This document shows, piece after piece, positions 1 through 47,636 of a stretch of 47,636 nucleotides of DNA. A program made the position numbers and the translations under genes. A model generated the notes under the pieces. The model was not told where the DNA came from, did not search any database, and saw only the letters and a list, made by a program, of their open reading frames with translations. Within the stretch, counting starts at the first letter, position 1, and every line of letters starts with the position of its first letter. Source of the DNA: Deltaproteobacteria bacterium (GTDB lineage: Bacteria; Desulfobacterota; Binatia; UBA9968; JAJDTQ01); NCBI GenBank assembly GCA_026712905.1, contig JAPOPM010000112.1, positions 1 through 47,636 of the forward strand. The letters are read 5' to 3'.

Positions 1-1
1 C

Positions 2-175
2 TTCCGGGAAACCGCCGCCATGGGAACGCTGCTGGTGATCCACCTGGGCGTGGTGGCCGGGCTGTTCCTGACCATCCCCTACAGCAAGTTCGCCCACGCG
101 GTGTACCGCTACGCCGCGCTGATCCAGAACGCCATCGAGGTGCGCGAGGACGAGAGCAAGATCGTGCTGGGGTAA
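2..175 (+). CDS. TcuB-like membrane iron-sulfur protein, C-terminal end only (partial)
   Basis: An open frame enters from the left edge and ends in TAA at 173-175, giving 57 residues. It contains one hydrophobic membrane segment (roughly residues 8-25), followed by a YSKFAHAVYRYAAL stretch and a charged tail. A last transmembrane helix followed by PYxKFxHxxYRxAAL is typical of the C-terminus of TcuB/CitB-type proteins. These carry electrons from the FAD enzyme TcuA during tricarballylate oxidation, or serve related dehydrogenases. The iron-sulfur motifs would lie outside the window, so the assignment rests on this short segment. Other multi-helix cytochrome-b-like subunits remain possible. 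Confidence 0.55.
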   Translation, partial: FRETAAMGTLLVIHLGVVAGLFLTIPYSKFAHAVYRYAALIQNAIEVREDESKIVLG

Positions 176-223
176 CCGTCCGCGGGCCCTTCCCCACCTC
201 ACTTGGATTCCCGCTTTCCCTCC

Positions 224-301
224 GATTCGTCATTCCCGCCACCCCGCCCGATTCGTCATTCCCGCCACCCCGCCCGAACCGTCATTCCCGCCAACCCCCC
301 C
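224..301. repeat. Three tandem 26-bp repeats containing dRS3 half-cores
   Basis: Units start at 224, 250 and 276 and read approximately GATTCGTCATTCCCGCC followed by ACCCCGCCC. The third unit carries GAACC instead of GATTC. Each contains the left half (GTCATTCCCGC) of the 20-bp core found in full at 310-329, so the array looks like tandem amplification of a half-core next to the complete element. Related 24-25 bp spaced GGGAATGAC units occur in inverted orientation on the other side of the element (401-458), making the whole 224-460 stretch an imperfect large palindrome. It fills the gap between the convergent TcuB-like and asparaginase genes. Confidence 0.85.
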
Positions 302-470
302 GAACCGTCATTCCCGCGGAAGCGGGAATCCAGGGGCGGTGGAGGGGCACTGCAGCGGCGTTTCCCCGCCTCACCACCCCTGGATTCCCGCTTTCGCGGG
401 AATGACGGTTCGGGGGGTGGCGGGAATGACGGTTCGGGAGGTTCGCGGGAATGACGAATCGGGGGGGGCG
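302..470. repeat. dRS3-like paired inverted repeat, locus 1
   Basis: Two copies of the core ATTCCC-N8-GGGAAT lie at 310-329 (centre GCGGAAGC) and 384-403 (centre GCTTTCGC). They face each other across about 54 bp that starts CCAGGGGCGG and ends CCACCCCTGG. Each core is itself a perfect hairpin, and the pair forms a larger one. The right side continues with repeated GGGAATGACGG units to about 458. It lies between convergent genes and could act as a bidirectional transcription barrier, but no T-run follows, so a terminator role is only inferred. Confidence 0.85.
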
Positions 471-514
471 ACGTTTGACGCCGCCGCTTTCGCGGAAATG
501 ACGAATTCCGAGGG

Positions 515-1513
515 TCAGTACGTCTCGAACATCCGCTGAATGGCGTCGGGGTCGTCGGTGACACTGAGGGCCAGCGCCAACAGCACCCGCGCCTTCCAGG
601 GTTGTAGGTTGTCGGCGGTAACGACGCCGCGCTCGCGGAGACCGGGGCTGCGGCCGACGCGGCCGGAACCCACGCGGCTGCCGATGCACAGCACCACGCC
701 CTGTTCGCGGGCGCGCGCGAAGGCTTCATCCTGAGCGGGCGTGGGGCGACCCGCGCCGGTGGCGGCGCAGACGATGCCCCTGGCGCCCGCGGCCACGCAG
801 GCATCGATCATGGCGCCGTCCGCCCCCGCGTGCGACACCACCACATCAACCCTGGGCAGCGACTCCAACCCCGACACGTCGAACTCGGTGGCGGTGGTGT
901 GCGGCTTCACGGTGCGGTGGTAGTAACACACACGGCCGTCGCCGTCGGCAAAGCCCAAGGGCCCCAGATCCCGGCCCTGGAACGCCTCCACGCGGTACGT
1001 CGCTGTCTTCGTCAGGTCCCGCGCACCGTAGATGCGGTCGTTCATCACCGCCAGGACGCCCTGGCCGCGGGAACTCGCGTCCGCTGCGACCCGCACCGCG
1101 TTGAACAGGTTCAGGTAGCCGTCCGCGCCAAGCGCCGACGCCGGTCGCATGGACCCCACCAGCACCACCGGCCGGTCGGTCTTGAGAACCAGATTCAGGA
1201 AATAGGCGGTCTCTTCGAGAGTGTTGGTGCCGTGCGTGATGACCGCACCGTCGGCGGTGTCGCGCTCGAAGATCCCTTGCAGCAACCCGGCCAGGTCCAG
1301 CCAGTCCCGATCCACCAGCGCATGGCTCGGCAGCCGCCGGAACGGCACCTGCTCTACCTCGGCGATGCCGGCGAGCTCGGGAACGGCGCCCACCAACTCG
1401 CCGTCGCCGAGCCGCTTGTTGTTCTCGATGTACCAGGCGAGATCCAGCCGGTCGGCGCCGACGGAGTCGATGGTGCCTCCGGTGAGGATCAGAGCGACCT
1501 TGGGATTTGCCAT
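515..1513 (-). CDS. L-asparaginase family protein (asparaginase/glutaminase fold)
   Basis: This 332-residue protein has the full length of a bacterial asparaginase. It carries the first catalytic threonine in the N-terminal GGTIDS motif (Thr14), the second in THGTNT (Thr96), and the supporting lysine in RDLTKT (Lys169). The family hydrolyses L-asparagine, sometimes glutamine, to the acid and ammonia. The catalytic-dyad aspartate usually seen after the second threonine (TDT) is Asn97 here, which may alter activity or substrate. No signal peptide is visible, so a cytoplasmic location is likely. The start ATG follows AAGG at moderate spacing. The gene diverges from the ATPase gene at 1557 with only 43 bp between them and converges on repeat locus 1. 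Confidence 0.88.
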   Translation of the reverse strand: MANPKVALILTGGTIDSVGADRLDLAWYIENNKRLGDGELVGAVPELAGIAEVEQVPFRRLPSHALVDRDWLDLAGLLQGIFERDTADGAVITHGTNTLEETAYFLNLVLKTDRPVVLVGSMRPASALGADGYLNLFNAVRVAADASSRGQGVLAVMNDRIYGARDLTKTATYRVEAFQGRDLGPLGFADGDGRVCYYHRTVKPHTTATEFDVSGLESLPRVDVVVSHAGADGAMIDACVAAGARGIVCAATGAGRPTPAQDEAFARAREQGVVLCIGSRVGSGRVGRSPGLRERGVVTADNLQPWKARVLLALALSVTDDPDAIQRMFETY

Positions 1514-1523
1514 ATGAAACCTT

Positions 1524-1552
1524 GAAAATTGGAAACGGTAAAGCTAATTTTC
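1524..1552. promoter_or_regulatory. Inverted repeat in the divergent asparaginase/ATPase intergenic gap
   Basis: GAAAATT at 1524-1530 is matched by its reverse complement AATTTTC at 1546-1552 with 15 bp between. The 43-bp gap separates two divergent starts, so a shared operator is conceivable. Seven-base AT-rich arms can arise by chance, and no clear -35/-10 pair is visible. Confidence 0.25.
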
Positions 1553-1556
1553 CAGA

Positions 1557-2804
1557 ATGGAGTACCGGCAACGTCACCTTGAAGCCAAAATAACGCGCCT
1601 CCGTCAAGCGGTGCCGGTGATCCTGGTCCTGGGAGCGAGACAGGCTGGCAAGAGCACTCTCCTCTCTCATCTGGCTCCGGACGCCCACCGTGTTGTATTC
1701 GACCCGGTGATCGACGTCAACAATGCACGGGAAGATCCCGAGTTGTTCCTCGACCAGTATCAGCCGCCGCTCATCCTCGACGAGGTTCAGTATGTCCCGG
1801 ACTTGCTCGGAGTCATCAAGCGGCGTGTGGACGAAGACCCCCACCCGGGTCGATACCTGCTCACCGGTTCGCAAAACCTCATGCTGCTCAGCACCGTGAG
1901 CGAAAGCATGGCCGGGCGGGTGGCGGTTCTGGACCTCCCCTTCCTTTCACTGGCCGAGCGCTGTCACGCCGCCGGCACCGCCGGGACGTGGGTCGAAGAC
2001 CTGTTCAAGACCGACGCCATGGACCGGTTGCGAAGCCGGGGCAGACTGGCGCCGCGAGCGAGCGAGCCGACCTTGGCAAGCCGTCTTTGGCGGGGCGGGT
2101 TCCCCGGCCACCTGGACCAGGACGATGCGATCCTGCCCGACCTCTTCGCTTCCTACATGCGCACCTACATCGAACGCGACGTTCGGCGGGTTGCCACCGT
2201 CGAGGACGCGAACTTGTTCTCGCGCTTCGTGGGCCTCTGCGCCGCCCATTCCGGACAGGAAATCAATCACGCCCAGTTGGGGCGCGAACTCGGCATCACG
2301 CACCACACGGCGCAGCGCTGGCTTGCCATCCTGCGCGCGACCTATCAGTGGCTGGAGGTTCCGGCGTTTTCCGGGAACCCTGCCAAACGGATCTCCCAGC
2401 GTCCCAAGGGCTACTTCACGGACACCGGGCTCGCCGCGTGGACCCAACGCATCTCCAGCCCGACGGCGCTGATGTCCAATCCTATCCAAGGCGCGCTGTT
2501 CGAGACCCACGTGGTCCTCGACCTGCTCAAGCAGACGCAGACCATGACCCATCCGCCGCGCGCACATCACTGGCGTGCGCACTCGGGCGCCGAAGTGGAC
2601 CTGCTGCTGGAACGGGACGGAATGTTCGTTGCGGTGGAGGCCAAGAGCAGCGCGCGCGTCACGCGCGCCGACACCCGCGGCATACGCGCGTTCCGGGAGA
2701 CCTATCCCCATCTTGAGCACGGCATCGGCGTGGTAGTGGCGGCCGTGCGCGAGACCGCCCTCGTGGGCGAGGACATCATCGCCGTTCCCTACGACATCGC
2801 CTGA
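1557..2804 (+). CDS. AAA ATPase with DUF4143 domain
   Basis: The 415-residue protein has an N-terminal AAA module: Walker A GARQAGKST (about residues 26-34), Walker B LILDEVQYVP (about 72-81) and a sensor-like LTGSQN (about 101-106). A DUF4143 region follows at about 200-370, ending with GAEVDLLL then VAVEAKSS. That spacing of Asp and Glu-x-Lys resembles a PD-(D/E)XK nuclease core. These ATPases are widespread in accessory regions of bacterial and archaeal genomes, and their physiological role is mostly unknown. DNA repair, toxin-antitoxin or defence roles have been suggested. It stands alone here, divergent from asparaginase and convergent with the first ExeM-like gene. The Shine-Dalgarno sequence is weak. 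Confidence 0.85.
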   Translation: MEYRQRHLEAKITRLRQAVPVILVLGARQAGKSTLLSHLAPDAHRVVFDPVIDVNNAREDPELFLDQYQPPLILDEVQYVPDLLGVIKRRVDEDPHPGRYLLTGSQNLMLLSTVSESMAGRVAVLDLPFLSLAERCHAAGTAGTWVEDLFKTDAMDRLRSRGRLAPRASEPTLASRLWRGGFPGHLDQDDAILPDLFASYMRTYIERDVRRVATVEDANLFSRFVGLCAAHSGQEINHAQLGRELGITHHTAQRWLAILRATYQWLEVPAFSGNPAKRISQRPKGYFTDTGLAAWTQRISSPTALMSNPIQGALFETHVVLDLLKQTQTMTHPPRAHHWRAHSGAEVDLLLERDGMFVAVEAKSSARVTRADTRGIRAFRETYPHLEHGIGVVVAAVRETALVGEDIIAVPYDIA

Positions 2805-2834
2805 GGAGACGGAGCGGACGTCGGGAAAGCGTCG

Positions 2835-4709
2835 TCAAGGCGCCGTGGACCGCTGGGGCAACCGGAGCCGAGCCAGAACTGGATCGTGGTCGCTCGCCCG
2901 CGCCGAGGTCTCCGCGAACTCGGCGTTGACGTGCACGATGTCCACCTCGGCGGACGCACTCAGCGAGGGGCTCACCAGTATGTGGTCCAGGGACTGGGAA
3001 TTGCCCTCGTAAATGTACGTGTAGCGCTCATTGGCGGGAAGCCTCTCGGTCAGATTTTCGAGGGCCCGTCCGAGAATCTTGAGCGGCGAACTGAATTCGA
3101 AGTCGTTGAAGTCGCCAAGCACGACAATTTGGGCATCTCTGTCATCTGCAAGCTGACGGACGACAAACTGTCGTACCGTATGAGCTTGTAGACGGCGTTG
3201 CTCGATCCCTCCGTTGACGTAAGGGGCGTCTTGTAACTCAATCCACGGTTGAACCCATCCAAACATCGGACTGCTTCCATACTTGGAGGTGAAGTGGTTG
3301 TTGACGACTATCACTGGCTCATAGCCGGAACCGTGCAAACTGAAGCGGGCAACCAAAGGTAGGCGGGCTTTGTAGAATGGATTCGCTGGGTCATCTTGCT
3401 GCCGATCAGCGTCGGTTATCGTAGTCAACGTGTTCGGCATGAACTTCACGCGGTCTGGATTGTAGATGAAGGCGACGCGAATGTTGCCACCGGACTGTCC
3501 GCCACTGGTGTCATCGCCGATGAATTCATGATCCACGAAAGAGTAATGGACGTTGCCCAGTTCGGCGATGCGGTCCACCAGCAAACTCAGCGTCTGATCA
3601 GCAGCCGTTACTTCAGAATCGTACGAACCATCGTTGTCCTGGACTTCCTGGAGAGCCACGATATCGGGAAGCCGCAGGTTCTCTACAATCACTTTGGCCA
3701 CGGACTCAAACCGGCCCGTTACCGCGTCCCTGTCTCCATCGGCATCGTTGGGGGCGAGGTTTTGGACATTGAATGATGCGATGGTGAGGTGGCCATCGCG
3801 ACCATTTAGCAGGGTCACCTCTCGTTCTAGACGGGCTCGCACCGGCGTAAACTGCTCCGTTACCAGCAGTCGGTAATAGCCTGATCCGTAACCCATCACC
3901 CCGGTAACATCACCCAGAGAGTCACCCAATTCAACGCTGGGCAGTCTCTGCGGGTAGAGCCCAGAATCTCTCCGGATCTGGATACGCTCTGGGTTGAAAT
4001 CATTGAGGCTGATGTTCAGCGTGCCGCGTTCGCTCAGGCCACTAGGTGATGTTGCACCAGCAAAGACGAAGAGCGCGCTAGGTTTCGAACTCACAGCAAT
4101 GGCATCTCTTACCGTCACCCTCATACCTTCTAGTGCCTCGTAGAAGTCGATACCGTCTTGTTCTGGATCGAATGTGGCAAACCTGTCGTTGTCGATGATC
4201 TCTTTCGGGGGAACACGGCCGCCGACTCCAATAACCACTGGGGCCGGCAGCGGATTGTCACGAGACAACCGTATGAGCGTTGGGCGCACGATTTGTGTAA
4301 AGGTCAGGTTGTTGATTTGGTTAGGCATATGGCGGGGTTGGTACTCTGCAACAGCACCACGTGCGCAGAACTGGTCACCAGCCATTACCGCCCTGCTATT
4401 CTTGGTAGCCTTCCCGGTGAAGACGAAAATGCCGTCAGAGGTCGAGGAATCGCCATCACCCACCGAGTCTTGTAGGTAAAATCCGTTGTCATCAACAGCC
4501 GTCACTATTCCTGCGGTCTTGACGACCTCCCCGAGAAACGGCGACGTGTGACCGGCACCCTGAATCTGTCCTATCGACACCGACTCTGACCCAAGACTTT
4601 TGCATACGGTGAGGAGGCTGCCGGATTCGTCGGCCGCCACCGCTAGCCGGACGATCAGACAAACGAATACGACCGCATAGCTGCCTAGTCGAGCGAAGGT
4701 TGTGGTCAT
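2835..4709 (-). CDS. Secreted ExeM/NucH-like endonuclease/exonuclease/phosphatase protein (copy 1)
   Basis: This 624-residue protein starts at ATG 4709. A GTG ten codons upstream is possible but would precede the signal sequence. Residues about 8-26 form a hydrophobic signal peptide ending near AVAADE. Next comes an OB-like nucleic-acid-binding region (GHTSPFLGEVV...GFYLQDSVGDGD), then an endonuclease/exonuclease/phosphatase domain. The catalytic landmarks are ASFNVQNL, VALQEVQDND, VVNNHFTSK, VLGDFNDF and SDHDP. The family cleaves extracellular DNA or RNA in a metal-dependent way. A clear paralogue lies just upstream at 5180-7093. This copy is noticeably less GC-rich than that paralogue, suggesting a separate origin or different selection rather than recent tandem duplication. 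Confidence 0.9.
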   Translation of the reverse strand: MTTTFARLGSYAVVFVCLIVRLAVAADESGSLLTVCKSLGSESVSIGQIQGAGHTSPFLGEVVKTAGIVTAVDDNGFYLQDSVGDGDSSTSDGIFVFTGKATKNSRAVMAGDQFCARGAVAEYQPRHMPNQINNLTFTQIVRPTLIRLSRDNPLPAPVVIGVGGRVPPKEIIDNDRFATFDPEQDGIDFYEALEGMRVTVRDAIAVSSKPSALFVFAGATSPSGLSERGTLNISLNDFNPERIQIRRDSGLYPQRLPSVELGDSLGDVTGVMGYGSGYYRLLVTEQFTPVRARLEREVTLLNGRDGHLTIASFNVQNLAPNDADGDRDAVTGRFESVAKVIVENLRLPDIVALQEVQDNDGSYDSEVTAADQTLSLLVDRIAELGNVHYSFVDHEFIGDDTSGGQSGGNIRVAFIYNPDRVKFMPNTLTTITDADRQQDDPANPFYKARLPLVARFSLHGSGYEPVIVVNNHFTSKYGSSPMFGWVQPWIELQDAPYVNGGIEQRRLQAHTVRQFVVRQLADDRDAQIVVLGDFNDFEFSSPLKILGRALENLTERLPANERYTYIYEGNSQSLDHILVSPSLSASAEVDIVHVNAEFAETSARASDHDPVLARLRLPQRSTAP

Positions 4710-4757
4710 CGGGGACGTCTCAACGTGAGAACTGCACACACTGGTAGTGCCTATGCC

Positions 4758-4991
4758 CTATTTGATCGTTCCGCCCGACACATAATAGACGGCCCAATCC
4801 CTCGTGCTAGTCCTCGCGCCACCGGGTTCATGGTGGCAACCGCGTGACGCGGCTTCCTCCTTTTCCTTCGCCAGCGCCCCATCATACGTAAGATTCTCGT
4901 AGAGCACCTTACCGTAGGTGTGTCCTTCGACATCCTTCCAGTGCTGTATCCTCGCATATGGATCTCTCGACATCCCGACTCGACACGCCAT
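4758..4991 (-). CDS. Small GIY-YIG-like hypothetical protein
   Basis: This 77-residue protein begins at the second of two consecutive ATGs, which sits 6 bp after a strong AAGGAGG site (4998-5004). The sequence begins with CRVGMSRDPYARIQHWK, continues with NLTYDGALAKEKEEAA, and has a late GCHHEPGGA stretch. The layout of a YxVG strand, an arginine-containing helix and an Ala/Glu-rich helix recalls minimal GIY-YIG-type proteins. Catalytic residues cannot be confirmed. It lies between the two ExeM-like nuclease genes on the same strand, 48 bp upstream of copy 1, so co-transcription is plausible. The surrounding DNA is AT-richer than the rest of the window, as in acquired genes. Function unknown. 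Confidence 0.6.
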   Translation of the reverse strand: MACRVGMSRDPYARIQHWKDVEGHTYGKVLYENLTYDGALAKEKEEAASRGCHHEPGGARTSTRDWAVYYVSGGTIK

Positions 4992-4994
4992 CAT

Positions 4995-5179
4995 CTGCCT
5001 CCTTGTCAGTACGGCTACACCATACTAAGCCTCAATTGATATTGGGCTATCCTTTTGAAATTGATTTGTCAATATAAAATAGGTCTAACTGTCAAATATT
5101 TCTGTAAATGGAAACTCTCCGCGCCGGCTCGAAGAGTTTGCTCGAACAATCCCTGATCTTCTCTCCGACCCCGGCCACG
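4995..5179. other. AT-rich intergenic stretch upstream of the small GIY-YIG-like gene
   Basis: This 185-bp gap is much more AT-rich than its surroundings. Read on the minus strand it holds two TTGACA hexamers (near 5092 and 5069) and the TATATT string between them, plus the AAGGAGG site of the small gene. No pair gives a clean 17-bp spaced -35/-10, so a promoter serving the small gene and the nuclease behind it is likely but not resolved. Confidence 0.35.
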
Positions 5180-7093
5180 CTATGGTAGCCTACGCAGTAG
5201 CTTCACCCGCACCACGATCGGGTCGTGGTCGCTCGCCCGCGCCGCGGTTTCCGCGAACTCGGCGTTGACGTGGACGATGTCCACCTCGGCGGAGACGCTG
5301 AGGGAGGGGCTCACCAGGATGTGGTCCAGGGACTGGGCGTTGCCCTCGAAGATGTAGGTGTAGCGCTCGACCGGTGGCAGCGTTTGGGTGAGGTTCCGGA
5401 GATTGCGTTCAAGGACGCGGAGCGGGGAGACGAACGCGAACTCGTTGAAGTCGCCGAGCACGACGATGGCGGCGTCGCGTTGTGCCGCGAGACGCCGGGC
5501 GACGAATGCCCGCACGGCCTCGGCCTGCCTCCGGCGGTTGCCCACGCCGCCGTTGACCGCCGGCTCTTCCTGGCGCTTCGTGAAGGGCTGCACCTCCCCG
5601 AACAGCGGGCTGCTGCCCCGTTTGGAATTGAAGTGGTTGTTGACCACGGTGACGGGAGCACCCCCCTGCGCGCGAGGCCGGAAGGACGCCACCAGCGGCA
5701 GGCGGCCGTTGAAGAACGGGTTCCGCGGGTTGGTGCGCTGGTCGGCCGGGCCCGTGACCGTGGCCACCGAGCCGGGGACGAGCTCCACCCGCGCCGGGTT
5801 GTAGAGGAAGGCCACGCGGATGTTGCCGCCGGGCTGGCCGCCGCTGGTGTCGTCGCCGATGAACGGGTGGTCGATGAAGCGGTAGCGCACCGGCCCCAGG
5901 GCGGCGAGGCGGTCCACGAGCAGGCGCAGCGTGGCGCCGGCGGCCTTGACCCCGGTCTTGGCGGAGCCGTCGTTGTCCTGGATCTCCTGGAGCGCCACGA
6001 TGTCCGGGTGGCGGAGATTACGCGCGATGACGGACGCCACGGCGTCGAACCGGCCGCTTGCCACGTCCGTGTCCCCGTCGGCGTCGTTGGGGTCGAGGTT
6101 GAGCACGTTGAAGGTGGCGATGGTGAGGTGCTCGTCGCCGGCCCGCAAGGATGTCGTCTCGGGCCTCAGCCGGCCCCGCGTGGGTTTGAACCTTTCGGTG
6201 AAACGCACCTCGTAGTTGCCGAAGCCGTAGCTCACCACGCCGGTGACGTCGCCCAGGGAGTCGCCCACCTGCACGTGCGGCGTCGCCACGGGGCTGAGTC
6301 CGAAGTCGTCGTCGATCTGGATGCGTTCGGGGTTGAAATCATCGGGGCGCAGCGTGAGGGTGCCGCGCGCACTCAGGCCCGACGGCGCCGTGCCGCGGGC
6401 GCGCACGAAGATCTCGCCGAAACGGCTGGTAGGGCTCACGGCCACCGCGTCCCTGACGGTAACGCGCATGCCTTCGAGGGCCTCGTAGAAATCGATGCCG
6501 TCTTCTCCGGGGTCGAAGACCGCGAACCCGTCGTTGTCGATGACCTTTCCGGGCGGGACGCGTCCTCCGGACCCCAGCACCACCGGGGCGGGCAGCCTGT
6601 TGCCGCGGGACAAGCGCGTGAGCCGCGGGCGCGTGATCTGCGTGACGGTGAGGTTGCGCGTAGCCGCGCCGCCGGGCTGGAACTCCGCGACCACACCGCG
6701 CACGCGCAGCCGGTCCCCCATGGCGGCGGCCGGAGCCCTTCGCGTGAAGACGAATATGCCGTCCGAGGTATCGGGGTCGCCGTCCCCCGCCGGGTCCTGC
6801 AGGTAGAAACCGTCCGTGTCCACGGCGGTCACGATGCCCGTGGTGGTGACGCGCCGTCCGCGAAAGGGCGAGATGTGGCCGCGCCCCTGGACCCGCCCGA
6901 TGGGGGTCGGGCCGTCGCCCTGTGCGACGCGTAACTCACGGACCGAACCCACGGCACCGGATGGATGGCTATTCGTCGCGGGACTGGCCGCCGGCGCCAC
7001 GCTCGCGGCCAGCGTCACGACGAGCAGCGTCCCGACCGCCGCGAGCCACTCCAGTGACGGCACCGAAATGGAACGTTTCACACGGTATTCCAT
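5180..7093 (-). CDS. Secreted ExeM/NucH-like endonuclease/exonuclease/phosphatase protein (copy 2)
   Basis: This 637-residue protein begins with a basic stretch and hydrophobic signal segment (about residues 17-37, then APAASPAT). An OB-like domain follows (GHISPFRGRRV...GFYLQDPAGDGD, about 65-130). The C-terminal endonuclease/exonuclease/phosphatase domain (about 320-630) has ATFNVLNLDPND, VALQEIQDND, VVNNHFNSKRG, VLGDFNEF and SDHDP. These match the metal- and phosphate-binding positions of the DNase I/ExeM superfamily. The predicted role is extracellular nucleic-acid degradation for nutrient scavenging or biofilm remodelling. It is collinear with copy 1 along its whole length but strongly GC-biased, like the rest of the window. 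No convincing ribosome site precedes the ATG, so the exact start is uncertain. Confidence 0.9.
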   Translation of the reverse strand: MEYRVKRSISVPSLEWLAAVGTLLVVTLAASVAPAASPATNSHPSGAVGSVRELRVAQGDGPTPIGRVQGRGHISPFRGRRVTTTGIVTAVDTDGFYLQDPAGDGDPDTSDGIFVFTRRAPAAAMGDRLRVRGVVAEFQPGGAATRNLTVTQITRPRLTRLSRGNRLPAPVVLGSGGRVPPGKVIDNDGFAVFDPGEDGIDFYEALEGMRVTVRDAVAVSPTSRFGEIFVRARGTAPSGLSARGTLTLRPDDFNPERIQIDDDFGLSPVATPHVQVGDSLGDVTGVVSYGFGNYEVRFTERFKPTRGRLRPETTSLRAGDEHLTIATFNVLNLDPNDADGDTDVASGRFDAVASVIARNLRHPDIVALQEIQDNDGSAKTGVKAAGATLRLLVDRLAALGPVRYRFIDHPFIGDDTSGGQPGGNIRVAFLYNPARVELVPGSVATVTGPADQRTNPRNPFFNGRLPLVASFRPRAQGGAPVTVVNNHFNSKRGSSPLFGEVQPFTKRQEEPAVNGGVGNRRRQAEAVRAFVARRLAAQRDAAIVVLGDFNEFAFVSPLRVLERNLRNLTQTLPPVERYTYIFEGNAQSLDHILVSPSLSVSAEVDIVHVNAEFAETAARASDHDPIVVRVKLLRRLP

Positions 7094-7138
7094 GCCGACA
7101 ACTTAGTAACAGGGTGGATGCAGTGCCTCAAACCCCCG

Positions 7139-7246
7139 AGTCGTCATTCCCGCGGAAGCGGGAATCCAGGGGTGGCGAGGCGGGGAAACGCCCCTGTAGT
7201 GCCCCACCACCGCCCCTGGATTCCCGCTTCCGCGGGAATGACGACT
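7139..7246. repeat. dRS3-like paired inverted repeat, locus 2
   Basis: Perfect 20-bp cores ATTCCCGCGGAAGCGGGAAT (7146-7165) and its complement (7220-7239) are separated by 54 bp beginning CCAGGGGTGGCGAGG and ending CCGCCCCTGG. Outer flanks CCCCCGAGTCGTC and GACGACTCGGGGG extend the palindrome to about 107 bp. It lies in the divergent gap between the second ExeM-like nuclease and the kinase-like gene. Confidence 0.88.
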
Positions 7247-7506
7247 CGGGGGGCTCTGCCTGATGCGCCTTGACACAGCCTTGTTTCGCGAATGACATTC
7301 GGACAGTTCGCGGGATGCGATACTGACGGTTGCCTCGCCCGTTTGATTCGCGCGACAGATACGCATCGTGCGAATTGGCCCTTGTCAGCGTCCCGCTGCG
7401 GACGCCGCCGGCACCCTGCCCCGCCATTTCTTCGTTGCCTATTCCCCTTACCGGCAGTATGCTGAGAGTGGGAGGTCAAGAATGGTCTGGTATCGCGCCC
7501 CTTTCG
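7247..7506. other. Non-coding gap with a degenerate repeat half-site
   Basis: After repeat locus 2, positions about 7269-7303 hold CTTGACACAGCCTTGTTTCGC followed by GAATGACATT. This is a degraded version of the half-site (TTTTGACACAGCCTGTTCCGCGG...) found beside other copies. From about 7310 to 7506 I see no gene; this part is presumably the promoter region and leader of the gene at 7523. Confidence 0.5.
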
Positions 7507-7522
7507 GAAAGGAGGGTTCGTC

Positions 7523-8338
7523 ATGTCGGTCATCATGATCTACGAGGGTATCCATGGCGCGGAGGAAGTCGCCAACCGGGTCGCCAAGTCCCTGGATTAC
7601 AAGTGCGTGGGACGGCAGGATCTGGCGGCCACTCTGCCGAACTACGGCGTGCCGCGCGCCAAGCTCGACGACATCACGGAGAAGGAGCCGCACTGGTGGG
7701 AACAGTGGCTCCAGGACTTGCGGCCCTACCGCATCGCGCTCCAGGCCGCCATGTGCGAAATCGCTCAGGCCGGCCCGATGGTCTACCACGGACACGTGGG
7801 GCACGAGCTCCTTCCAGGAGTCCCCCATGTGCTCAAGGTCTTGCTGACCGGCTCCATGGAGTTGCGCATCGACCTGCTCCGGTCACGCCTCGCGGTGGAC
7901 GAAGGCACCATCCGCAAGCAGCTCGAACACACCGACCGGGCCCGTAGCCGGCGGCTCATGTCCCTGTTCGGCGCCGACTGGCAGGACGCGACCCGGTACC
8001 ACCTGGTGCTGAATCTGGCCATGGGCGTGGACGCGGCCAGCGAGGTCATCAGCACCACGGCACGGCTCGCGGCGTTTGCCGAGACGTCGGCCTCGATGCA
8101 AGCCTTCGAGGACCTCGCCCTGGCCAGGAAGACCCAGGCGACACTGCTCCAGTCCGACCTGTACCGCGGCCTGCCCATCGACGTGAAGGCGCACAACGGG
8201 ACGGTGACAGTGTCCGGCATGGTCTCCCCGCCGGTTACGGTGGAGGGCGTGGTGGCCACCATCAAGGCCATTCCCGACGTCGGGGAGGTGACGGCGAATC
8301 TCGTGGTCGTGCCGCGAAGCCATTCCGACATCGAATAG
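7523..8338 (+). CDS. Cytidylate-kinase-like protein fused to a BON domain
   Basis: This 271-residue protein starts at an ATG with a strong AAAGGAGGG site just upstream. Residues 1-195 resemble the cytidylate-kinase-like family (Cytidylate_kin2) in layout, including a GHVGHELLPGVPHVLKVLLTGSMELRID core and a DxxRxRRLMSLFGADWQD helix. The N-terminal nucleotide-binding loop reads MIYEGIHGAEEVANRVA instead of the usual glycine-rich, Lys- or Arg-containing P-loop, so kinase activity is doubtful. Residues about 205-265 form a BON domain (GLPIDVKAHNGTVTVSGMV...VGEVTANLVVV), a fold that binds membranes or ligands. No signal peptide is visible. The UbiD gene follows 120 bp downstream on the same strand. 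A sensory or regulatory role is possible, but its function is unknown. Confidence 0.7.
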   Translation: MSVIMIYEGIHGAEEVANRVAKSLDYKCVGRQDLAATLPNYGVPRAKLDDITEKEPHWWEQWLQDLRPYRIALQAAMCEIAQAGPMVYHGHVGHELLPGVPHVLKVLLTGSMELRIDLLRSRLAVDEGTIRKQLEHTDRARSRRLMSLFGADWQDATRYHLVLNLAMGVDAASEVISTTARLAAFAETSASMQAFEDLALARKTQATLLQSDLYRGLPIDVKAHNGTVTVSGMVSPPVTVEGVVATIKAIPDVGEVTANLVVVPRSHSDIE

Positions 8339-8458
8339 CCGGGCCGCCCGGAGAGAGCGCCGCCGCTCAAGGCTACCTTGTCCGGGGCCTCCGCGCGTAC
8401 GCGGCACTGCAACAGCCCGGCGCGTGGACGCGCGCGCCCCGGATCAAGGACCGACCCT

Positions 8459-9904
8459 ATGCCCAAGAGCCTGCGGACCTTCCTCGAAGACTGCCGCCGT
8501 GAAATCCCCGCCGAGGTGGTGCACGTCGAGCGGGAGGTGGACCCCGCCCACTACGACGTGAGCGCCATCATCAAGCACCTGGGCGCCGCCCGGAAGTTTC
8601 CCATGCTCATCTTCGAGCGGCCGCGCAACCTGCACGGACGCGTCGGCGATTTCAAGCTGGTGATGAATTTCACCATCTCCCAGCGCAAGACCCAAATCGC
8701 CCTCGGCCTGCCCAAGGAGATGACGCGCGCACAGATGGCCGAGGCCTGCGTGGACATCGAGCGCAACCGCATGGCGCCCGTGGTGGTGGAAAACGGCGAA
8801 GCGCCGGTGATGGAGAACGTCCGCGGCGGCGACGACGTGGACCTCTACGAACTGCCCATCATGCGCCACCACTACATGGACGGTGGCCCCTACATCACCC
8901 TGTGCACCATCGCCAAGGACCGCCGGCAAGGCATCTACAACGCCTCGTATCACCGCATGGAGATCAAGTCGAAGAACCACACTTCGCACTACCACTCACA
9001 GCACCACCAGTGGATCATCTTCCGCGACTACGAGGACCAGGGCCTGGAATGCCCGGTGGCCACGGTGCTGGGACACCACCCGGCGTTCTACATGGGCGCG
9101 TGCTACACCGGCCCCTTCGAGGTGAGCGAATACGACGTCATCGGCGCCTACCTGGGCGAGCCGCTGCGGGTGACGCCGTCCACCACCTGGGGCGACGACC
9201 TGCTGATCCCCGCGGACGCGGAGATCGTCGTCGAGGGCGCGCTGATCCCGGGCGAGCGCATCGTCGACGGCCCCTTCGGCGAAGCGCCCGGCTACCTCGG
9301 ACCGCAGCGCTTCTTCTCGGCCTGCCGCTACGAGGTGCGCGCCATCAACTTCCGCAACAAGGGCATGTACCAGTCGGTCATCACCCCCGAGGGCGACAAG
9401 CCCTGGCTCGACCTGCCGCGGGAGGGCGCCTACCTGCGGCGCATCCGCGAGGCCGTGCCCGGGGTCACCGCCGTGTGCAAGGCCGGACGCCACGCCCACT
9501 ACAACATCTTCATCGCCATGAAGAAGATGTCCGAGGGCGACCCCGGCCGCGCCGCGGCCGCCGCCCTCACCGAGCTCCACGCCAAGCACGTCTTCGTCTT
9601 CGACGACGACATCGACGTCTACAACCCCACCGAGATCCTCTGGGCCCTGGCCACCCGCGTGCAGCCCCACCGGCAGGTGTCCATCATGCAGCCCACCTTC
9701 ACCGGCAACTACCTCGACCCCACGGTGGTGGACGAAACCAAGACGTCGGTGATGATCGTCGACGCCACCCGCCCCCTGGACCGCCCCTTCTCCCCCGTCT
9801 CCAAGGTCCCGGACGAGGCCATGGCGCGCATCAAGGTGGAAGACTACATCCCCGGCGAAGTGCTGGCGCACATCCCCGTGGACCGCACCACGTACTGGTC
9901 CTGA
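8459..9904 (+). CDS. UbiD-family prenylated-FMN-dependent decarboxylase
   Basis: This 481-residue protein starts at ATG 8459, 8 bp after AAGGA. The frame is open further upstream, but that part is low-complexity and lacks a ribosome site. It matches UbiD in length and landmarks: ITLCTIAKDRRQGIYNASYHRM (prenyl-FMN and metal region), the GPFGEAPGYLG loop with the conserved acidic residue, and a C-terminal VDETKTSVMIVDATRP segment. UbiD enzymes reversibly decarboxylate aromatic or alpha,beta-unsaturated acids using prenylated FMN made by UbiX. No UbiX or ubiquinone-pathway gene is adjacent. The neighbouring Mo-hydroxylase suggests a catabolic role toward an aromatic or heteroaromatic acid; that is inference. 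Confidence 0.9.
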   Translation: MPKSLRTFLEDCRREIPAEVVHVEREVDPAHYDVSAIIKHLGAARKFPMLIFERPRNLHGRVGDFKLVMNFTISQRKTQIALGLPKEMTRAQMAEACVDIERNRMAPVVVENGEAPVMENVRGGDDVDLYELPIMRHHYMDGGPYITLCTIAKDRRQGIYNASYHRMEIKSKNHTSHYHSQHHQWIIFRDYEDQGLECPVATVLGHHPAFYMGACYTGPFEVSEYDVIGAYLGEPLRVTPSTTWGDDLLIPADAEIVVEGALIPGERIVDGPFGEAPGYLGPQRFFSACRYEVRAINFRNKGMYQSVITPEGDKPWLDLPREGAYLRRIREAVPGVTAVCKAGRHAHYNIFIAMKKMSEGDPGRAAAAALTELHAKHVFVFDDDIDVYNPTEILWALATRVQPHRQVSIMQPTFTGNYLDPTVVDETKTSVMIVDATRPLDRPFSPVSKVPDEAMARIKVEDYIPGEVLAHIPVDRTTYWS

Positions 9905-9966
9905 GCCCCACCTCTGGATTCCCGCTTCCCAAGGTGTGAGAAAACTGATGAGGCAGAGCCCTCTCG

Positions 9967-10074
9967 AATCGTCATTCCCGCGGAAGCGGGAATCCAGGGG
10001 CGGTGGTGGGGCACTACAGCGGTATTTCCCCGCCTCGCCACCCCTGGATTCCCGCTTCCGCGGGAATGACGATT
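9967..10074. repeat. dRS3-like paired inverted repeat, locus 3
   Basis: Cores lie at 9974-9993 and 10048-10067, again 54 bp apart, with inner flanks CCAGGGGCGGTGG and CCACCCCTGG. A truncated third core remnant (TGGATTCCCGCTTCCC) sits at 9914-9929, directly after the UbiD stop codon. The outer flanks CGAATCGTC and GACGATTC match. With locus 4 it forms a repeat cluster of more than 300 bp between UbiD and the Mo-hydroxylase gene. Confidence 0.88.
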
Positions 10075-10100
10075 CAGGGGGTTGTTGCCTCTCTCGGATG

Positions 10101-10300
10101 GCGTTTTGACACAGCCTGGAAAGCGGGAATCCAGGGGCGGTGGTGGGGTACTACGGCGGCGTTTCCCCGCCTCGCCACTCCTGGATTCCCGCCCCCGATC
10201 GGGGTCGAGGGCAAGCTTGCGCGGGAATGACGATCCGAGGTGTTGGTGCCGCTACGTGGCCGAGCGGAGTTTTGGCACGGCCTGTTCCGCGGGATTGACG
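10101..10300. repeat. dRS3-like repeat with expanded hairpin loop, locus 4, plus half-site
   Basis: The left arm is altered: a half-site GCGTTTTGACACAGCCTGG runs straight into AAAGCGGGAATCCAGG (10101-10135). The right core (starting at 10185) has its usual 8-bp centre replaced by a longer insert. ATTCCCGC is followed by CCCCGATCGGGGTCGAGGGC and AAGCTTGC before CGGGAAT ends near 10227. A further half-site, TTTTGGCACGGCCTGTTCCG, follows at 10271-10290. Half-sites facing the core are the same arrangement as at loci 7 and 8. Confidence 0.75.
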
Positions 10301-10430
10301 TTGAGAGGCATCGGCGCCTATCCACAACGACATTTTGCGCACGTCTTGCTTCTCGCGGCCCAACCGGCGATCTGCTACAGATGAACGAACCCGCCGCGAC
10401 AACGCGCGCGACGTCCCCACCGAGGCACCC
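10301..10430. other. Leader of the fused Mo-hydroxylase gene
   Basis: No gene or repeat is recognised in this 130-bp stretch before the ATG at 10431. A GAGG six bases upstream of that ATG is the only translation signal seen. Confidence 0.3.
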
Positions 10431-13295
10431 ATGAACGAGATCGCGATTCAATTCGAGCTGAACGGCCGGTCGCGCCGCGCCAGCGTGGCCCCGGAGCTCT
10501 TGCTGGCGGACTTCCTGCGCCGGGACTTGGGGCTCAAGGGCACCAAGACGAGCTGCGAGGTGGAGGTGTGCGGCTCCTGCACGGTGCTGCTGGACGGCCG
10601 CCCGGTGAGCGCCTGCACGACCTTGACGCACGAGGTCGACGGGCACGCGTTGACGACCATCGAGGGTCTCGGCAACGACGATGCACTGGATCCGGTGCAG
10701 GAAGCGTTCTGGGAGGAAGGCGGCTTCGAGTGCGGCTTCTGTACGCCGGGCATGATCCTCGCCGCCCGCGCTTTGCTCGACGAGAATCCCGCCCCCTCGG
10801 AAGAGGACATCAAGGCCGCCCTGGACGGCAACCTCTGCCGGTGCACGGGCTATCTGTCCATCATCCGGTCGGTCCACCGGGCCGCGGCGCTGCTGCGCGG
10901 GCATGAGACGCCGGCCCCGAGGCCGCTCGACGAGCGGCGCCTCGACGGCGCCGCCAAGGTCCGCGGCGAGCCGGTGTACACCGCCGACCTGACGCATCCG
11001 GGCATGCTCTACGGGCGGGTGCTGCGCAGCCCCTACGCCCATGCGCGCATCCTCGGCATCGACACATCCGCCGCCGAATCGCATCCCGGCGTGGTGGCGG
11101 TGCTCACCGTCGCGGACCTCGAGGACGTCGCGCACTACCACGGTCCGCTGGTGAAGGACACGCCGGTGCTGGCCGCGGACAAGGTCCGGTACGAAGGCGA
11201 CGCCGTGGCGGCGGTAGCCGCCGAGACCCTGGAGGCGGCCACGGCGGCGCTGGCGCTCATCCGGGTGGAGTACGACCCCCTGCCGGCGCTTATGACCATG
11301 GACGAAGCGCTGGACCCCGATGCCCCGCCCATCCACGAGTCCGTCAGCGACGACGCGCCGAGCTTTCCGGGGTATCCCCGCGTCGACGACGAGGCCAAAA
11401 AGTACGCCAACGTGAGCTTCCACTACGAGCGCGGCGAGGGCGACGTGGACGAGGGGTTCGCCGCCTCGGAGCGGGTCTTCGAACACACCTTCGATTTCCC
11501 CAAGATCGCCCACTACTCCATGGAGCCGCAGCTCGCCGTGGCGGAGTGGCGCGAGGACGGATTCACCGTCTGGGCGTCCACCCAGCATCAGTTCATCGTG
11601 CGCGACGAACTGGCGGAGATGTTCAGCGTGCCCCCGGAGCGCGCGCGGGTGGTGGTGCCGCTGGTGGGAGGCACCTACGGCAACAAGAACCACACCAAGC
11701 TCGAGCCCTTGGCGGTGGCGCTGGCCCGCAAGGCCGGAAGGCGGGTGTTCCTGCACCTGTCGCTGGAAGAGGAGTCGCGCACCGTGAGCAAGCCGGCCGC
11801 GCGCGTGCGGCTGCGCACCGGCGTGGACCGGGACGGCAAGCTCGTGGCGCGGGACTGTCTCGTGCACGTGGACGGCGGCGCCTACTCGGACTCGGGTCCC
11901 CGGGTCACCCAGAAGGCGGGCTACCGGGCGCCCGGCCCGTACCGCATCCCGCACCTCCGTTCCCACGCCTACACCGTCTACACCAACACGGTGCCGGCAG
12001 GCGCGTTCCGCGGCATGGGCACGCCCCAGGTCGTATGGGCCTACGAATCGCAGATGGACATGATCGCGCGGGAGATGGGTTGGGATCCGGTGGAGTTCCG
12101 GCTCAAGAACCTGCTCGACAAGGGCGAGGACTTCGCCCCCGGCGAGACCCCCCTGGACACCGACCTCAAGGAAGGACTCCAGCGCGCGGCCAGGGAGATC
12201 GGCTGGGGCGAAGAGCTGGAGCCCGACTGTGGCATCGGCATCAGTTGCGGCTGCAAGGACGGCGGCGGCAACTTCAAGATCTCGTCCGCGCGGGTGGAAG
12301 TCGACGACGGCGGCGCGATCACCCTGCACGAGGGCACCATCGAGATCGGCCAGGGCTCCCACACGGCCATGGCGCGCATCGCCGCGCAGGAGTTGGGGGT
12401 GCGGCCCACGGCCGTCCAGGTGGCGCCCCTGGACACCGACTCGACCCCCTTCGACATGGGCACCTACGCCAGCAGCGGCACCACCGTCATGGGGCTCGCG
12501 GTGCAGAAGGCCGCCCGGGCCGTCCGCGACCAGCTCATCGAGGCCGCCCGCTCCCTGGGCAAGAGCCCCGACGCCGCCGCGACCCTGGCCAACGGCGAGG
12601 TACGCCTGGCGGAGATCGCCCTTCCCTTCTCCGCGCTGGTCCGGCACGTCAAGGGCGCCGGCGGCGTCATCACCGGCGAAGGCCGGCAGGAGAGCGAACG
12701 CGACCCCAACGCCCCCCTCGGCGCCCGGGCGCCGTTCTGGGAGGTGGGATGGGGCGCCGCCAAGGTCCACGTGGACCGCGACACCGGCGACGTGCGCGTG
12801 CTCAAGTACGTCGGCATCGCCGACGCGGGCAAGGCCATCAACCCCCAGCAGTGCCATACCCAGGAGCAGGGCGCGTTCCTGCAGGGGCTCGGCCAGGCGC
12901 TGTTCGAGGAGACCGTGTACGAGAACGGCCTGATGCTCACTCCCGATGCCCTCACCTACCGCCTGCCGAAGATCTCCGACCTGCCGGACGAACAGGTCAA
13001 CATCCTCTTCGAAAACGGCAACGGCGCCGGCCCCTACGGCGCCAAGGGACTGGGCGAAAGCGGCATCCTCCCCGTGCCGTCGGCCATCGCCAACGCCGTG
13101 GAGCAAGCCGTAGGCGTGCGCGTCACCGACCTGCCGATCACCGGAGAGAAGGTCTGGCGTGGGCTGAGGAAGCGATCCGTCGTTTCCGCGGAAGCGGTTG
13201 CGCCGAAAGTCGCGAGGCAACAACGTCCCAATGATGTCATTCCCGCGGAAGCGGGAATCCAGGAGGGGTCGGGGCGGGAGAAGCATGACCGCTGA
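10431..13295 (+). CDS. Xanthine-dehydrogenase-family molybdenum hydroxylase, fused [2Fe-2S] and Mo-binding subunits
   Basis: This 954-residue protein starts at ATG 10431. Residues 1-150 are the two-[2Fe-2S] small subunit: Cys42, 47, 50 and 62 of the plant-type cluster and Cys101, 104, 136 and 138 of the second. Residues about 165-915 are the molybdopterin subunit, with RYEGDAVAAVAAE, the GAFRGMGTPQ loop and GAKGLGESG near residue 876, whose glutamate is the family's catalytic base. The FAD subunit is absent here, so electrons probably go to a separate acceptor. Such enzymes hydroxylate purines, N-heterocycles or aldehydes; the substrate cannot be read from sequence. The natural end is expected near VWRGLRK (about residue 914). 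The last ~40 residues, including VIPAEAGIQ, are encoded by dRS3-like repeat DNA. Confidence 0.9.
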   Translation: MNEIAIQFELNGRSRRASVAPELLLADFLRRDLGLKGTKTSCEVEVCGSCTVLLDGRPVSACTTLTHEVDGHALTTIEGLGNDDALDPVQEAFWEEGGFECGFCTPGMILAARALLDENPAPSEEDIKAALDGNLCRCTGYLSIIRSVHRAAALLRGHETPAPRPLDERRLDGAAKVRGEPVYTADLTHPGMLYGRVLRSPYAHARILGIDTSAAESHPGVVAVLTVADLEDVAHYHGPLVKDTPVLAADKVRYEGDAVAAVAAETLEAATAALALIRVEYDPLPALMTMDEALDPDAPPIHESVSDDAPSFPGYPRVDDEAKKYANVSFHYERGEGDVDEGFAASERVFEHTFDFPKIAHYSMEPQLAVAEWREDGFTVWASTQHQFIVRDELAEMFSVPPERARVVVPLVGGTYGNKNHTKLEPLAVALARKAGRRVFLHLSLEEESRTVSKPAARVRLRTGVDRDGKLVARDCLVHVDGGAYSDSGPRVTQKAGYRAPGPYRIPHLRSHAYTVYTNTVPAGAFRGMGTPQVVWAYESQMDMIAREMGWDPVEFRLKNLLDKGEDFAPGETPLDTDLKEGLQRAAREIGWGEELEPDCGIGISCGCKDGGGNFKISSARVEVDDGGAITLHEGTIEIGQGSHTAMARIAAQELGVRPTAVQVAPLDTDSTPFDMGTYASSGTTVMGLAVQKAARAVRDQLIEAARSLGKSPDAAATLANGEVRLAEIALPFSALVRHVKGAGGVITGEGRQESERDPNAPLGARAPFWEVGWGAAKVHVDRDTGDVRVLKYVGIADAGKAINPQQCHTQEQGAFLQGLGQALFEETVYENGLMLTPDALTYRLPKISDLPDEQVNILFENGNGAGPYGAKGLGESGILPVPSAIANAVEQAVGVRVTDLPITGEKVWRGLRKRSVVSAEAVAPKVARQQRPNDVIPAEAGIQEGSGREKHDR

Positions 13296-13330
13296 CCCCA
13301 CCCTGGTTTCGCGCTTCCGCGGGAATGACG
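13178..13330. repeat. dRS3-like repeat, locus 5, overlapping the Mo-hydroxylase 3' end
   Basis: A degenerate half-site (CGTCGTTTCCGCGGAAGCGG) begins near 13178 and a perfect core lies at 13239-13258. The opposing right core is degraded on its left side (GGTTTCGCGCTTCCGCGGGAAT, about 13304-13325). Both the half-site and the perfect core lie inside the reading frame of the hydroxylase, which stops at 13293-13295. This is the only locus of the eight that overlaps a coding sequence. Confidence 0.85.
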
Positions 13331-13381
13331 GTTCGGAGACTTGGCGGGAATGACACGGAAACGGCCAGCACGTCCACAATC

Positions 13382-14155
13382 ATGCGCGACGTAAACGAGA
13401 CGGCGCGTCAAGACCGCTTCTACTTCAAGCTCTTCGAAGGCCTCGACGAGCCCGGTTGCCCCATCTGCACCATCGTGATCCGGGACAGCCGCGCCTACCT
13501 CGACAGCGTCTTCTACGAACGTATCACCGACGTCCCCACCCGCATGAGCCTGCGCGATTCCTTCGGCCTGTGCAACCTGCACACTTGGCTGCTGCGCGAC
13601 CTGCCAGGCTCCAGCGCCCCGGACCTGGGCTTCGCCATCATCGCCAAGGACCTGCTCAGCCGCTTCCAGCGCGTGGCCGCGGAGCCCGGCACTCAACGGC
13701 GGCTCTCCCTCGGGGATTGGTTTACGCGCGCCCGCTCCCGGCTGCGCGCCAGGCTGCAACGCACCCCCTGCCCCGCCTGCGTGCACGCCGCGCGCTCCGA
13801 GTCCGTGCACCTGCGGCAACTGCTGGACCTGCTCGGCGAAACCGCGTTCGCCGAGAAATACAGCCGCTCCGCCGGCATCTGCCTGCCCCACTTCCTCATC
13901 GCCGACGAAAACCACCCGGACCACGCCCTTTTCCCTCAACTCCGCGAACGGCAGATCCGCAACGCAGGGTCCCTGCACGACACCCTCGACCGCTTCGTCG
14001 AGAAACACGACCACCGCGCGAAGGACGAAATCACCCCCGCCGAAGCCAGGGCCTGGACCGACGCCATGGAGTTCCTGGGTGGGAAGCGGGGCGTGTTCGA
14101 CAGCGAGATGCGCCGGCCAGCTTCGCTGAGATTACCCAAGCTCTACAAGCGGTAA
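13382..14155 (+). CDS. DUF6062-like cysteine-motif protein
   Basis: This 257-residue protein is taken from ATG 13382, because upstream in-frame codons read through repeat DNA. Four paired cysteine/histidine motifs stand out in order: CPIC (about residue 29), CNLH, CPAC (about residue 120) and CLPH. Two CPxC and two CxxH motifs in this order match what I recall of the DUF6062 family, whose function is unknown. The arrangement suggests binding of zinc or an iron-sulfur cluster. The rest is helical and charged, with no signal peptide or membrane segment. It is downstream of the Mo-hydroxylase on the same strand, and repeat locus 5 lies between them. No clear ribosome site is seen. Confidence 0.6.
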   Translation: MRDVNETARQDRFYFKLFEGLDEPGCPICTIVIRDSRAYLDSVFYERITDVPTRMSLRDSFGLCNLHTWLLRDLPGSSAPDLGFAIIAKDLLSRFQRVAAEPGTQRRLSLGDWFTRARSRLRARLQRTPCPACVHAARSESVHLRQLLDLLGETAFAEKYSRSAGICLPHFLIADENHPDHALFPQLRERQIRNAGSLHDTLDRFVEKHDHRAKDEITPAEARAWTDAMEFLGGKRGVFDSEMRRPASLRLPKLYKR

Positions 14156-14186
14156 GCCGTGTGCGCGCTGGTCTCATCATAGACCG

Positions 14187-14204
14187 TATACGGAAAACCG
14201 TATA
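14187..14204. promoter_or_regulatory. Perfect 7-bp inverted repeat upstream of the ATPase-DUF4276 operon
   Basis: TATACGG (14187-14193), AAAA and CCGTATA (14198-14204) form a perfect hairpin or two-fold operator, followed by TTTGCTGTTT. It lies 32 bp after the DUF6062-like stop and 124 bp before the ATPase start. It could be a weak terminator for the upstream gene or a repressor site for the downstream pair. The AT-rich arms stand out against the surrounding GC-rich DNA. Confidence 0.45.
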
Positions 14205-14327
14205 TTTGCTGTTTACCCAGGTCTCCGCAGGTTGCCAGCTTGCCGCTAGCGCAGGGACGTGGCATCTTGGCCTCCAAAACACCCAGTCGAACCCGCATTG
14301 GCCGGTGTCTCGGGTACAGAGGGAACC

Positions 14328-15416
14328 ATGTCGGCGATTCGTACCATTTCGATTGAGGGCTTTAGGAGCATTGCTAAGCTGCGAGACTTGGAAATGCGGC
14401 CCCTGAACGTCCTCATCGGCGCCAACGGATCAGGCAAGTCCAACTTTCTTGGCGCCATGCAGCTCCTGCGAACCGCCATTCGAAGCGCGTCTCGGACATC
14501 AGACTATGTCCGACGTTCTGGCGGGGCCAACCGTCTTCTTCACTTCGGTTCAAAAAAAACACGCTCGATAAGCTTCAGCATCCGCTTCAATGACGGTTTG
14601 GCAGACTTTAGTGTCGATATGCCTTGCGGTGCGGACGATCAGCTATTTCCACGAACATCGATTGCCGCTTTCGAACTGCCGTCGGATTTCGCAAGAAACC
14701 TCGAAGTGCAGCCTGGTATGGCGCCGGCTTTTGAATTCCTCAGCAGCAGGTTGGAGAGTTGGCGGCTTTACCACTTCCACGACGCGGGCTCCACATCTCC
14801 AATGAAGACGACTGGAGACGTACACGACAATCGCCATCTTCGCCCGGACGGCGCGAACCTTGCGGCGTTCCTTTATTTCCTGCGGAAGAGACAAAAAGGT
14901 TCCTATACCCAAATTCGCCGTACTATTCGTTTGACAGCGCCGTTCTTCGACGATTTCGCACTCGAACCTCTGGCTCTGAACAAGGACACGATCCGACTCG
15001 AATGGCGGCATGCCGACTCGGATGCATATTTCGATGCCTCATCCCTTTCCGATGGCTCGCTCCGGTTCATTGCTTTGGCTACGTTACTGCTCCAGCCAGC
15101 GTCGCTACGCCCGTCTGTCGTTTTTCTCGACGAGCCGGAACTTGGCTTGCATCCACACGCGATCACCTTGTTGGCCTCATTGCTAAAACAGGCCTCCGTA
15201 GAGTCCCAGGTCATCGTGGCAACCCAATCACCTATACTTCTGGATCACTTCGACCCCGAAGACGTGTTGGTGGCCGAGCGGGTGAACGGTGCTACGGAAC
15301 TCCGCAGGCAGGATGCCGGAGCGCTGAAGGTTTGGCTAGAAGACTACAGCCTGGGACAACTCTGGGAGAAGAACGAACTGGGCGGACGTCCTCACTCTGA
15401 GAATAAGGACCAGTAG
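14328..15416 (+). CDS. OLD/AAA15-type ABC-like ATPase (candidate defence ATPase)
   Basis: This 362-residue protein starts at ATG 14328, just after GAGGGAA. It opens with SAIRTISIEGFRSIAKL, the N-terminal strand typical of RecF/OLD-like ATPases. Walker A GANGSGKSN follows (31-39), then an ABC-like signature SLSDGSLRF (about 240), Walker B VVFLDEPELGLHP (about 265) and an ATQSPILLDHF switch region (about 300). No nuclease domain is fused at the C-terminus. Its stop codon overlaps the start of the DUF4276 gene by one base, so the two are surely co-translated. Split ATPase plus TOPRIM-like pairs are known from PARIS (AriA/AriB), and fused forms from OLD and Gabija nucleases, so phage defence is the best guess. 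Base composition is less GC-rich than flanking genes. Confidence 0.85.
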   Translation: MSAIRTISIEGFRSIAKLRDLEMRPLNVLIGANGSGKSNFLGAMQLLRTAIRSASRTSDYVRRSGGANRLLHFGSKKTRSISFSIRFNDGLADFSVDMPCGADDQLFPRTSIAAFELPSDFARNLEVQPGMAPAFEFLSSRLESWRLYHFHDAGSTSPMKTTGDVHDNRHLRPDGANLAAFLYFLRKRQKGSYTQIRRTIRLTAPFFDDFALEPLALNKDTIRLEWRHADSDAYFDASSLSDGSLRFIALATLLLQPASLRPSVVFLDEPELGLHPHAITLLASLLKQASVESQVIVATQSPILLDHFDPEDVLVAERVNGATELRRQDAGALKVWLEDYSLGQLWEKNELGGRPHSENKDQ

Positions 15417-16132
15417 TGTTCGCCGTGACCCGTCTACTCGTTCATGTCGAAGGGCAGACCGAAGAGCAATTCGTCAACGAATTGTTATCGCCGCATCTTC
15501 AAGCCCGTGGATACACCTCCGTCAGCACGCGACTCATCGGCAATGCCCGTCAGCGAGGCCAGCGTGGCGGGATCAGACCGTGGTCGGAAGTGCGCAAAAC
15601 GATTGTGAATCATCTGAGGCAAGACCCGGGGAGCAGCGCGGCCACGATGGTAGACTACTATGGGTTGCCACGCACCGGCCCCACGGCATGGCCGGGTCGG
15701 GAGGAGGCCTTGCGTGCCGGATTGCAGGCAAAACCCGAAATCGTGGAGAACGCCCTTTTGGAGGATGTCGCTCGGATAATGGGCCGCGGCTTTGATTCGT
15801 CTCGCTTCATCCCGTTTCTCACAATGCACGAATTCGAGGCACTCCTGTTCAGCGATTGCGAGCGATTTGCTCTTGGGATCGACAAACCCGAAATGACCGG
15901 CTCTCTGCAGGCGATTAGAGACGCCTTCACAAACCCGGAGGAAATCGACGACTCTCCCGACACGGCGCCTTCGAAACGAGTCGTTGCGCTCATTCCCGGA
16001 TACCAAGAACCGTTGATGGGAACCCTCGCCGCGCTGGAAATAGGCTTGGTTGCCATGCGAGCAGAATGTCCACACTTCGATGCGTGGGTGAAGCGGTTGG
16101 AGACACACCCGAAATCAGTTGCACACCAATAA
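15416..16132 (+). CDS. DUF4276 family protein, putative effector partner of the ATPase
   Basis: This 238-residue protein starts at GTG 15416, sharing the last G of the ATPase stop (TAGTG). The N-terminus TRLLVHVEGQTEEQF has an EGxTE motif with Glu12. A DYYG segment lies near residue 80, and the family-typical MHEFEALLFSD stretch near residues 136-147. The order of an early strand ending in VEG and a later acidic D-x-x-G strand recalls TOPRIM nucleases, although the fold cannot be proved here. DUF4276 genes commonly sit beside ABC-type ATPases. By analogy with PARIS and OLD systems this would be the effector released or activated by the ATPase. The true catalytic activity is unknown. Confidence 0.8.
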   Translation: MFAVTRLLVHVEGQTEEQFVNELLSPHLQARGYTSVSTRLIGNARQRGQRGGIRPWSEVRKTIVNHLRQDPGSSAATMVDYYGLPRTGPTAWPGREEALRAGLQAKPEIVENALLEDVARIMGRGFDSSRFIPFLTMHEFEALLFSDCERFALGIDKPEMTGSLQAIRDAFTNPEEIDDSPDTAPSKRVVALIPGYQEPLMGTLAALEIGLVAMRAECPHFDAWVKRLETHPKSVAHQ

Positions 16133-16166
16133 CAGCGGAGGGCAAAAGGTTGCCGTGGGCACGCGG

Positions 16167-16757
16167 TCATTGGTCACCCCCACGTTTCCCACGCACCGAA
16201 AGCCGTGCATAGAGCGCTTCCAATTTTTCCCTTTCCGGATCCACCGGCAGTGATCGGTTGAAATCGTCAAATTGACGAATCAAAGTCTCATCGACAGTGT
16301 CACAGAGCTTGAAGTCGGCTTTGTTATGGCGGTCGATCAACAGGGCACCTTTCAGAGCGCAACGCCGTATCGGTCCCTTGTGGCCTGCTTCAACGCCGGG
16401 AATGAACCTCTTGCTGAGGTGCTCCTTCCATTTCCGGTGTAGCTTCCCAGCGTCGTAGAGGTCGTGAACGACGGTCTCGCGATCGACCTCAAGCCAAATC
16501 GCGACCCTCGAATTCTGCTCGTGGCCGAACCAAGCGTACCAGTTTCTGAACTGATCCCAATCGTCCACAGCGGACGGGCCGAAATCAAACAAGCTGACGC
16601 AGTTCAAGTAGCGGCACAATGAGTTCTTGTACCGGGCGCCCGCAATCGCGATCTGGCCGGATGTCAAAATACCGCGTAGTCCCTCCAGCCCTGTTGCGTG
16701 CCAGAGTCTTTGATCAAGCGCGTTCCAAAGCGTGTTGGGCAAACCAGGATTGTTCAT
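16167..16757 (-). CDS. Putative ADP-ribosyltransferase-like (DarT/PARP-fold-like) protein
   Basis: This 196-residue protein starts at ATG 16757, preceded by a strong GGGAGGAAG site. Near the N-terminus LWHATGLEGLRGILTSGQI follows the H-x-T ... L-xx-I-L-xx-G pattern of ADP-ribosyltransferase-fold enzymes such as DarT and KptA. A later CVSLFDF strand and the segment RRCALKGALLIDRH fit further core strands. The third catalytic position (often Glu) cannot be assigned with confidence. It is convergent with the ATPase-DUF4276 pair, 34 bp from it, and shares its lower GC content. It could be a toxin or a further defence effector; no antitoxin-like partner (for example a macrodomain) is adjacent. An unrelated hypothetical protein remains possible. 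Confidence 0.5.
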   Translation of the reverse strand: MNNPGLPNTLWNALDQRLWHATGLEGLRGILTSGQIAIAGARYKNSLCRYLNCVSLFDFGPSAVDDWDQFRNWYAWFGHEQNSRVAIWLEVDRETVVHDLYDAGKLHRKWKEHLSKRFIPGVEAGHKGPIRRCALKGALLIDRHNKADFKLCDTVDETLIRQFDDFNRSLPVDPEREKLEALYARLSVRGKRGGDQ

Positions 16758-16850
16758 CGGAGCGCTTCCTCCCACAACAGATACAACAGTTGAAGTATCG
16801 GGCCGAGGCATCAGGCCCCAACGCCGATCTCCAGCTTTGCTCGTCGCGCG

Positions 16851-18035
16851 TCACCGCTCAAGGAACGGTATGACGCGGCGCAGGTAGGCGTCGAACAGCG
16901 GGACGGTGAAGGCGGTGTCGCCGTGGGCGGGGCTGTAGATCATGCCCTTGTTGATGAGCTTTGCGCGGGTCGGGGCCACGACGCGGACGGATTGGGCGAG
17001 GGCGTTGGCTATTTCGCCGGAGCGGTGTGGGCCGCCGCCGAGTTCGGCCATGGCGCGCAGATAGCGTTTTTCGGACGGCGCCAAGCGGTCGAAGCGGGCG
17101 CGGAAGAAGCTGGCGTCTAGTTCGGCGGTGGCCTGCCGCGTGGCGGACCGGACGTCTTCCGCCGTGACCGGGGATGACGTGGCGCAGTCCCAGCAGTGCT
17201 TGCCCCACTCCTGCAGGAAGTACGGGTAGCGCTGGGTGTTTTGCAGCACGGCATCCAGGGCCTGGGGTTGGAAGGCGACGTCGAGGCGGCTTGCCGGCGC
17301 TTCGATCGCCTGCCGTGCCGCTGCCGGGTCCAGTGGTCCGATCTCCGGGAAGGTGAAGAGGCGTTCGGAATAAGTCTTGGCGGACGCGGTGCGGGCCACG
17401 AGTTGGGGGAGACCCGCCCCCACCATGGTGACCGGCAAGCTGCTCTGGGCCGCGCGGTGCAGGGCGGCGATCAACGCAGCCAGTTCACGTTCCTGCACAT
17501 ACTGCAACTCGTCGACGAACAGCGCCACGGCCGTGTCCTGATCGCGGGCGGCTTCGCCAACGGATTCCAGGAGCGCCGTAAGGTCGGCGTCCAGGTTGCC
17601 GCTGTCGGCGAGACCGCGTTCCGAGGCGAGGTCGAGGCTGATGCCCAGGTCGCCGGTGCCCACCTTGATGGCGCCGACGAACCCCGCAAGTGCTCTAAGC
17701 GCCCGGCGTGCGGCATCGCTGGCGGCAGCGATACGGTTCATGCGCACCAGCGCGGCGTGTAATGGCGGAACAAGCAGGACGGGAAGCGACCTGTCTTCCG
17801 GCGCCTCCAGGAGGAGCGTCGCAAAACCGCGGCGCCGGGCGTCTTCGCAGATCCGGTTGAGGAGAACGGTCTTGCCTACCCCGCGGAGACCCACCATCAG
17901 CATGCTCTTGGCCGCCAAGCCGTTGCGGATACGATCCAGGGCGATCGCGGCCCCATCGATCAGGGCGTCTCGCCCCGCCAACTCCGGCGGCGGCGTCCCG
18001 GCCCCCGGTGCGTAGGGGTTCAGTCTTGGATCCAT
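16851..18035 (-). CDS. AAA ATPase of the Orc1/Cdc6-like (AAA_16) type
   Basis: In this 394-residue protein Walker A is GLRGVGKT (49-56) and Walker B is LFVDELQYV (about 170-178), followed by a sensor-like VTMVGAGLPQL. A C-terminal winged-helix-like region (about 300-394) includes LAPSEKRYLRAMAELGG and RAKLINKGMIYSP. This is the architecture of bacterial Orc/Cdc6-like or STAND-type ATPases found in accessory islands. Their roles are mostly unknown, with DNA-binding regulation or defence suggested. GC content returns to the genome norm here, unlike the neighbouring ATPase-DUF4276 block. It sits downstream of the permease genes on the same strand but 138 bp away, so it is probably independent. 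It is not an ABC ATPase and cannot power the permeases. Confidence 0.85.
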   Translation of the reverse strand: MDPRLNPYAPGAGTPPPELAGRDALIDGAAIALDRIRNGLAAKSMLMVGLRGVGKTVLLNRICEDARRRGFATLLLEAPEDRSLPVLLVPPLHAALVRMNRIAAASDAARRALRALAGFVGAIKVGTGDLGISLDLASERGLADSGNLDADLTALLESVGEAARDQDTAVALFVDELQYVQERELAALIAALHRAAQSSLPVTMVGAGLPQLVARTASAKTYSERLFTFPEIGPLDPAAARQAIEAPASRLDVAFQPQALDAVLQNTQRYPYFLQEWGKHCWDCATSSPVTAEDVRSATRQATAELDASFFRARFDRLAPSEKRYLRAMAELGGGPHRSGEIANALAQSVRVVAPTRAKLINKGMIYSPAHGDTAFTVPLFDAYLRRVIPFLER

Positions 18036-18173
18036 TTCAAGCGAGGTTACCCAAGGTTACCTGAAATCGCAAACTTAGAGACGAAGGACTGGTGTCTCAA
18101 CTGAAGCTCTACCGGCGACGGAAACTGCGCGGACGCGTCCCCCCTTGCGCCACCATCTTCGCAAGGTTGCCGG

Positions 18174-19037
18174 TCAGTCCATGGTCCGCGGATCGAGGAT
18201 GTCCCTCAAGCCGTCGCCGATCATGTTGAAGGCCAGCACCACCGCGAAGATGGCGGCGCCCGGGGCGATGGAGAGCCAGGGCTGGTTCAGGAGCTGGTTG
18301 ACGCCGTCGCGGATCATGCTGCCCCAACTCGGGGTGGGGGGCTTTACGCCGAGGCCGATGAAGCTCAGGTTGGCCTCCTGGAGGATGGCGGTGGCGGTCC
18401 ACAGGCTCGCCACCACCAGGACCTCGTTGGAGATGTTGGGCAGCACGTGCTTGCAGATGATCCGCGTGTCGCTCATGCCCAGGGCCCGGGCGCCCTGGAT
18501 GAAGTCCCGTTCCCGCATGGCGATGGCGGAGCCGCGGGCGATACGGGCGAAGCGCGGCGTGATGGCGATGGCGATGGCAATGGAGAGGTTCACCATGCCG
18601 GAACCCAGGACGGCCAGCACCATCAGGCCGAGGATCGTCGTGGGGAAGGTCATCAACAGGTCCGTCAAGCGGACCGTGACGGTATCGATGGGGCCGCCCT
18701 TGTAGCCCGCGACGACGCCGAGGGTGCTGCCGAAGATCAGCGCCATGCCCACCGCGGAGAGGGCGATGCCCAGGGACACGCGCGCCCCCATGATGACGCG
18801 CGAGAGCACGTCCCTGCCGAAGCTGTCCGTGCCCAGCACGTGCTCCCCTCCGGGCGGCAAGTCTCCCTTGAGGAGGTCTTGTTGGACCGGATCGTACGGG
18901 ACCAGCCACGGGGCGAACAGGGCCACCAGCAGGATCGCGGCGGTGAGGACAAGACCTACCAATGTGGTCTTGTTGCGCTTCATGGCGCGCCAGACCCTGC
19001 GGCGGCGGCGGGCGGCGGATGATTCGTCGGAGGTCAT
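18174..19037 (-). CDS. Peptide/nickel-type ABC transporter permease, DppC-like
   Basis: This 287-residue protein has a basic cytoplasmic start, a first membrane helix (TTLVGLVLTAAILLVALFAPW, about residues 24-44), the GTDSFGRDVLSRV segment typical of DppC/OppC, and further membrane helices. The ATPase-contact loop is ARALGMSDTRIICKHVLPN. The family forms a heterodimeric channel with a DppB-like partner to import peptides, nickel or glycosides. The partner is 18 bp upstream. No DppD/DppF ATP-binding genes occur anywhere in this window, and the binding-protein gene of the operon is truncated. Confidence 0.93.
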   Translation of the reverse strand: MTSDESSAARRRRRVWRAMKRNKTTLVGLVLTAAILLVALFAPWLVPYDPVQQDLLKGDLPPGGEHVLGTDSFGRDVLSRVIMGARVSLGIALSAVGMALIFGSTLGVVAGYKGGPIDTVTVRLTDLLMTFPTTILGLMVLAVLGSGMVNLSIAIAIAITPRFARIARGSAIAMRERDFIQGARALGMSDTRIICKHVLPNISNEVLVVASLWTATAILQEANLSFIGLGVKPPTPSWGSMIRDGVNQLLNQPWLSIAPGAAIFAVVLAFNMIGDGLRDILDPRTMD

Positions 19038-19055
19038 GGTTTCACTTGCACCTGA

Positions 19056-19997
19056 TCACTTGTATCGGATCCGCGGATCGATGAGCGCGTAGGTCAGGTC
19101 CGTCAACAGGTTCACCAGTACGATGATCCCGGCATAGAAGGTCATCACGGCCTGGAGCATCGCGTAGTCATGGGTGTTGATGCCGCCCACCATGAGCTTT
19201 CCCAGGCCCGGCCGGTTGAAGACGATGGTGACCAGGATGGAGCTGCCGATGAGGATGCCGGTGTAGATGCCGACCACGGAAACCACCGGCATCAAGGCGT
19301 TGCGGAGCGCGTGCTTGTACATGACCCAGCGCTCCTTGAGCCCCTTGGCCCGGGCCGTGCGCACGTACTCCATGTTGATGACCTCGAGGAGGGCGGAGCG
19401 CGTGACCCTGGTGATGTAGGACATCATGGCCAGACCCACGCTCAGGGCCGGCAGCACCAAGTGGTGCAGGCGGTCCCACGGGTCGCTCAGGTCTCCCGCG
19501 CCGATGACCGGGAAGAGGCGCATCTTATAGGCGAAGAAGAAGATCAGCAGGATGCCGAGGTAGAAGGACGGGGTGGAGATGCCCGCCAGCGAGAGCACCC
19601 TGGCGCAATAGTCCGTCATGGTGTTGCGCCGGCGCGCGGTGAGAATTCCCAGGGGAATGCCCAGCAGGAGGCCCACCGCCAACCCGGAGACGGCAAGGTC
19701 CAGCGTGTACGGAAGGGCGCGCCAGATCTGCGGCAGGATGGGCCTGCGGTTGGCCATGGAGATGCCGAGATCGCCCCGCAAGAGGCCCCAGACATAGTCC
19801 CGGAACTGGATCCACAGCGGTTCGTGGAGACCCCAGCTCCGCCGGAACTGCTCCAGGGCTTCGGGTGGCGCCTCGTCGCCCAGGATGGCGTAGGCCGGGT
19901 CGCCGGGCAGGATCCGCATCACCACGAAGATGAAGACCATGACCCCGAGCATGGTGGGGATGGCCCACAGGGTCCTGCGAACGATATATCCGCTCAT
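19056..19997 (-). CDS. Peptide/nickel-type ABC transporter permease, DppB-like
   Basis: This 313-residue protein starts MSGYIVRRTLWAIPTMLGVMVFIF, the classic DppB opening. GDPAYAILGDEAPPEALEQFRR follows, then a membrane domain with the ATPase-contact loop RTARAKGLKERWVMYKHALRN. It is an integral inner-membrane protein that pairs with the DppC-like permease 18 bp downstream. It follows the ornithine-cyclodeaminase-family gene by 10 bp in what looks like one operon. It appears intact even though other operon parts are damaged or missing. Confidence 0.93.
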   Translation of the reverse strand: MSGYIVRRTLWAIPTMLGVMVFIFVVMRILPGDPAYAILGDEAPPEALEQFRRSWGLHEPLWIQFRDYVWGLLRGDLGISMANRRPILPQIWRALPYTLDLAVSGLAVGLLLGIPLGILTARRRNTMTDYCARVLSLAGISTPSFYLGILLIFFFAYKMRLFPVIGAGDLSDPWDRLHHLVLPALSVGLAMMSYITRVTRSALLEVINMEYVRTARAKGLKERWVMYKHALRNALMPVVSVVGIYTGILIGSSILVTIVFNRPGLGKLMVGGINTHDYAMLQAVMTFYAGIIVLVNLLTDLTYALIDPRIRYK

Positions 19998-20007
19998 TGC
20001 CGCCCGA

Positions 20008-21138
20008 TCAGTCGCTGATGTCCTGTAGGAACCAGCTCAGCGGCAGCTCATGGCCCAGGCCCCGCGCGCGGGCACCCTCGTAGACCTTGCGGGCCGCCGC
20101 CGCGAACTGGATGGGTATGCCCTGGGTGACGAAGCAGGTGACTTCCTCGGACGACGCCCTCCCGGGTTTGTTCCCGAGCACCACGTCGGACAGGAACACC
20201 CGCTTCTCCCGGCCCATGAGCTGCTTCTCCCGGCGCAGCCACTCCGTGTCGATGGGCTCATAGCCCACGGCCGGGCGTCGCTCGGGGTCGGCGACATGGT
20301 AGTCGGTCCTGGGCGTGCGCGAATACACGTACCGGTGGCACCGCCGGTACACGTCGTCATCCAACTCGTTGGGCAACACCCCCAGGACGTGCATGCCGCG
20401 CTCCAGCCATTCGCCCTTGACCACGGGCTCCAGCGAGTTGGTGCAGGCCGCGACGATGTCCGTGCCTTCCATCACGCGGCGCGGGTCGTCCACGGCCACC
20501 ACCTCGACTCCCAGGTTGCCGCTGGTCCGTTCCGCGAACGCCGCCCGGTGCTCCGGATTGGGACTGTACACGAGGATCCTGCGGATGGGCCTCACCTTGG
20601 AAATGGCCAGCGCGTGCGCCGTGGCCATGCCGGCGGTGCCGTAGAGGCCCAGGACGGCGGCGTCCTCGCGGGCCATGTGCCTGACGCTGATGGCGCCGGC
20701 GGCCCCCACGCGCATGTGCTGGATGTGGCCGTCGTTCATGATCGCCAGGGGCGCGCCGTCATCGGTGCTGAAGAGCAGGATGAGGCCGCAGAACTTGCCG
20801 GGCGCCACGCAGTACTTCTTGACCTGGGTCCCGGAGGCCGGAAGGATGTCCGACTTCATCCGGACGGCCAGCGCGTCCATCTTCGGGAGCGCGGAGGCCA
20901 TGGGATCCCAGGTGTACCAGCCGTCCCCGTCCGGCCGCGGCACCGAGTGCGTCGCCCGGGTGGCGGTGGCCCGCCCCAGGCCCCACTCACGGTAGGACTC
21001 CTCGACGGCGTCGATGGTGTCCTCCATGGTGAGGACCCGGGCCGCGGTCTCGTTGTCGATGAAGAGAACGCTCCGTTGCGCGATCTCCCGGTCGGCCTCG
21101 GTATTGCCGTGGTAGGTGACGTAGGCGTCGTTGTCCAT
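20008..21138 (-). CDS. Ornithine cyclodeaminase/mu-crystallin family protein
   Basis: This 376-residue protein carries the family's substrate-side residues in ALAVRMKSDILPASG and GLILLFSTDDGAPLAIMNDGHIQHMRVGAAGAISVRHM. An NAD(P)-binding region AVLGLYGTAGMATAHALA follows (about residues 165-180). Members include ornithine cyclodeaminase, alanine dehydrogenases and ketimine reductases; which applies here is not determinable. It is embedded between the truncated binding-protein gene and the permease genes, so the transporter substrate may be an amino-acid-like compound metabolised by this enzyme. It is slightly longer than typical (about 320-350 residues), with extra sequence in the C-terminal third. 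Confidence 0.88.
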   Translation of the reverse strand: MDNDAYVTYHGNTEADREIAQRSVLFIDNETAARVLTMEDTIDAVEESYREWGLGRATATRATHSVPRPDGDGWYTWDPMASALPKMDALAVRMKSDILPASGTQVKKYCVAPGKFCGLILLFSTDDGAPLAIMNDGHIQHMRVGAAGAISVRHMAREDAAVLGLYGTAGMATAHALAISKVRPIRRILVYSPNPEHRAAFAERTSGNLGVEVVAVDDPRRVMEGTDIVAACTNSLEPVVKGEWLERGMHVLGVLPNELDDDVYRRCHRYVYSRTPRTDYHVADPERRPAVGYEPIDTEWLRREKQLMGREKRVFLSDVVLGNKPGRASSEEVTCFVTQGIPIQFAAAARKVYEGARARGLGHELPLSWFLQDISD

Positions 21139-21171
21139 GGTGCCGGCAGGCCCTCCCGAAACCTGCGCCGC

Positions 21172-22257
21172 CTAACCCATCTTGGCATCCCACTTGAGCG
21201 GCACGCAGATACACAGGTCCGACACCAGGTTGAAACCGATGTCGACGCTGGACTTGCGGGCGTACACGTTCTTGATCTCGTGTGTCGGGAGCGCCGCCAG
21301 GTCCTCCAGGATCTTGACCTGGGCGTCCTCCCACGCCTTGATCTGCCCCTGCGGGTCCATCTCGGCCTTGGCCTTCTGAATGGACGGGTCCGCGCCGTTG
21401 AAGTGGGAGAAGTTCCGCTTCGCGCCCTTGGCGAAGAACTCTTCCAGGATGAAATTCGCGGTGGGGAAGCGCGTCGCCGCCCGCAGGACCAAGGGGTTGC
21501 TGCCCTCGTCGTTCTTCTTGTGCCAGGCCGGATGGGCGATGACGTTGATGTTGATGTCGATGCCCACCTGCTGCATCTGGTTCTGGAGCACCTCGATGGG
21601 GCGCCGGAACATGGGCTTTTCGCTGATGAAGACCGGATCGATCTTGAAGCCCTTGGGGAAGCCGGCGTCGGCCAGAAGCTGCTTCGCCTTTTCCGGGTTG
21701 AAGTCGTACTTGAGATCCGCGGGCACGTCCTTGAGGGCGCCCACGAACGTGGGCGGGATCACCGAGTGCAGGACCGACGCCACGTCGGGGCCGATGAATT
21801 GGACGAGCGCTTCGCGGTTGATGGAGTGGGCGATGGCCTTGCGTACCCGGAGATCGTCCAGCGGCTTGCGCTTCCGGTCCATGTGGAGCTTCACCACCGT
21901 GGAGGGGCCGAAAGAGTCTATGGATACGCCCGGACCCTTGACCTGATCGATGGCGCGCTGCTCCCGGGCCATCTCGATGATGTGGAGTTCTCCGGCCTTG
22001 AAGGCGAGGTTACGGCTGCTGGAGTCCGGCAGGAAGCGGAAGTTGATCTGCCGGATGTTGGGCTTGCCCCGGTAGTAGCCGTCGTTCCGCACCAGCACCA
22101 GCCGCTCCTGCGGTATGTGCTCGTTGAACGCGAACGGACCGGTGCCGATGGGATGGGTCTTGATCTTGTCGCCGAGCTTCTCGGAGGCCTTCCGGCTCAT
22201 GATCATGCCCCCCTGCCAGCCGAGCAGGTTGGGCAACAGAATGAGCTTGCTGGTGCT
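21172..22257 (-). pseudogene. Extracellular solute-binding protein (family 5) without its N-terminal part
   Basis: The frame encodes about 360 residues of a peptide-type (SBP_bac_5) binding protein, recognisable from SEKLGDKIKTHPIGTGPFAF, VRKAIAHSINREALVQF and ADAGFPKGFKIDPVF. Family members are usually about 500-540 residues with a signal peptide. Here the homologous frame begins abruptly at about WSTSKLILLPNLLGW and meets an in-frame TGA at 22264-22266 with no signal peptide. Roughly the first third of the gene is missing. Repeat half-sites begin about 220 bp further upstream. A TTG at 22236 could start translation, but the product could not be exported. The transporter is therefore probably non-functional. 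Confidence 0.8.
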
Positions 22258-22263
22258 CCAGTG

Positions 22264-22477
22264 TCAGGCGTTCCAGTGCCGAGGTTCGATGTGGCTTTAC
22301 CCGGTGATTTTCGCTATAGGTACACTCCGTATGTCACGCTCCCGTGAAGTCCCGCGCGCGAGCGCAGTTGAGCAAGGCCATATCAAAGGCCCGAACGCGC
22401 TGTCAACGACGTTCTTCGGACGGGAGCCGGGTTCCGAGCACGATCGAGTCAGTCCCAAGGCGATGCCGTTGCAGTTC
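22264..22477. other. Gap upstream of the truncated binding-protein gene
   Basis: No gene is seen. On the minus strand TTGACA (22406-22401) is followed 17 bp later by ATATGG (22383-22378), a poor -10. It may be the remnant of the original operon promoter, but the missing start of the binding-protein gene means it is no longer in its original context. Confidence 0.3.
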
Positions 22478-22712
22478 CGTCATTCCCGCGGAGGCGGCTG
22501 TGTCCAAACGTCGCCCGGACAAGAACTGGCGCCAACCCCCGAGTCGTCATTCCCGCGGAACAGGCCGTATCAACACTCATGAGGCAACTACGTAACAGAA
22601 CGTCATTCCCGCGGAAGCGGCCGTGTCAACACTCATGAGGCAACTACGTAACAGAACGTCATTCCCGCGGAAGCGGCCGTGTCAACACTCATGAGGCAAC
22701 TACGCAACAGAA
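22478..22712. repeat. Repeat half-site followed by three tandem 56-bp units
   Basis: An isolated half-site (GTCATTCCCGCGG then AGGCGGCTGTGTCC) lies at about 22478-22505. Three units of exactly 56 bp start at 22545, 22601 and 22657, each beginning CGTCATTCCCGCGGAA and containing GTGTCAACACTCATGAGG. Units two and three are nearly identical; the first has CAGGCCGTATC in place of GCGGCCGTGTC. The array abuts the complete element at 22713. The repeat is half-site plus about 27 bp of linker, not a CRISPR unit. Confidence 0.88.
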
Positions 22713-22818
22713 CGTCATTCCCGCGGAAGCGGGAATCCAGGGGTGGAGAGGCGAGGGAACGCCGCTGCAGTGCCCCACCACCACCCCTGGATTCCCGCTT
22801 CCGCGGGAATGACGTTCT
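22713..22818. repeat. dRS3-like paired inverted repeat, locus 6
   Basis: Perfect cores at 22717-22736 and 22791-22810 are separated by 54 bp (CCAGGGGTGGAGAGG ... CCACCCCTGG). Outer flanks AACAGAACGTC and GACGTTCTGTT extend the palindrome and match the ends of the tandem 56-bp units. The element lies between divergent genes, 68 bp before the ferredoxin start. Confidence 0.88.
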
Positions 22819-22886
22819 GTTGGGGTGGGGCGGGGCCGGGTTCTGACACGGCTGACGATGCGGTATTCGCCCTGAAGGGAACACGC

Positions 22887-23126
22887 GTGATTCGAGTCGA
22901 CCCCCACAAATGCGACGGCTGCGGCATCTGTGTTTACGACTGCGGCGCCGACGTCTTCCGCTTCACCAACAAGAAGGACAAGGTCTTCCCCTTCGGCAAC
23001 AAGTACTGCGTCAACTGCTTCCTGTGCGAGCTCGTCTGTCCGGAAGACGCGGTCGAGGTGGTGCTGCAGCCCAAGAAGAAAAAGGCCGCCGCGGCCACCG
23101 AGCCCACCCCCTCGGCAGGCACATGA
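22887..23126 (+). CDS. Two-cluster 4Fe-4S ferredoxin
   Basis: This 79-residue protein begins at GTG 22887, six bases after GAAGGGA. In-frame codons further upstream come from repeat DNA. Two cluster motifs are present: CDGCGICVYDC (about residues 8-18) and CVNCFLCELVCP (about 43-54). The fourth cysteine of the first motif is followed by Gly instead of the usual Pro. The lysine-rich tail (KKKKAAA) is low-complexity. The stop codon overlaps the flavoprotein start by four bases (ATGA), so the two products are probably made in a fixed ratio. It most likely passes electrons to or from that flavoprotein. The FeS-then-flavoprotein order recalls AprBA, but the protein is far smaller than AprB. Confidence 0.88.
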   Translation: MIRVDPHKCDGCGICVYDCGADVFRFTNKKDKVFPFGNKYCVNCFLCELVCPEDAVEVVLQPKKKKAAAATEPTPSAGT

Positions 23127-24799
23127 GCGAAGCCATCCCCACCACCGACTGCGACGTTCTCATCATCGGCGGCGGCCTGGCCGCATGCATGGCGGCGCTG
23201 GAAGCCTCCAAGCGCAACATGGACGTGGTGCTGGTGGACAAGGGCCGGCTCGGGCGCAGCGGCTCCAGCCCCACCTCCGGCGGCGTCCCCCAGGCGACCT
23301 TCGCCCACGCCGACCCGCGCGACAGCAAGGACATGCACTTCCGCGACACCATCGTGGGCGGCGACTACATCCCCAACCAGAAGATCGTGCGCGCCATCGT
23401 CGACGAGGTCACCGACCGGGTCATCGAGCTGGAAGAGATGGGGCTGCACTTCAAGAAGACCCCCGACGGCAAGCAGTTCTACCAGGAGAAGCGCCTGGGC
23501 AGCTCCTACGCGCGCAGTTGCCCGCCCATGGGCGGCAGCGTCGGGATGCTGGGCTCGCTCCGCAAGGAGGTCTTCAACCGCGAGGTGCAGGTGCACCAGT
23601 GGACCATGGTCACCAAGCTGCTGCGCAAGAACGGGCGGGTCACCGGGGCCTTCGGCATCAACGTCCAGAAAGGCACCTACCACGCCTACCGCGCCCGCGC
23701 CGTGGTGCTGGCCGGGGGCAGCGCCATCGGCATCCAGAAGTACACAAGCGCCAACTTCCTCACCACGGGCGACGCCTACGTGGCGGCCTTCGACCTCGGC
23801 GCGCCCCTGGCCAACCTGGAGTTCCTGGAGTTCACCCTGATCCCGGCGCCGGGCGGCCAGGCCATCTCCATGGCCGGCCTGTCCCCCTTCACCAGCAAGG
23901 GCGGACGCTTCTTCAACTCCCTGAACGAGCGCTTCCTGGAGCGTTACGACCCGGAGCGGCTGGAGGGCACCACGCGCGCCATCCTGGTGGGCGCCACCTA
24001 CAAGGAGATGCTCGAAGGGCGCGGACCCGTGTACATGGACCCGTCCTACATCCCCGACGAGAAATGGGACGACGAGATCCAGTTCGAGTACACCCCCAAG
24101 CTCGGCAAGGCCGGCATCAACCCCCGCTACGACCGCTTCGAGTGGGTGCCCGCGCTGCACACCTTCCTGGGCGGCCTCGACATCAACGAGCGCTGCGAGG
24201 TGGCCGGAGTGGAAGGCCTCTACGCCTCGGGCGAGTCCGCCACCGGCACCCACGGCTCCAACCGCCTCAGCGGCAACGCCATCGCCAGCGCCTTCGCGCT
24301 CGGCGCCCGCTCCGGCAAGTACGCCGCCATCTACGGGGCGGACGCGGACATGGGAGAGGTGGATCCGGGCGAGATGTCCGCCGAGATCACCAGGATCGAA
24401 GCCTTCAAGGGCGAGGACGGACTCGACCCAACCGAACTGCACGAAGAGATCAAGGACATCGCCTGGGAAAACACCGGCGTCGTGCGCAACGAACCGGGCC
24501 TCACTTCAGGCGTGGAGCGCTTCCGGGAAATCCGCCGCGAAAAGGTCCCGCGTCTCAAGGCCGGCAACCTCCGCGACCTCGTCAAGTCCCTCGAATGCGC
24601 CAACCTCTCCTGGGTCGGCGAAATGGTCGCCGCCTGCGCCCTCGAGCGCAAGGAATCCCGCGGCCAGCACACCCGCGACGACTACCCCGAAAGGGACGAC
24701 AAGAACTGCCTCAACTGGATCTCGGTGGAAAAGGACGGGGATGAGGTGAAGCCGGTGGTGAAGCCGATTCCGTTCGAGGAGGGGGATCTGAAGCCGTAG
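23123..24799 (+). CDS. FAD-dependent oxidoreductase of the fumarate reductase/succinate dehydrogenase/AprA flavoprotein family
   Basis: This 558-residue protein has an N-terminal FAD-binding motif DVLIIGGGLAACMAALEA (about residues 10-27), then GRSGSSPTSGG, which matches the flavin-contact segment of the family. A C-terminal GLYASGESATGTHGSNRLSG FAD/substrate loop (about 366-385) and a helical tail follow. No membrane segment or signal peptide is seen. Members reduce or oxidise C4-dicarboxylates, APS or other small acids; the active-site residues do not let me choose. Coupling to the two-cluster ferredoxin by a four-base overlap suggests an electron-transferring complex. A TcuB-like subunit at the left window edge is too far away to be an operon partner. 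Confidence 0.87.
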   Translation: MSEAIPTTDCDVLIIGGGLAACMAALEASKRNMDVVLVDKGRLGRSGSSPTSGGVPQATFAHADPRDSKDMHFRDTIVGGDYIPNQKIVRAIVDEVTDRVIELEEMGLHFKKTPDGKQFYQEKRLGSSYARSCPPMGGSVGMLGSLRKEVFNREVQVHQWTMVTKLLRKNGRVTGAFGINVQKGTYHAYRARAVVLAGGSAIGIQKYTSANFLTTGDAYVAAFDLGAPLANLEFLEFTLIPAPGGQAISMAGLSPFTSKGGRFFNSLNERFLERYDPERLEGTTRAILVGATYKEMLEGRGPVYMDPSYIPDEKWDDEIQFEYTPKLGKAGINPRYDRFEWVPALHTFLGGLDINERCEVAGVEGLYASGESATGTHGSNRLSGNAIASAFALGARSGKYAAIYGADADMGEVDPGEMSAEITRIEAFKGEDGLDPTELHEEIKDIAWENTGVVRNEPGLTSGVERFREIRREKVPRLKAGNLRDLVKSLECANLSWVGEMVAACALERKESRGQHTRDDYPERDDKNCLNWISVEKDGDEVKPVVKPIPFEEGDLKP

Positions 24800-24820
24800 C
24801 CGGCTGCCGCCCCATCAACG

Positions 24821-25132
24821 TCACTCCTCATCGTCGGCGGCCACGAGGTCGTCAACGTCGACACCCAAAGCACGCGCCAAGGCCGCATAGACCTTCACCG
24901 TGCCCTCCCGCTTGCCGGATTCGATCTGGGAAAGGTACGAACCACTGAGTCCCACCTGCTCCCCAAGATCCTCCTGGGTCAGGCCACGGTGTTCCCGCCA
25001 CACCTTGACGGGACTCTCCCCTTCCACCAGACGTTCCACCACCTCGGCGGGAATCACCTCCTCATCACCACGCGCGAGTCTCTCCGCAAAGGCCTTGCTG
25101 TCGCGCAGATCCTCAAGCCGCTTCACGGTCAT
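24821..25132 (-). CDS. XRE-family helix-turn-helix protein (antitoxin-like)
   Basis: In this 103-residue protein the helix-turn-helix occupies about residues 42-95 (VWREHRGLTQEDLGEQVGLSGSYLSQIESGKREGTV). A short N-terminal helical region ends in VVERLVEGESP. This arrangement is common in type II antitoxins paired with RelE/ParE toxins. No toxin gene is adjacent. The ATG overlaps the stop codon of the upstream LLM oxidoreductase by four bases. It may be an operon-linked autoregulator of the catabolic cluster or an orphan antitoxin. Confidence 0.85.
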   Translation of the reverse strand: MTVKRLEDLRDSKAFAERLARGDEEVIPAEVVERLVEGESPVKVWREHRGLTQEDLGEQVGLSGSYLSQIESGKREGTVKVYAALARALGVDVDDLVAADDEE

Positions 25133-26136
25133 ACCTCTGAAAGCACCTTTTCCCCGAACAATTCCATCGCCCCCAGTATGTCCTTCTGCTCGAGGCCCGG
25201 AGTCCAGTCGAAACGCAGCAGCAGCAGATCCGGTTTGAGGGATTCCTCGTAGGAGCGGATTTCCTCGATGCAGTCCTCGGGGGAGCCGAGGATGAAGCGG
25301 TGGCGGGCGAGGCGGTCGAAGTCCCAGGTGAGCTCGTCGGGGTTGGTCATGGCTTCGTCCTGGCCCCACTTGACGTAGACGTCGCGGTAGAGCTTGTCGA
25401 GGCAGGGGCGGGCCTTGGCCACGGCCTCTTCGCGGGTGGGAGCGACGAAGCATTCCCGGACCATGACGAGGGCGCCGGCACCGGGCTTGCCGGTGTCGGC
25501 CCAGGCTTGGCGGAACAGCGCGGTCTGGTCCTTCAGTTCCTCGATGGCGGAGTGGGGTCCCACGAGCCAGCCGTCGCCGATGCGGGCGGCGCGCTTGACG
25601 CCCGTGTCGCCGTTGGCGGCTATCCACACGGGCGGTCGCGGCTTCTGCAGCGGGCGCGGACCGATGGTGACGTCCTTCAACTCGAAGGCCTTGCCGGAGA
25701 ACGAGACGTGCTCCTCGGTCCACAGGCGCTGGACGATCTCGACGCCCTCCACGAAACGATCGAAGCGTTGCTTCTTGGTGAGGTTGAAGGCGTCCAGTTC
25801 CTGCTGCCGGTAGCCGAGTCCGAAGGAGAAGACGGAGCGGCCCTCGTTCATCACGTCGATGGTGGCCAGCTCCTTGGCGATGACCACGGGGTCGTGGAGG
25901 CCGAGAAGCGTGGTGGCCGTGCCGATGCTGGCCCGTTTCGCTTCGGCGCAGAGGCGGCCCAGGAGCGGTACCTGGTGAAGGCGCTGGAAGCCGGGGATGT
26001 TGTAGTGCTGGCCCATCGTGATAGCCTCGAACCCGGCTTCGTCGGCCACCCGTGTCTGCTCCGCCAGCGTGGGCATGAGGGTCTCGGGGGGCTTGTCGAT
26101 GGAGACCTGGGGGTTGAGCTGGATACCGAATTTCAT
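25129..26136 (-). CDS. LLM-class flavin-dependent oxidoreductase (1)
   Basis: This 335-residue protein is a luciferase-like TIM-barrel enzyme. Landmarks are MKFGIQLNPQ at the start, SIGTATTLLGLHDPVVIAKELATIDVMNEGRSVFSFGLGYRQQEL (the family's cofactor-binding region) and PRPLQKPRPPVWIAANGD. Members use FMNH2 or F420H2 to monooxygenate or reduce substrates, and cofactor preference cannot be settled here. It lies directly downstream of the Mo-hydroxylase gene (78-bp gap) and overlaps the XRE gene by four bases. A partner for the Mo enzyme in sequential oxidation of a heterocycle is plausible. Confidence 0.9.
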   Translation of the reverse strand: MKFGIQLNPQVSIDKPPETLMPTLAEQTRVADEAGFEAITMGQHYNIPGFQRLHQVPLLGRLCAEAKRASIGTATTLLGLHDPVVIAKELATIDVMNEGRSVFSFGLGYRQQELDAFNLTKKQRFDRFVEGVEIVQRLWTEEHVSFSGKAFELKDVTIGPRPLQKPRPPVWIAANGDTGVKRAARIGDGWLVGPHSAIEELKDQTALFRQAWADTGKPGAGALVMVRECFVAPTREEAVAKARPCLDKLYRDVYVKWGQDEAMTNPDELTWDFDRLARHRFILGSPEDCIEEIRSYEESLKPDLLLLRFDWTPGLEQKDILGAMELFGEKVLSEV

Positions 26137-26214
26137 GATGTACTCCGTGGTGTCGTGCTGACCCGTGGCGTGGGCGGGCGCCGCCCGCCCCTACAATTCG
26201 TCGTCATGCGTTCT

Positions 26215-28482
26215 TCAGTCTTTTTCGTTCAAAGCCCGCCAGACGCGCTCCGGCGTTAGAGGCAACTCACGAATTCGTACGCCGGTCAGCCGAGCGATGG
26301 CGTTGGCCACGGCCGGCGCCACGGCCACGATGCCGGATTCGCCCATCCCCTTGGCGCCCCAGGGGCCCGGGCCGTCCTGGTTCTCCGTGAGCGACACCTC
26401 GAAACGGCGCGGCATGTCGGCGAAGCCCGGCACCTTGTAGTCGACGAGGTTGGGGTTGAGGGGTTGGCCGCCGTCGTAGAGCAGGCTCTCGCACAGGGTG
26501 TGGCCCATGCCCATCATGGCGGCGCCCTCGTCCTGGGCCTCGGCCTGGAGGCGGTTGATGGCCAAGCCCACGTCGGCGACGCTGGCGTAGTGCGGCACCC
26601 GCACCTCGCCGGTCTCTTCGTCCACGGTGACCGCCGCGGCGCCCATGCCGGTTTCCCAGAACACCGGGAACTGCGCGGGGATGCCGCCGCCAGCACGCAC
26701 GTAGCCGCGACCGATGAGCTCGCCGCCGGGCATGGCGAAGTAGGCCCGCACCACGGCGCCGTAGTCCATGCGCTGCCCGCGGGCTTCGGCCCAGCCGTCC
26801 TCCAGGGTCACCTCGCCGGGATCGCAACCCATGGCCTCGGCCGCGGCCTTGCGAACCTGCTCGCGCAGATCCTCGGCGGCGAACTTGACCGCGGTGCCCA
26901 TCACGGTAGTGGAACGGCTCGCGCCCGTAGAGCGGTCGAAGGGCGTCACGTCGGTATTGGTGGCGCGCATGACGATCCGTTCCGGCGGAATGCGGAGCTC
27001 CTCGGCGGCGACCTGGCTCAGCACCGTGCGCGCCCCCTGCCCCACCTCCGTGCTGCCCGCCATAAGCACCGCGCTGCCGTCGCTCAGGAGGCGCAGGATG
27101 GCGGTGGACACGGGCATGGCCTCGGAGTCGGTGACGCCCACGGCGATGCCCAGGTTGTCGGCCGGCGCGCCCCGCTTCTCGTCCCAGCCCACCATGGCGG
27201 CCACCTGGCGAAGATCCATGTGCAGATCGGCGTCCATGGGCTTGGCGCCGGGCTTCAACTCCTCGTCGCGGTGCAACAGGTTCTTGAGGCGGAACGCCAG
27301 CGGGTCGATCTCCAGGCCCCTCGCGACGTCATCCATGTGGGACTCCAGCGGGAAGATCGACTGGGGTCCGCCGATGGAGCGCATGGAGCCGGCGGGCGCG
27401 GTGTTGGTGTACACGGCGTACACGTCGATGCGGTAGTGGGGGATGCGGTAGGGGCCATGAATGCGCGTGGCCACGCGTTTGGCTACCCGCGGGCCGTTGT
27501 CCGCGTAGGCGCCCGTATCCAGGTACATCTCCGCCTCGCGCGCCACCACGGTGCCGTCTTGCCGCACTCCGGTCTTCACCCGGACACGCGCCGAGTGGCG
27601 CCGGATGGTGAGCATGGACTCGGAGATGCTCTGGGCCAGCCTGACCGGGCGGCCGCGCGCGGCGCGGGCCAGCGCCACCGCCAGGGGCTCGATCTTGAAG
27701 TAGGACTTGCCGCCGAAGGCGCCGCCCACGTAAGGGACGGTTACCCGCACGTTGGGCATGGGCACCCGGAACATCTGGGCGATCTCGGCGCGGATCAGGA
27801 ACGGGTGGGCCGAAGAGGTCCACAACGCGATCTCGTCGCCCTCGAACCGGGCCACCGCGGTGTGCGGCTCGAGGGAGTAGTGGCAGATCATCGGGAACTC
27901 GAAGGTGTCCTCGAAGGTCGCGTCGGCCTCCGCGAAACCGGCGGCCACGTCGCCGTCCTCCAACCGCTCGTGATGGCAGACGTTGCGGGGCGCCTCCTCC
28001 TCCACGGCCGCCATCTCGTGATATTCCCCGACCAGGGCGTTGGTGTCGTGCAGCACCGGAGCGTCCGGGGCCAGGGCATCGTCCATGCCGGCCGCCATCG
28101 GAAGCTCCGTGTAGCGCACGCGTACCAGGGACAGCGCCTCGTCGGCGATGTCGCCGCTTTCGGCCGCAACCGCCACCACCGGTTCGCCTACGTAGCGCAC
28201 CCGGTCGGTGGCGATGAGTGGCCGGTCGCGCAGGCAGTGGCCGTAATACGGATCGATGTCCTTGACGGACTCGCGGGTGAGAACGCCGTGGACGCCCGGG
28301 AGCGCCTCGGCCGCGCGCACATCGATGCTCTCGATCAGGGCATGGGGAAACGGGCTGCGGAGGACCCTGCCCTCCAACAGCCCGGGGAAGTCCAGGTCGG
28401 CCGTGAACCGGGCCTTGCCGGTGACCTTCTCCACCCCTTCGACGCGGCGGATGGAGCGGCCGACTGTGGTGAACTGCGCCAT
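26215..28482 (-). CDS. Xanthine-dehydrogenase-family molybdopterin-binding subunit (stand-alone)
   Basis: This 755-residue protein starts at MAQFTTVGRSIRRVEG (ATG 28482). It begins directly with the Mo-subunit entry motif (VEGVEKVTGKARFTADLDFPG) and lacks the iron-sulfur domain present in the relative at 10431. It has VRYVGEPVVAVAAE, APAGSMRSIGGPQ and GAKGMGESG near the C-terminus, whose glutamate is the expected catalytic base. It ends at the normal family position (TPERVWRALNEKD). No separate [2Fe-2S] or FAD subunit gene is adjacent, which is unusual because the enzyme needs electron carriers; they may be encoded elsewhere. It sits in a gene series with a cupin, a nitrilase and DUF2848 upstream and LLM downstream. 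A role in hydroxylating an N-heterocycle or aldehyde is inferred. Confidence 0.88.
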   Translation of the reverse strand: MAQFTTVGRSIRRVEGVEKVTGKARFTADLDFPGLLEGRVLRSPFPHALIESIDVRAAEALPGVHGVLTRESVKDIDPYYGHCLRDRPLIATDRVRYVGEPVVAVAAESGDIADEALSLVRVRYTELPMAAGMDDALAPDAPVLHDTNALVGEYHEMAAVEEEAPRNVCHHERLEDGDVAAGFAEADATFEDTFEFPMICHYSLEPHTAVARFEGDEIALWTSSAHPFLIRAEIAQMFRVPMPNVRVTVPYVGGAFGGKSYFKIEPLAVALARAARGRPVRLAQSISESMLTIRRHSARVRVKTGVRQDGTVVAREAEMYLDTGAYADNGPRVAKRVATRIHGPYRIPHYRIDVYAVYTNTAPAGSMRSIGGPQSIFPLESHMDDVARGLEIDPLAFRLKNLLHRDEELKPGAKPMDADLHMDLRQVAAMVGWDEKRGAPADNLGIAVGVTDSEAMPVSTAILRLLSDGSAVLMAGSTEVGQGARTVLSQVAAEELRIPPERIVMRATNTDVTPFDRSTGASRSTTVMGTAVKFAAEDLREQVRKAAAEAMGCDPGEVTLEDGWAEARGQRMDYGAVVRAYFAMPGGELIGRGYVRAGGGIPAQFPVFWETGMGAAAVTVDEETGEVRVPHYASVADVGLAINRLQAEAQDEGAAMMGMGHTLCESLLYDGGQPLNPNLVDYKVPGFADMPRRFEVSLTENQDGPGPWGAKGMGESGIVAVAPAVANAIARLTGVRIRELPLTPERVWRALNEKD

Positions 28483-28546
28483 GGTCGCCGTGGGGGATCG
28501 GAAGTCTGGCGAGCAGATAGCCGCAACGCCGGCTCCTGGTGCCCCC

Positions 28547-28900
28547 TCACTTCTTGTAGTAGCGGCACTCGAACGTGATGCAGCCGTTGGGGCTCTTGTA
28601 GGGCCCGTGCACCATGCCCGGCGGGCGGCAGCCGTACATGCCCTTGGTGAACTCCTGGTTGAGGCGGGTGTCGATGAGGCTGCCCTCGAGGATGATGACC
28701 TCCTCCCAGAAATCATGCACGACGGTCTCGTCTGTCGCCACGCCGGCGGGGAAGTTGACCATGCGGGCGTAGTCGCCCGTGTCCGGGTCCTCGCTCAGGA
28801 TCTTCTCCATGATCCCTTCGGCCGTGGCACCCGAGCCGGCCCCCACGGGGCGCCAGTCGATGGTGTCGGTGTTGAAAAACTCTCGCTCTTCCTTTGGCAT
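28547..28900 (-). CDS. Small cupin-type protein (1)
   Basis: This 117-residue single-domain protein has a cupin-like core: ETVVHDFWEEVIILEGS, then GMYGCRPPGMVHGPY. The His and Glu of HDFWEE and the His of VHGPY are the likely metal ligands. A ribosome site GGGAGAAG precedes the ATG. It is a clear paralogue of the protein at 43269, sharing HDFWEE, EGS, CRPPGM and HGPY. Activity is unknown; small cupins of this ChrR-like type can be dioxygenases, isomerases or sensors. Its place between the nitrilase and Mo-hydroxylase genes makes it part of the putative catabolic operon. Confidence 0.85.
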   Translation of the reverse strand: MPKEEREFFNTDTIDWRPVGAGSGATAEGIMEKILSEDPDTGDYARMVNFPAGVATDETVVHDFWEEVIILEGSLIDTRLNQEFTKGMYGCRPPGMVHGPYKSPNGCITFECRYYKK

Positions 28901-28927
28901 CTATTCTTCTCCCTTCCATTCGTTCAG

Positions 28928-29728
28928 TTAGTCGATGAGAACCCGGTCCTTGAACGCCGAGAACGTGGTCCGGATCTCCGGAATCGCTCCCAGGTCCAGC
29001 TCCGCCCGCACCACGCACTCGCCGTCGCCGGCGGCTGCCCGCGACGTGCCCCAGGGGTCGGCCACCGTGCTGTGTCCGACGAAAGCCTTGCCCCGGTTGG
29101 CGCCGGTGCAGTTGCTGGAGACCAGGTAGACTTGGTTCTCCAGCGCGCGGACCCGGTTCAGCAGGAGCCAGGCTTCGAGCCGCGGATACGGCCACGCCGA
29201 GGCCACCAGGAAGACCTCCGCCCCGGCGACGGCCATCTGGCGGTACAGTTCCGGGAAGCGCAGATCGTAGCAGGTGGACAGCCCGAACTTTCCAAGCTCG
29301 GTGTCCACCACCGTCGGCGCCTGCCCCCGCGTCAGCAACCGCGCCTCTTCGGACTGGTACCCGAAGAGATGGATCTTGCGGTAGGTGCCGAGGATCTCGC
29401 CCTCGCGGCCGATGAACACGCTGGTGTTGTAGTACGCGCCGCCGTCCTCCTCCACGAAGCTGCCGCCGAAGAGGAAAACGCCCTTGGCCGCGGCCTTCTC
29501 GCACAGCATGGACACGGTGGGACCGGAAAGGCTCTCGCTCTCGGCGCTGTAGTCGTCGAAAGCGAAATAGCCGACGTTCCAGATCTCGGGCAACAGGATC
29601 AGGTCGGCGCCGTCCACGCCGTCGATGAGTGACGCGGCGCGCTGGATATTGGACGCCTTGCCGCCGTCGTCCATGCCCATCTGGATGGAGGCCACGCGAA
29701 TCCGCCGTTCTTGATTGTCACTCATCAT
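28928..29728 (-). CDS. Carbon-nitrogen hydrolase (nitrilase superfamily, omega-amidase-like)
   Basis: This 266-residue protein has the complete Glu-Lys-Cys triad: Glu in LLPEIWNVGYF (about 46), Lys in TYRKIHLFGYQ (about 112) and Cys in STCYDLRFPELYR (about 147). The YRKIHLF context and length resemble NIT2/YafV-type omega-amidases and related N-carbamoyl or amide hydrolases. The enzyme would release ammonia from an amide intermediate. The start lies within ATGATG after GAGG; the second ATG is an equally good choice. It is 27 bp upstream of the cupin and 30 bp downstream of DUF2848. Confidence 0.9.
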   Translation of the reverse strand: MMSDNQERRIRVASIQMGMDDGGKASNIQRAASLIDGVDGADLILLPEIWNVGYFAFDDYSAESESLSGPTVSMLCEKAAAKGVFLFGGSFVEEDGGAYYNTSVFIGREGEILGTYRKIHLFGYQSEEARLLTRGQAPTVVDTELGKFGLSTCYDLRFPELYRQMAVAGAEVFLVASAWPYPRLEAWLLLNRVRALENQVYLVSSNCTGANRGKAFVGHSTVADPWGTSRAAAGDGECVVRAELDLGAIPEIRTTFSAFKDRVLID

Positions 29729-29758
29729 ATGCCTCGGATGTTTTGCGGCCGGCGCCGG

Positions 29759-30457
29759 CTACGCGAGCCAGTCGATGGGGCGGATGCTGTAGCGGAACGA
29801 CAACTCGCGCCCGAGGACGTCGTCGGACAGCCGGCCCTCGAAGGTGGGCGAGAACAGGAGCTCGCCGCCCAGGCTGGGCATGGTCCCCATGTACAGCACC
29901 ATGCCGTCCAGCGCCCCGTCCTTCACCACGGACCTCACGCCGTCGAGAAAGTCGTCGACGGTCAGAAAGTCGGCCAGGGACCCTTCCTGGTAGAGCGTTC
30001 GCTGCCCGTCCACGTCGATCCAGCTCTGGAGCTTCAGCCGTTCCCAGTGAGGCTTCACGTCCGCGAGCTTCCATACCTCACGGGACACCACCTTGGCGCA
30101 GATGACCTTGGACTTGGGGATACTGTCCTTCTCAAGCTCACGGTCGGTGTGATCGCTGCCCACCGCGATGTAGACCTCGTCGCCCTTGAACAGGAACACC
30201 ACCTCCACCTCGCCGGACGTGTCGTCGCCCAGCACCTCGATCTCGTCGTCGGTGGTGACCATCTCCCGGGTCACCGCGAAATAGGCGGGTATGCGGTCCG
30301 GCGCGGCCACGCCGTGGGCCTTGAGCTCCTCGACGTGCTTCATGGCCCCTTCCCGGTTCTTCCCGGTGAAGCCCGCGTCCAGTATCCGCGCCACCGGGAA
30401 CTCGAGGTCCGACTGGCCTCCGTCGGCGTCGACTACCGCTAGATGCAACGTTTGCAC
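29759..30457 (-). CDS. DUF2848 family protein
   Basis: This 232-residue protein begins at GTG 30457, seven bases after AAAGGAGA. The sequence agrees with DUF2848 over its whole length: GKNREGAMKHVEELKAHGV, PAYFAVTREMVTT, VGSDHTDRELE, SKVICAKVVSREVW and ending YSIRPIDW. The family is distantly related in layout to fumarylacetoacetate hydrolase-type proteins and often occurs in catabolic clusters, but its reaction is undefined. It is the first gene of the apparent six-gene operon that continues to 24821. The repeat-filled gap upstream separates it from the LLM gene at 30777. Confidence 0.85.
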   Translation of the reverse strand: MQTLHLAVVDADGGQSDLEFPVARILDAGFTGKNREGAMKHVEELKAHGVAAPDRIPAYFAVTREMVTTDDEIEVLGDDTSGEVEVVFLFKGDEVYIAVGSDHTDRELEKDSIPKSKVICAKVVSREVWKLADVKPHWERLKLQSWIDVDGQRTLYQEGSLADFLTVDDFLDGVRSVVKDGALDGMVLYMGTMPSLGGELLFSPTFEGRLSDDVLGRELSFRYSIRPIDWLA

Positions 30458-30486
30458 GTTCGATTCTCCTTTGTCGTCAGCTTTGA

Positions 30487-30720
30487 ATCGTCATTCCCGC
30501 GGAACAGACTGTGTCAAACACCATCCGATAGCGGCAACGACCCCCGAATCGTCATTCCCGCGAAAGCGGGAATCCAGGGGCGGCGGTGGGGTGCTACAGC
30601 GGCGTTTCCCCGCCGCGCCCCTCCTGGATTCCCGCTTCCGCGGGAATGACGATTCGGGGACTTGGTGCCAGGTCTTGTCCGGGCGACGTTTTGACACCGG
30701 CTGTTCCGCGGGAATGACGG
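30487..30720. repeat. dRS3-like composite element with two inward-facing half-sites, locus 7
   Basis: Paired cores lie at 30554-30573 (centre GCGAAAGC) and 30628-30647. They are flanked symmetrically by half-sites: CATTCCCGCGGAACAGACTG followed by TGTCAAA on the left (about 30491-30518) and GTTTTGACACCGGCTGTTCC then GCGGGAATGAC on the right (30688-30718). The whole 234-bp unit is therefore an inverted repeat of [half-site][core][inner 54 bp][core][half-site]. This is the best-preserved complete copy in the window and fills the 319-bp gap between DUF2848 and the second LLM gene. Confidence 0.88.
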
Positions 30721-30731
30721 AGGGCCATAAC

Positions 30732-30787
30732 GTGTCACCCCTGCGCGTGTCACCCCTGCGCGAAATCGTGTCACCCCTACGCGAAAT
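30732..30787. repeat. Short tandem duplication of the LLM gene 3' end
   Basis: GTGTCACCCCTGCGC occurs at 30732-30746 and 30747-30761 and, after GAAATC, as GTGTCACCCCTACGCGAAAT at 30768-30787. The last copy covers the stop codon (30777-30779) of the LLM gene, so the others look like slippage duplications of its terminal bases. Confidence 0.7.
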
Positions 30788-31772
30788 GCGGCATGATCTT
30801 GTCCGCGATCAACTCCACCTGCTCGATGTCGGGACCGGCGGGTTGCAGCGTGACGTGCTCCATGCCGGCGTTCTCCAGTATTCTCAGCTTCTCCACGATC
30901 TGGTCGATGCTGCCGACCATGTAGCACTCCTGCAAGTGATCCCAGCTTCGGTTGCTGCCCATCATGCGCTCCATGTGCGGCCGCTGGAGCCGCAGCGCCT
31001 CTTCCGGGTCCTGGGTGTCCACAACCCAGGTGGCCTGCACGTGGCCGAAGCCCAGGGTGGCGGGATCGCGTCCGACGGACTTGAGGAATTCGGAGACGGT
31101 GTCGAAGTCGCGCTTGACCCACTCCAGCTTGCCCGAGGCGCGGCACGTGAAGACGTCGGCGTGCCTGGCGATGCGCTGCATCACGGTCTTCACCATGTAA
31201 GGCTTGTCGGGTGAGAGCTTGTCGGGAATGCGCGAGCCGCCCGCCACCCAGACCTCCGGGTACTTGGGCGGCATGGGATCGATGGTGACATCGTCGAACT
31301 CGAAGAACTCGCCCTTGAACGACACGTGCTTCTCGGTGAGCAGCAGCTTGCACGCGTCCAGGATCTCGTCGGTGCGGCGCCCCCGCTCGCGCAGGTCGAT
31401 GCCCATGGCGTCGAACTCGGGCTTGCTCCAACCCGGTCCCACGCCGAAGAAAAAGCGCCCGCCGGAGATGTAGTCCAGGGTGGCGATCTCCTTGGCCAGC
31501 AACACCGGATGACGCAGCGGCAGCACCAGGATGTGGGTGCCCAGCTTGATGCGCTCGGTGCACGCGGCCGCGGCCGAGAGGCAGATGAGCGGGTCCATCC
31601 ACGAGCCGCCGTAGAGCCCGGGCGCGTCCGTCAGATGGTCCCACACGGTCAGGGACTCGAACCCCAGCGCCTCGGTGCGCCGGGAATACTCCTGCACGAC
31701 GGTTTGCGCCATATGGTAGTCCATGTCCGGCCACGTATAGGTAGGGATGGTGATGCCAAGCTTGAGACTCAC
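30777..31772 (-). CDS. LLM-class flavin-dependent oxidoreductase (2)
   Basis: This 331-residue protein starts at GTG 31772, six bases after GAGGAG. Luciferase-like landmarks include LKLGITIPTYTWPD at the start, RIKLGTHILVLPLRHPVLLAKEIATLDYISGGRFFFGVGPGW, and YPEVWVAGGSRIPDKL. It differs clearly from the LLM protein at 25129, so the two probably act on different substrates. FMN or F420 dependence cannot be decided. It diverges from the amidohydrolase gene across a 172-bp gap; a shared pathway is plausible because amidohydrolase_2 and LLM genes often co-occur. Confidence 0.9.
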   Translation of the reverse strand: MSLKLGITIPTYTWPDMDYHMAQTVVQEYSRRTEALGFESLTVWDHLTDAPGLYGGSWMDPLICLSAAAACTERIKLGTHILVLPLRHPVLLAKEIATLDYISGGRFFFGVGPGWSKPEFDAMGIDLRERGRRTDEILDACKLLLTEKHVSFKGEFFEFDDVTIDPMPPKYPEVWVAGGSRIPDKLSPDKPYMVKTVMQRIARHADVFTCRASGKLEWVKRDFDTVSEFLKSVGRDPATLGFGHVQATWVVDTQDPEEALRLQRPHMERMMGSNRSWDHLQECYMVGSIDQIVEKLRILENAGMEHVTLQPAGPDIEQVELIADKIMPHFA

Positions 31773-31944
31773 GTTGACTCCTCTTGTTCTTCTTGTGTTC
31801 GGGGCGGGTCCAGTGTCCTGTTCGAGCCGGACAGGGTACTAGTGCGAAGAGTTAGAAAGACTCACCCGCAAAGTCAAGGAGAGCTTTGACAGGCCTTCGG
31901 AACTGGGGTACGCATCGGAGCAGACCAACAGGAGGAACAACCCC
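31773..31944. promoter_or_regulatory. Divergent promoter region between LLM and amidohydrolase genes
   Basis: This gap must drive both divergent genes. The only signals I can place are the two ribosome sites (GAGGAG for the LLM gene, AGGAGGAA for the amidohydrolase). No convincing -35/-10 pair or palindrome is visible. Confidence 0.35.
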
Positions 31945-32985
31945 ATGGCAAGCGTTCCGATCATCGACGCGGACGGGCACATTCTCGAGGACAACGACGA
32001 GCTCGAAGACTACTTCGAAGGCCCGTACGAGGGACACCGCAGGCACAAGGTGTTCGGGCTGTTTCCGTCGCTGGACGGCTGGCCGCGGGGCGCGGTCAAG
32101 GGGGTGAAAAAGGCGAGCCAGACCTCACCCGAGAGCTGGCTGGAGTTCATCAACGGGGCCGGCATCGAGGCGGCGGTGCTCTATCCCACCGCGGGCTTGG
32201 GCTTCGGCCTGATCCAGGACTCGGACTGGGCGTGTGCGCTGGCGCGCGCCTACAACAACTGGTTCCACGACAAGTACACGCGCACGAGTCCGCGCCTCAA
32301 GGGCGTCGCCATTCTGCCGGTGCACGACGTGCCCGCGGCCGTGGAGGAGTTGCGCCACGCGGTGACCGAGCAGGGCATGGTGGGCGGCCTCCTGCCCGCC
32401 GTCAACGTGCTGCACAAGGGCTTCGGCCATTCCGACTTCCACCCGCTCTACGAGGAGGCGCAGCGCCTGGACACCCCGCTGGCCATCCACGGCGCCCCGA
32501 GCCAGGGGCTGGGCTTCGACTACCTCCAGACCATGTCCATGATCCACACCCTGGAGCACCCCATCGCACAGATGATTCAGATGGCCAGCATGGTGCTGGA
32601 CGGCGTGTTCGAGTTGTTCCCGAAGCTGCGGGTGGGCTACCTGGAGGCCGGCGCCGGCTGGGTCCCGTACATGATGGAACGCATGGACGACAAGTTCCAC
32701 GTGGACCGCAAGCGCAAGCACTTCCCGCTGAAGAAGCTCCCCAGCGAGTACGTGAAGGAAGGCAACGTATTCGTCACCTGCGAGCTGGACGAGAAGATCC
32801 TCGACGTGGTGGCACGGGAACTGGGCGAGGACACCCTGATGTACCCGTCGGACTTTCCGCACGAGAAGGCGGTAACGGAGTTCGGCACCGACATCCCCGA
32901 GTTCCTGGAACGCCCGGACCTGTCCCAGGGCCTCAAGCAGAAGATCCTCTACGACAACGCCAAGCGGTTCTACGGGCTCTCGTAG
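31945..32985 (+). CDS. Amidohydrolase family protein (ACMSD-like, amidohydrolase_2)
   Basis: This 346-residue protein starts at an ATG preceded by AGGAGGAA at good spacing. The N-terminal metal site is IIDADGHILED, followed by LAIHGAPS, HTLEHPIAQM and YPSDFPHEKAV, whose His and Asp residues match the family's single-metal centre. The superfamily includes decarboxylases (ACMSD, gamma-resorcylate) and C-C hydrolases as well as amidases, so the substrate is open. The C-terminal DLSQGLKQKILYDNAKRFYGL is a standard ending. The gene converges with the carboxyltransferase gene across repeat locus 8. Confidence 0.9.
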   Translation: MASVPIIDADGHILEDNDELEDYFEGPYEGHRRHKVFGLFPSLDGWPRGAVKGVKKASQTSPESWLEFINGAGIEAAVLYPTAGLGFGLIQDSDWACALARAYNNWFHDKYTRTSPRLKGVAILPVHDVPAAVEELRHAVTEQGMVGGLLPAVNVLHKGFGHSDFHPLYEEAQRLDTPLAIHGAPSQGLGFDYLQTMSMIHTLEHPIAQMIQMASMVLDGVFELFPKLRVGYLEAGAGWVPYMMERMDDKFHVDRKRKHFPLKKLPSEYVKEGNVFVTCELDEKILDVVARELGEDTLMYPSDFPHEKAVTEFGTDIPEFLERPDLSQGLKQKILYDNAKRFYGLS

Positions 32986-33010
32986 GGGCGGTCCAAACCG
33001 CCGTCCCAGT

Positions 33011-33176
33011 ACGTCATTCCCGCGGAACAGGCTGTGTCAACCTTCTGCTTTCCGGCGCCAACCCCCCGAGTCGTCATTCCCGCGGAAGCGGGAATCCAGG
33101 GGTGGCGAGGCGGAGAAACGCCCTTGTAGTGCCCCACCACCGCCCCTGGATTCCCGCTTCCGCGGGAATGACGACT
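33011..33176. repeat. dRS3-like paired inverted repeat with one half-site, locus 8
   Basis: A half-site CGTCATTCCCGCGGAACAGG followed by CTGTGTCAA lies at 33012-33040. Perfect cores lie at 33076-33095 and 33150-33169, 54 bp apart, with flanks CCCCCGAGTCGTC and GACGACTCGGG identical to locus 2. It occupies the convergent gap between the amidohydrolase and carboxyltransferase genes. Confidence 0.88.
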
Positions 33177-33191
33177 CGGGACGGCGGGCGG

Positions 33192-34634
33192 CTAACCCAG
33201 CCGCACCGACAGGTCGGGCCTGCGGATATAGATCTGCTTCGTCTCGGAGCGCTCCGTCAGCGACCGTATCAGCCCTACCAGCCCGCCGTTGCTCCGTGAC
33301 CGCGGCGGCGCCTGCTGCATGGCGCGCACGTCGTCCTCGGAGGTGAAGTAGCGCAGCAGCAACTCGTCGTCGGACACGCCCGGGCCGCCGATCTTCTCCC
33401 TGAGTTCCTTGACCGAGGTGTCGGGCGGCTGCCAGCTCCGCAGTTCCCTGGCCCGCGGCCGGTCCAGTATCCGGTCGCGCACGTCCGGGTCCATGGACGA
33501 AGCCTCCTCCTCGCCCCACAGGCCCATGGCGTACTGGATCACCTCGTCGGTGACCTGCTCGTAGCGCTTGCCCAGGATCACGTTGATCGCGCACTGGCTG
33601 CCCACGAATTGGGAGTACGGCGTCACCATGATGGGATAGCCGAACTCTTCCCGCACGCGGCAGGCCTCGTCCAGCACCTCGCCGAGGCGGTCGCCCATAC
33701 CGATATTGGCGAGCTGGTGGCGCAGGTTGGAGATCATGCCGCCGGGGACCTGGTGCTCGAAGTGGTAGGCATCGTAGTGGAGCGGCTCGCCGGTGGGGAA
33801 CCCCTCCTCCTTGGCCACCCGGGTGAAGTGCTCCGACACCGGCCGTAGGCGCTCCTCGTCGATGACCGGGTCGTAGCCCAGGGCGCGGGCGTTGCGCGTG
33901 ATGTTGAAGAGCGACGGGTTGGACGAGCCGTCCGACAGCGGCGGCAACGCCGCGTTGATGATGGGAATGCCCGCCTCGATGGCGTCCAGGGTGCACAGGG
34001 GCCCGAGGCCGCTGTTGCAATGCGTGTGGAACTCCACGGGGACGTCGCCGGCGTTCTCCAGCACCACCGGCGCCAGTGAGCGCGTGCGGTCCGGAGTGAG
34101 CAGGCCACCCGGGTCCTTGAGGCAGATGCGCTTGACCGGGAGCTTCACGGCCGCGCGGGTGCGCTCCGCGTAATACTCATCGGTGTGCTTGGGCGAGATG
34201 GAAAAGATCAGGTTGACGATGGTTTCGAGGCCGGCGGCGGTTGCGGTCCGCACTTGCTCGGCCCACACCGCCGGCGTGTTGGACGGATCGGAAGTCCGGG
34301 CCTCGCTGATGCCGTTGGCCGCCAACCGTTCCAGCCAGAGCTGCTGCACCGCCGCCGGTGTGTGCTGGAACGCGGCCATGTAGCGGTTGCGGATGAGCCG
34401 CAGCGGGGTCTTGGGCACCCGCTCCTTGACCCTTCGCACGCGCGCCCAGGGGTCGTCCTTGAGCTCGCGCACGCACTTCTTGAAGAAGGCCGAGGCGATG
34501 ATCTCCATGGCCAGGAAGCCGGCCTCGTCCATTTGCGCGGCCACGGGCAGCATCATGTCCGTGCGGATGCTCATGGCCCACAGGCTGGAAGGGCCGTCGC
34601 GCAGCGTGGTGTCGACGAAGTGGATCTCTTTCAT
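33192..34634 (-). CDS. Carboxyltransferase-domain (pyruvate carboxylase/oxaloacetate decarboxylase alpha-like) protein without a biotinyl domain
   Basis: This 480-residue protein is started at the ATG of MKEIHFVDTTLRDGPSSLW (34634); an ATG four codons upstream is possible. The TIM-barrel carboxyltransferase signature is complete: DTTLRDG metal ligand, KRICLKDPGGLLTP with the lysine that is carbamylated in the family, and EFHTHCNSGLG with two metal-binding histidines. The second half (about 290-480) resembles the PYC/OADA domain. The C-terminal biotin carrier domain with its lysine is absent. It could act with a separate biotin protein, or catalyse a biotin-independent aldol/lyase reaction as in HMG-CoA-lyase relatives. 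It diverges from the efflux genes. Confidence 0.83.
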   Translation of the reverse strand: MKEIHFVDTTLRDGPSSLWAMSIRTDMMLPVAAQMDEAGFLAMEIIASAFFKKCVRELKDDPWARVRRVKERVPKTPLRLIRNRYMAAFQHTPAAVQQLWLERLAANGISEARTSDPSNTPAVWAEQVRTATAAGLETIVNLIFSISPKHTDEYYAERTRAAVKLPVKRICLKDPGGLLTPDRTRSLAPVVLENAGDVPVEFHTHCNSGLGPLCTLDAIEAGIPIINAALPPLSDGSSNPSLFNITRNARALGYDPVIDEERLRPVSEHFTRVAKEEGFPTGEPLHYDAYHFEHQVPGGMISNLRHQLANIGMGDRLGEVLDEACRVREEFGYPIMVTPYSQFVGSQCAINVILGKRYEQVTDEVIQYAMGLWGEEEASSMDPDVRDRILDRPRARELRSWQPPDTSVKELREKIGGPGVSDDELLLRYFTSEDDVRAMQQAPPRSRSNGGLVGLIRSLTERSETKQIYIRRPDLSVRLG

Positions 34635-34826
34635 GCCGGGCAGCATATAAAATTCGGCGGCCGATGGACAGCCGGAGACGGCGCAGTCACATTGTGGATT
34701 CACCACCGACGTGCTACCCCTCATCGAGGGGCGGCATCCTCCCGGAGCCGTCGCGGAGAACGCCAAGCTTCCAAGCCGGCCGCCGCATCCTTACCTTCAC
34801 GACCCGCGCACCAAGCGCCGAGGAAC

Positions 34827-35702
34827 ATGGCTGCAACCGAATCGAGCAAGAAGAGATGGCTCGCGTGGACCGCGATCGCGATGTTGCTGATCGTGGCCGG
34901 GGTGGGCGGTTGGATATGGTCGTCGCTGGGCTACATCACCACCGACGACGCCCGGGTCAAGGCCGACATCGTCACCATCAGCACGGAGGTGCCCGGCCGC
35001 ATCGGCGCGCTGCACAAGGACGAGGGTGACGCGGTCAAGCCCGGCGAGGTCATGGTGGAGCTCGACACGCGCGGGATACGCATCCGTATCGAGCAGCACA
35101 AGGCGGCGGTGGACTACGCCCGCGGCCAGTTGGTGCAGGCGGAGCGGGAGCTGAGCCACGCGGGCGACGCGCAACAGCGCCAGATCCGGGAAGCCGCCAT
35201 GCTGGCCAGGAAGGCGCGCGTGCGCGAGGCCGAGGCGGCCTTGCAGGAGCTTGGGTTCCGGCTCGGGTTGATGACGCTGCGCAGTCCGGTGCAGGGCCTG
35301 GTGGTAAAGAAGAACGCGCACCGGGGCGAGTTCGTGCAGCCGGGCCAGCCCGTGTTCATGGTGGTGGACTCCAGCCGCTACTGGGTGGAAGCGAACGTGG
35401 ACGAGACGCAGATCCGCTTCGTCAAGCCGGGCAGCACGGCCACAGTCCGGCTGGATTCGTATCCGGGCGTCCAGTTCGACGGGGAGGTCACGGACGTGGG
35501 CGGCGCCACCACCTCGGAGTTCTCGCTTTTCTCGCCGCAAAAGCTCACCGGGGTGTTCATCAAGTCCACGCAGAAACTGCCGGTCAAGATCGCGGTGAAG
35601 GACACCGACGGCACTCTCCGCGTCGGCATGCTCGCGGTGGTGCGGATCGAGAAGCCCGAAGGCCGCCAGGAAGGGCTGCACGCCGGTGGTACAGGCCAGT
35701 AA
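34827..35702 (+). CDS. HlyD/EmrA-family membrane fusion (efflux adaptor) protein
   Basis: This 291-residue protein starts at ATG 34827 just after GAGGAAC. One N-terminal membrane helix (about residues 11-31) is followed by YITTDDARVKADIVTISTEVPGRI, the standard opening of the barrel-sandwich domain. A short helical hairpin follows (about 90-150), then the second lipoyl half (LRSPVQGLVVKKNAHRGEFV) and a beta-barrel (YWVEANVDETQIRFVKPG). The hairpin is shorter than in EmrA. It lies 18 bp upstream of the DHA2 transporter and should bridge it to an outer-membrane channel, which is not encoded nearby. Confidence 0.9.
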   Translation: MAATESSKKRWLAWTAIAMLLIVAGVGGWIWSSLGYITTDDARVKADIVTISTEVPGRIGALHKDEGDAVKPGEVMVELDTRGIRIRIEQHKAAVDYARGQLVQAERELSHAGDAQQRQIREAAMLARKARVREAEAALQELGFRLGLMTLRSPVQGLVVKKNAHRGEFVQPGQPVFMVVDSSRYWVEANVDETQIRFVKPGSTATVRLDSYPGVQFDGEVTDVGGATTSEFSLFSPQKLTGVFIKSTQKLPVKIAVKDTDGTLRVGMLAVVRIEKPEGRQEGLHAGGTGQ

Positions 35703-35720
35703 CGGCGAGCCCGCCACGCC

Positions 35721-37322
35721 ATGACCCCCGAGCCTCCGGCCCAGGTCTACGATCCCGCCCGGAAGTGGCCCATCACCATCACCCTCTCCCTGGGGATGAT
35801 CAGCGTCGGGCTAGGCATCACCGGCGTCGACACCGCCATCCCGGCGATGATGTCGTCCCTGGGCACCTCGCTGCACCGGATCCAGTGGGTGCTGATCGCG
35901 TTCATGATCACCCGCACGGTGCTGATTCCGTGCGTGGGCTGGCTGGGGCAGCGCATCGGCGACCGCAACCTGTTCATCCTGAGCGCCGCTGTGTTCGGCG
36001 CGGGCTCGTTCCTGTGCTCCATGGCCTGGGACGTCAATTCGCTTATCTTCTTCCGCATCATCCAGGGCGTGGGGGTGGGGCCGCTCATCGGCGTGTCCAT
36101 GTCCATCATGTACGAGGCCTTCCCGCGCAACGAACGCGGGCTGGCCATGGGGCTCTTCATGACCGGCTGGTCGCTGGGGCCGTTCTTCGGACCCCCGGCG
36201 GGCGGCTACCTGGCCCAGTACATTAGCTGGCGGACCATCTTCTACCTGCCCCTGCCGACCCTGATCCTGGCCGTCATGGCGGCCATCCTCATCCTTCCCC
36301 AGCGTTCCTCATCCCACAAGCCCTCCGCCTTCGACCTGCTCGGTTTCCTCACTCTCACCGGCGGGCTGGTGACCATGCTCCTGGGCCTCACCCAGGGTCA
36401 GACCGAGGGCTGGACCCACCCCCGGATCCTGTCGCTGTTCGGAAGCGCCGTGCTGCTCATCGCGGTTTTCATCATCGCCGAGCTCAAGGCCGAGCACCCC
36501 TACGTCCAGATCCGCTACTTCAAGGACCTCAACTTCAGCATCTCCAGCACGATCGTGCTGGTACGGGTCATGGGCTTCCGCGGCACCAGCTTCATCCTGA
36601 ACCTGTTCCTGCAGAAGGCGCTCTTCTACCCGCCTCTCCAGGCCGGCATCTTCATGCTTCCCGCCGCCATCGCCGTGGGCATCGTGTCACCGTTCGCCGG
36701 CATGCTGTCGGACCGGTTCGGGCCCAAGATCCTGCTGGTGACCGGGCTCGTGCTGCTGACCGTCACGCTGTTCGGCCTCGCCAACATCACCATCTGGACC
36801 GGCGCGGCCGTGATCTACTTCCTCGTGATCCTCAAGAGCATCGGCCAGTCCACCATCAACGCGCCGCTCAACTCCATCGCCCTTGGCGCGCTCCCCGAGG
36901 GTGAGTCGCGCATGGGCAGCGGCATCCTGGGCCTCGCCCGCGGCCTCGGCGAAGCCTTCGGCATCGCCACCCTGAGCTTCCTCCTGGAACGCCACATCTT
37001 CTACAAGGTCGAGGCCATCACCCCGGGCCTGGGCGCCCGCCTCGGCGAGAGCCTGCAGGCCGACGTCATGCTCCAGCTCCGCGCCCTGCTCCAACACGCC
37101 GGCCAGTTCGGCATCGCCCTGGACCAACGCGCCGAGTCCCTGCTGGGATTCAGCCTGCTGACGGAGGGCGTGACCCTCGCCTACCACCAACTCTTCATCC
37201 TGATCGGCCTCATGTACCTGGGCCTGGTGGGGATGGTGTGGTTCTTGAAGATACGGAGGCGGCAGGAGCGACCCGCGGCGGTGGCGGGGACGGCGGAAGC
37301 GGCGGGGACGAGAACCACCTGA
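35721..37322 (+). CDS. DHA2-family (EmrB/QacA-like) MFS drug-proton antiporter
   Basis: This 533-residue protein has about 14 predicted membrane segments. The opening VDTAIPAMMSSLGTSLHRIQWVLIAFMITRTVLIP is the typical DHA2 first-helix region. GWLGQRIGDRNLFI (motif A) and the 14-helix length support export of hydrophobic or toxic compounds. It is co-transcribed with the HlyD-like adaptor, so the pair resembles EmrAB. The final ~25 residues are low-complexity Ala/Thr/Arg. It converges on the small antitoxin-like gene at 37335, leaving 12 bp. Confidence 0.92.
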   Translation: MTPEPPAQVYDPARKWPITITLSLGMISVGLGITGVDTAIPAMMSSLGTSLHRIQWVLIAFMITRTVLIPCVGWLGQRIGDRNLFILSAAVFGAGSFLCSMAWDVNSLIFFRIIQGVGVGPLIGVSMSIMYEAFPRNERGLAMGLFMTGWSLGPFFGPPAGGYLAQYISWRTIFYLPLPTLILAVMAAILILPQRSSSHKPSAFDLLGFLTLTGGLVTMLLGLTQGQTEGWTHPRILSLFGSAVLLIAVFIIAELKAEHPYVQIRYFKDLNFSISSTIVLVRVMGFRGTSFILNLFLQKALFYPPLQAGIFMLPAAIAVGIVSPFAGMLSDRFGPKILLVTGLVLLTVTLFGLANITIWTGAAVIYFLVILKSIGQSTINAPLNSIALGALPEGESRMGSGILGLARGLGEAFGIATLSFLLERHIFYKVEAITPGLGARLGESLQADVMLQLRALLQHAGQFGIALDQRAESLLGFSLLTEGVTLAYHQLFILIGLMYLGLVGMVWFLKIRRRQERPAAVAGTAEAAGTRTT

Positions 37323-37334
37323 CAACGAACGCCG

Positions 37335-37478
37335 CTACAGCAACTCCTTGCCGACCGGCTTGGCGTCAATCCAGGTACGATCCTCGGACCCAGGGGTCTC
37401 GTTCTCGTCGCACTGCGCTAGAAGCTCATCAAGGGAGTAGCAGGGACGAGCCCTGGGCTCATCAGTCAAGCGTTCCAT
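37335..37478 (-). CDS. 47-residue MazE-type antitoxin tail (orphan)
   Basis: The small frame begins at ATG 37478, two bases after the VIT-VWA stop codon. A strong AAGGAGGGG site lies inside the last codons of that gene, so it is translationally coupled. The product contains PCYSLDELLAQCDENE and ends WIDAKPVGKELL. These two segments are the toxin-binding C-terminus of MazE/PemI-type antitoxins (YxLDELLAQCD ... W...PVGxE). The AbrB-like DNA-binding half is missing, and there is no MazF-like toxin gene on either side. It could be a remnant, or a genuine minimal antitoxin neutralising a toxin encoded elsewhere. Confidence 0.6.
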   Translation of the reverse strand: MERLTDEPRARPCYSLDELLAQCDENETPGSEDRTWIDAKPVGKELL

Positions 37479-37480
37479 AG

Positions 37481-39772
37481 TTATCGCCCCTCCTTCACCG
37501 TACGTTCCTCCTTGACCGTCGTAGTATAACGCACCCCCCGCGGCACCGGCACCGCCTGATGCACGGTAGTGCCGTGCTTTCCTTCGGTGCGCCCACTCGC
37601 GTCCACCGCGACGAAGGCCGTGTAGTCGGACATGAGGCCGTACTCCAGTGCGGTCTTCTTGATGGCGCCGGCCAGCTCGTTGTGGGGGTCGTGGGTCCAG
37701 GCTTGGCGGTCGGCGAGGTCGGCGAGGCGAAGGCGCGCCCAGATGTTGGGGATGAAGGCGTGCGCGTTCTCTCCGTCGGCCTGGGACACCATGTATTCGA
37801 CGCGCTGTCCGCCGGCGCGGCCTCGCACGACGGGCTTGCTTGGCTCGCCCGTGAACTTGCCGGTGACCACCACGGCGCGGCCGACGAAGACATCGGGCAG
37901 CCGTTTCGGGTAGGTGTCGGTCACCTTCATCGTTCCCCAGTCGATCTCAACGTCCGAGAGCACCGGGCGGCTGATGCGGTTGAAGAAGTAGCGCATGACT
38001 TCCGCGCCGGCATCGTCCAGGGCCAGGTAGGCGGCGGCGCCGCGCCCTACCTTGGCCATGCGGTTCAGGAGATAGCGGTTGACCGAGTCGCCCACGCCGA
38101 AGCTGAAGATTCTCGACTCCCGGATGGACTTGTGGATCGCGTCCAGTATCTCGGCCTCGTTGCCGATGTAGCCGTCGGTCAGGAAGGTCACGAAGCGCAG
38201 CCGCCGGGGGTCGTGGGGGAAATTCAGAGCGGCGCGGATGCCTTCGATCATCTCCGTGCCGCCGCTGCCGTCGAGTTGCCGGACGTAACGTTTCGCCCGG
38301 GCGACGTTCTCCGGCGTGGCGGGAACGGGGTTCGGCCCGAACTGACTGGCGTTGTTGGAGAAGCGGATGACCTGGAAGGTGTCTCCGGGTTTGAGCATGT
38401 CCAAGGCCGCGAGAATGGCCGCCTTGGCCTGGGCGATGGGCTCGCCCCGCATGGAGCCGGAGCAGTCCAGCACGAACACCATCTCCATGGGATGCCGCGG
38501 CGCGGAGTCGAGATCTTCGGGCGGATACAACACCATGGTGAAGTAACCCTGCCCCTTCTTGGGGTCCACGTAGGTCAGGAGGTTCGTCTTGACGCGCCCG
38601 CCCGCCACCTTGAACTTGAGGACGAAGTCCCGGTTGGGGATCGTCGCCTGGTCGGCGAGCTTGATGGTGGCGGCATGGGGGGCCGCGCGGGTCTGATCGA
38701 TGCGGTGGTTCGACTCCATGGCCTCGATGGCGACGCCGGCATCGAGCTTCACCGTGATGCCGATGTCGTGGCCCGATCGTTCCTCGGGGCGCAGATAGCG
38801 CACGCCCGCTCCGGTGGATACGGGTTGAACGTGTGAGCGCGGCAGCGCGTGCACGGGGTCCTTGGAGCCGGGCGGGTTGTAGCGCGGACCGACCACGGTG
38901 GGGAGCACGAACGTGTACCAGCCGTCGCGGTAGGCCAGCGAGTGGAAGTAGCGGATGTTCACGTCGATGCGCTTGCCGGGCTCGATGTTGGCCACCTTCT
39001 GCTCGAAGATGTTGGGGCGGTGCTGGGTCAGAAGGCTCGCCTGGTAGCCTTGCGCGCGCGCCTCCCGATAGATGGCCTCGGCCTCCTCCTTTTCTCTCAG
39101 GATGCCGCGTATGCGGCGTTCGCCGATGGTCATGACGAACTCGCTCACCGCCGCCTTCTCGGGCAGTGGGAACATGTAGACCGCCTCGATCTTCTCGTCG
39201 AAGGGGTTCGCAAACTGTTGGGTGACGTCCACCGTGCCGACGTAGCCGGTGATCGCCGCGTGCACCTCGGTGTGCTTGAGAGGAAGCGGGACCTCCGCCT
39301 CGTGCTTGTCGCCGGAGGGTCGGGTAGCCACAAGCGCCCCCGAGCCCGGTTGGCCCGGCTCCGCCGGGGTTGGATCGGCATCGGCCGGCCGACGCGGCAC
39401 GATGATCCACAGCTCTTCATCCGCGTCCAGAGTCCGCACCGGCGCCGTCACGACGTCGAAGAACGCTGATTGAGCCATCAGCGGCGCAAGTGCGCTTCCA
39501 CCTCCCCCTCTCCCTTTCCTGAAAGAGCGCGGCCTCAAGGATTGCGCAATGGGCGAGCTGGTACTGTCGGCCCCGCGTTCGAATGCAGGCCCGGCTGCCG
39601 GCGGAGACGGGACACCGGAAACCTGCCCGGTGGCGTCCTCGGGGGAGGCCAGCCCCGAGGGGACGCCACCCGGCTCGGAGTCCGGCGGCCCGGGGGCGCA
39701 TGCCGCCACCACCAGCAGCACGCACAGGGCGGCCACGGTTTTCCATGCATTGGCGATTCCTTGCTGTTTCAT
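37481..39772 (-). CDS. VIT and VWA domain lipoprotein
   Basis: This 763-residue protein starts at ATG 39772, overlapping the upstream stop by four bases. The signal sequence ends in LVVAAC, a lipobox placing Cys25 at the mature N-terminus. After a low-complexity linker comes a VIT domain (about 150-270: HAAITGYVGTVDVTQQFANPF, MFPLPEKAAVSEFVMTIGER). A von Willebrand A domain follows (about 395-570: FVLDCSGSMRGEP, giving the DxSxS MIDAS site; TFLTDGYIGNE), then a C-terminal beta-rich part. It resembles the marine proteobacterial sortase-target VIT family, but a lipid anchor replaces the sorting signal. It is the main product of the ECF-sigma operon and probably mediates surface protein interactions. 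Confidence 0.9.
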   Translation of the reverse strand: MKQQGIANAWKTVAALCVLLVVAACAPGPPDSEPGGVPSGLASPEDATGQVSGVPSPPAAGPAFERGADSTSSPIAQSLRPRSFRKGRGGGGSALAPLMAQSAFFDVVTAPVRTLDADEELWIIVPRRPADADPTPAEPGQPGSGALVATRPSGDKHEAEVPLPLKHTEVHAAITGYVGTVDVTQQFANPFDEKIEAVYMFPLPEKAAVSEFVMTIGERRIRGILREKEEAEAIYREARAQGYQASLLTQHRPNIFEQKVANIEPGKRIDVNIRYFHSLAYRDGWYTFVLPTVVGPRYNPPGSKDPVHALPRSHVQPVSTGAGVRYLRPEERSGHDIGITVKLDAGVAIEAMESNHRIDQTRAAPHAATIKLADQATIPNRDFVLKFKVAGGRVKTNLLTYVDPKKGQGYFTMVLYPPEDLDSAPRHPMEMVFVLDCSGSMRGEPIAQAKAAILAALDMLKPGDTFQVIRFSNNASQFGPNPVPATPENVARAKRYVRQLDGSGGTEMIEGIRAALNFPHDPRRLRFVTFLTDGYIGNEAEILDAIHKSIRESRIFSFGVGDSVNRYLLNRMAKVGRGAAAYLALDDAGAEVMRYFFNRISRPVLSDVEIDWGTMKVTDTYPKRLPDVFVGRAVVVTGKFTGEPSKPVVRGRAGGQRVEYMVSQADGENAHAFIPNIWARLRLADLADRQAWTHDPHNELAGAIKKTALEYGLMSDYTAFVAVDASGRTEGKHGTTVHQAVPVPRGVRYTTTVKEERTVKEGR

Positions 39773-40239
39773 TTGCGCTTTCTCCCTGACTGGATGTCGA
39801 GATGAATGGCGGCGGGTACGGGCTTGCCCTCGGCGTTGCCGGCCGTGACCAGTCTCAGAACGTAATCGGGTCCGGAGTCGCCGGTGAGGCGAACGTGAAC
39901 GGTCGCGATGCGAACCCTGCCCACCGGCAGTTCGTTGCCGGGCCGCAAGGTGAAATCCGCGACGATGATGCGGTCGGCGCGCCCGTCGTTGACAGCCTTG
40001 CGATCGTAGTAGGGGGCCTTCGGGAATGCCGGACTGTCCCCGTTTTCGACCCCCACCACGCGCATCCGGCCGCCGGCTTCGGACAACTCGAACTGCCATG
40101 CCGCCACGGGCTCGGCGGTTTCCAGGTGGACGTCGAGCGCCGCGAAACGGACCGTCGTCTCTTCCGCGAACGACCAGCCGGGCAAAGCGGCCGCGCAAAA
40201 GACGAAGCAAAGTAGAATATTCAAGCGCCAGCGGCTCAT
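39769..40239 (-). CDS. Secreted cohesin-like protein
   Basis: In this 156-residue protein residues about 7-25 form a signal peptide (LLCFVFCAAALPGWSFAEE). The rest is a single beta-rich domain: VRFAALDVHLETAEPVAAWQ leads, MRVVGVENGD and YYDRKAVNDG follow, then ADFTLRPGNELPVGRVRIATVHVRL. The order of strands and the ENGD ... PYYD ... P-x-G-x-x-R-I-A-T-V-H-V-R pattern recall cohesin-type modules, which bind dockerins. Assignment is by pattern only. It overlaps both neighbours by four bases, and the gene immediately upstream encodes a dockerin-like calcium loop, which supports a cohesin-dockerin pairing in the periplasm. Confidence 0.55.
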   Translation of the reverse strand: MSRWRLNILLCFVFCAAALPGWSFAEETTVRFAALDVHLETAEPVAAWQFELSEAGGRMRVVGVENGDSPAFPKAPYYDRKAVNDGRADRIIVADFTLRPGNELPVGRVRIATVHVRLTGDSGPDYVLRLVTAGNAEGKPVPAAIHLDIQSGRKRK

Positions 40240-40724
40240 AGCTTCTCCGCGGAACCTTCCAACGCAACGATGCTCATGGCCAGGGCGTCGACCTTCGCCC
40301 GAGCGGCTGGCGCCTGGTCGCCGCGCGCCATCCGGGCCAGAGCAAAGGCGTCGAGAATGTCTACGGCGCCGGAGCCGTCGATGTCGTCGGGTATGCTGGC
40401 GACCGTAGCGACCCGGAGGTCGGCGGGTCCCACCGGGGTGTACGTTCGCCAAAGAAGGACCCCCACCAGGAGGCTCGCAGCCAGGCTTCCGGCCATGGCC
40501 CAACGAAACCCGGCCGGGCGCGCGCGCCGCGGCCGGTCGGCGAAGTGATCCTTGGCCGCCTCGGCGATATGTCGGTCTGCCTCCGGCGACATGACCGCCA
40601 CCGTCCTGTCGAGGCGGGCGAGCCCCTGGATCAAATCCTCGGGCAGGTCGATCTCTTCCTCGGCGGACGGCACGCCGCGTCCCGGTTGCGTGGGCAAGAT
40701 CCTTGTGTCGTCGTCGCGTTCCAT
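40236..40724 (-). CDS. Single-pass membrane protein with a dockerin-like calcium loop (putative anti-sigma or sensor)
   Basis: This 162-residue protein has an acidic cytoplasmic part (1-73), one membrane helix (about 74-93) and a periplasmic tail. The tail contains DIDGSGAVDILDAF, an F-hand calcium loop with Asp114, Asp116, Ser118, Asp122 and Asp125 at ligand positions and the following ALARMARG helix, as in type I dockerins. Only one good copy is present, where dockerins usually have two. The gene follows the ECF sigma gene by 38 bp. Gene order plus topology suggest an anti-sigma factor or signal sensor, but no zinc-binding anti-sigma motif is present, so that role is inferred. Confidence 0.65.
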   Translation of the reverse strand: MERDDDTRILPTQPGRGVPSAEEEIDLPEDLIQGLARLDRTVAVMSPEADRHIAEAAKDHFADRPRRARPAGFRWAMAGSLAASLLVGVLLWRTYTPVGPADLRVATVASIPDDIDGSGAVDILDAFALARMARGDQAPAARAKVDALAMSIVALEGSAEKL

Positions 40725-40762
40725 GGTTCCACCCGGTTAAGCGCACGACACGGGCAAAAGGT

Positions 40763-41344
40763 TCACGCTTTGCCGAAATCCTTGATCTCGGGGCTTTCCC
40801 GCAGTTCCCTCACCGCAAGGTGGAGCCGGGACTTGACTGTGCCGAGGGGTATGGAAAGGGTGTCCGCGATGTCCTGCAGCGACATGTCGTCGACGAAGCG
40901 CAGGAACAGCACCTCCCGGCGCTCGGCGGGCAGGCGGGCCACGGCCGCCGACAACCGCGCCGGGTCCCGCTCCGCCGGATCGGTGCCGCCGGGCGCCGGC
41001 AACCGATCCGGATCGAACTCCTCGGAGTCGTCCAGGCGGGCGCGTTGGCGCAGGGAGGAGAGGGTCAGGTTCTTGGCCACCGGATAGAGCAACGACCGGA
41101 GCTGCGCCGTCAGCACCAGCCCTTCGCCCGTGGGGGGAAACTTCTTGAGCAGGTAGAGAAACGTCTCCTGCAGCACGTCGACGGCCGCGTCCGGGTCGGC
41201 GCCGAACCGCAGGGCCACCCGAGTGACGTAGTCGCGGTGCCGCCGGTACAGCGTTTCAAAGGCCTGCACCGCCTCATCGCGGTGGCCGCGGTTGCATAGC
41301 TCCACCAGCTCCCTGTCGCTGCGTCGGTCCAACGCCTGTGCCAT
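40763..41344 (-). CDS. ECF-type RNA polymerase sigma-70 factor
   Basis: This 193-residue protein has sigma region 2 at about 25-90 (FETLYRRHRDYVTRVALRFGADPDAAVDVLQETFLYLLKKF) and region 4 at about 135-185 (ARLPAERREVLFLRFVDDMSLQDIADTLSIPLGTVKSRLHLAVREL). It is the first gene of an operon running to 37335. Upstream on the minus strand, TATACT (plus positions 41354-41359) is preceded 17 bp earlier by TTTCCC (41377-41382), a weak sigma-70-like promoter. The ATG would then lie very close to the transcription start. The likely regulon includes its own operon. Confidence 0.92.
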   Translation of the reverse strand: MAQALDRRSDRELVELCNRGHRDEAVQAFETLYRRHRDYVTRVALRFGADPDAAVDVLQETFLYLLKKFPPTGEGLVLTAQLRSLLYPVAKNLTLSSLRQRARLDDSEEFDPDRLPAPGGTDPAERDPARLSAAVARLPAERREVLFLRFVDDMSLQDIADTLSIPLGTVKSRLHLAVRELRESPEIKDFGKA

Positions 41345-41395
41345 GGAGCGTCCAGTATAGGGCTTCCCTGATGGCGGGGAAATTCCGTCTCGCCG

Positions 41396-41818
41396 TCACT
41401 TGTGGAAACCGGACCTGCCCGAAATCCAGAGGGTCGCTTGACGAAGCCGGCGGAACCACGGGTAGAAAAAACGCGCCCGTTCGGCACTGGAACCCACCCA
41501 TCGCGTCAGCAGGTTGACCCAACCGGGTTCGGTGGCCAAGGTGCCCAGCACCTCCATGGCCTCGGCTCCCTGGTAACGCCGGCCCTCCAACATGAGGATC
41601 ATGCCGTCCTCGAGGTCGCAGCCAACCCCCCGCAACTCATCCACGAGTTCAGGGGCGTTCCTTCCGTCGATGAACTGCAGCCGTCTCCCGTCGGGAGTCC
41701 GGAAGCGGGACTTCCTCGCATACGTCCGGCAGTAGACGCATTCGCCGTCGTAAAGGACGAAGTCGTTCTGTGAGGATTTTGCGACAGGCTCTTCACGCAC
41801 GGGGTTTAACGCAGTCAC
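41396..41818 (-). CDS. DCC-family thiol-disulfide oxidoreductase-like protein (DUF393)
   Basis: This 140-residue protein begins at GTG 41818, five bases after AAGGAG. The signature FVLYDGECVYCRTYAR (about 21-36) contains the D-G-x-C-x-x-C motif after which the DCC family is named. QFIDGRNAPEL and a C-terminal aromatic segment (RARFFYPWFRRLRQATLW) follow. The fold is thioredoxin-like and the function is poorly defined. It lies 51 bp upstream of the sigma gene on the same strand, so it may belong to the same transcription unit. Confidence 0.85.
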   Translation of the reverse strand: MTALNPVREEPVAKSSQNDFVLYDGECVYCRTYARKSRFRTPDGRRLQFIDGRNAPELVDELRGVGCDLEDGMILMLEGRRYQGAEAMEVLGTLATEPGWVNLLTRWVGSSAERARFFYPWFRRLRQATLWISGRSGFHK

Positions 41819-41892
41819 TCATTCTCCTTACAAATCCACCTCCCACCGCACATCGAGACCATGTTGGCACCACGAACTCTGTTTGAATTGGC

Positions 41893-42303
41893 TCATTTCG
41901 ACAACGCCCGCAGAACTTGGCGGTCATCGTGCATGATCTCATCGGCCAATGCGACTTGGCGGCCCGTTTCCGGCTCATCGAGTGCAACGCTGACCCTGCC
42001 AGCCCGCTTGCGAATTGTCTGGCGAATGACGATCTCCACATCACGCCCCAGGGCCGTCAACAAACGAAAAAGGCGCTCCATGGAATACTCACGAAAATCT
42101 CCTCGCAGAAGCCGTGAAACATCGGGTTGGGCCAATCCAAGCAATCTCGCCGCCTCGACCTGTTTGAGGCCACGCCGGCGAATAATCTCTTCAATGCGAC
42201 TGACGAGTTTCGCCTTCAAGAGGTGCGCGTCCGCCTCAGGGTGCCCGAGATCACTGAACACGTTGCCGCTACTCCGTTCAATCCTGGTCTCTTTCCTATC
42301 CAT
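41893..42303 (-). CDS. HigA-like XRE-family antitoxin/regulator
   Basis: This 136-residue protein is taken from ATG 42303, seven bases after GAAGGA; an ATG six codons upstream lacks a ribosome site. The helix-turn-helix lies at about 32-80 (LVSRIEEIIRRRGLKQVEAARLLGLAQPDVSRLLRGDFREYSMERLFRL), the pattern of antitoxins paired with Gp49-like HigB toxins. The toxin gene directly upstream has been reduced by an internal deletion. A perfect palindrome (42468-42489) upstream of that remnant is the likely autoregulatory operator. Confidence 0.85.
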   Translation of the reverse strand: MDRKETRIERSSGNVFSDLGHPEADAHLLKAKLVSRIEEIIRRRGLKQVEAARLLGLAQPDVSRLLRGDFREYSMERLFRLLTALGRDVEIVIRQTIRKRAGRVSVALDEPETGRQVALADEIMHDDRQVLRALSK

Positions 42304-42307
42304 TGCG

Positions 42308-42462
42308 TTATCCTTCGCCATCGTAGGTTTGGCTATAGTGTCGTTCCGCCGCCTTCAACCTGCGTTTGATCAAATCGATTTCCGACTTGGGCGTCTCCGC
42401 ACCCCGTTGTCCTCCCTACTTGAGCCAACCCATTCGACAGGCTTCAGCGTCGTACCGGCCAT
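42308..42462 (-). pseudogene. HigB (phage Gp49-like) toxin gene with large internal deletion
   Basis: From ATG 42462 the frame reads AGTTLKPVEWVGSSREDN, the N-terminus of Gp49/RelE-type toxins (KPVEWVGSSxxDL). It then continues out of register and stops after about 30 residues. In a second frame, directly before the antitoxin, ETPKSEIDLIKRRLKAAERHY matches the toxin C-terminus (KTPxxEIxLAKxRLxx) and ends at TAA 42310-42308. Roughly 60-80 central codons are gone and the two ends are joined out of frame. No active toxin can be made. The antitoxin and operator remain intact. Confidence 0.72.
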
Positions 42463-42467
42463 ACAAC

Positions 42468-42489
42468 AATATAGTGGATTCACTATATT
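42468..42489. promoter_or_regulatory. Palindromic operator of the higBA remnant
   Basis: AATATAGTG (42468-42476), GATT and CACTATATT (42481-42489) form a perfect 9-bp inverted repeat, 5 bp upstream of the toxin remnant start at 42462. It contains TATAGT and TATATT, which could serve as -10 hexamers. Autoregulation by antitoxin binding to such palindromes is standard for HigA-type proteins. It is strongly AT-rich within GC-rich DNA. Confidence 0.65.
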
Positions 42490-42549
42490 TGCGCAAGGCG
42501 CAACTGATCGCGGGTTGACCGCCCTTCCGAGTCAGCCTATGATTTTTGG

Positions 42550-43185
42550 ATGTGGACGCGAAAATACTCCCGCCAAGGCGCCTTGATCGCCGGGGCAGCC
42601 GCGGGTGTCACGGGCCTCTCGTGGCTGGCCTGTTCGCGGGCGACGCTGCTGGACTACCCCTTTTCCGGCCCCGCCGCCGACCGTTCGCTCGGACTCGCTC
42701 CGCCGCTCGCCTGCACGCGTGCCATACCCGAACTGACCGAGGGGCCGTTCTACACGCCCGGGACGCCGCTTCGGGCCGATCTGCGGGAGCCGGACACGGG
42801 CGGCCGACCGCTCGTGGTGCAGGGCCTGGTGCTCTCGCCGGACTGCCGTCCCATCGCGGGCGCCGTGGTGGACATCTGGCACGCCGACGAGAACGGCCGC
42901 TACGACAATTCGGGCTTCCGGTATCGCGGCCATCAATACACCGACGCCGCCGGGGCGTTTCGCTTCGAGACCGTCCGGCCCGTGCGTTATACGGGGCGTA
43001 CGCCGCATATCCACGTCAAGGTCCAGGGGCCGTCCACGCGCCTGCTCACCACCCAGCTCTACTTTCCCGACGTGCCCGACGAAAACGCCGGCGACAGCAT
43101 CTTTCACGACGACCTGCTGATGGACCTGAGGCGCACCCCACAAGGGTGGCTCGGGCGCTTCGACTTCGTGCTCGCACCGGCCTGA
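42550..43185 (+). CDS. Exported intradiol ring-cleavage dioxygenase-like protein
   Basis: This 211-residue protein has a basic, hydrophobic N-terminus (ALIAGAAAGVTGLSWLAC, about 11-28) that looks like an export or lipoprotein signal with Cys28 as a possible anchor. The lipobox is imperfect (Trp at -3). The iron ligands of the intradiol family are recognisable: Tyr in LTEGPFYTPG, Tyr in DENGRYDNSG, and the HxH of RTPHIHVKV. This small secreted subfamily differs from cytoplasmic catechol dioxygenases and may act on external aromatics. No clear ribosome site precedes the ATG. It is divergent from the higBA remnant. Confidence 0.85.
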   Translation: MWTRKYSRQGALIAGAAAGVTGLSWLACSRATLLDYPFSGPAADRSLGLAPPLACTRAIPELTEGPFYTPGTPLRADLREPDTGGRPLVVQGLVLSPDCRPIAGAVVDIWHADENGRYDNSGFRYRGHQYTDAAGAFRFETVRPVRYTGRTPHIHVKVQGPSTRLLTTQLYFPDVPDENAGDSIFHDDLLMDLRRTPQGWLGRFDFVLAPA

Positions 43186-43268
43186 TGCCGGCCGCCGGCG
43201 CAACGAACTGAGCGCGCGGCCCCGGACCACGGACTCCCGGTTCGGCGGTCTCGTGTCCCGGCCGCCGA

Positions 43269-43601
43269 CTACCTCACGTAACGAAACTCCAGCGTGGTGC
43301 AACCTTCCTCGGTCCGGTAGGGACCATGCTTCATTCCCGGGGGACGGCAGGCGTACATCCCCTTCTTCAGAAGCCGGTCCCCATCCCACTGGCTCCCCTC
43401 CACGATGTACACTTCCTCCCAGAAATCGTGGACGAAGGTCTCCGTGCTCGCGCCGCCGGGATCCACCTTGAGAAGGCGGGTGACGAACCCGATCTCCGGG
43501 TCCTCGGTCAGGATCTTTTGGTAATGACCTGGTGGCGCGCCCTCCACCGGCACCCAGGGCAGGTCATCCACCGGAAAGAACTCGAGCTCTGGCTTGGGCA
43601 T
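43269..43601 (-). CDS. Small cupin-type protein (2)
   Basis: This 110-residue protein starts at MPKPELEFF (ATG 43601), seven bases after AAGGAGG; an upstream in-frame ATG has no such site. TFVHDFWEEVYIVEGS and GMYACRPPGMKHGPY are nearly the same as in the cupin at 28547, with identity strongest around the presumed metal site. It is divergent from the MFS transporter gene (76 bp between starts), which suggests a shared pathway or regulation. Enzymatic role unknown. Confidence 0.85.
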   Translation of the reverse strand: MPKPELEFFPVDDLPWVPVEGAPPGHYQKILTEDPEIGFVTRLLKVDPGGASTETFVHDFWEEVYIVEGSQWDGDRLLKKGMYACRPPGMKHGPYRTEEGCTTLEFRYVR

Positions 43602-43677
43602 GGCCGAACCTCCTTCATTCATTCTTCATTCATACGCCTTGTTTCCATGCACTGACGGCTATCCTATCATACGACGC

Positions 43678-44913
43678 ATGGGGCGCGGCACGAGGGAAAA
43701 ATTCATCATCGCCGTCTTCTGCCTGGCGCAATCCCTGGCCCAGATCGGCGCCATGGCCTTCGCGGCGTTGCTGCCGGCCTTCTTCGCGGAATGGTCCCTC
43801 AGCCACGCGGAGGCGGGCTGGCTTTCCGGCATCATGTTCGGCGCCTACGCCGCCGCGGTGCCGATCCTGCTGCCGCTGACGGACCGTGTCGACCCGCGCG
43901 GGGTCTACATGTGCGCGGTTTCCACCACCATGCTGTCCCATCTCGGCATGGCCTTCCTCGCGGACGGGTTCTGGACCGCCCTCGTCTTTCGCGCGCTCAA
44001 CGGCGTCGGCTGGGCCGGCACCTACATGGTGGGGCTCAAGGCGTTGTCCGACCAGGTGGAGGGGCCGGCGCAATCGCGCGCCGTGGCCATTCACGGCGTC
44101 AGCACGGGTGTCAGCAGCTCCTTCTCCTTCCTCATCGCCGGCGCGGTGACGGCGCACTTCGGCTGGCAGGCCGCGTTCATGGTCGGGGCCGGCGGAGCTT
44201 TCGGGGCGGCGCTTGTGGCCCTGACCCTGTTCCCGGCAAGTCCGAGGAAGGAGCGGCCGGCCTCCGCGGCGCGGCTCCTGGACTTCAAGCCGGTGCTCCG
44301 CAACGCCTCGGTCATGGCCTATGCGCTGGGCTACTGCGTGCACACCTGGGAGATGTTCGTCGTCCGTTCCTGGATGGTGACTTTTCTGACCTTTGCGGCG
44401 GCACAAGGGGACGGTGCGCCGAATCTCCTGGTTCCGACCATGGTGGCGACGCTGGCGGGACTGCTGGGGACGGCCTCCAGCTTTCTTGGCAACGAGATGG
44501 CGCGTCGCCTGGGGCGCCGGCGCTGGATCCTGCTCGTATTCGCCGTATCCATGGCGCTGGCGCTGGTGGTGGGCTTCACGGCGGGGGTGGGCTACGGCAC
44601 GGCGGCCTTCGTCAGTCTCCTCTACAACGCGGCGATCTATGCGGACTCCTCGTCACTCACCGCCGGTACGGTCGGCAACGCCGACCCCGAGAGACGCGGT
44701 GCCGCGCTGGCCGTGCACGCGATGCTGGGATACGGCGGCGGCTTCGTGGGACCGCTGGCCATGGGCCTGATCCTGCACGTGCTCGGCGGCGAAAGCGTGC
44801 TCAACTGGGGCATCGCCTTCGGCCACATCGCCGTCGTGCTGCTGGTGGGGCCGCTGGCCATCCGCACCCTCAAACCGCATGACCTGCCCGGCGACCGGCC
44901 CCGCACGGACTAG
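43678..44913 (+). CDS. MFS transporter (12-helix)
   Basis: This 411-residue protein starts at MGRGTREKFIIAVFCLAQSLAQIG (ATG 43678). About 12 membrane segments are visible, with LSHAEAGWLSGIMFGAYAAAVPILLPLTDRVDPRG as the helix 2-3 motif region, RALNGVGWAGTYMVGLKAL and a cytoplasmic middle loop (SPRKERPASAARLLD). The substrate is not predictable. It shares a divergent promoter region with the small cupin gene. Confidence 0.9.
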   Translation: MGRGTREKFIIAVFCLAQSLAQIGAMAFAALLPAFFAEWSLSHAEAGWLSGIMFGAYAAAVPILLPLTDRVDPRGVYMCAVSTTMLSHLGMAFLADGFWTALVFRALNGVGWAGTYMVGLKALSDQVEGPAQSRAVAIHGVSTGVSSSFSFLIAGAVTAHFGWQAAFMVGAGGAFGAALVALTLFPASPRKERPASAARLLDFKPVLRNASVMAYALGYCVHTWEMFVVRSWMVTFLTFAAAQGDGAPNLLVPTMVATLAGLLGTASSFLGNEMARRLGRRRWILLVFAVSMALALVVGFTAGVGYGTAAFVSLLYNAAIYADSSSLTAGTVGNADPERRGAALAVHAMLGYGGGFVGPLAMGLILHVLGGESVLNWGIAFGHIAVVLLVGPLAIRTLKPHDLPGDRPRTD

Positions 44914-44931
44914 TGGGGTGTCTTCACCCGG

Positions 44932-45753
44932 TCAGGAAAATCGGCGCAAGGAACTGGTGAGCCCTACGAGGGAAAGACTGTAGATGAGCCACTTGGACGG
45001 ATCGAAGTTATACCACTGGCGGCCGTTCCGGTAATCACTCTGATACCTGTGGTGATAGTTGTGGTACCCCTCTCCAAAGGTGATGAGCGAAACCCACCAA
45101 CTGTCACGACTTGAGTCGGATGCTCCGTGAGGTTGGGCGCCCCACAGGTGGCAGATGGAATTGATGCAGAACGTGGAGTTCAGGACGAAAAAGGTCCGCC
45201 CGACTCCGGCGAGCAAGAAACATCCCAGGCCCCCGAACCAGCCGTCGTACAAGAAGCCCACCACGAACGGCAGCGCCAAGCCGGACAGGACAATCGGGAT
45301 GTAGTAACGATGTTGCCACATCACCACGGCATCCTGCTGCAACTTGCGGGCAAACTTGTCGTCTCTGTAGGGATCGTCCCAGAACAGCCAACCGCAATGA
45401 CTGTGCCAGAATCCTAGTTGAGCACTGTAAGGATCTTCTTCCTGGTCGCACCGGGCGTGATGGCGTATATGATCCGCCGTCCAGCTAAGGCCCGAGTTTT
45501 GCAGGGCCCATCCTCCCGCGACCAGGAAAGAGCCTTTGACCCAATCGGGGCAAGCAAAACTCCGATGAGCCAGCAAGCGGTGGTACCCTACGGTGATGCC
45601 CAGTCCCGTGATGACGTAGAGCACCACGAACATGGCCCAATCGACCCAGGAATAGCCGTAGAAATACGCGTAGGCCGGCAATCCGACGACCGCTCCGCCC
45701 ACGACACTGGAGAACAACGTAAGGTTCAAACGATTAAGGGTTCGCGTCTGCAT
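44932..45753 (-). CDS. Membrane fatty-acid (acyl-CoA) desaturase
   Basis: This 273-residue protein has the three histidine boxes of delta-9-type desaturases in order: HRLLAHR (about 58-64), HIRHHARCD (about 95-103; the usual HRRHH reads HIRHH) and HNYHH (about 229-233). Hydrophobic segments lie between them. The enzyme would introduce a cis double bond into an acyl chain using a di-iron centre and outside electron donors. It is somewhat less GC-rich than its neighbours and stands alone between the MFS and Liv genes. Confidence 0.92.
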   Translation of the reverse strand: MQTRTLNRLNLTLFSSVVGGAVVGLPAYAYFYGYSWVDWAMFVVLYVITGLGITVGYHRLLAHRSFACPDWVKGSFLVAGGWALQNSGLSWTADHIRHHARCDQEEDPYSAQLGFWHSHCGWLFWDDPYRDDKFARKLQQDAVVMWQHRYYIPIVLSGLALPFVVGFLYDGWFGGLGCFLLAGVGRTFFVLNSTFCINSICHLWGAQPHGASDSSRDSWWVSLITFGEGYHNYHHRYQSDYRNGRQWYNFDPSKWLIYSLSLVGLTSSLRRFS

Positions 45754-45845
45754 TCAATACTTCCTCTTCCTTTCTCTCCCGTTCAAGCTACCACAAGTCC
45801 CCGCATAGTTCACGTCAACCGACGACTCCTGACGCGATTTTTCTT

Positions 45846-47297
45846 CTACCCGCCGTCCACGATGCTGCCGCGCTCGATGACGAAGGTCCGGTCGAGGAGC
45901 CTGGCGATGTGGACGTCGTTGGACTCGGCCACCAGCACGGAGGCTCCCTCCTTCTTGAGGTCGTCGAGAATCTCCACCATCCGCTGGGCAAAGATAGGGG
46001 CGATGCCTTCGCCGGGCTCGTCCAGCAGCAGCAGCCGGGTGCCGCACATCAGAGCGCGGGCGAAGGCGACGAACTTCTGCTGGCCGCCCGAGAGACTCGT
46101 CGCGCCCCGGCGGCGGAACTCCTCGACCTCGGGCATGAGGCCGTAGATCCACCGGAGCCGCTCCCGCGCGTTGTCCGCTCGGGTGGCCCAGACGGGCAGC
46201 AGGATGTTCTCCTCGGCGGTCAACTCGGGCACGAGCCGGCGGTCCTCGGGCATGAAGCCGATGCCCAGGTGGGCCCGGCGATGGGCCGGGGTCGCGGCCA
46301 GGTCGACGTCGCCGAGCCGTACCGTGCCCCGCTGAATCGACAGCGCGCCCATGACCGCGCGCATGAAGGTGGTCTTGCCCGCGCCGTTGCGGCCGATGAG
46401 GCCGCACATGGAGCCCGACGGAACGCTGAGATGGACCCCGCGCAGGATCGGCGTGGCGCCGATGCTCACGTCGAGGCCGCCGACGGCCAAGGTATCCTCC
46501 CCGGATGAGGTCCGCCCTGACGCCGGCGGCGGTGCTGCCGCGCCCGCGTCATGACTCCGGCCGAGCACATACTCGCGCACGCCATCGTCCCGCATTGCCT
46601 GCGCGGTGGGAGCGTCGCAGATGATCTCGCCCTGATAGAAGGCGAGCACGCGGTCCACGTAGCGCTCGACGATCTCCATGTCGTGCTCGATGAAAAGCAC
46701 GGTGGTGCGCTCCTCCTTCAGCGCCTGCATGAGGATGTCCATGATCGCGAACTTCTCCTCGGCGCTGATGCCGCTGGTGGGCTCGTCCAGCATGAGCAGC
46801 TTGGGCTTGCGCACCGTGGCCATGGCGATGTCCAGGAGCTTGCGTATGCCCTGGGGCAGCGCGGAGCCGATGGCGTCCCGGTACTCCGCGATCTGGTAAC
46901 GCGCCAGGTGGGCTTCCACCCGCGCCGCCCGCTCTTCCTCCATGAGCGGCATCAGCAGGCTCGCCCCGTCCTCCTCGGCCACGCCGAAGGCCATCATCAG
47001 GTTGTCGAAGACGGTCTCCGACAGGAAGACCTGGGGTACCTGAAACGAGCGGCAAAGGCCGAGGCGCGTGATGGCCCGCACCGAGAGGCCGAGAATGCTG
47101 CGGCCCATGAACTCCACGGTGCCGCCGCCGGGCGGGAGATGGCCGGTGACGAGGTTGACGAACGTGGTCTTGCCGGCCCCGTTGGCGCCGATGACCCCGA
47201 TGGTCTCCCCCTCCTCCACCACGACGTTGATGTCATGGGCGGCCACCACGGCGCCGAAGGACTTCTCGAGATCGTGGACTTCCAGGACGGCGGACAT
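45846..47297 (-). CDS. Fused LivG-LivF branched-chain amino acid-type ABC ATPase
   Basis: This 483-residue protein has two complete ABC domains. Domain 1 (about 1-235, LivG-like) has Walker A GANGAGKTT, Walker B LLMLDEPTSG and FIEHDMEIV, but its signature reads LPQGIRKLLDIA instead of LSxGQ. Domain 2 (about 255-483, LivF-like) has GRNGAGKTT, a normal LSGGQQKFVAFARAL signature, LLLLDEPGEG and VAESN. A Pro/Ala/Gly linker (AAAPPPASGRTSS) joins them. Normally LivG and LivF are separate proteins. The fusion enforces heterodimerisation for import of branched-chain amino acids, amides or similar compounds. The LivM-like gene ends 6 bp upstream. Confidence 0.92.
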   Translation of the reverse strand: MSAVLEVHDLEKSFGAVVAAHDINVVVEEGETIGVIGANGAGKTTFVNLVTGHLPPGGGTVEFMGRSILGLSVRAITRLGLCRSFQVPQVFLSETVFDNLMMAFGVAEEDGASLLMPLMEEERAARVEAHLARYQIAEYRDAIGSALPQGIRKLLDIAMATVRKPKLLMLDEPTSGISAEEKFAIMDILMQALKEERTTVLFIEHDMEIVERYVDRVLAFYQGEIICDAPTAQAMRDDGVREYVLGRSHDAGAAAPPPASGRTSSGEDTLAVGGLDVSIGATPILRGVHLSVPSGSMCGLIGRNGAGKTTFMRAVMGALSIQRGTVRLGDVDLAATPAHRRAHLGIGFMPEDRRLVPELTAEENILLPVWATRADNARERLRWIYGLMPEVEEFRRRGATSLSGGQQKFVAFARALMCGTRLLLLDEPGEGIAPIFAQRMVEILDDLKKEGASVLVAESNDVHIARLLDRTFVIERGSIVDGG

Positions 47298-47303
47298 GGC
47301 CGG

Positions 47304-47636
47304 CTATGCCTCTTCCTCTTTCGGACGGAGCCGGTCGGCAGACCCCGCCCCTGCCCTGCTCCGCCCTCGATCCACCAGCGACCACAAGCCGTTGGGCAGG
47401 AACATGATGATGGCGAGCAGCGTTCCGCCCATGATCAACTGCCAGATTCCCGGGAACTGGTCGAAGGCGTAGGTGCGGATGAGCTCGTACATCAGCGCGC
47501 CGATGAAGGGCGCGACGACGTTGCCGGTGCCGCTCAGGATGGCGATGAAGACGAAGTCCCCGGACACCGGCCAGTACACCATGGAGTCCGGGTCCACGTG
47601 GCCGATGGTGAGCACGGCGATGGCGCCGCCGAAACC
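47304..47636 (-). CDS. LivM-like ABC transporter permease, C-terminal part (partial)
   Basis: The frame is open to the right window edge and ends in TAG at 47306-47304, giving about 110 residues. It contains VFIAILSGTGNVVAPFIGALMYELI, a hallmark of LivM (gGxGtxxGPxxGA), then the last membrane helix (WQLIMGGTLLAIIMFLPNGLWSL) and a charged tail. The next gene in the operon is the fused ATPase six bases downstream. The start lies outside the window. Confidence 0.9.
   Translation of the reverse strand, partial: GFGGAIAVLTIGHVDPDSMVYWPVSGDFVFIAILSGTGNVVAPFIGALMYELIRTYAFDQFPGIWQLIMGGTLLAIIMFLPNGLWSLVDRGRSRAGAGSADRLRPKEEEA

Follow-up and report, generated by a model that had tools for sequence, protein, structure and literature searches.

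Dockerins are the calcium-binding plugs of cellulose-digesting complexes and cohesins are the matching socket fold. The genes of the RpoE-RseA-RseB-RseC system, which responds to envelope stress in Enterobacteria, are ordered as sigma factor, single-pass anti-sigma factor and exported regulator, and the fold of RseB is unrelated to that of cohesin. RsgI proteins carry carbohydrate-binding or enzyme domains and pair with SigI, which is not an ECF sigma factor; to our knowledge they include no dockerin and have no partner cohesin. RseB binds the outside domain of RseA, acting as the exported regulator of a single-pass anti-sigma factor (PMC3944529). In the SigI-RsgI biomass-sensing systems of Clostridium thermocellum, a membrane anti-sigma factor displays a cellulosome-related domain on the outside of the cell (PMC11557425). 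Noncellulosomal cohesins and dockerins of Planctomycetota have been proposed to form a surface enzyme complex, the 'planctosome' (PMC6461901).

The window analyzed here, a 47,636-nucleotide stretch from a Candidatus Binatia genome, contains a same-strand operon of four genes on the minus strand, whose products are an ECF sigma factor, a membrane protein with a dockerin at its end, an exported protein of 156 residues and a VIT-VWA lipoprotein. A 38-nucleotide gap separates the sigma and membrane protein genes, the next two junctions are ATGA overlaps, and a 2-nucleotide gap separates the VIT-VWA gene from a short open reading frame. The order of sigma factor, single-pass anti-sigma factor and exported partner is like that of RpoE-RseA-RseB-RseC, but here the exported partner is a predicted cohesin, the receiving domain is a dockerin and the fourth gene encodes a VIT-VWA lipoprotein. 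With SigI-RsgI the locus shares a membrane anti-sigma factor with a cellulosome-world domain outside, and with the planctosome the use of cohesins and dockerins apart from cellulose breakdown in Planctomycetota, although the paper on the planctosome connects it with neither a sigma nor an anti-sigma factor (PMC6461901). Our literature check, which was incomplete, found no description of such a system.

The first gene (40763..41344, minus strand) encodes an ECF sigma factor of 193 amino acids that comprises only regions 2 and 4. The protein matches Pfam Sigma70_r2 (3.8e-8) and Sigma70_r4_2 (3.4e-15) and exceeds the NCBIfam sigma70-ECF cut-off, and an orthologue occupies the same place in 33 of the 42 loci that we compared. 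No ECF-type promoter could be distinguished upstream of the sigma gene in an alignment of five relatives, in which conservation is high throughout.

The second gene (40236..40724, minus strand) encodes a protein of 162 amino acids for which the family HMM and the relatives point to an anti-sigma factor that crosses the membrane once and ends outside in a dockerin. The transmembrane helix is placed at about residues 72–95 (40440..40511, minus strand) by a hydropathy peak at residue 73 and by the single helix at 72–95 in the model. Because arginines precede this lone hydrophobic helix, the C-terminus is predicted to lie outside. The segment DIDGSGAVDILDAF (residues 114–127) is C-terminal to the helix, in keeping with the calcium loop outside the membrane that an earlier, sequence-only reading of this DNA had described. 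It includes a canonical dockerin/EF-hand calcium loop, DIDGSGAVDILD, at residues 114–125 (40350..40385, minus strand), the columns of which are conserved in close relatives. A second dockerin helix, at residues 138–161 (40242..40313, minus strand), is present in the model and in an alignment with the two-loop relatives L015, L021 and L022; its calcium loop is gone. The window dockerin, like that of its genus, accordingly has one canonical loop, and it keeps both helices, whereas a type I dockerin (PF00404) has two EF-hand-like calcium loops with a helix after each.

The window protein has no match to the Pfam dockerin profile and matches at 3.8e-8 a dockerin HMM made from Planctomycetota members alone, with the Binatia and gammaproteobacterial members left out. 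Pfam Dockerin_1 is matched by 28 of its 36 relatives (best 4.4e-11), and many of the Planctomycetota relatives have both calcium loops. The NCBIfam anti-sigma profile is matched by 18 of the 36 relatives (best 3.2e-11). The N-terminus of the window protein lacks the zinc motif and matches anti-sigma families weakly; class I anti-sigma factors (ASDI) have a cytoplasmic anti-sigma domain, which may or may not contain HxxxCxxC and frequently precedes a transmembrane helix, and their genes adjoin that of an ECF sigma factor. The window protein has the position and topology of this class, with a profile match of just 0.24. That it is an anti-sigma factor, as first read from the sequence, is nevertheless very likely, because 8 of the 36 dockerin proteins retain the classical HxxxCxxC zinc motif, together with the same outside dockerin (zf-HC2 is matched in 3). 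The model of the protein is mediocre (pLDDT 70.8, pTM 0.28) and has no Foldseek match in the PDB; it was therefore used for helix positions only.

The third gene (39769..40239, minus strand) encodes the exported protein of 156 amino acids. Searched directly against Pfam, NCBIfam and PDB sequences it matches nothing, and its identity emerged only from the family alignment and the fold. The AlphaFold model has a pLDDT of 91.9. With this model, Foldseek ranks 1–7 are all cohesins and the first 44 rows from VIA are cohesins, with Z up to 9.9 and an rmsd of 2.9 over 116 residues; several of the top structural matches come from cohesin-dockerin complexes. A profile of divergent members finds the window protein at 3e-12. 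These members include one over the Pfam Cohesin (PF00963) cut-off, L056 (24.7 bits against a gathering score of 24.1), and 5 of 40 relatives match the Pfam profile at E 0.1 or better. As modeled, the protein adopts the cohesin jelly-roll fold that characterizes PF00963, with the domain at about residues 28–150 (39790-40158, minus strand), which bears out its description as cohesin-like.

Of the 392 Planctomycetota that we sampled, 32 (about 8%) carry the operon-type cohesin family, which is also present in one Candidatus Binatia genus and is rare in Gammaproteobacteria and Myxococcota. In 40 of the 42 loci the cohesin gene has a dockerin gene immediately upstream. The sequence-only reading had depended from the outset on a cohesin fold and on a gene order conserved among relatives, and the order is indeed kept in several phyla. 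The window genome and its relatives have a single cohesin-like gene beside a single dockerin anti-sigma gene and no Pfam cohesin; genome G001, from the window's genus, lacks both genes. Based on this adjacency, the one-of-a-kind status of the genes in the genome, their co-inheritance and the fold, we infer that the anti-sigma dockerin is the probable partner of the exported cohesin.

The two proteins could instead be neighbors that do not bind: the dockerin would then be a calcium domain of a generic kind at the C-terminus, and the protein with the cohesin fold would bind something else. Dockerins are used widely in Planctomycetota, a common fold does not show function, and calcium loops have been lost in several dockerin members. 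However, when loci were selected by the cohesin alone the dockerin gene was directly upstream in 32 of 33, against a background of roughly 1–2% of genes, and at least one loop is retained in all 36 aligned dockerin proteins. Cohesin and dockerin distances also co-vary (0.55, reached in none of 500 shuffles), and the partial correlation with the dockerin is highest for the cohesin (0.32, compared with 0.18 for sigma and 0.12 for VWA, each after allowing for the other two genes), although these partial correlations are small and control for shared descent only partly. We regard the absence of binding as quite improbable.

In the window genome no dockerin exceeds the Pfam cut-off and only one other dockerin-like repeat protein was found. 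Rather than the multi-cohesin scaffoldin and dockerin enzymes of a cellulosome, this genome has no Pfam cohesin and one single-domain cohesin; it has no cellulosome, in line with the original proposal of a pairing apart from cellulosomes. In each of the four Planctomycetota genomes that we tested, the operon dockerin exceeds the Pfam cut-off; in one of them it ranks first among 64. Dockerin matches at E 0.1 or better number 44 in each of two Phycisphaeraceae/Planctomycetota genomes and 64 in a third, against 1–2 operon-family cohesins and no Pfam cohesin, with other cohesin families possibly missed. Such numbers would suit a titration sensor, in which the anti-sigma dockerin shares the lone cohesin with other dockerin proteins that the cell exports, and the system so gauges the dockerin load of the surface. 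We consider this unlikely, given that no Pfam dockerin is over the cut-off in carriers from Binatia and Gammaproteobacteria and that the window genome has just the one additional repeat protein.

The fourth gene (37481..39772, minus strand) encodes a VIT-VWA lipoprotein of 763 amino acids (Pfam VIT 3.1e-35, VWA_3 5.8e-21), with the VIT domain at 38948-39280 and the VWA domain at 38033-38485 (both minus strand). Its lipobox (VAAC) and its intact MIDAS (DCSGSM) agree with the lipid-anchored VIT-VWA protein read from the sequence. The MIDAS is intact in 28 of 31 relatives and the lipobox is present in 26 of 31. The protein shares the architecture of TIGR03788, the marine proteobacterial sortase target, but scores 483.3 bits, below the curated cut-off of 551.65, and has an N-terminal lipobox and no LPXTG-type (sortase-type) C-terminal end. 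We left out the longer VIT-VWA proteins that Acidobacteria and Poribacteria carry (L017-L020, L023) because the operon-family cohesin was not found in those genomes.

Of the 42 loci, 31 include a VIT-VWA gene, mostly with an intact MIDAS, and cohesin-dockerin pairs elsewhere are assembly devices. Both observations would fit a tether, with the anti-sigma factor anchoring the cohesin, and through it the lipoprotein, at the membrane while another input rules the sigma factor. In divergent Planctomycetota loci (L080, L081, L083-L086, L089), however, the trio of sigma, anti-sigma-dockerin and cohesin persists without a detected VIT-VWA gene; therefore, the pair does not serve the VWA protein solely. 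We find a mere tether improbable.

The short open reading frame that adjoins the module (37335..37478, minus strand) encodes a 47-amino-acid C-terminal remnant of a ChpS-like antitoxin (NCBIfam ChpS 2.9e-7) and aligns only with the C-terminal 34 residues of ChpS (profile positions 49–82 of 83). An intact ChpS-ChpB-like toxin-antitoxin pair lies at the corresponding place in the relative L011 (8299-8978), and no ChpS-type gene was found there in other phyla. For these reasons we view the reading frame as a broken neighbor outside the function of the operon. All five genes of the originally proposed operon are present and packed together on the minus strand; its first four members stand, and the antitoxin piece was rejected.

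We interpret the cassette as a candidate envelope signaling system. Comparison with relatives gives good support to the view that the single-pass anti-sigma factor, with its outside dockerin, keeps the sigma factor at the membrane. The stand-alone cohesin, exported from the next gene, probably binds this dockerin and gates release of the sigma factor in the manner of RseB on RseA. By the same analogy, bound cohesin would most likely protect or lock the anti-sigma factor. Should the cohesin be lost because of a competing ligand, low calcium levels or the VIT-VWA lipoprotein, the anti-sigma factor could become a substrate for regulated proteolysis, which would release the sigma factor. The VIT-VWA lipoprotein may serve the cohesin as a ligand or load sensor, or it may be what the response chiefly produces. 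We infer the binding, the direction of control and the signal alike; binding would depend on calcium, with a consequent effect on the sigma factor. More broadly, we lean slightly toward cohesin-dockerin recognition being a signaling switch: an exported cohesin from the same operon would dock reversibly and thereby control the members of a family of anti-sigma factors that is found chiefly in Planctomycetota and would have been transferred to other phyla.

If this is true, some cohesins and dockerins would have a role far from any cellulosome, and ECF sigma control would have a new type of outside input. The operon is small and testable, and it occurs in about 8% of the sampled members of a phylum rich in uncharacterized ECF sigma factors. 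Engineers already use cohesin-dockerin pairs as tools, so a naturally occurring pair that feeds into transcription would be of direct use. The arrangement suggests the recruitment of a familiar molecular snap-fastener for envelope-based control of gene expression.

The operon lies on the minus strand of contig 112 of a 4.8 Mb genome whose nearest named relatives, judged from hits to the VIT-VWA protein across a genome collection, are Candidatus Binatia MAGs. The genes run in the order sigma factor, membrane protein, exported protein and VIT-VWA lipoprotein, with one 38-nt gap and two ATGA overlaps at their junctions. The first and last keep the identities given in the sequence-only reading: sigma regions 2 and 4, VIT and VWA are each clear Pfam matches. 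An HTH_37 antitoxin-like gene (41893-42321) precedes the operon on this strand; in relatives, a short toxin-like ORF comes before it (3055-3447 in the related locus L009).

Direct searches of Pfam, NCBIfam and PDB sequences with the 156-aa exported protein, which has a signal peptide, gave no match. Its AlphaFold model (pLDDT 91.9, 40 family members in the alignment) retrieves cohesins at ranks 1-7 in Foldseek against the PDB (best E 6e-4), the second being a noncellulosomal cohesin of Archaeoglobus, and in VIA-align it reaches Z 9.9 over 116 residues, with 44 cohesin rows before any other fold. Pfam Cohesin matches 5 of the 40 family members, that of L056 above the gathering cut-off, and the window protein is hit at 3e-12 by a profile made from divergent members, L056 among them. 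The predicted structure thus bears out the suspected cohesin fold. Some divergent relatives resemble lipoproteins.

The DIDGSGAVDILDAF calcium loop of the membrane protein is predicted to face outside, as had been proposed, because it is C-terminal to a single transmembrane helix preceded by arginines. The window dockerin retains both helices and loop 1 only, as do those of the gammaproteobacterial loci, while in some Planctomycetota dockerins loop 1 is the one lost. A profile from Planctomycetota dockerins only finds the window dockerin at 3.8e-8. Eight relatives (L040, L041, L050, L053-L057) carry an N-terminal HxxxCxxC zinc anti-sigma motif; after it come a single transmembrane helix, in part of the set a long coiled coil, and finally the dockerin. 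Of 36 dockerin proteins, 18 are hit by an NCBIfam anti-sigma model, the best at 3.2e-11, and 3 by zf-HC2. Since groups of class I anti-sigma factors are known to contain both zinc and non-zinc domains (PMC7406223), the absence of the motif from the window protein is no obstacle, and its assignment as an anti-sigma factor with an outside dockerin is very likely.

The genome-collection query with the VIT-VWA protein found loci in Binatia, in one MAG each of Gammaproteobacteria, Myxococcales and Phycisphaeraceae, and in other Planctomycetota. By ORF listing, the operon order is unchanged in L009-L013, L015, L021 and L022; the Myxococcales contig starts within the cohesin gene. A second survey, using a profile of the 156-aa protein alone, found the family in 32 of 392 Planctomycetota, 2 of 229 sampled Gammaproteobacteria and 1 of 237 sampled Myxococcota, and only in the window's genus among 58 relatives. 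Among 42 loci taken with longer flanking sequence, the gene immediately upstream of the cohesin gene encodes a dockerin protein in 40 (32/33 for L059-L091, picked via the cohesin alone); a sigma gene lies upstream in the same orientation in 33, a VIT-VWA gene follows downstream in 31, and 25 loci have all four. Of the two exceptions, L014 starts at a contig edge and L076 has no dockerin in its approximately 1.1 kb of upstream sequence. Because the dockerin profile behind this count was built from those same loci, the independent figure is that of Pfam Dockerin_1, which with an E-value of at most 0.1 matches 28 of 36 upstream proteins, the strongest at 4.4e-11. The operon dockerin scores above the curated cut-off in all four Planctomycetota genomes scanned with this model, and ranks best of 64 matches in one (G125). 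By a rough estimate from the Pfam scan, dockerins make up ~1-2% of genes in the richest of these genomes, so chance does not explain why dockerin and cohesin genes are neighbours in dozens of diverse loci. The recurrence of the order in several phyla, which the sequence-only reading had left to be surveyed, indicates a real module inherited or moved as one unit, and its scattered occurrence beyond Planctomycetota suggests that the cassette has moved by lateral transfer. Three Planctomycetota genomes (G061, G060, G125) have 44-64 dockerin matches and no Pfam cohesin.

The window's genome encodes one cohesin-family protein and one dockerin anti-sigma protein, from adjacent genes, and a genome scan found no Pfam cohesin. 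The only other dockerin-like sequence found there is part of a repeat protein (contig 24, 11128-11733; L092 2129-2734) with two near-identical loops, DVNGDGEVNEDDAL, ~80 residues apart. Pairwise distances of all four proteins are correlated (0.45-0.60, 0/500 shuffles as high); with the other genes allowed for, the dockerin tracks the cohesin at 0.32, compared with 0.18 for sigma and 0.12 for VWA. This co-variation lends modest support to a physical cohesin-dockerin pair and is not proof. As divergent Planctomycetota have the sigma, dockerin anti-sigma and cohesin genes with no VIT-VWA gene detected, the trio forms the core, often joined by VIT-VWA as a fourth partner. In these loci (L080, L081, L083-L086, L089) the anti-sigma factor is of the zinc type, with a long coiled coil or proline-rich linker and a dockerin, and the cohesin is a lipoprotein in some; they may represent a second subfamily with this signalling architecture.

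The 47-aa antitoxin tail (37335-37478) does not stand as an operon member. It matches only the last 34 residues of ChpS, the same place in L011 (8299-8978) holds an intact ChpS-ChpB-like toxin-antitoxin pair, and loci of other phyla have no such pair there; we therefore read it as debris, a decayed ChpS remnant. Directly downstream of the VIT-VWA gene, five loci in two phyla have a gene for a ~250-270-aa lipoprotein (L013 3946-4746; L015 7938-8717; L021 about 7900-8692; L068; L090); the two members scanned against Pfam gave no match. This lipoprotein is likely a fifth module member outside Binatia.

The ECF sigma factor, the anti-sigma factor with its outside dockerin, the exported cohesin and their conserved adjacency are established or well supported. 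In the mechanism we propose, the exported cohesin would bind the dockerin in a calcium-dependent manner and shield or lock the anti-sigma factor, much as RseB protects RseA from DegS (PMC3944529). Cohesin release would then trigger anti-sigma proteolysis and free the sigma factor, and VIT-VWA may either sense the load on the cohesin or be the main product. Control could also run with the opposite sign. The open-licence literature searched gave no account of an anti-sigma factor bearing a dockerin or of a sigma operon that includes a cohesin gene, in line with the initial impression of an undescribed layout; a passing mention elsewhere is possible. The nearest described systems are the SigI-RsgI biomass sensors (PMC11557425) and the proposed planctosome (PMC6461901). 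The operon would thus be a variation on the ECF sigma/anti-sigma system in which the use of cohesin-dockerin recognition is possibly new.
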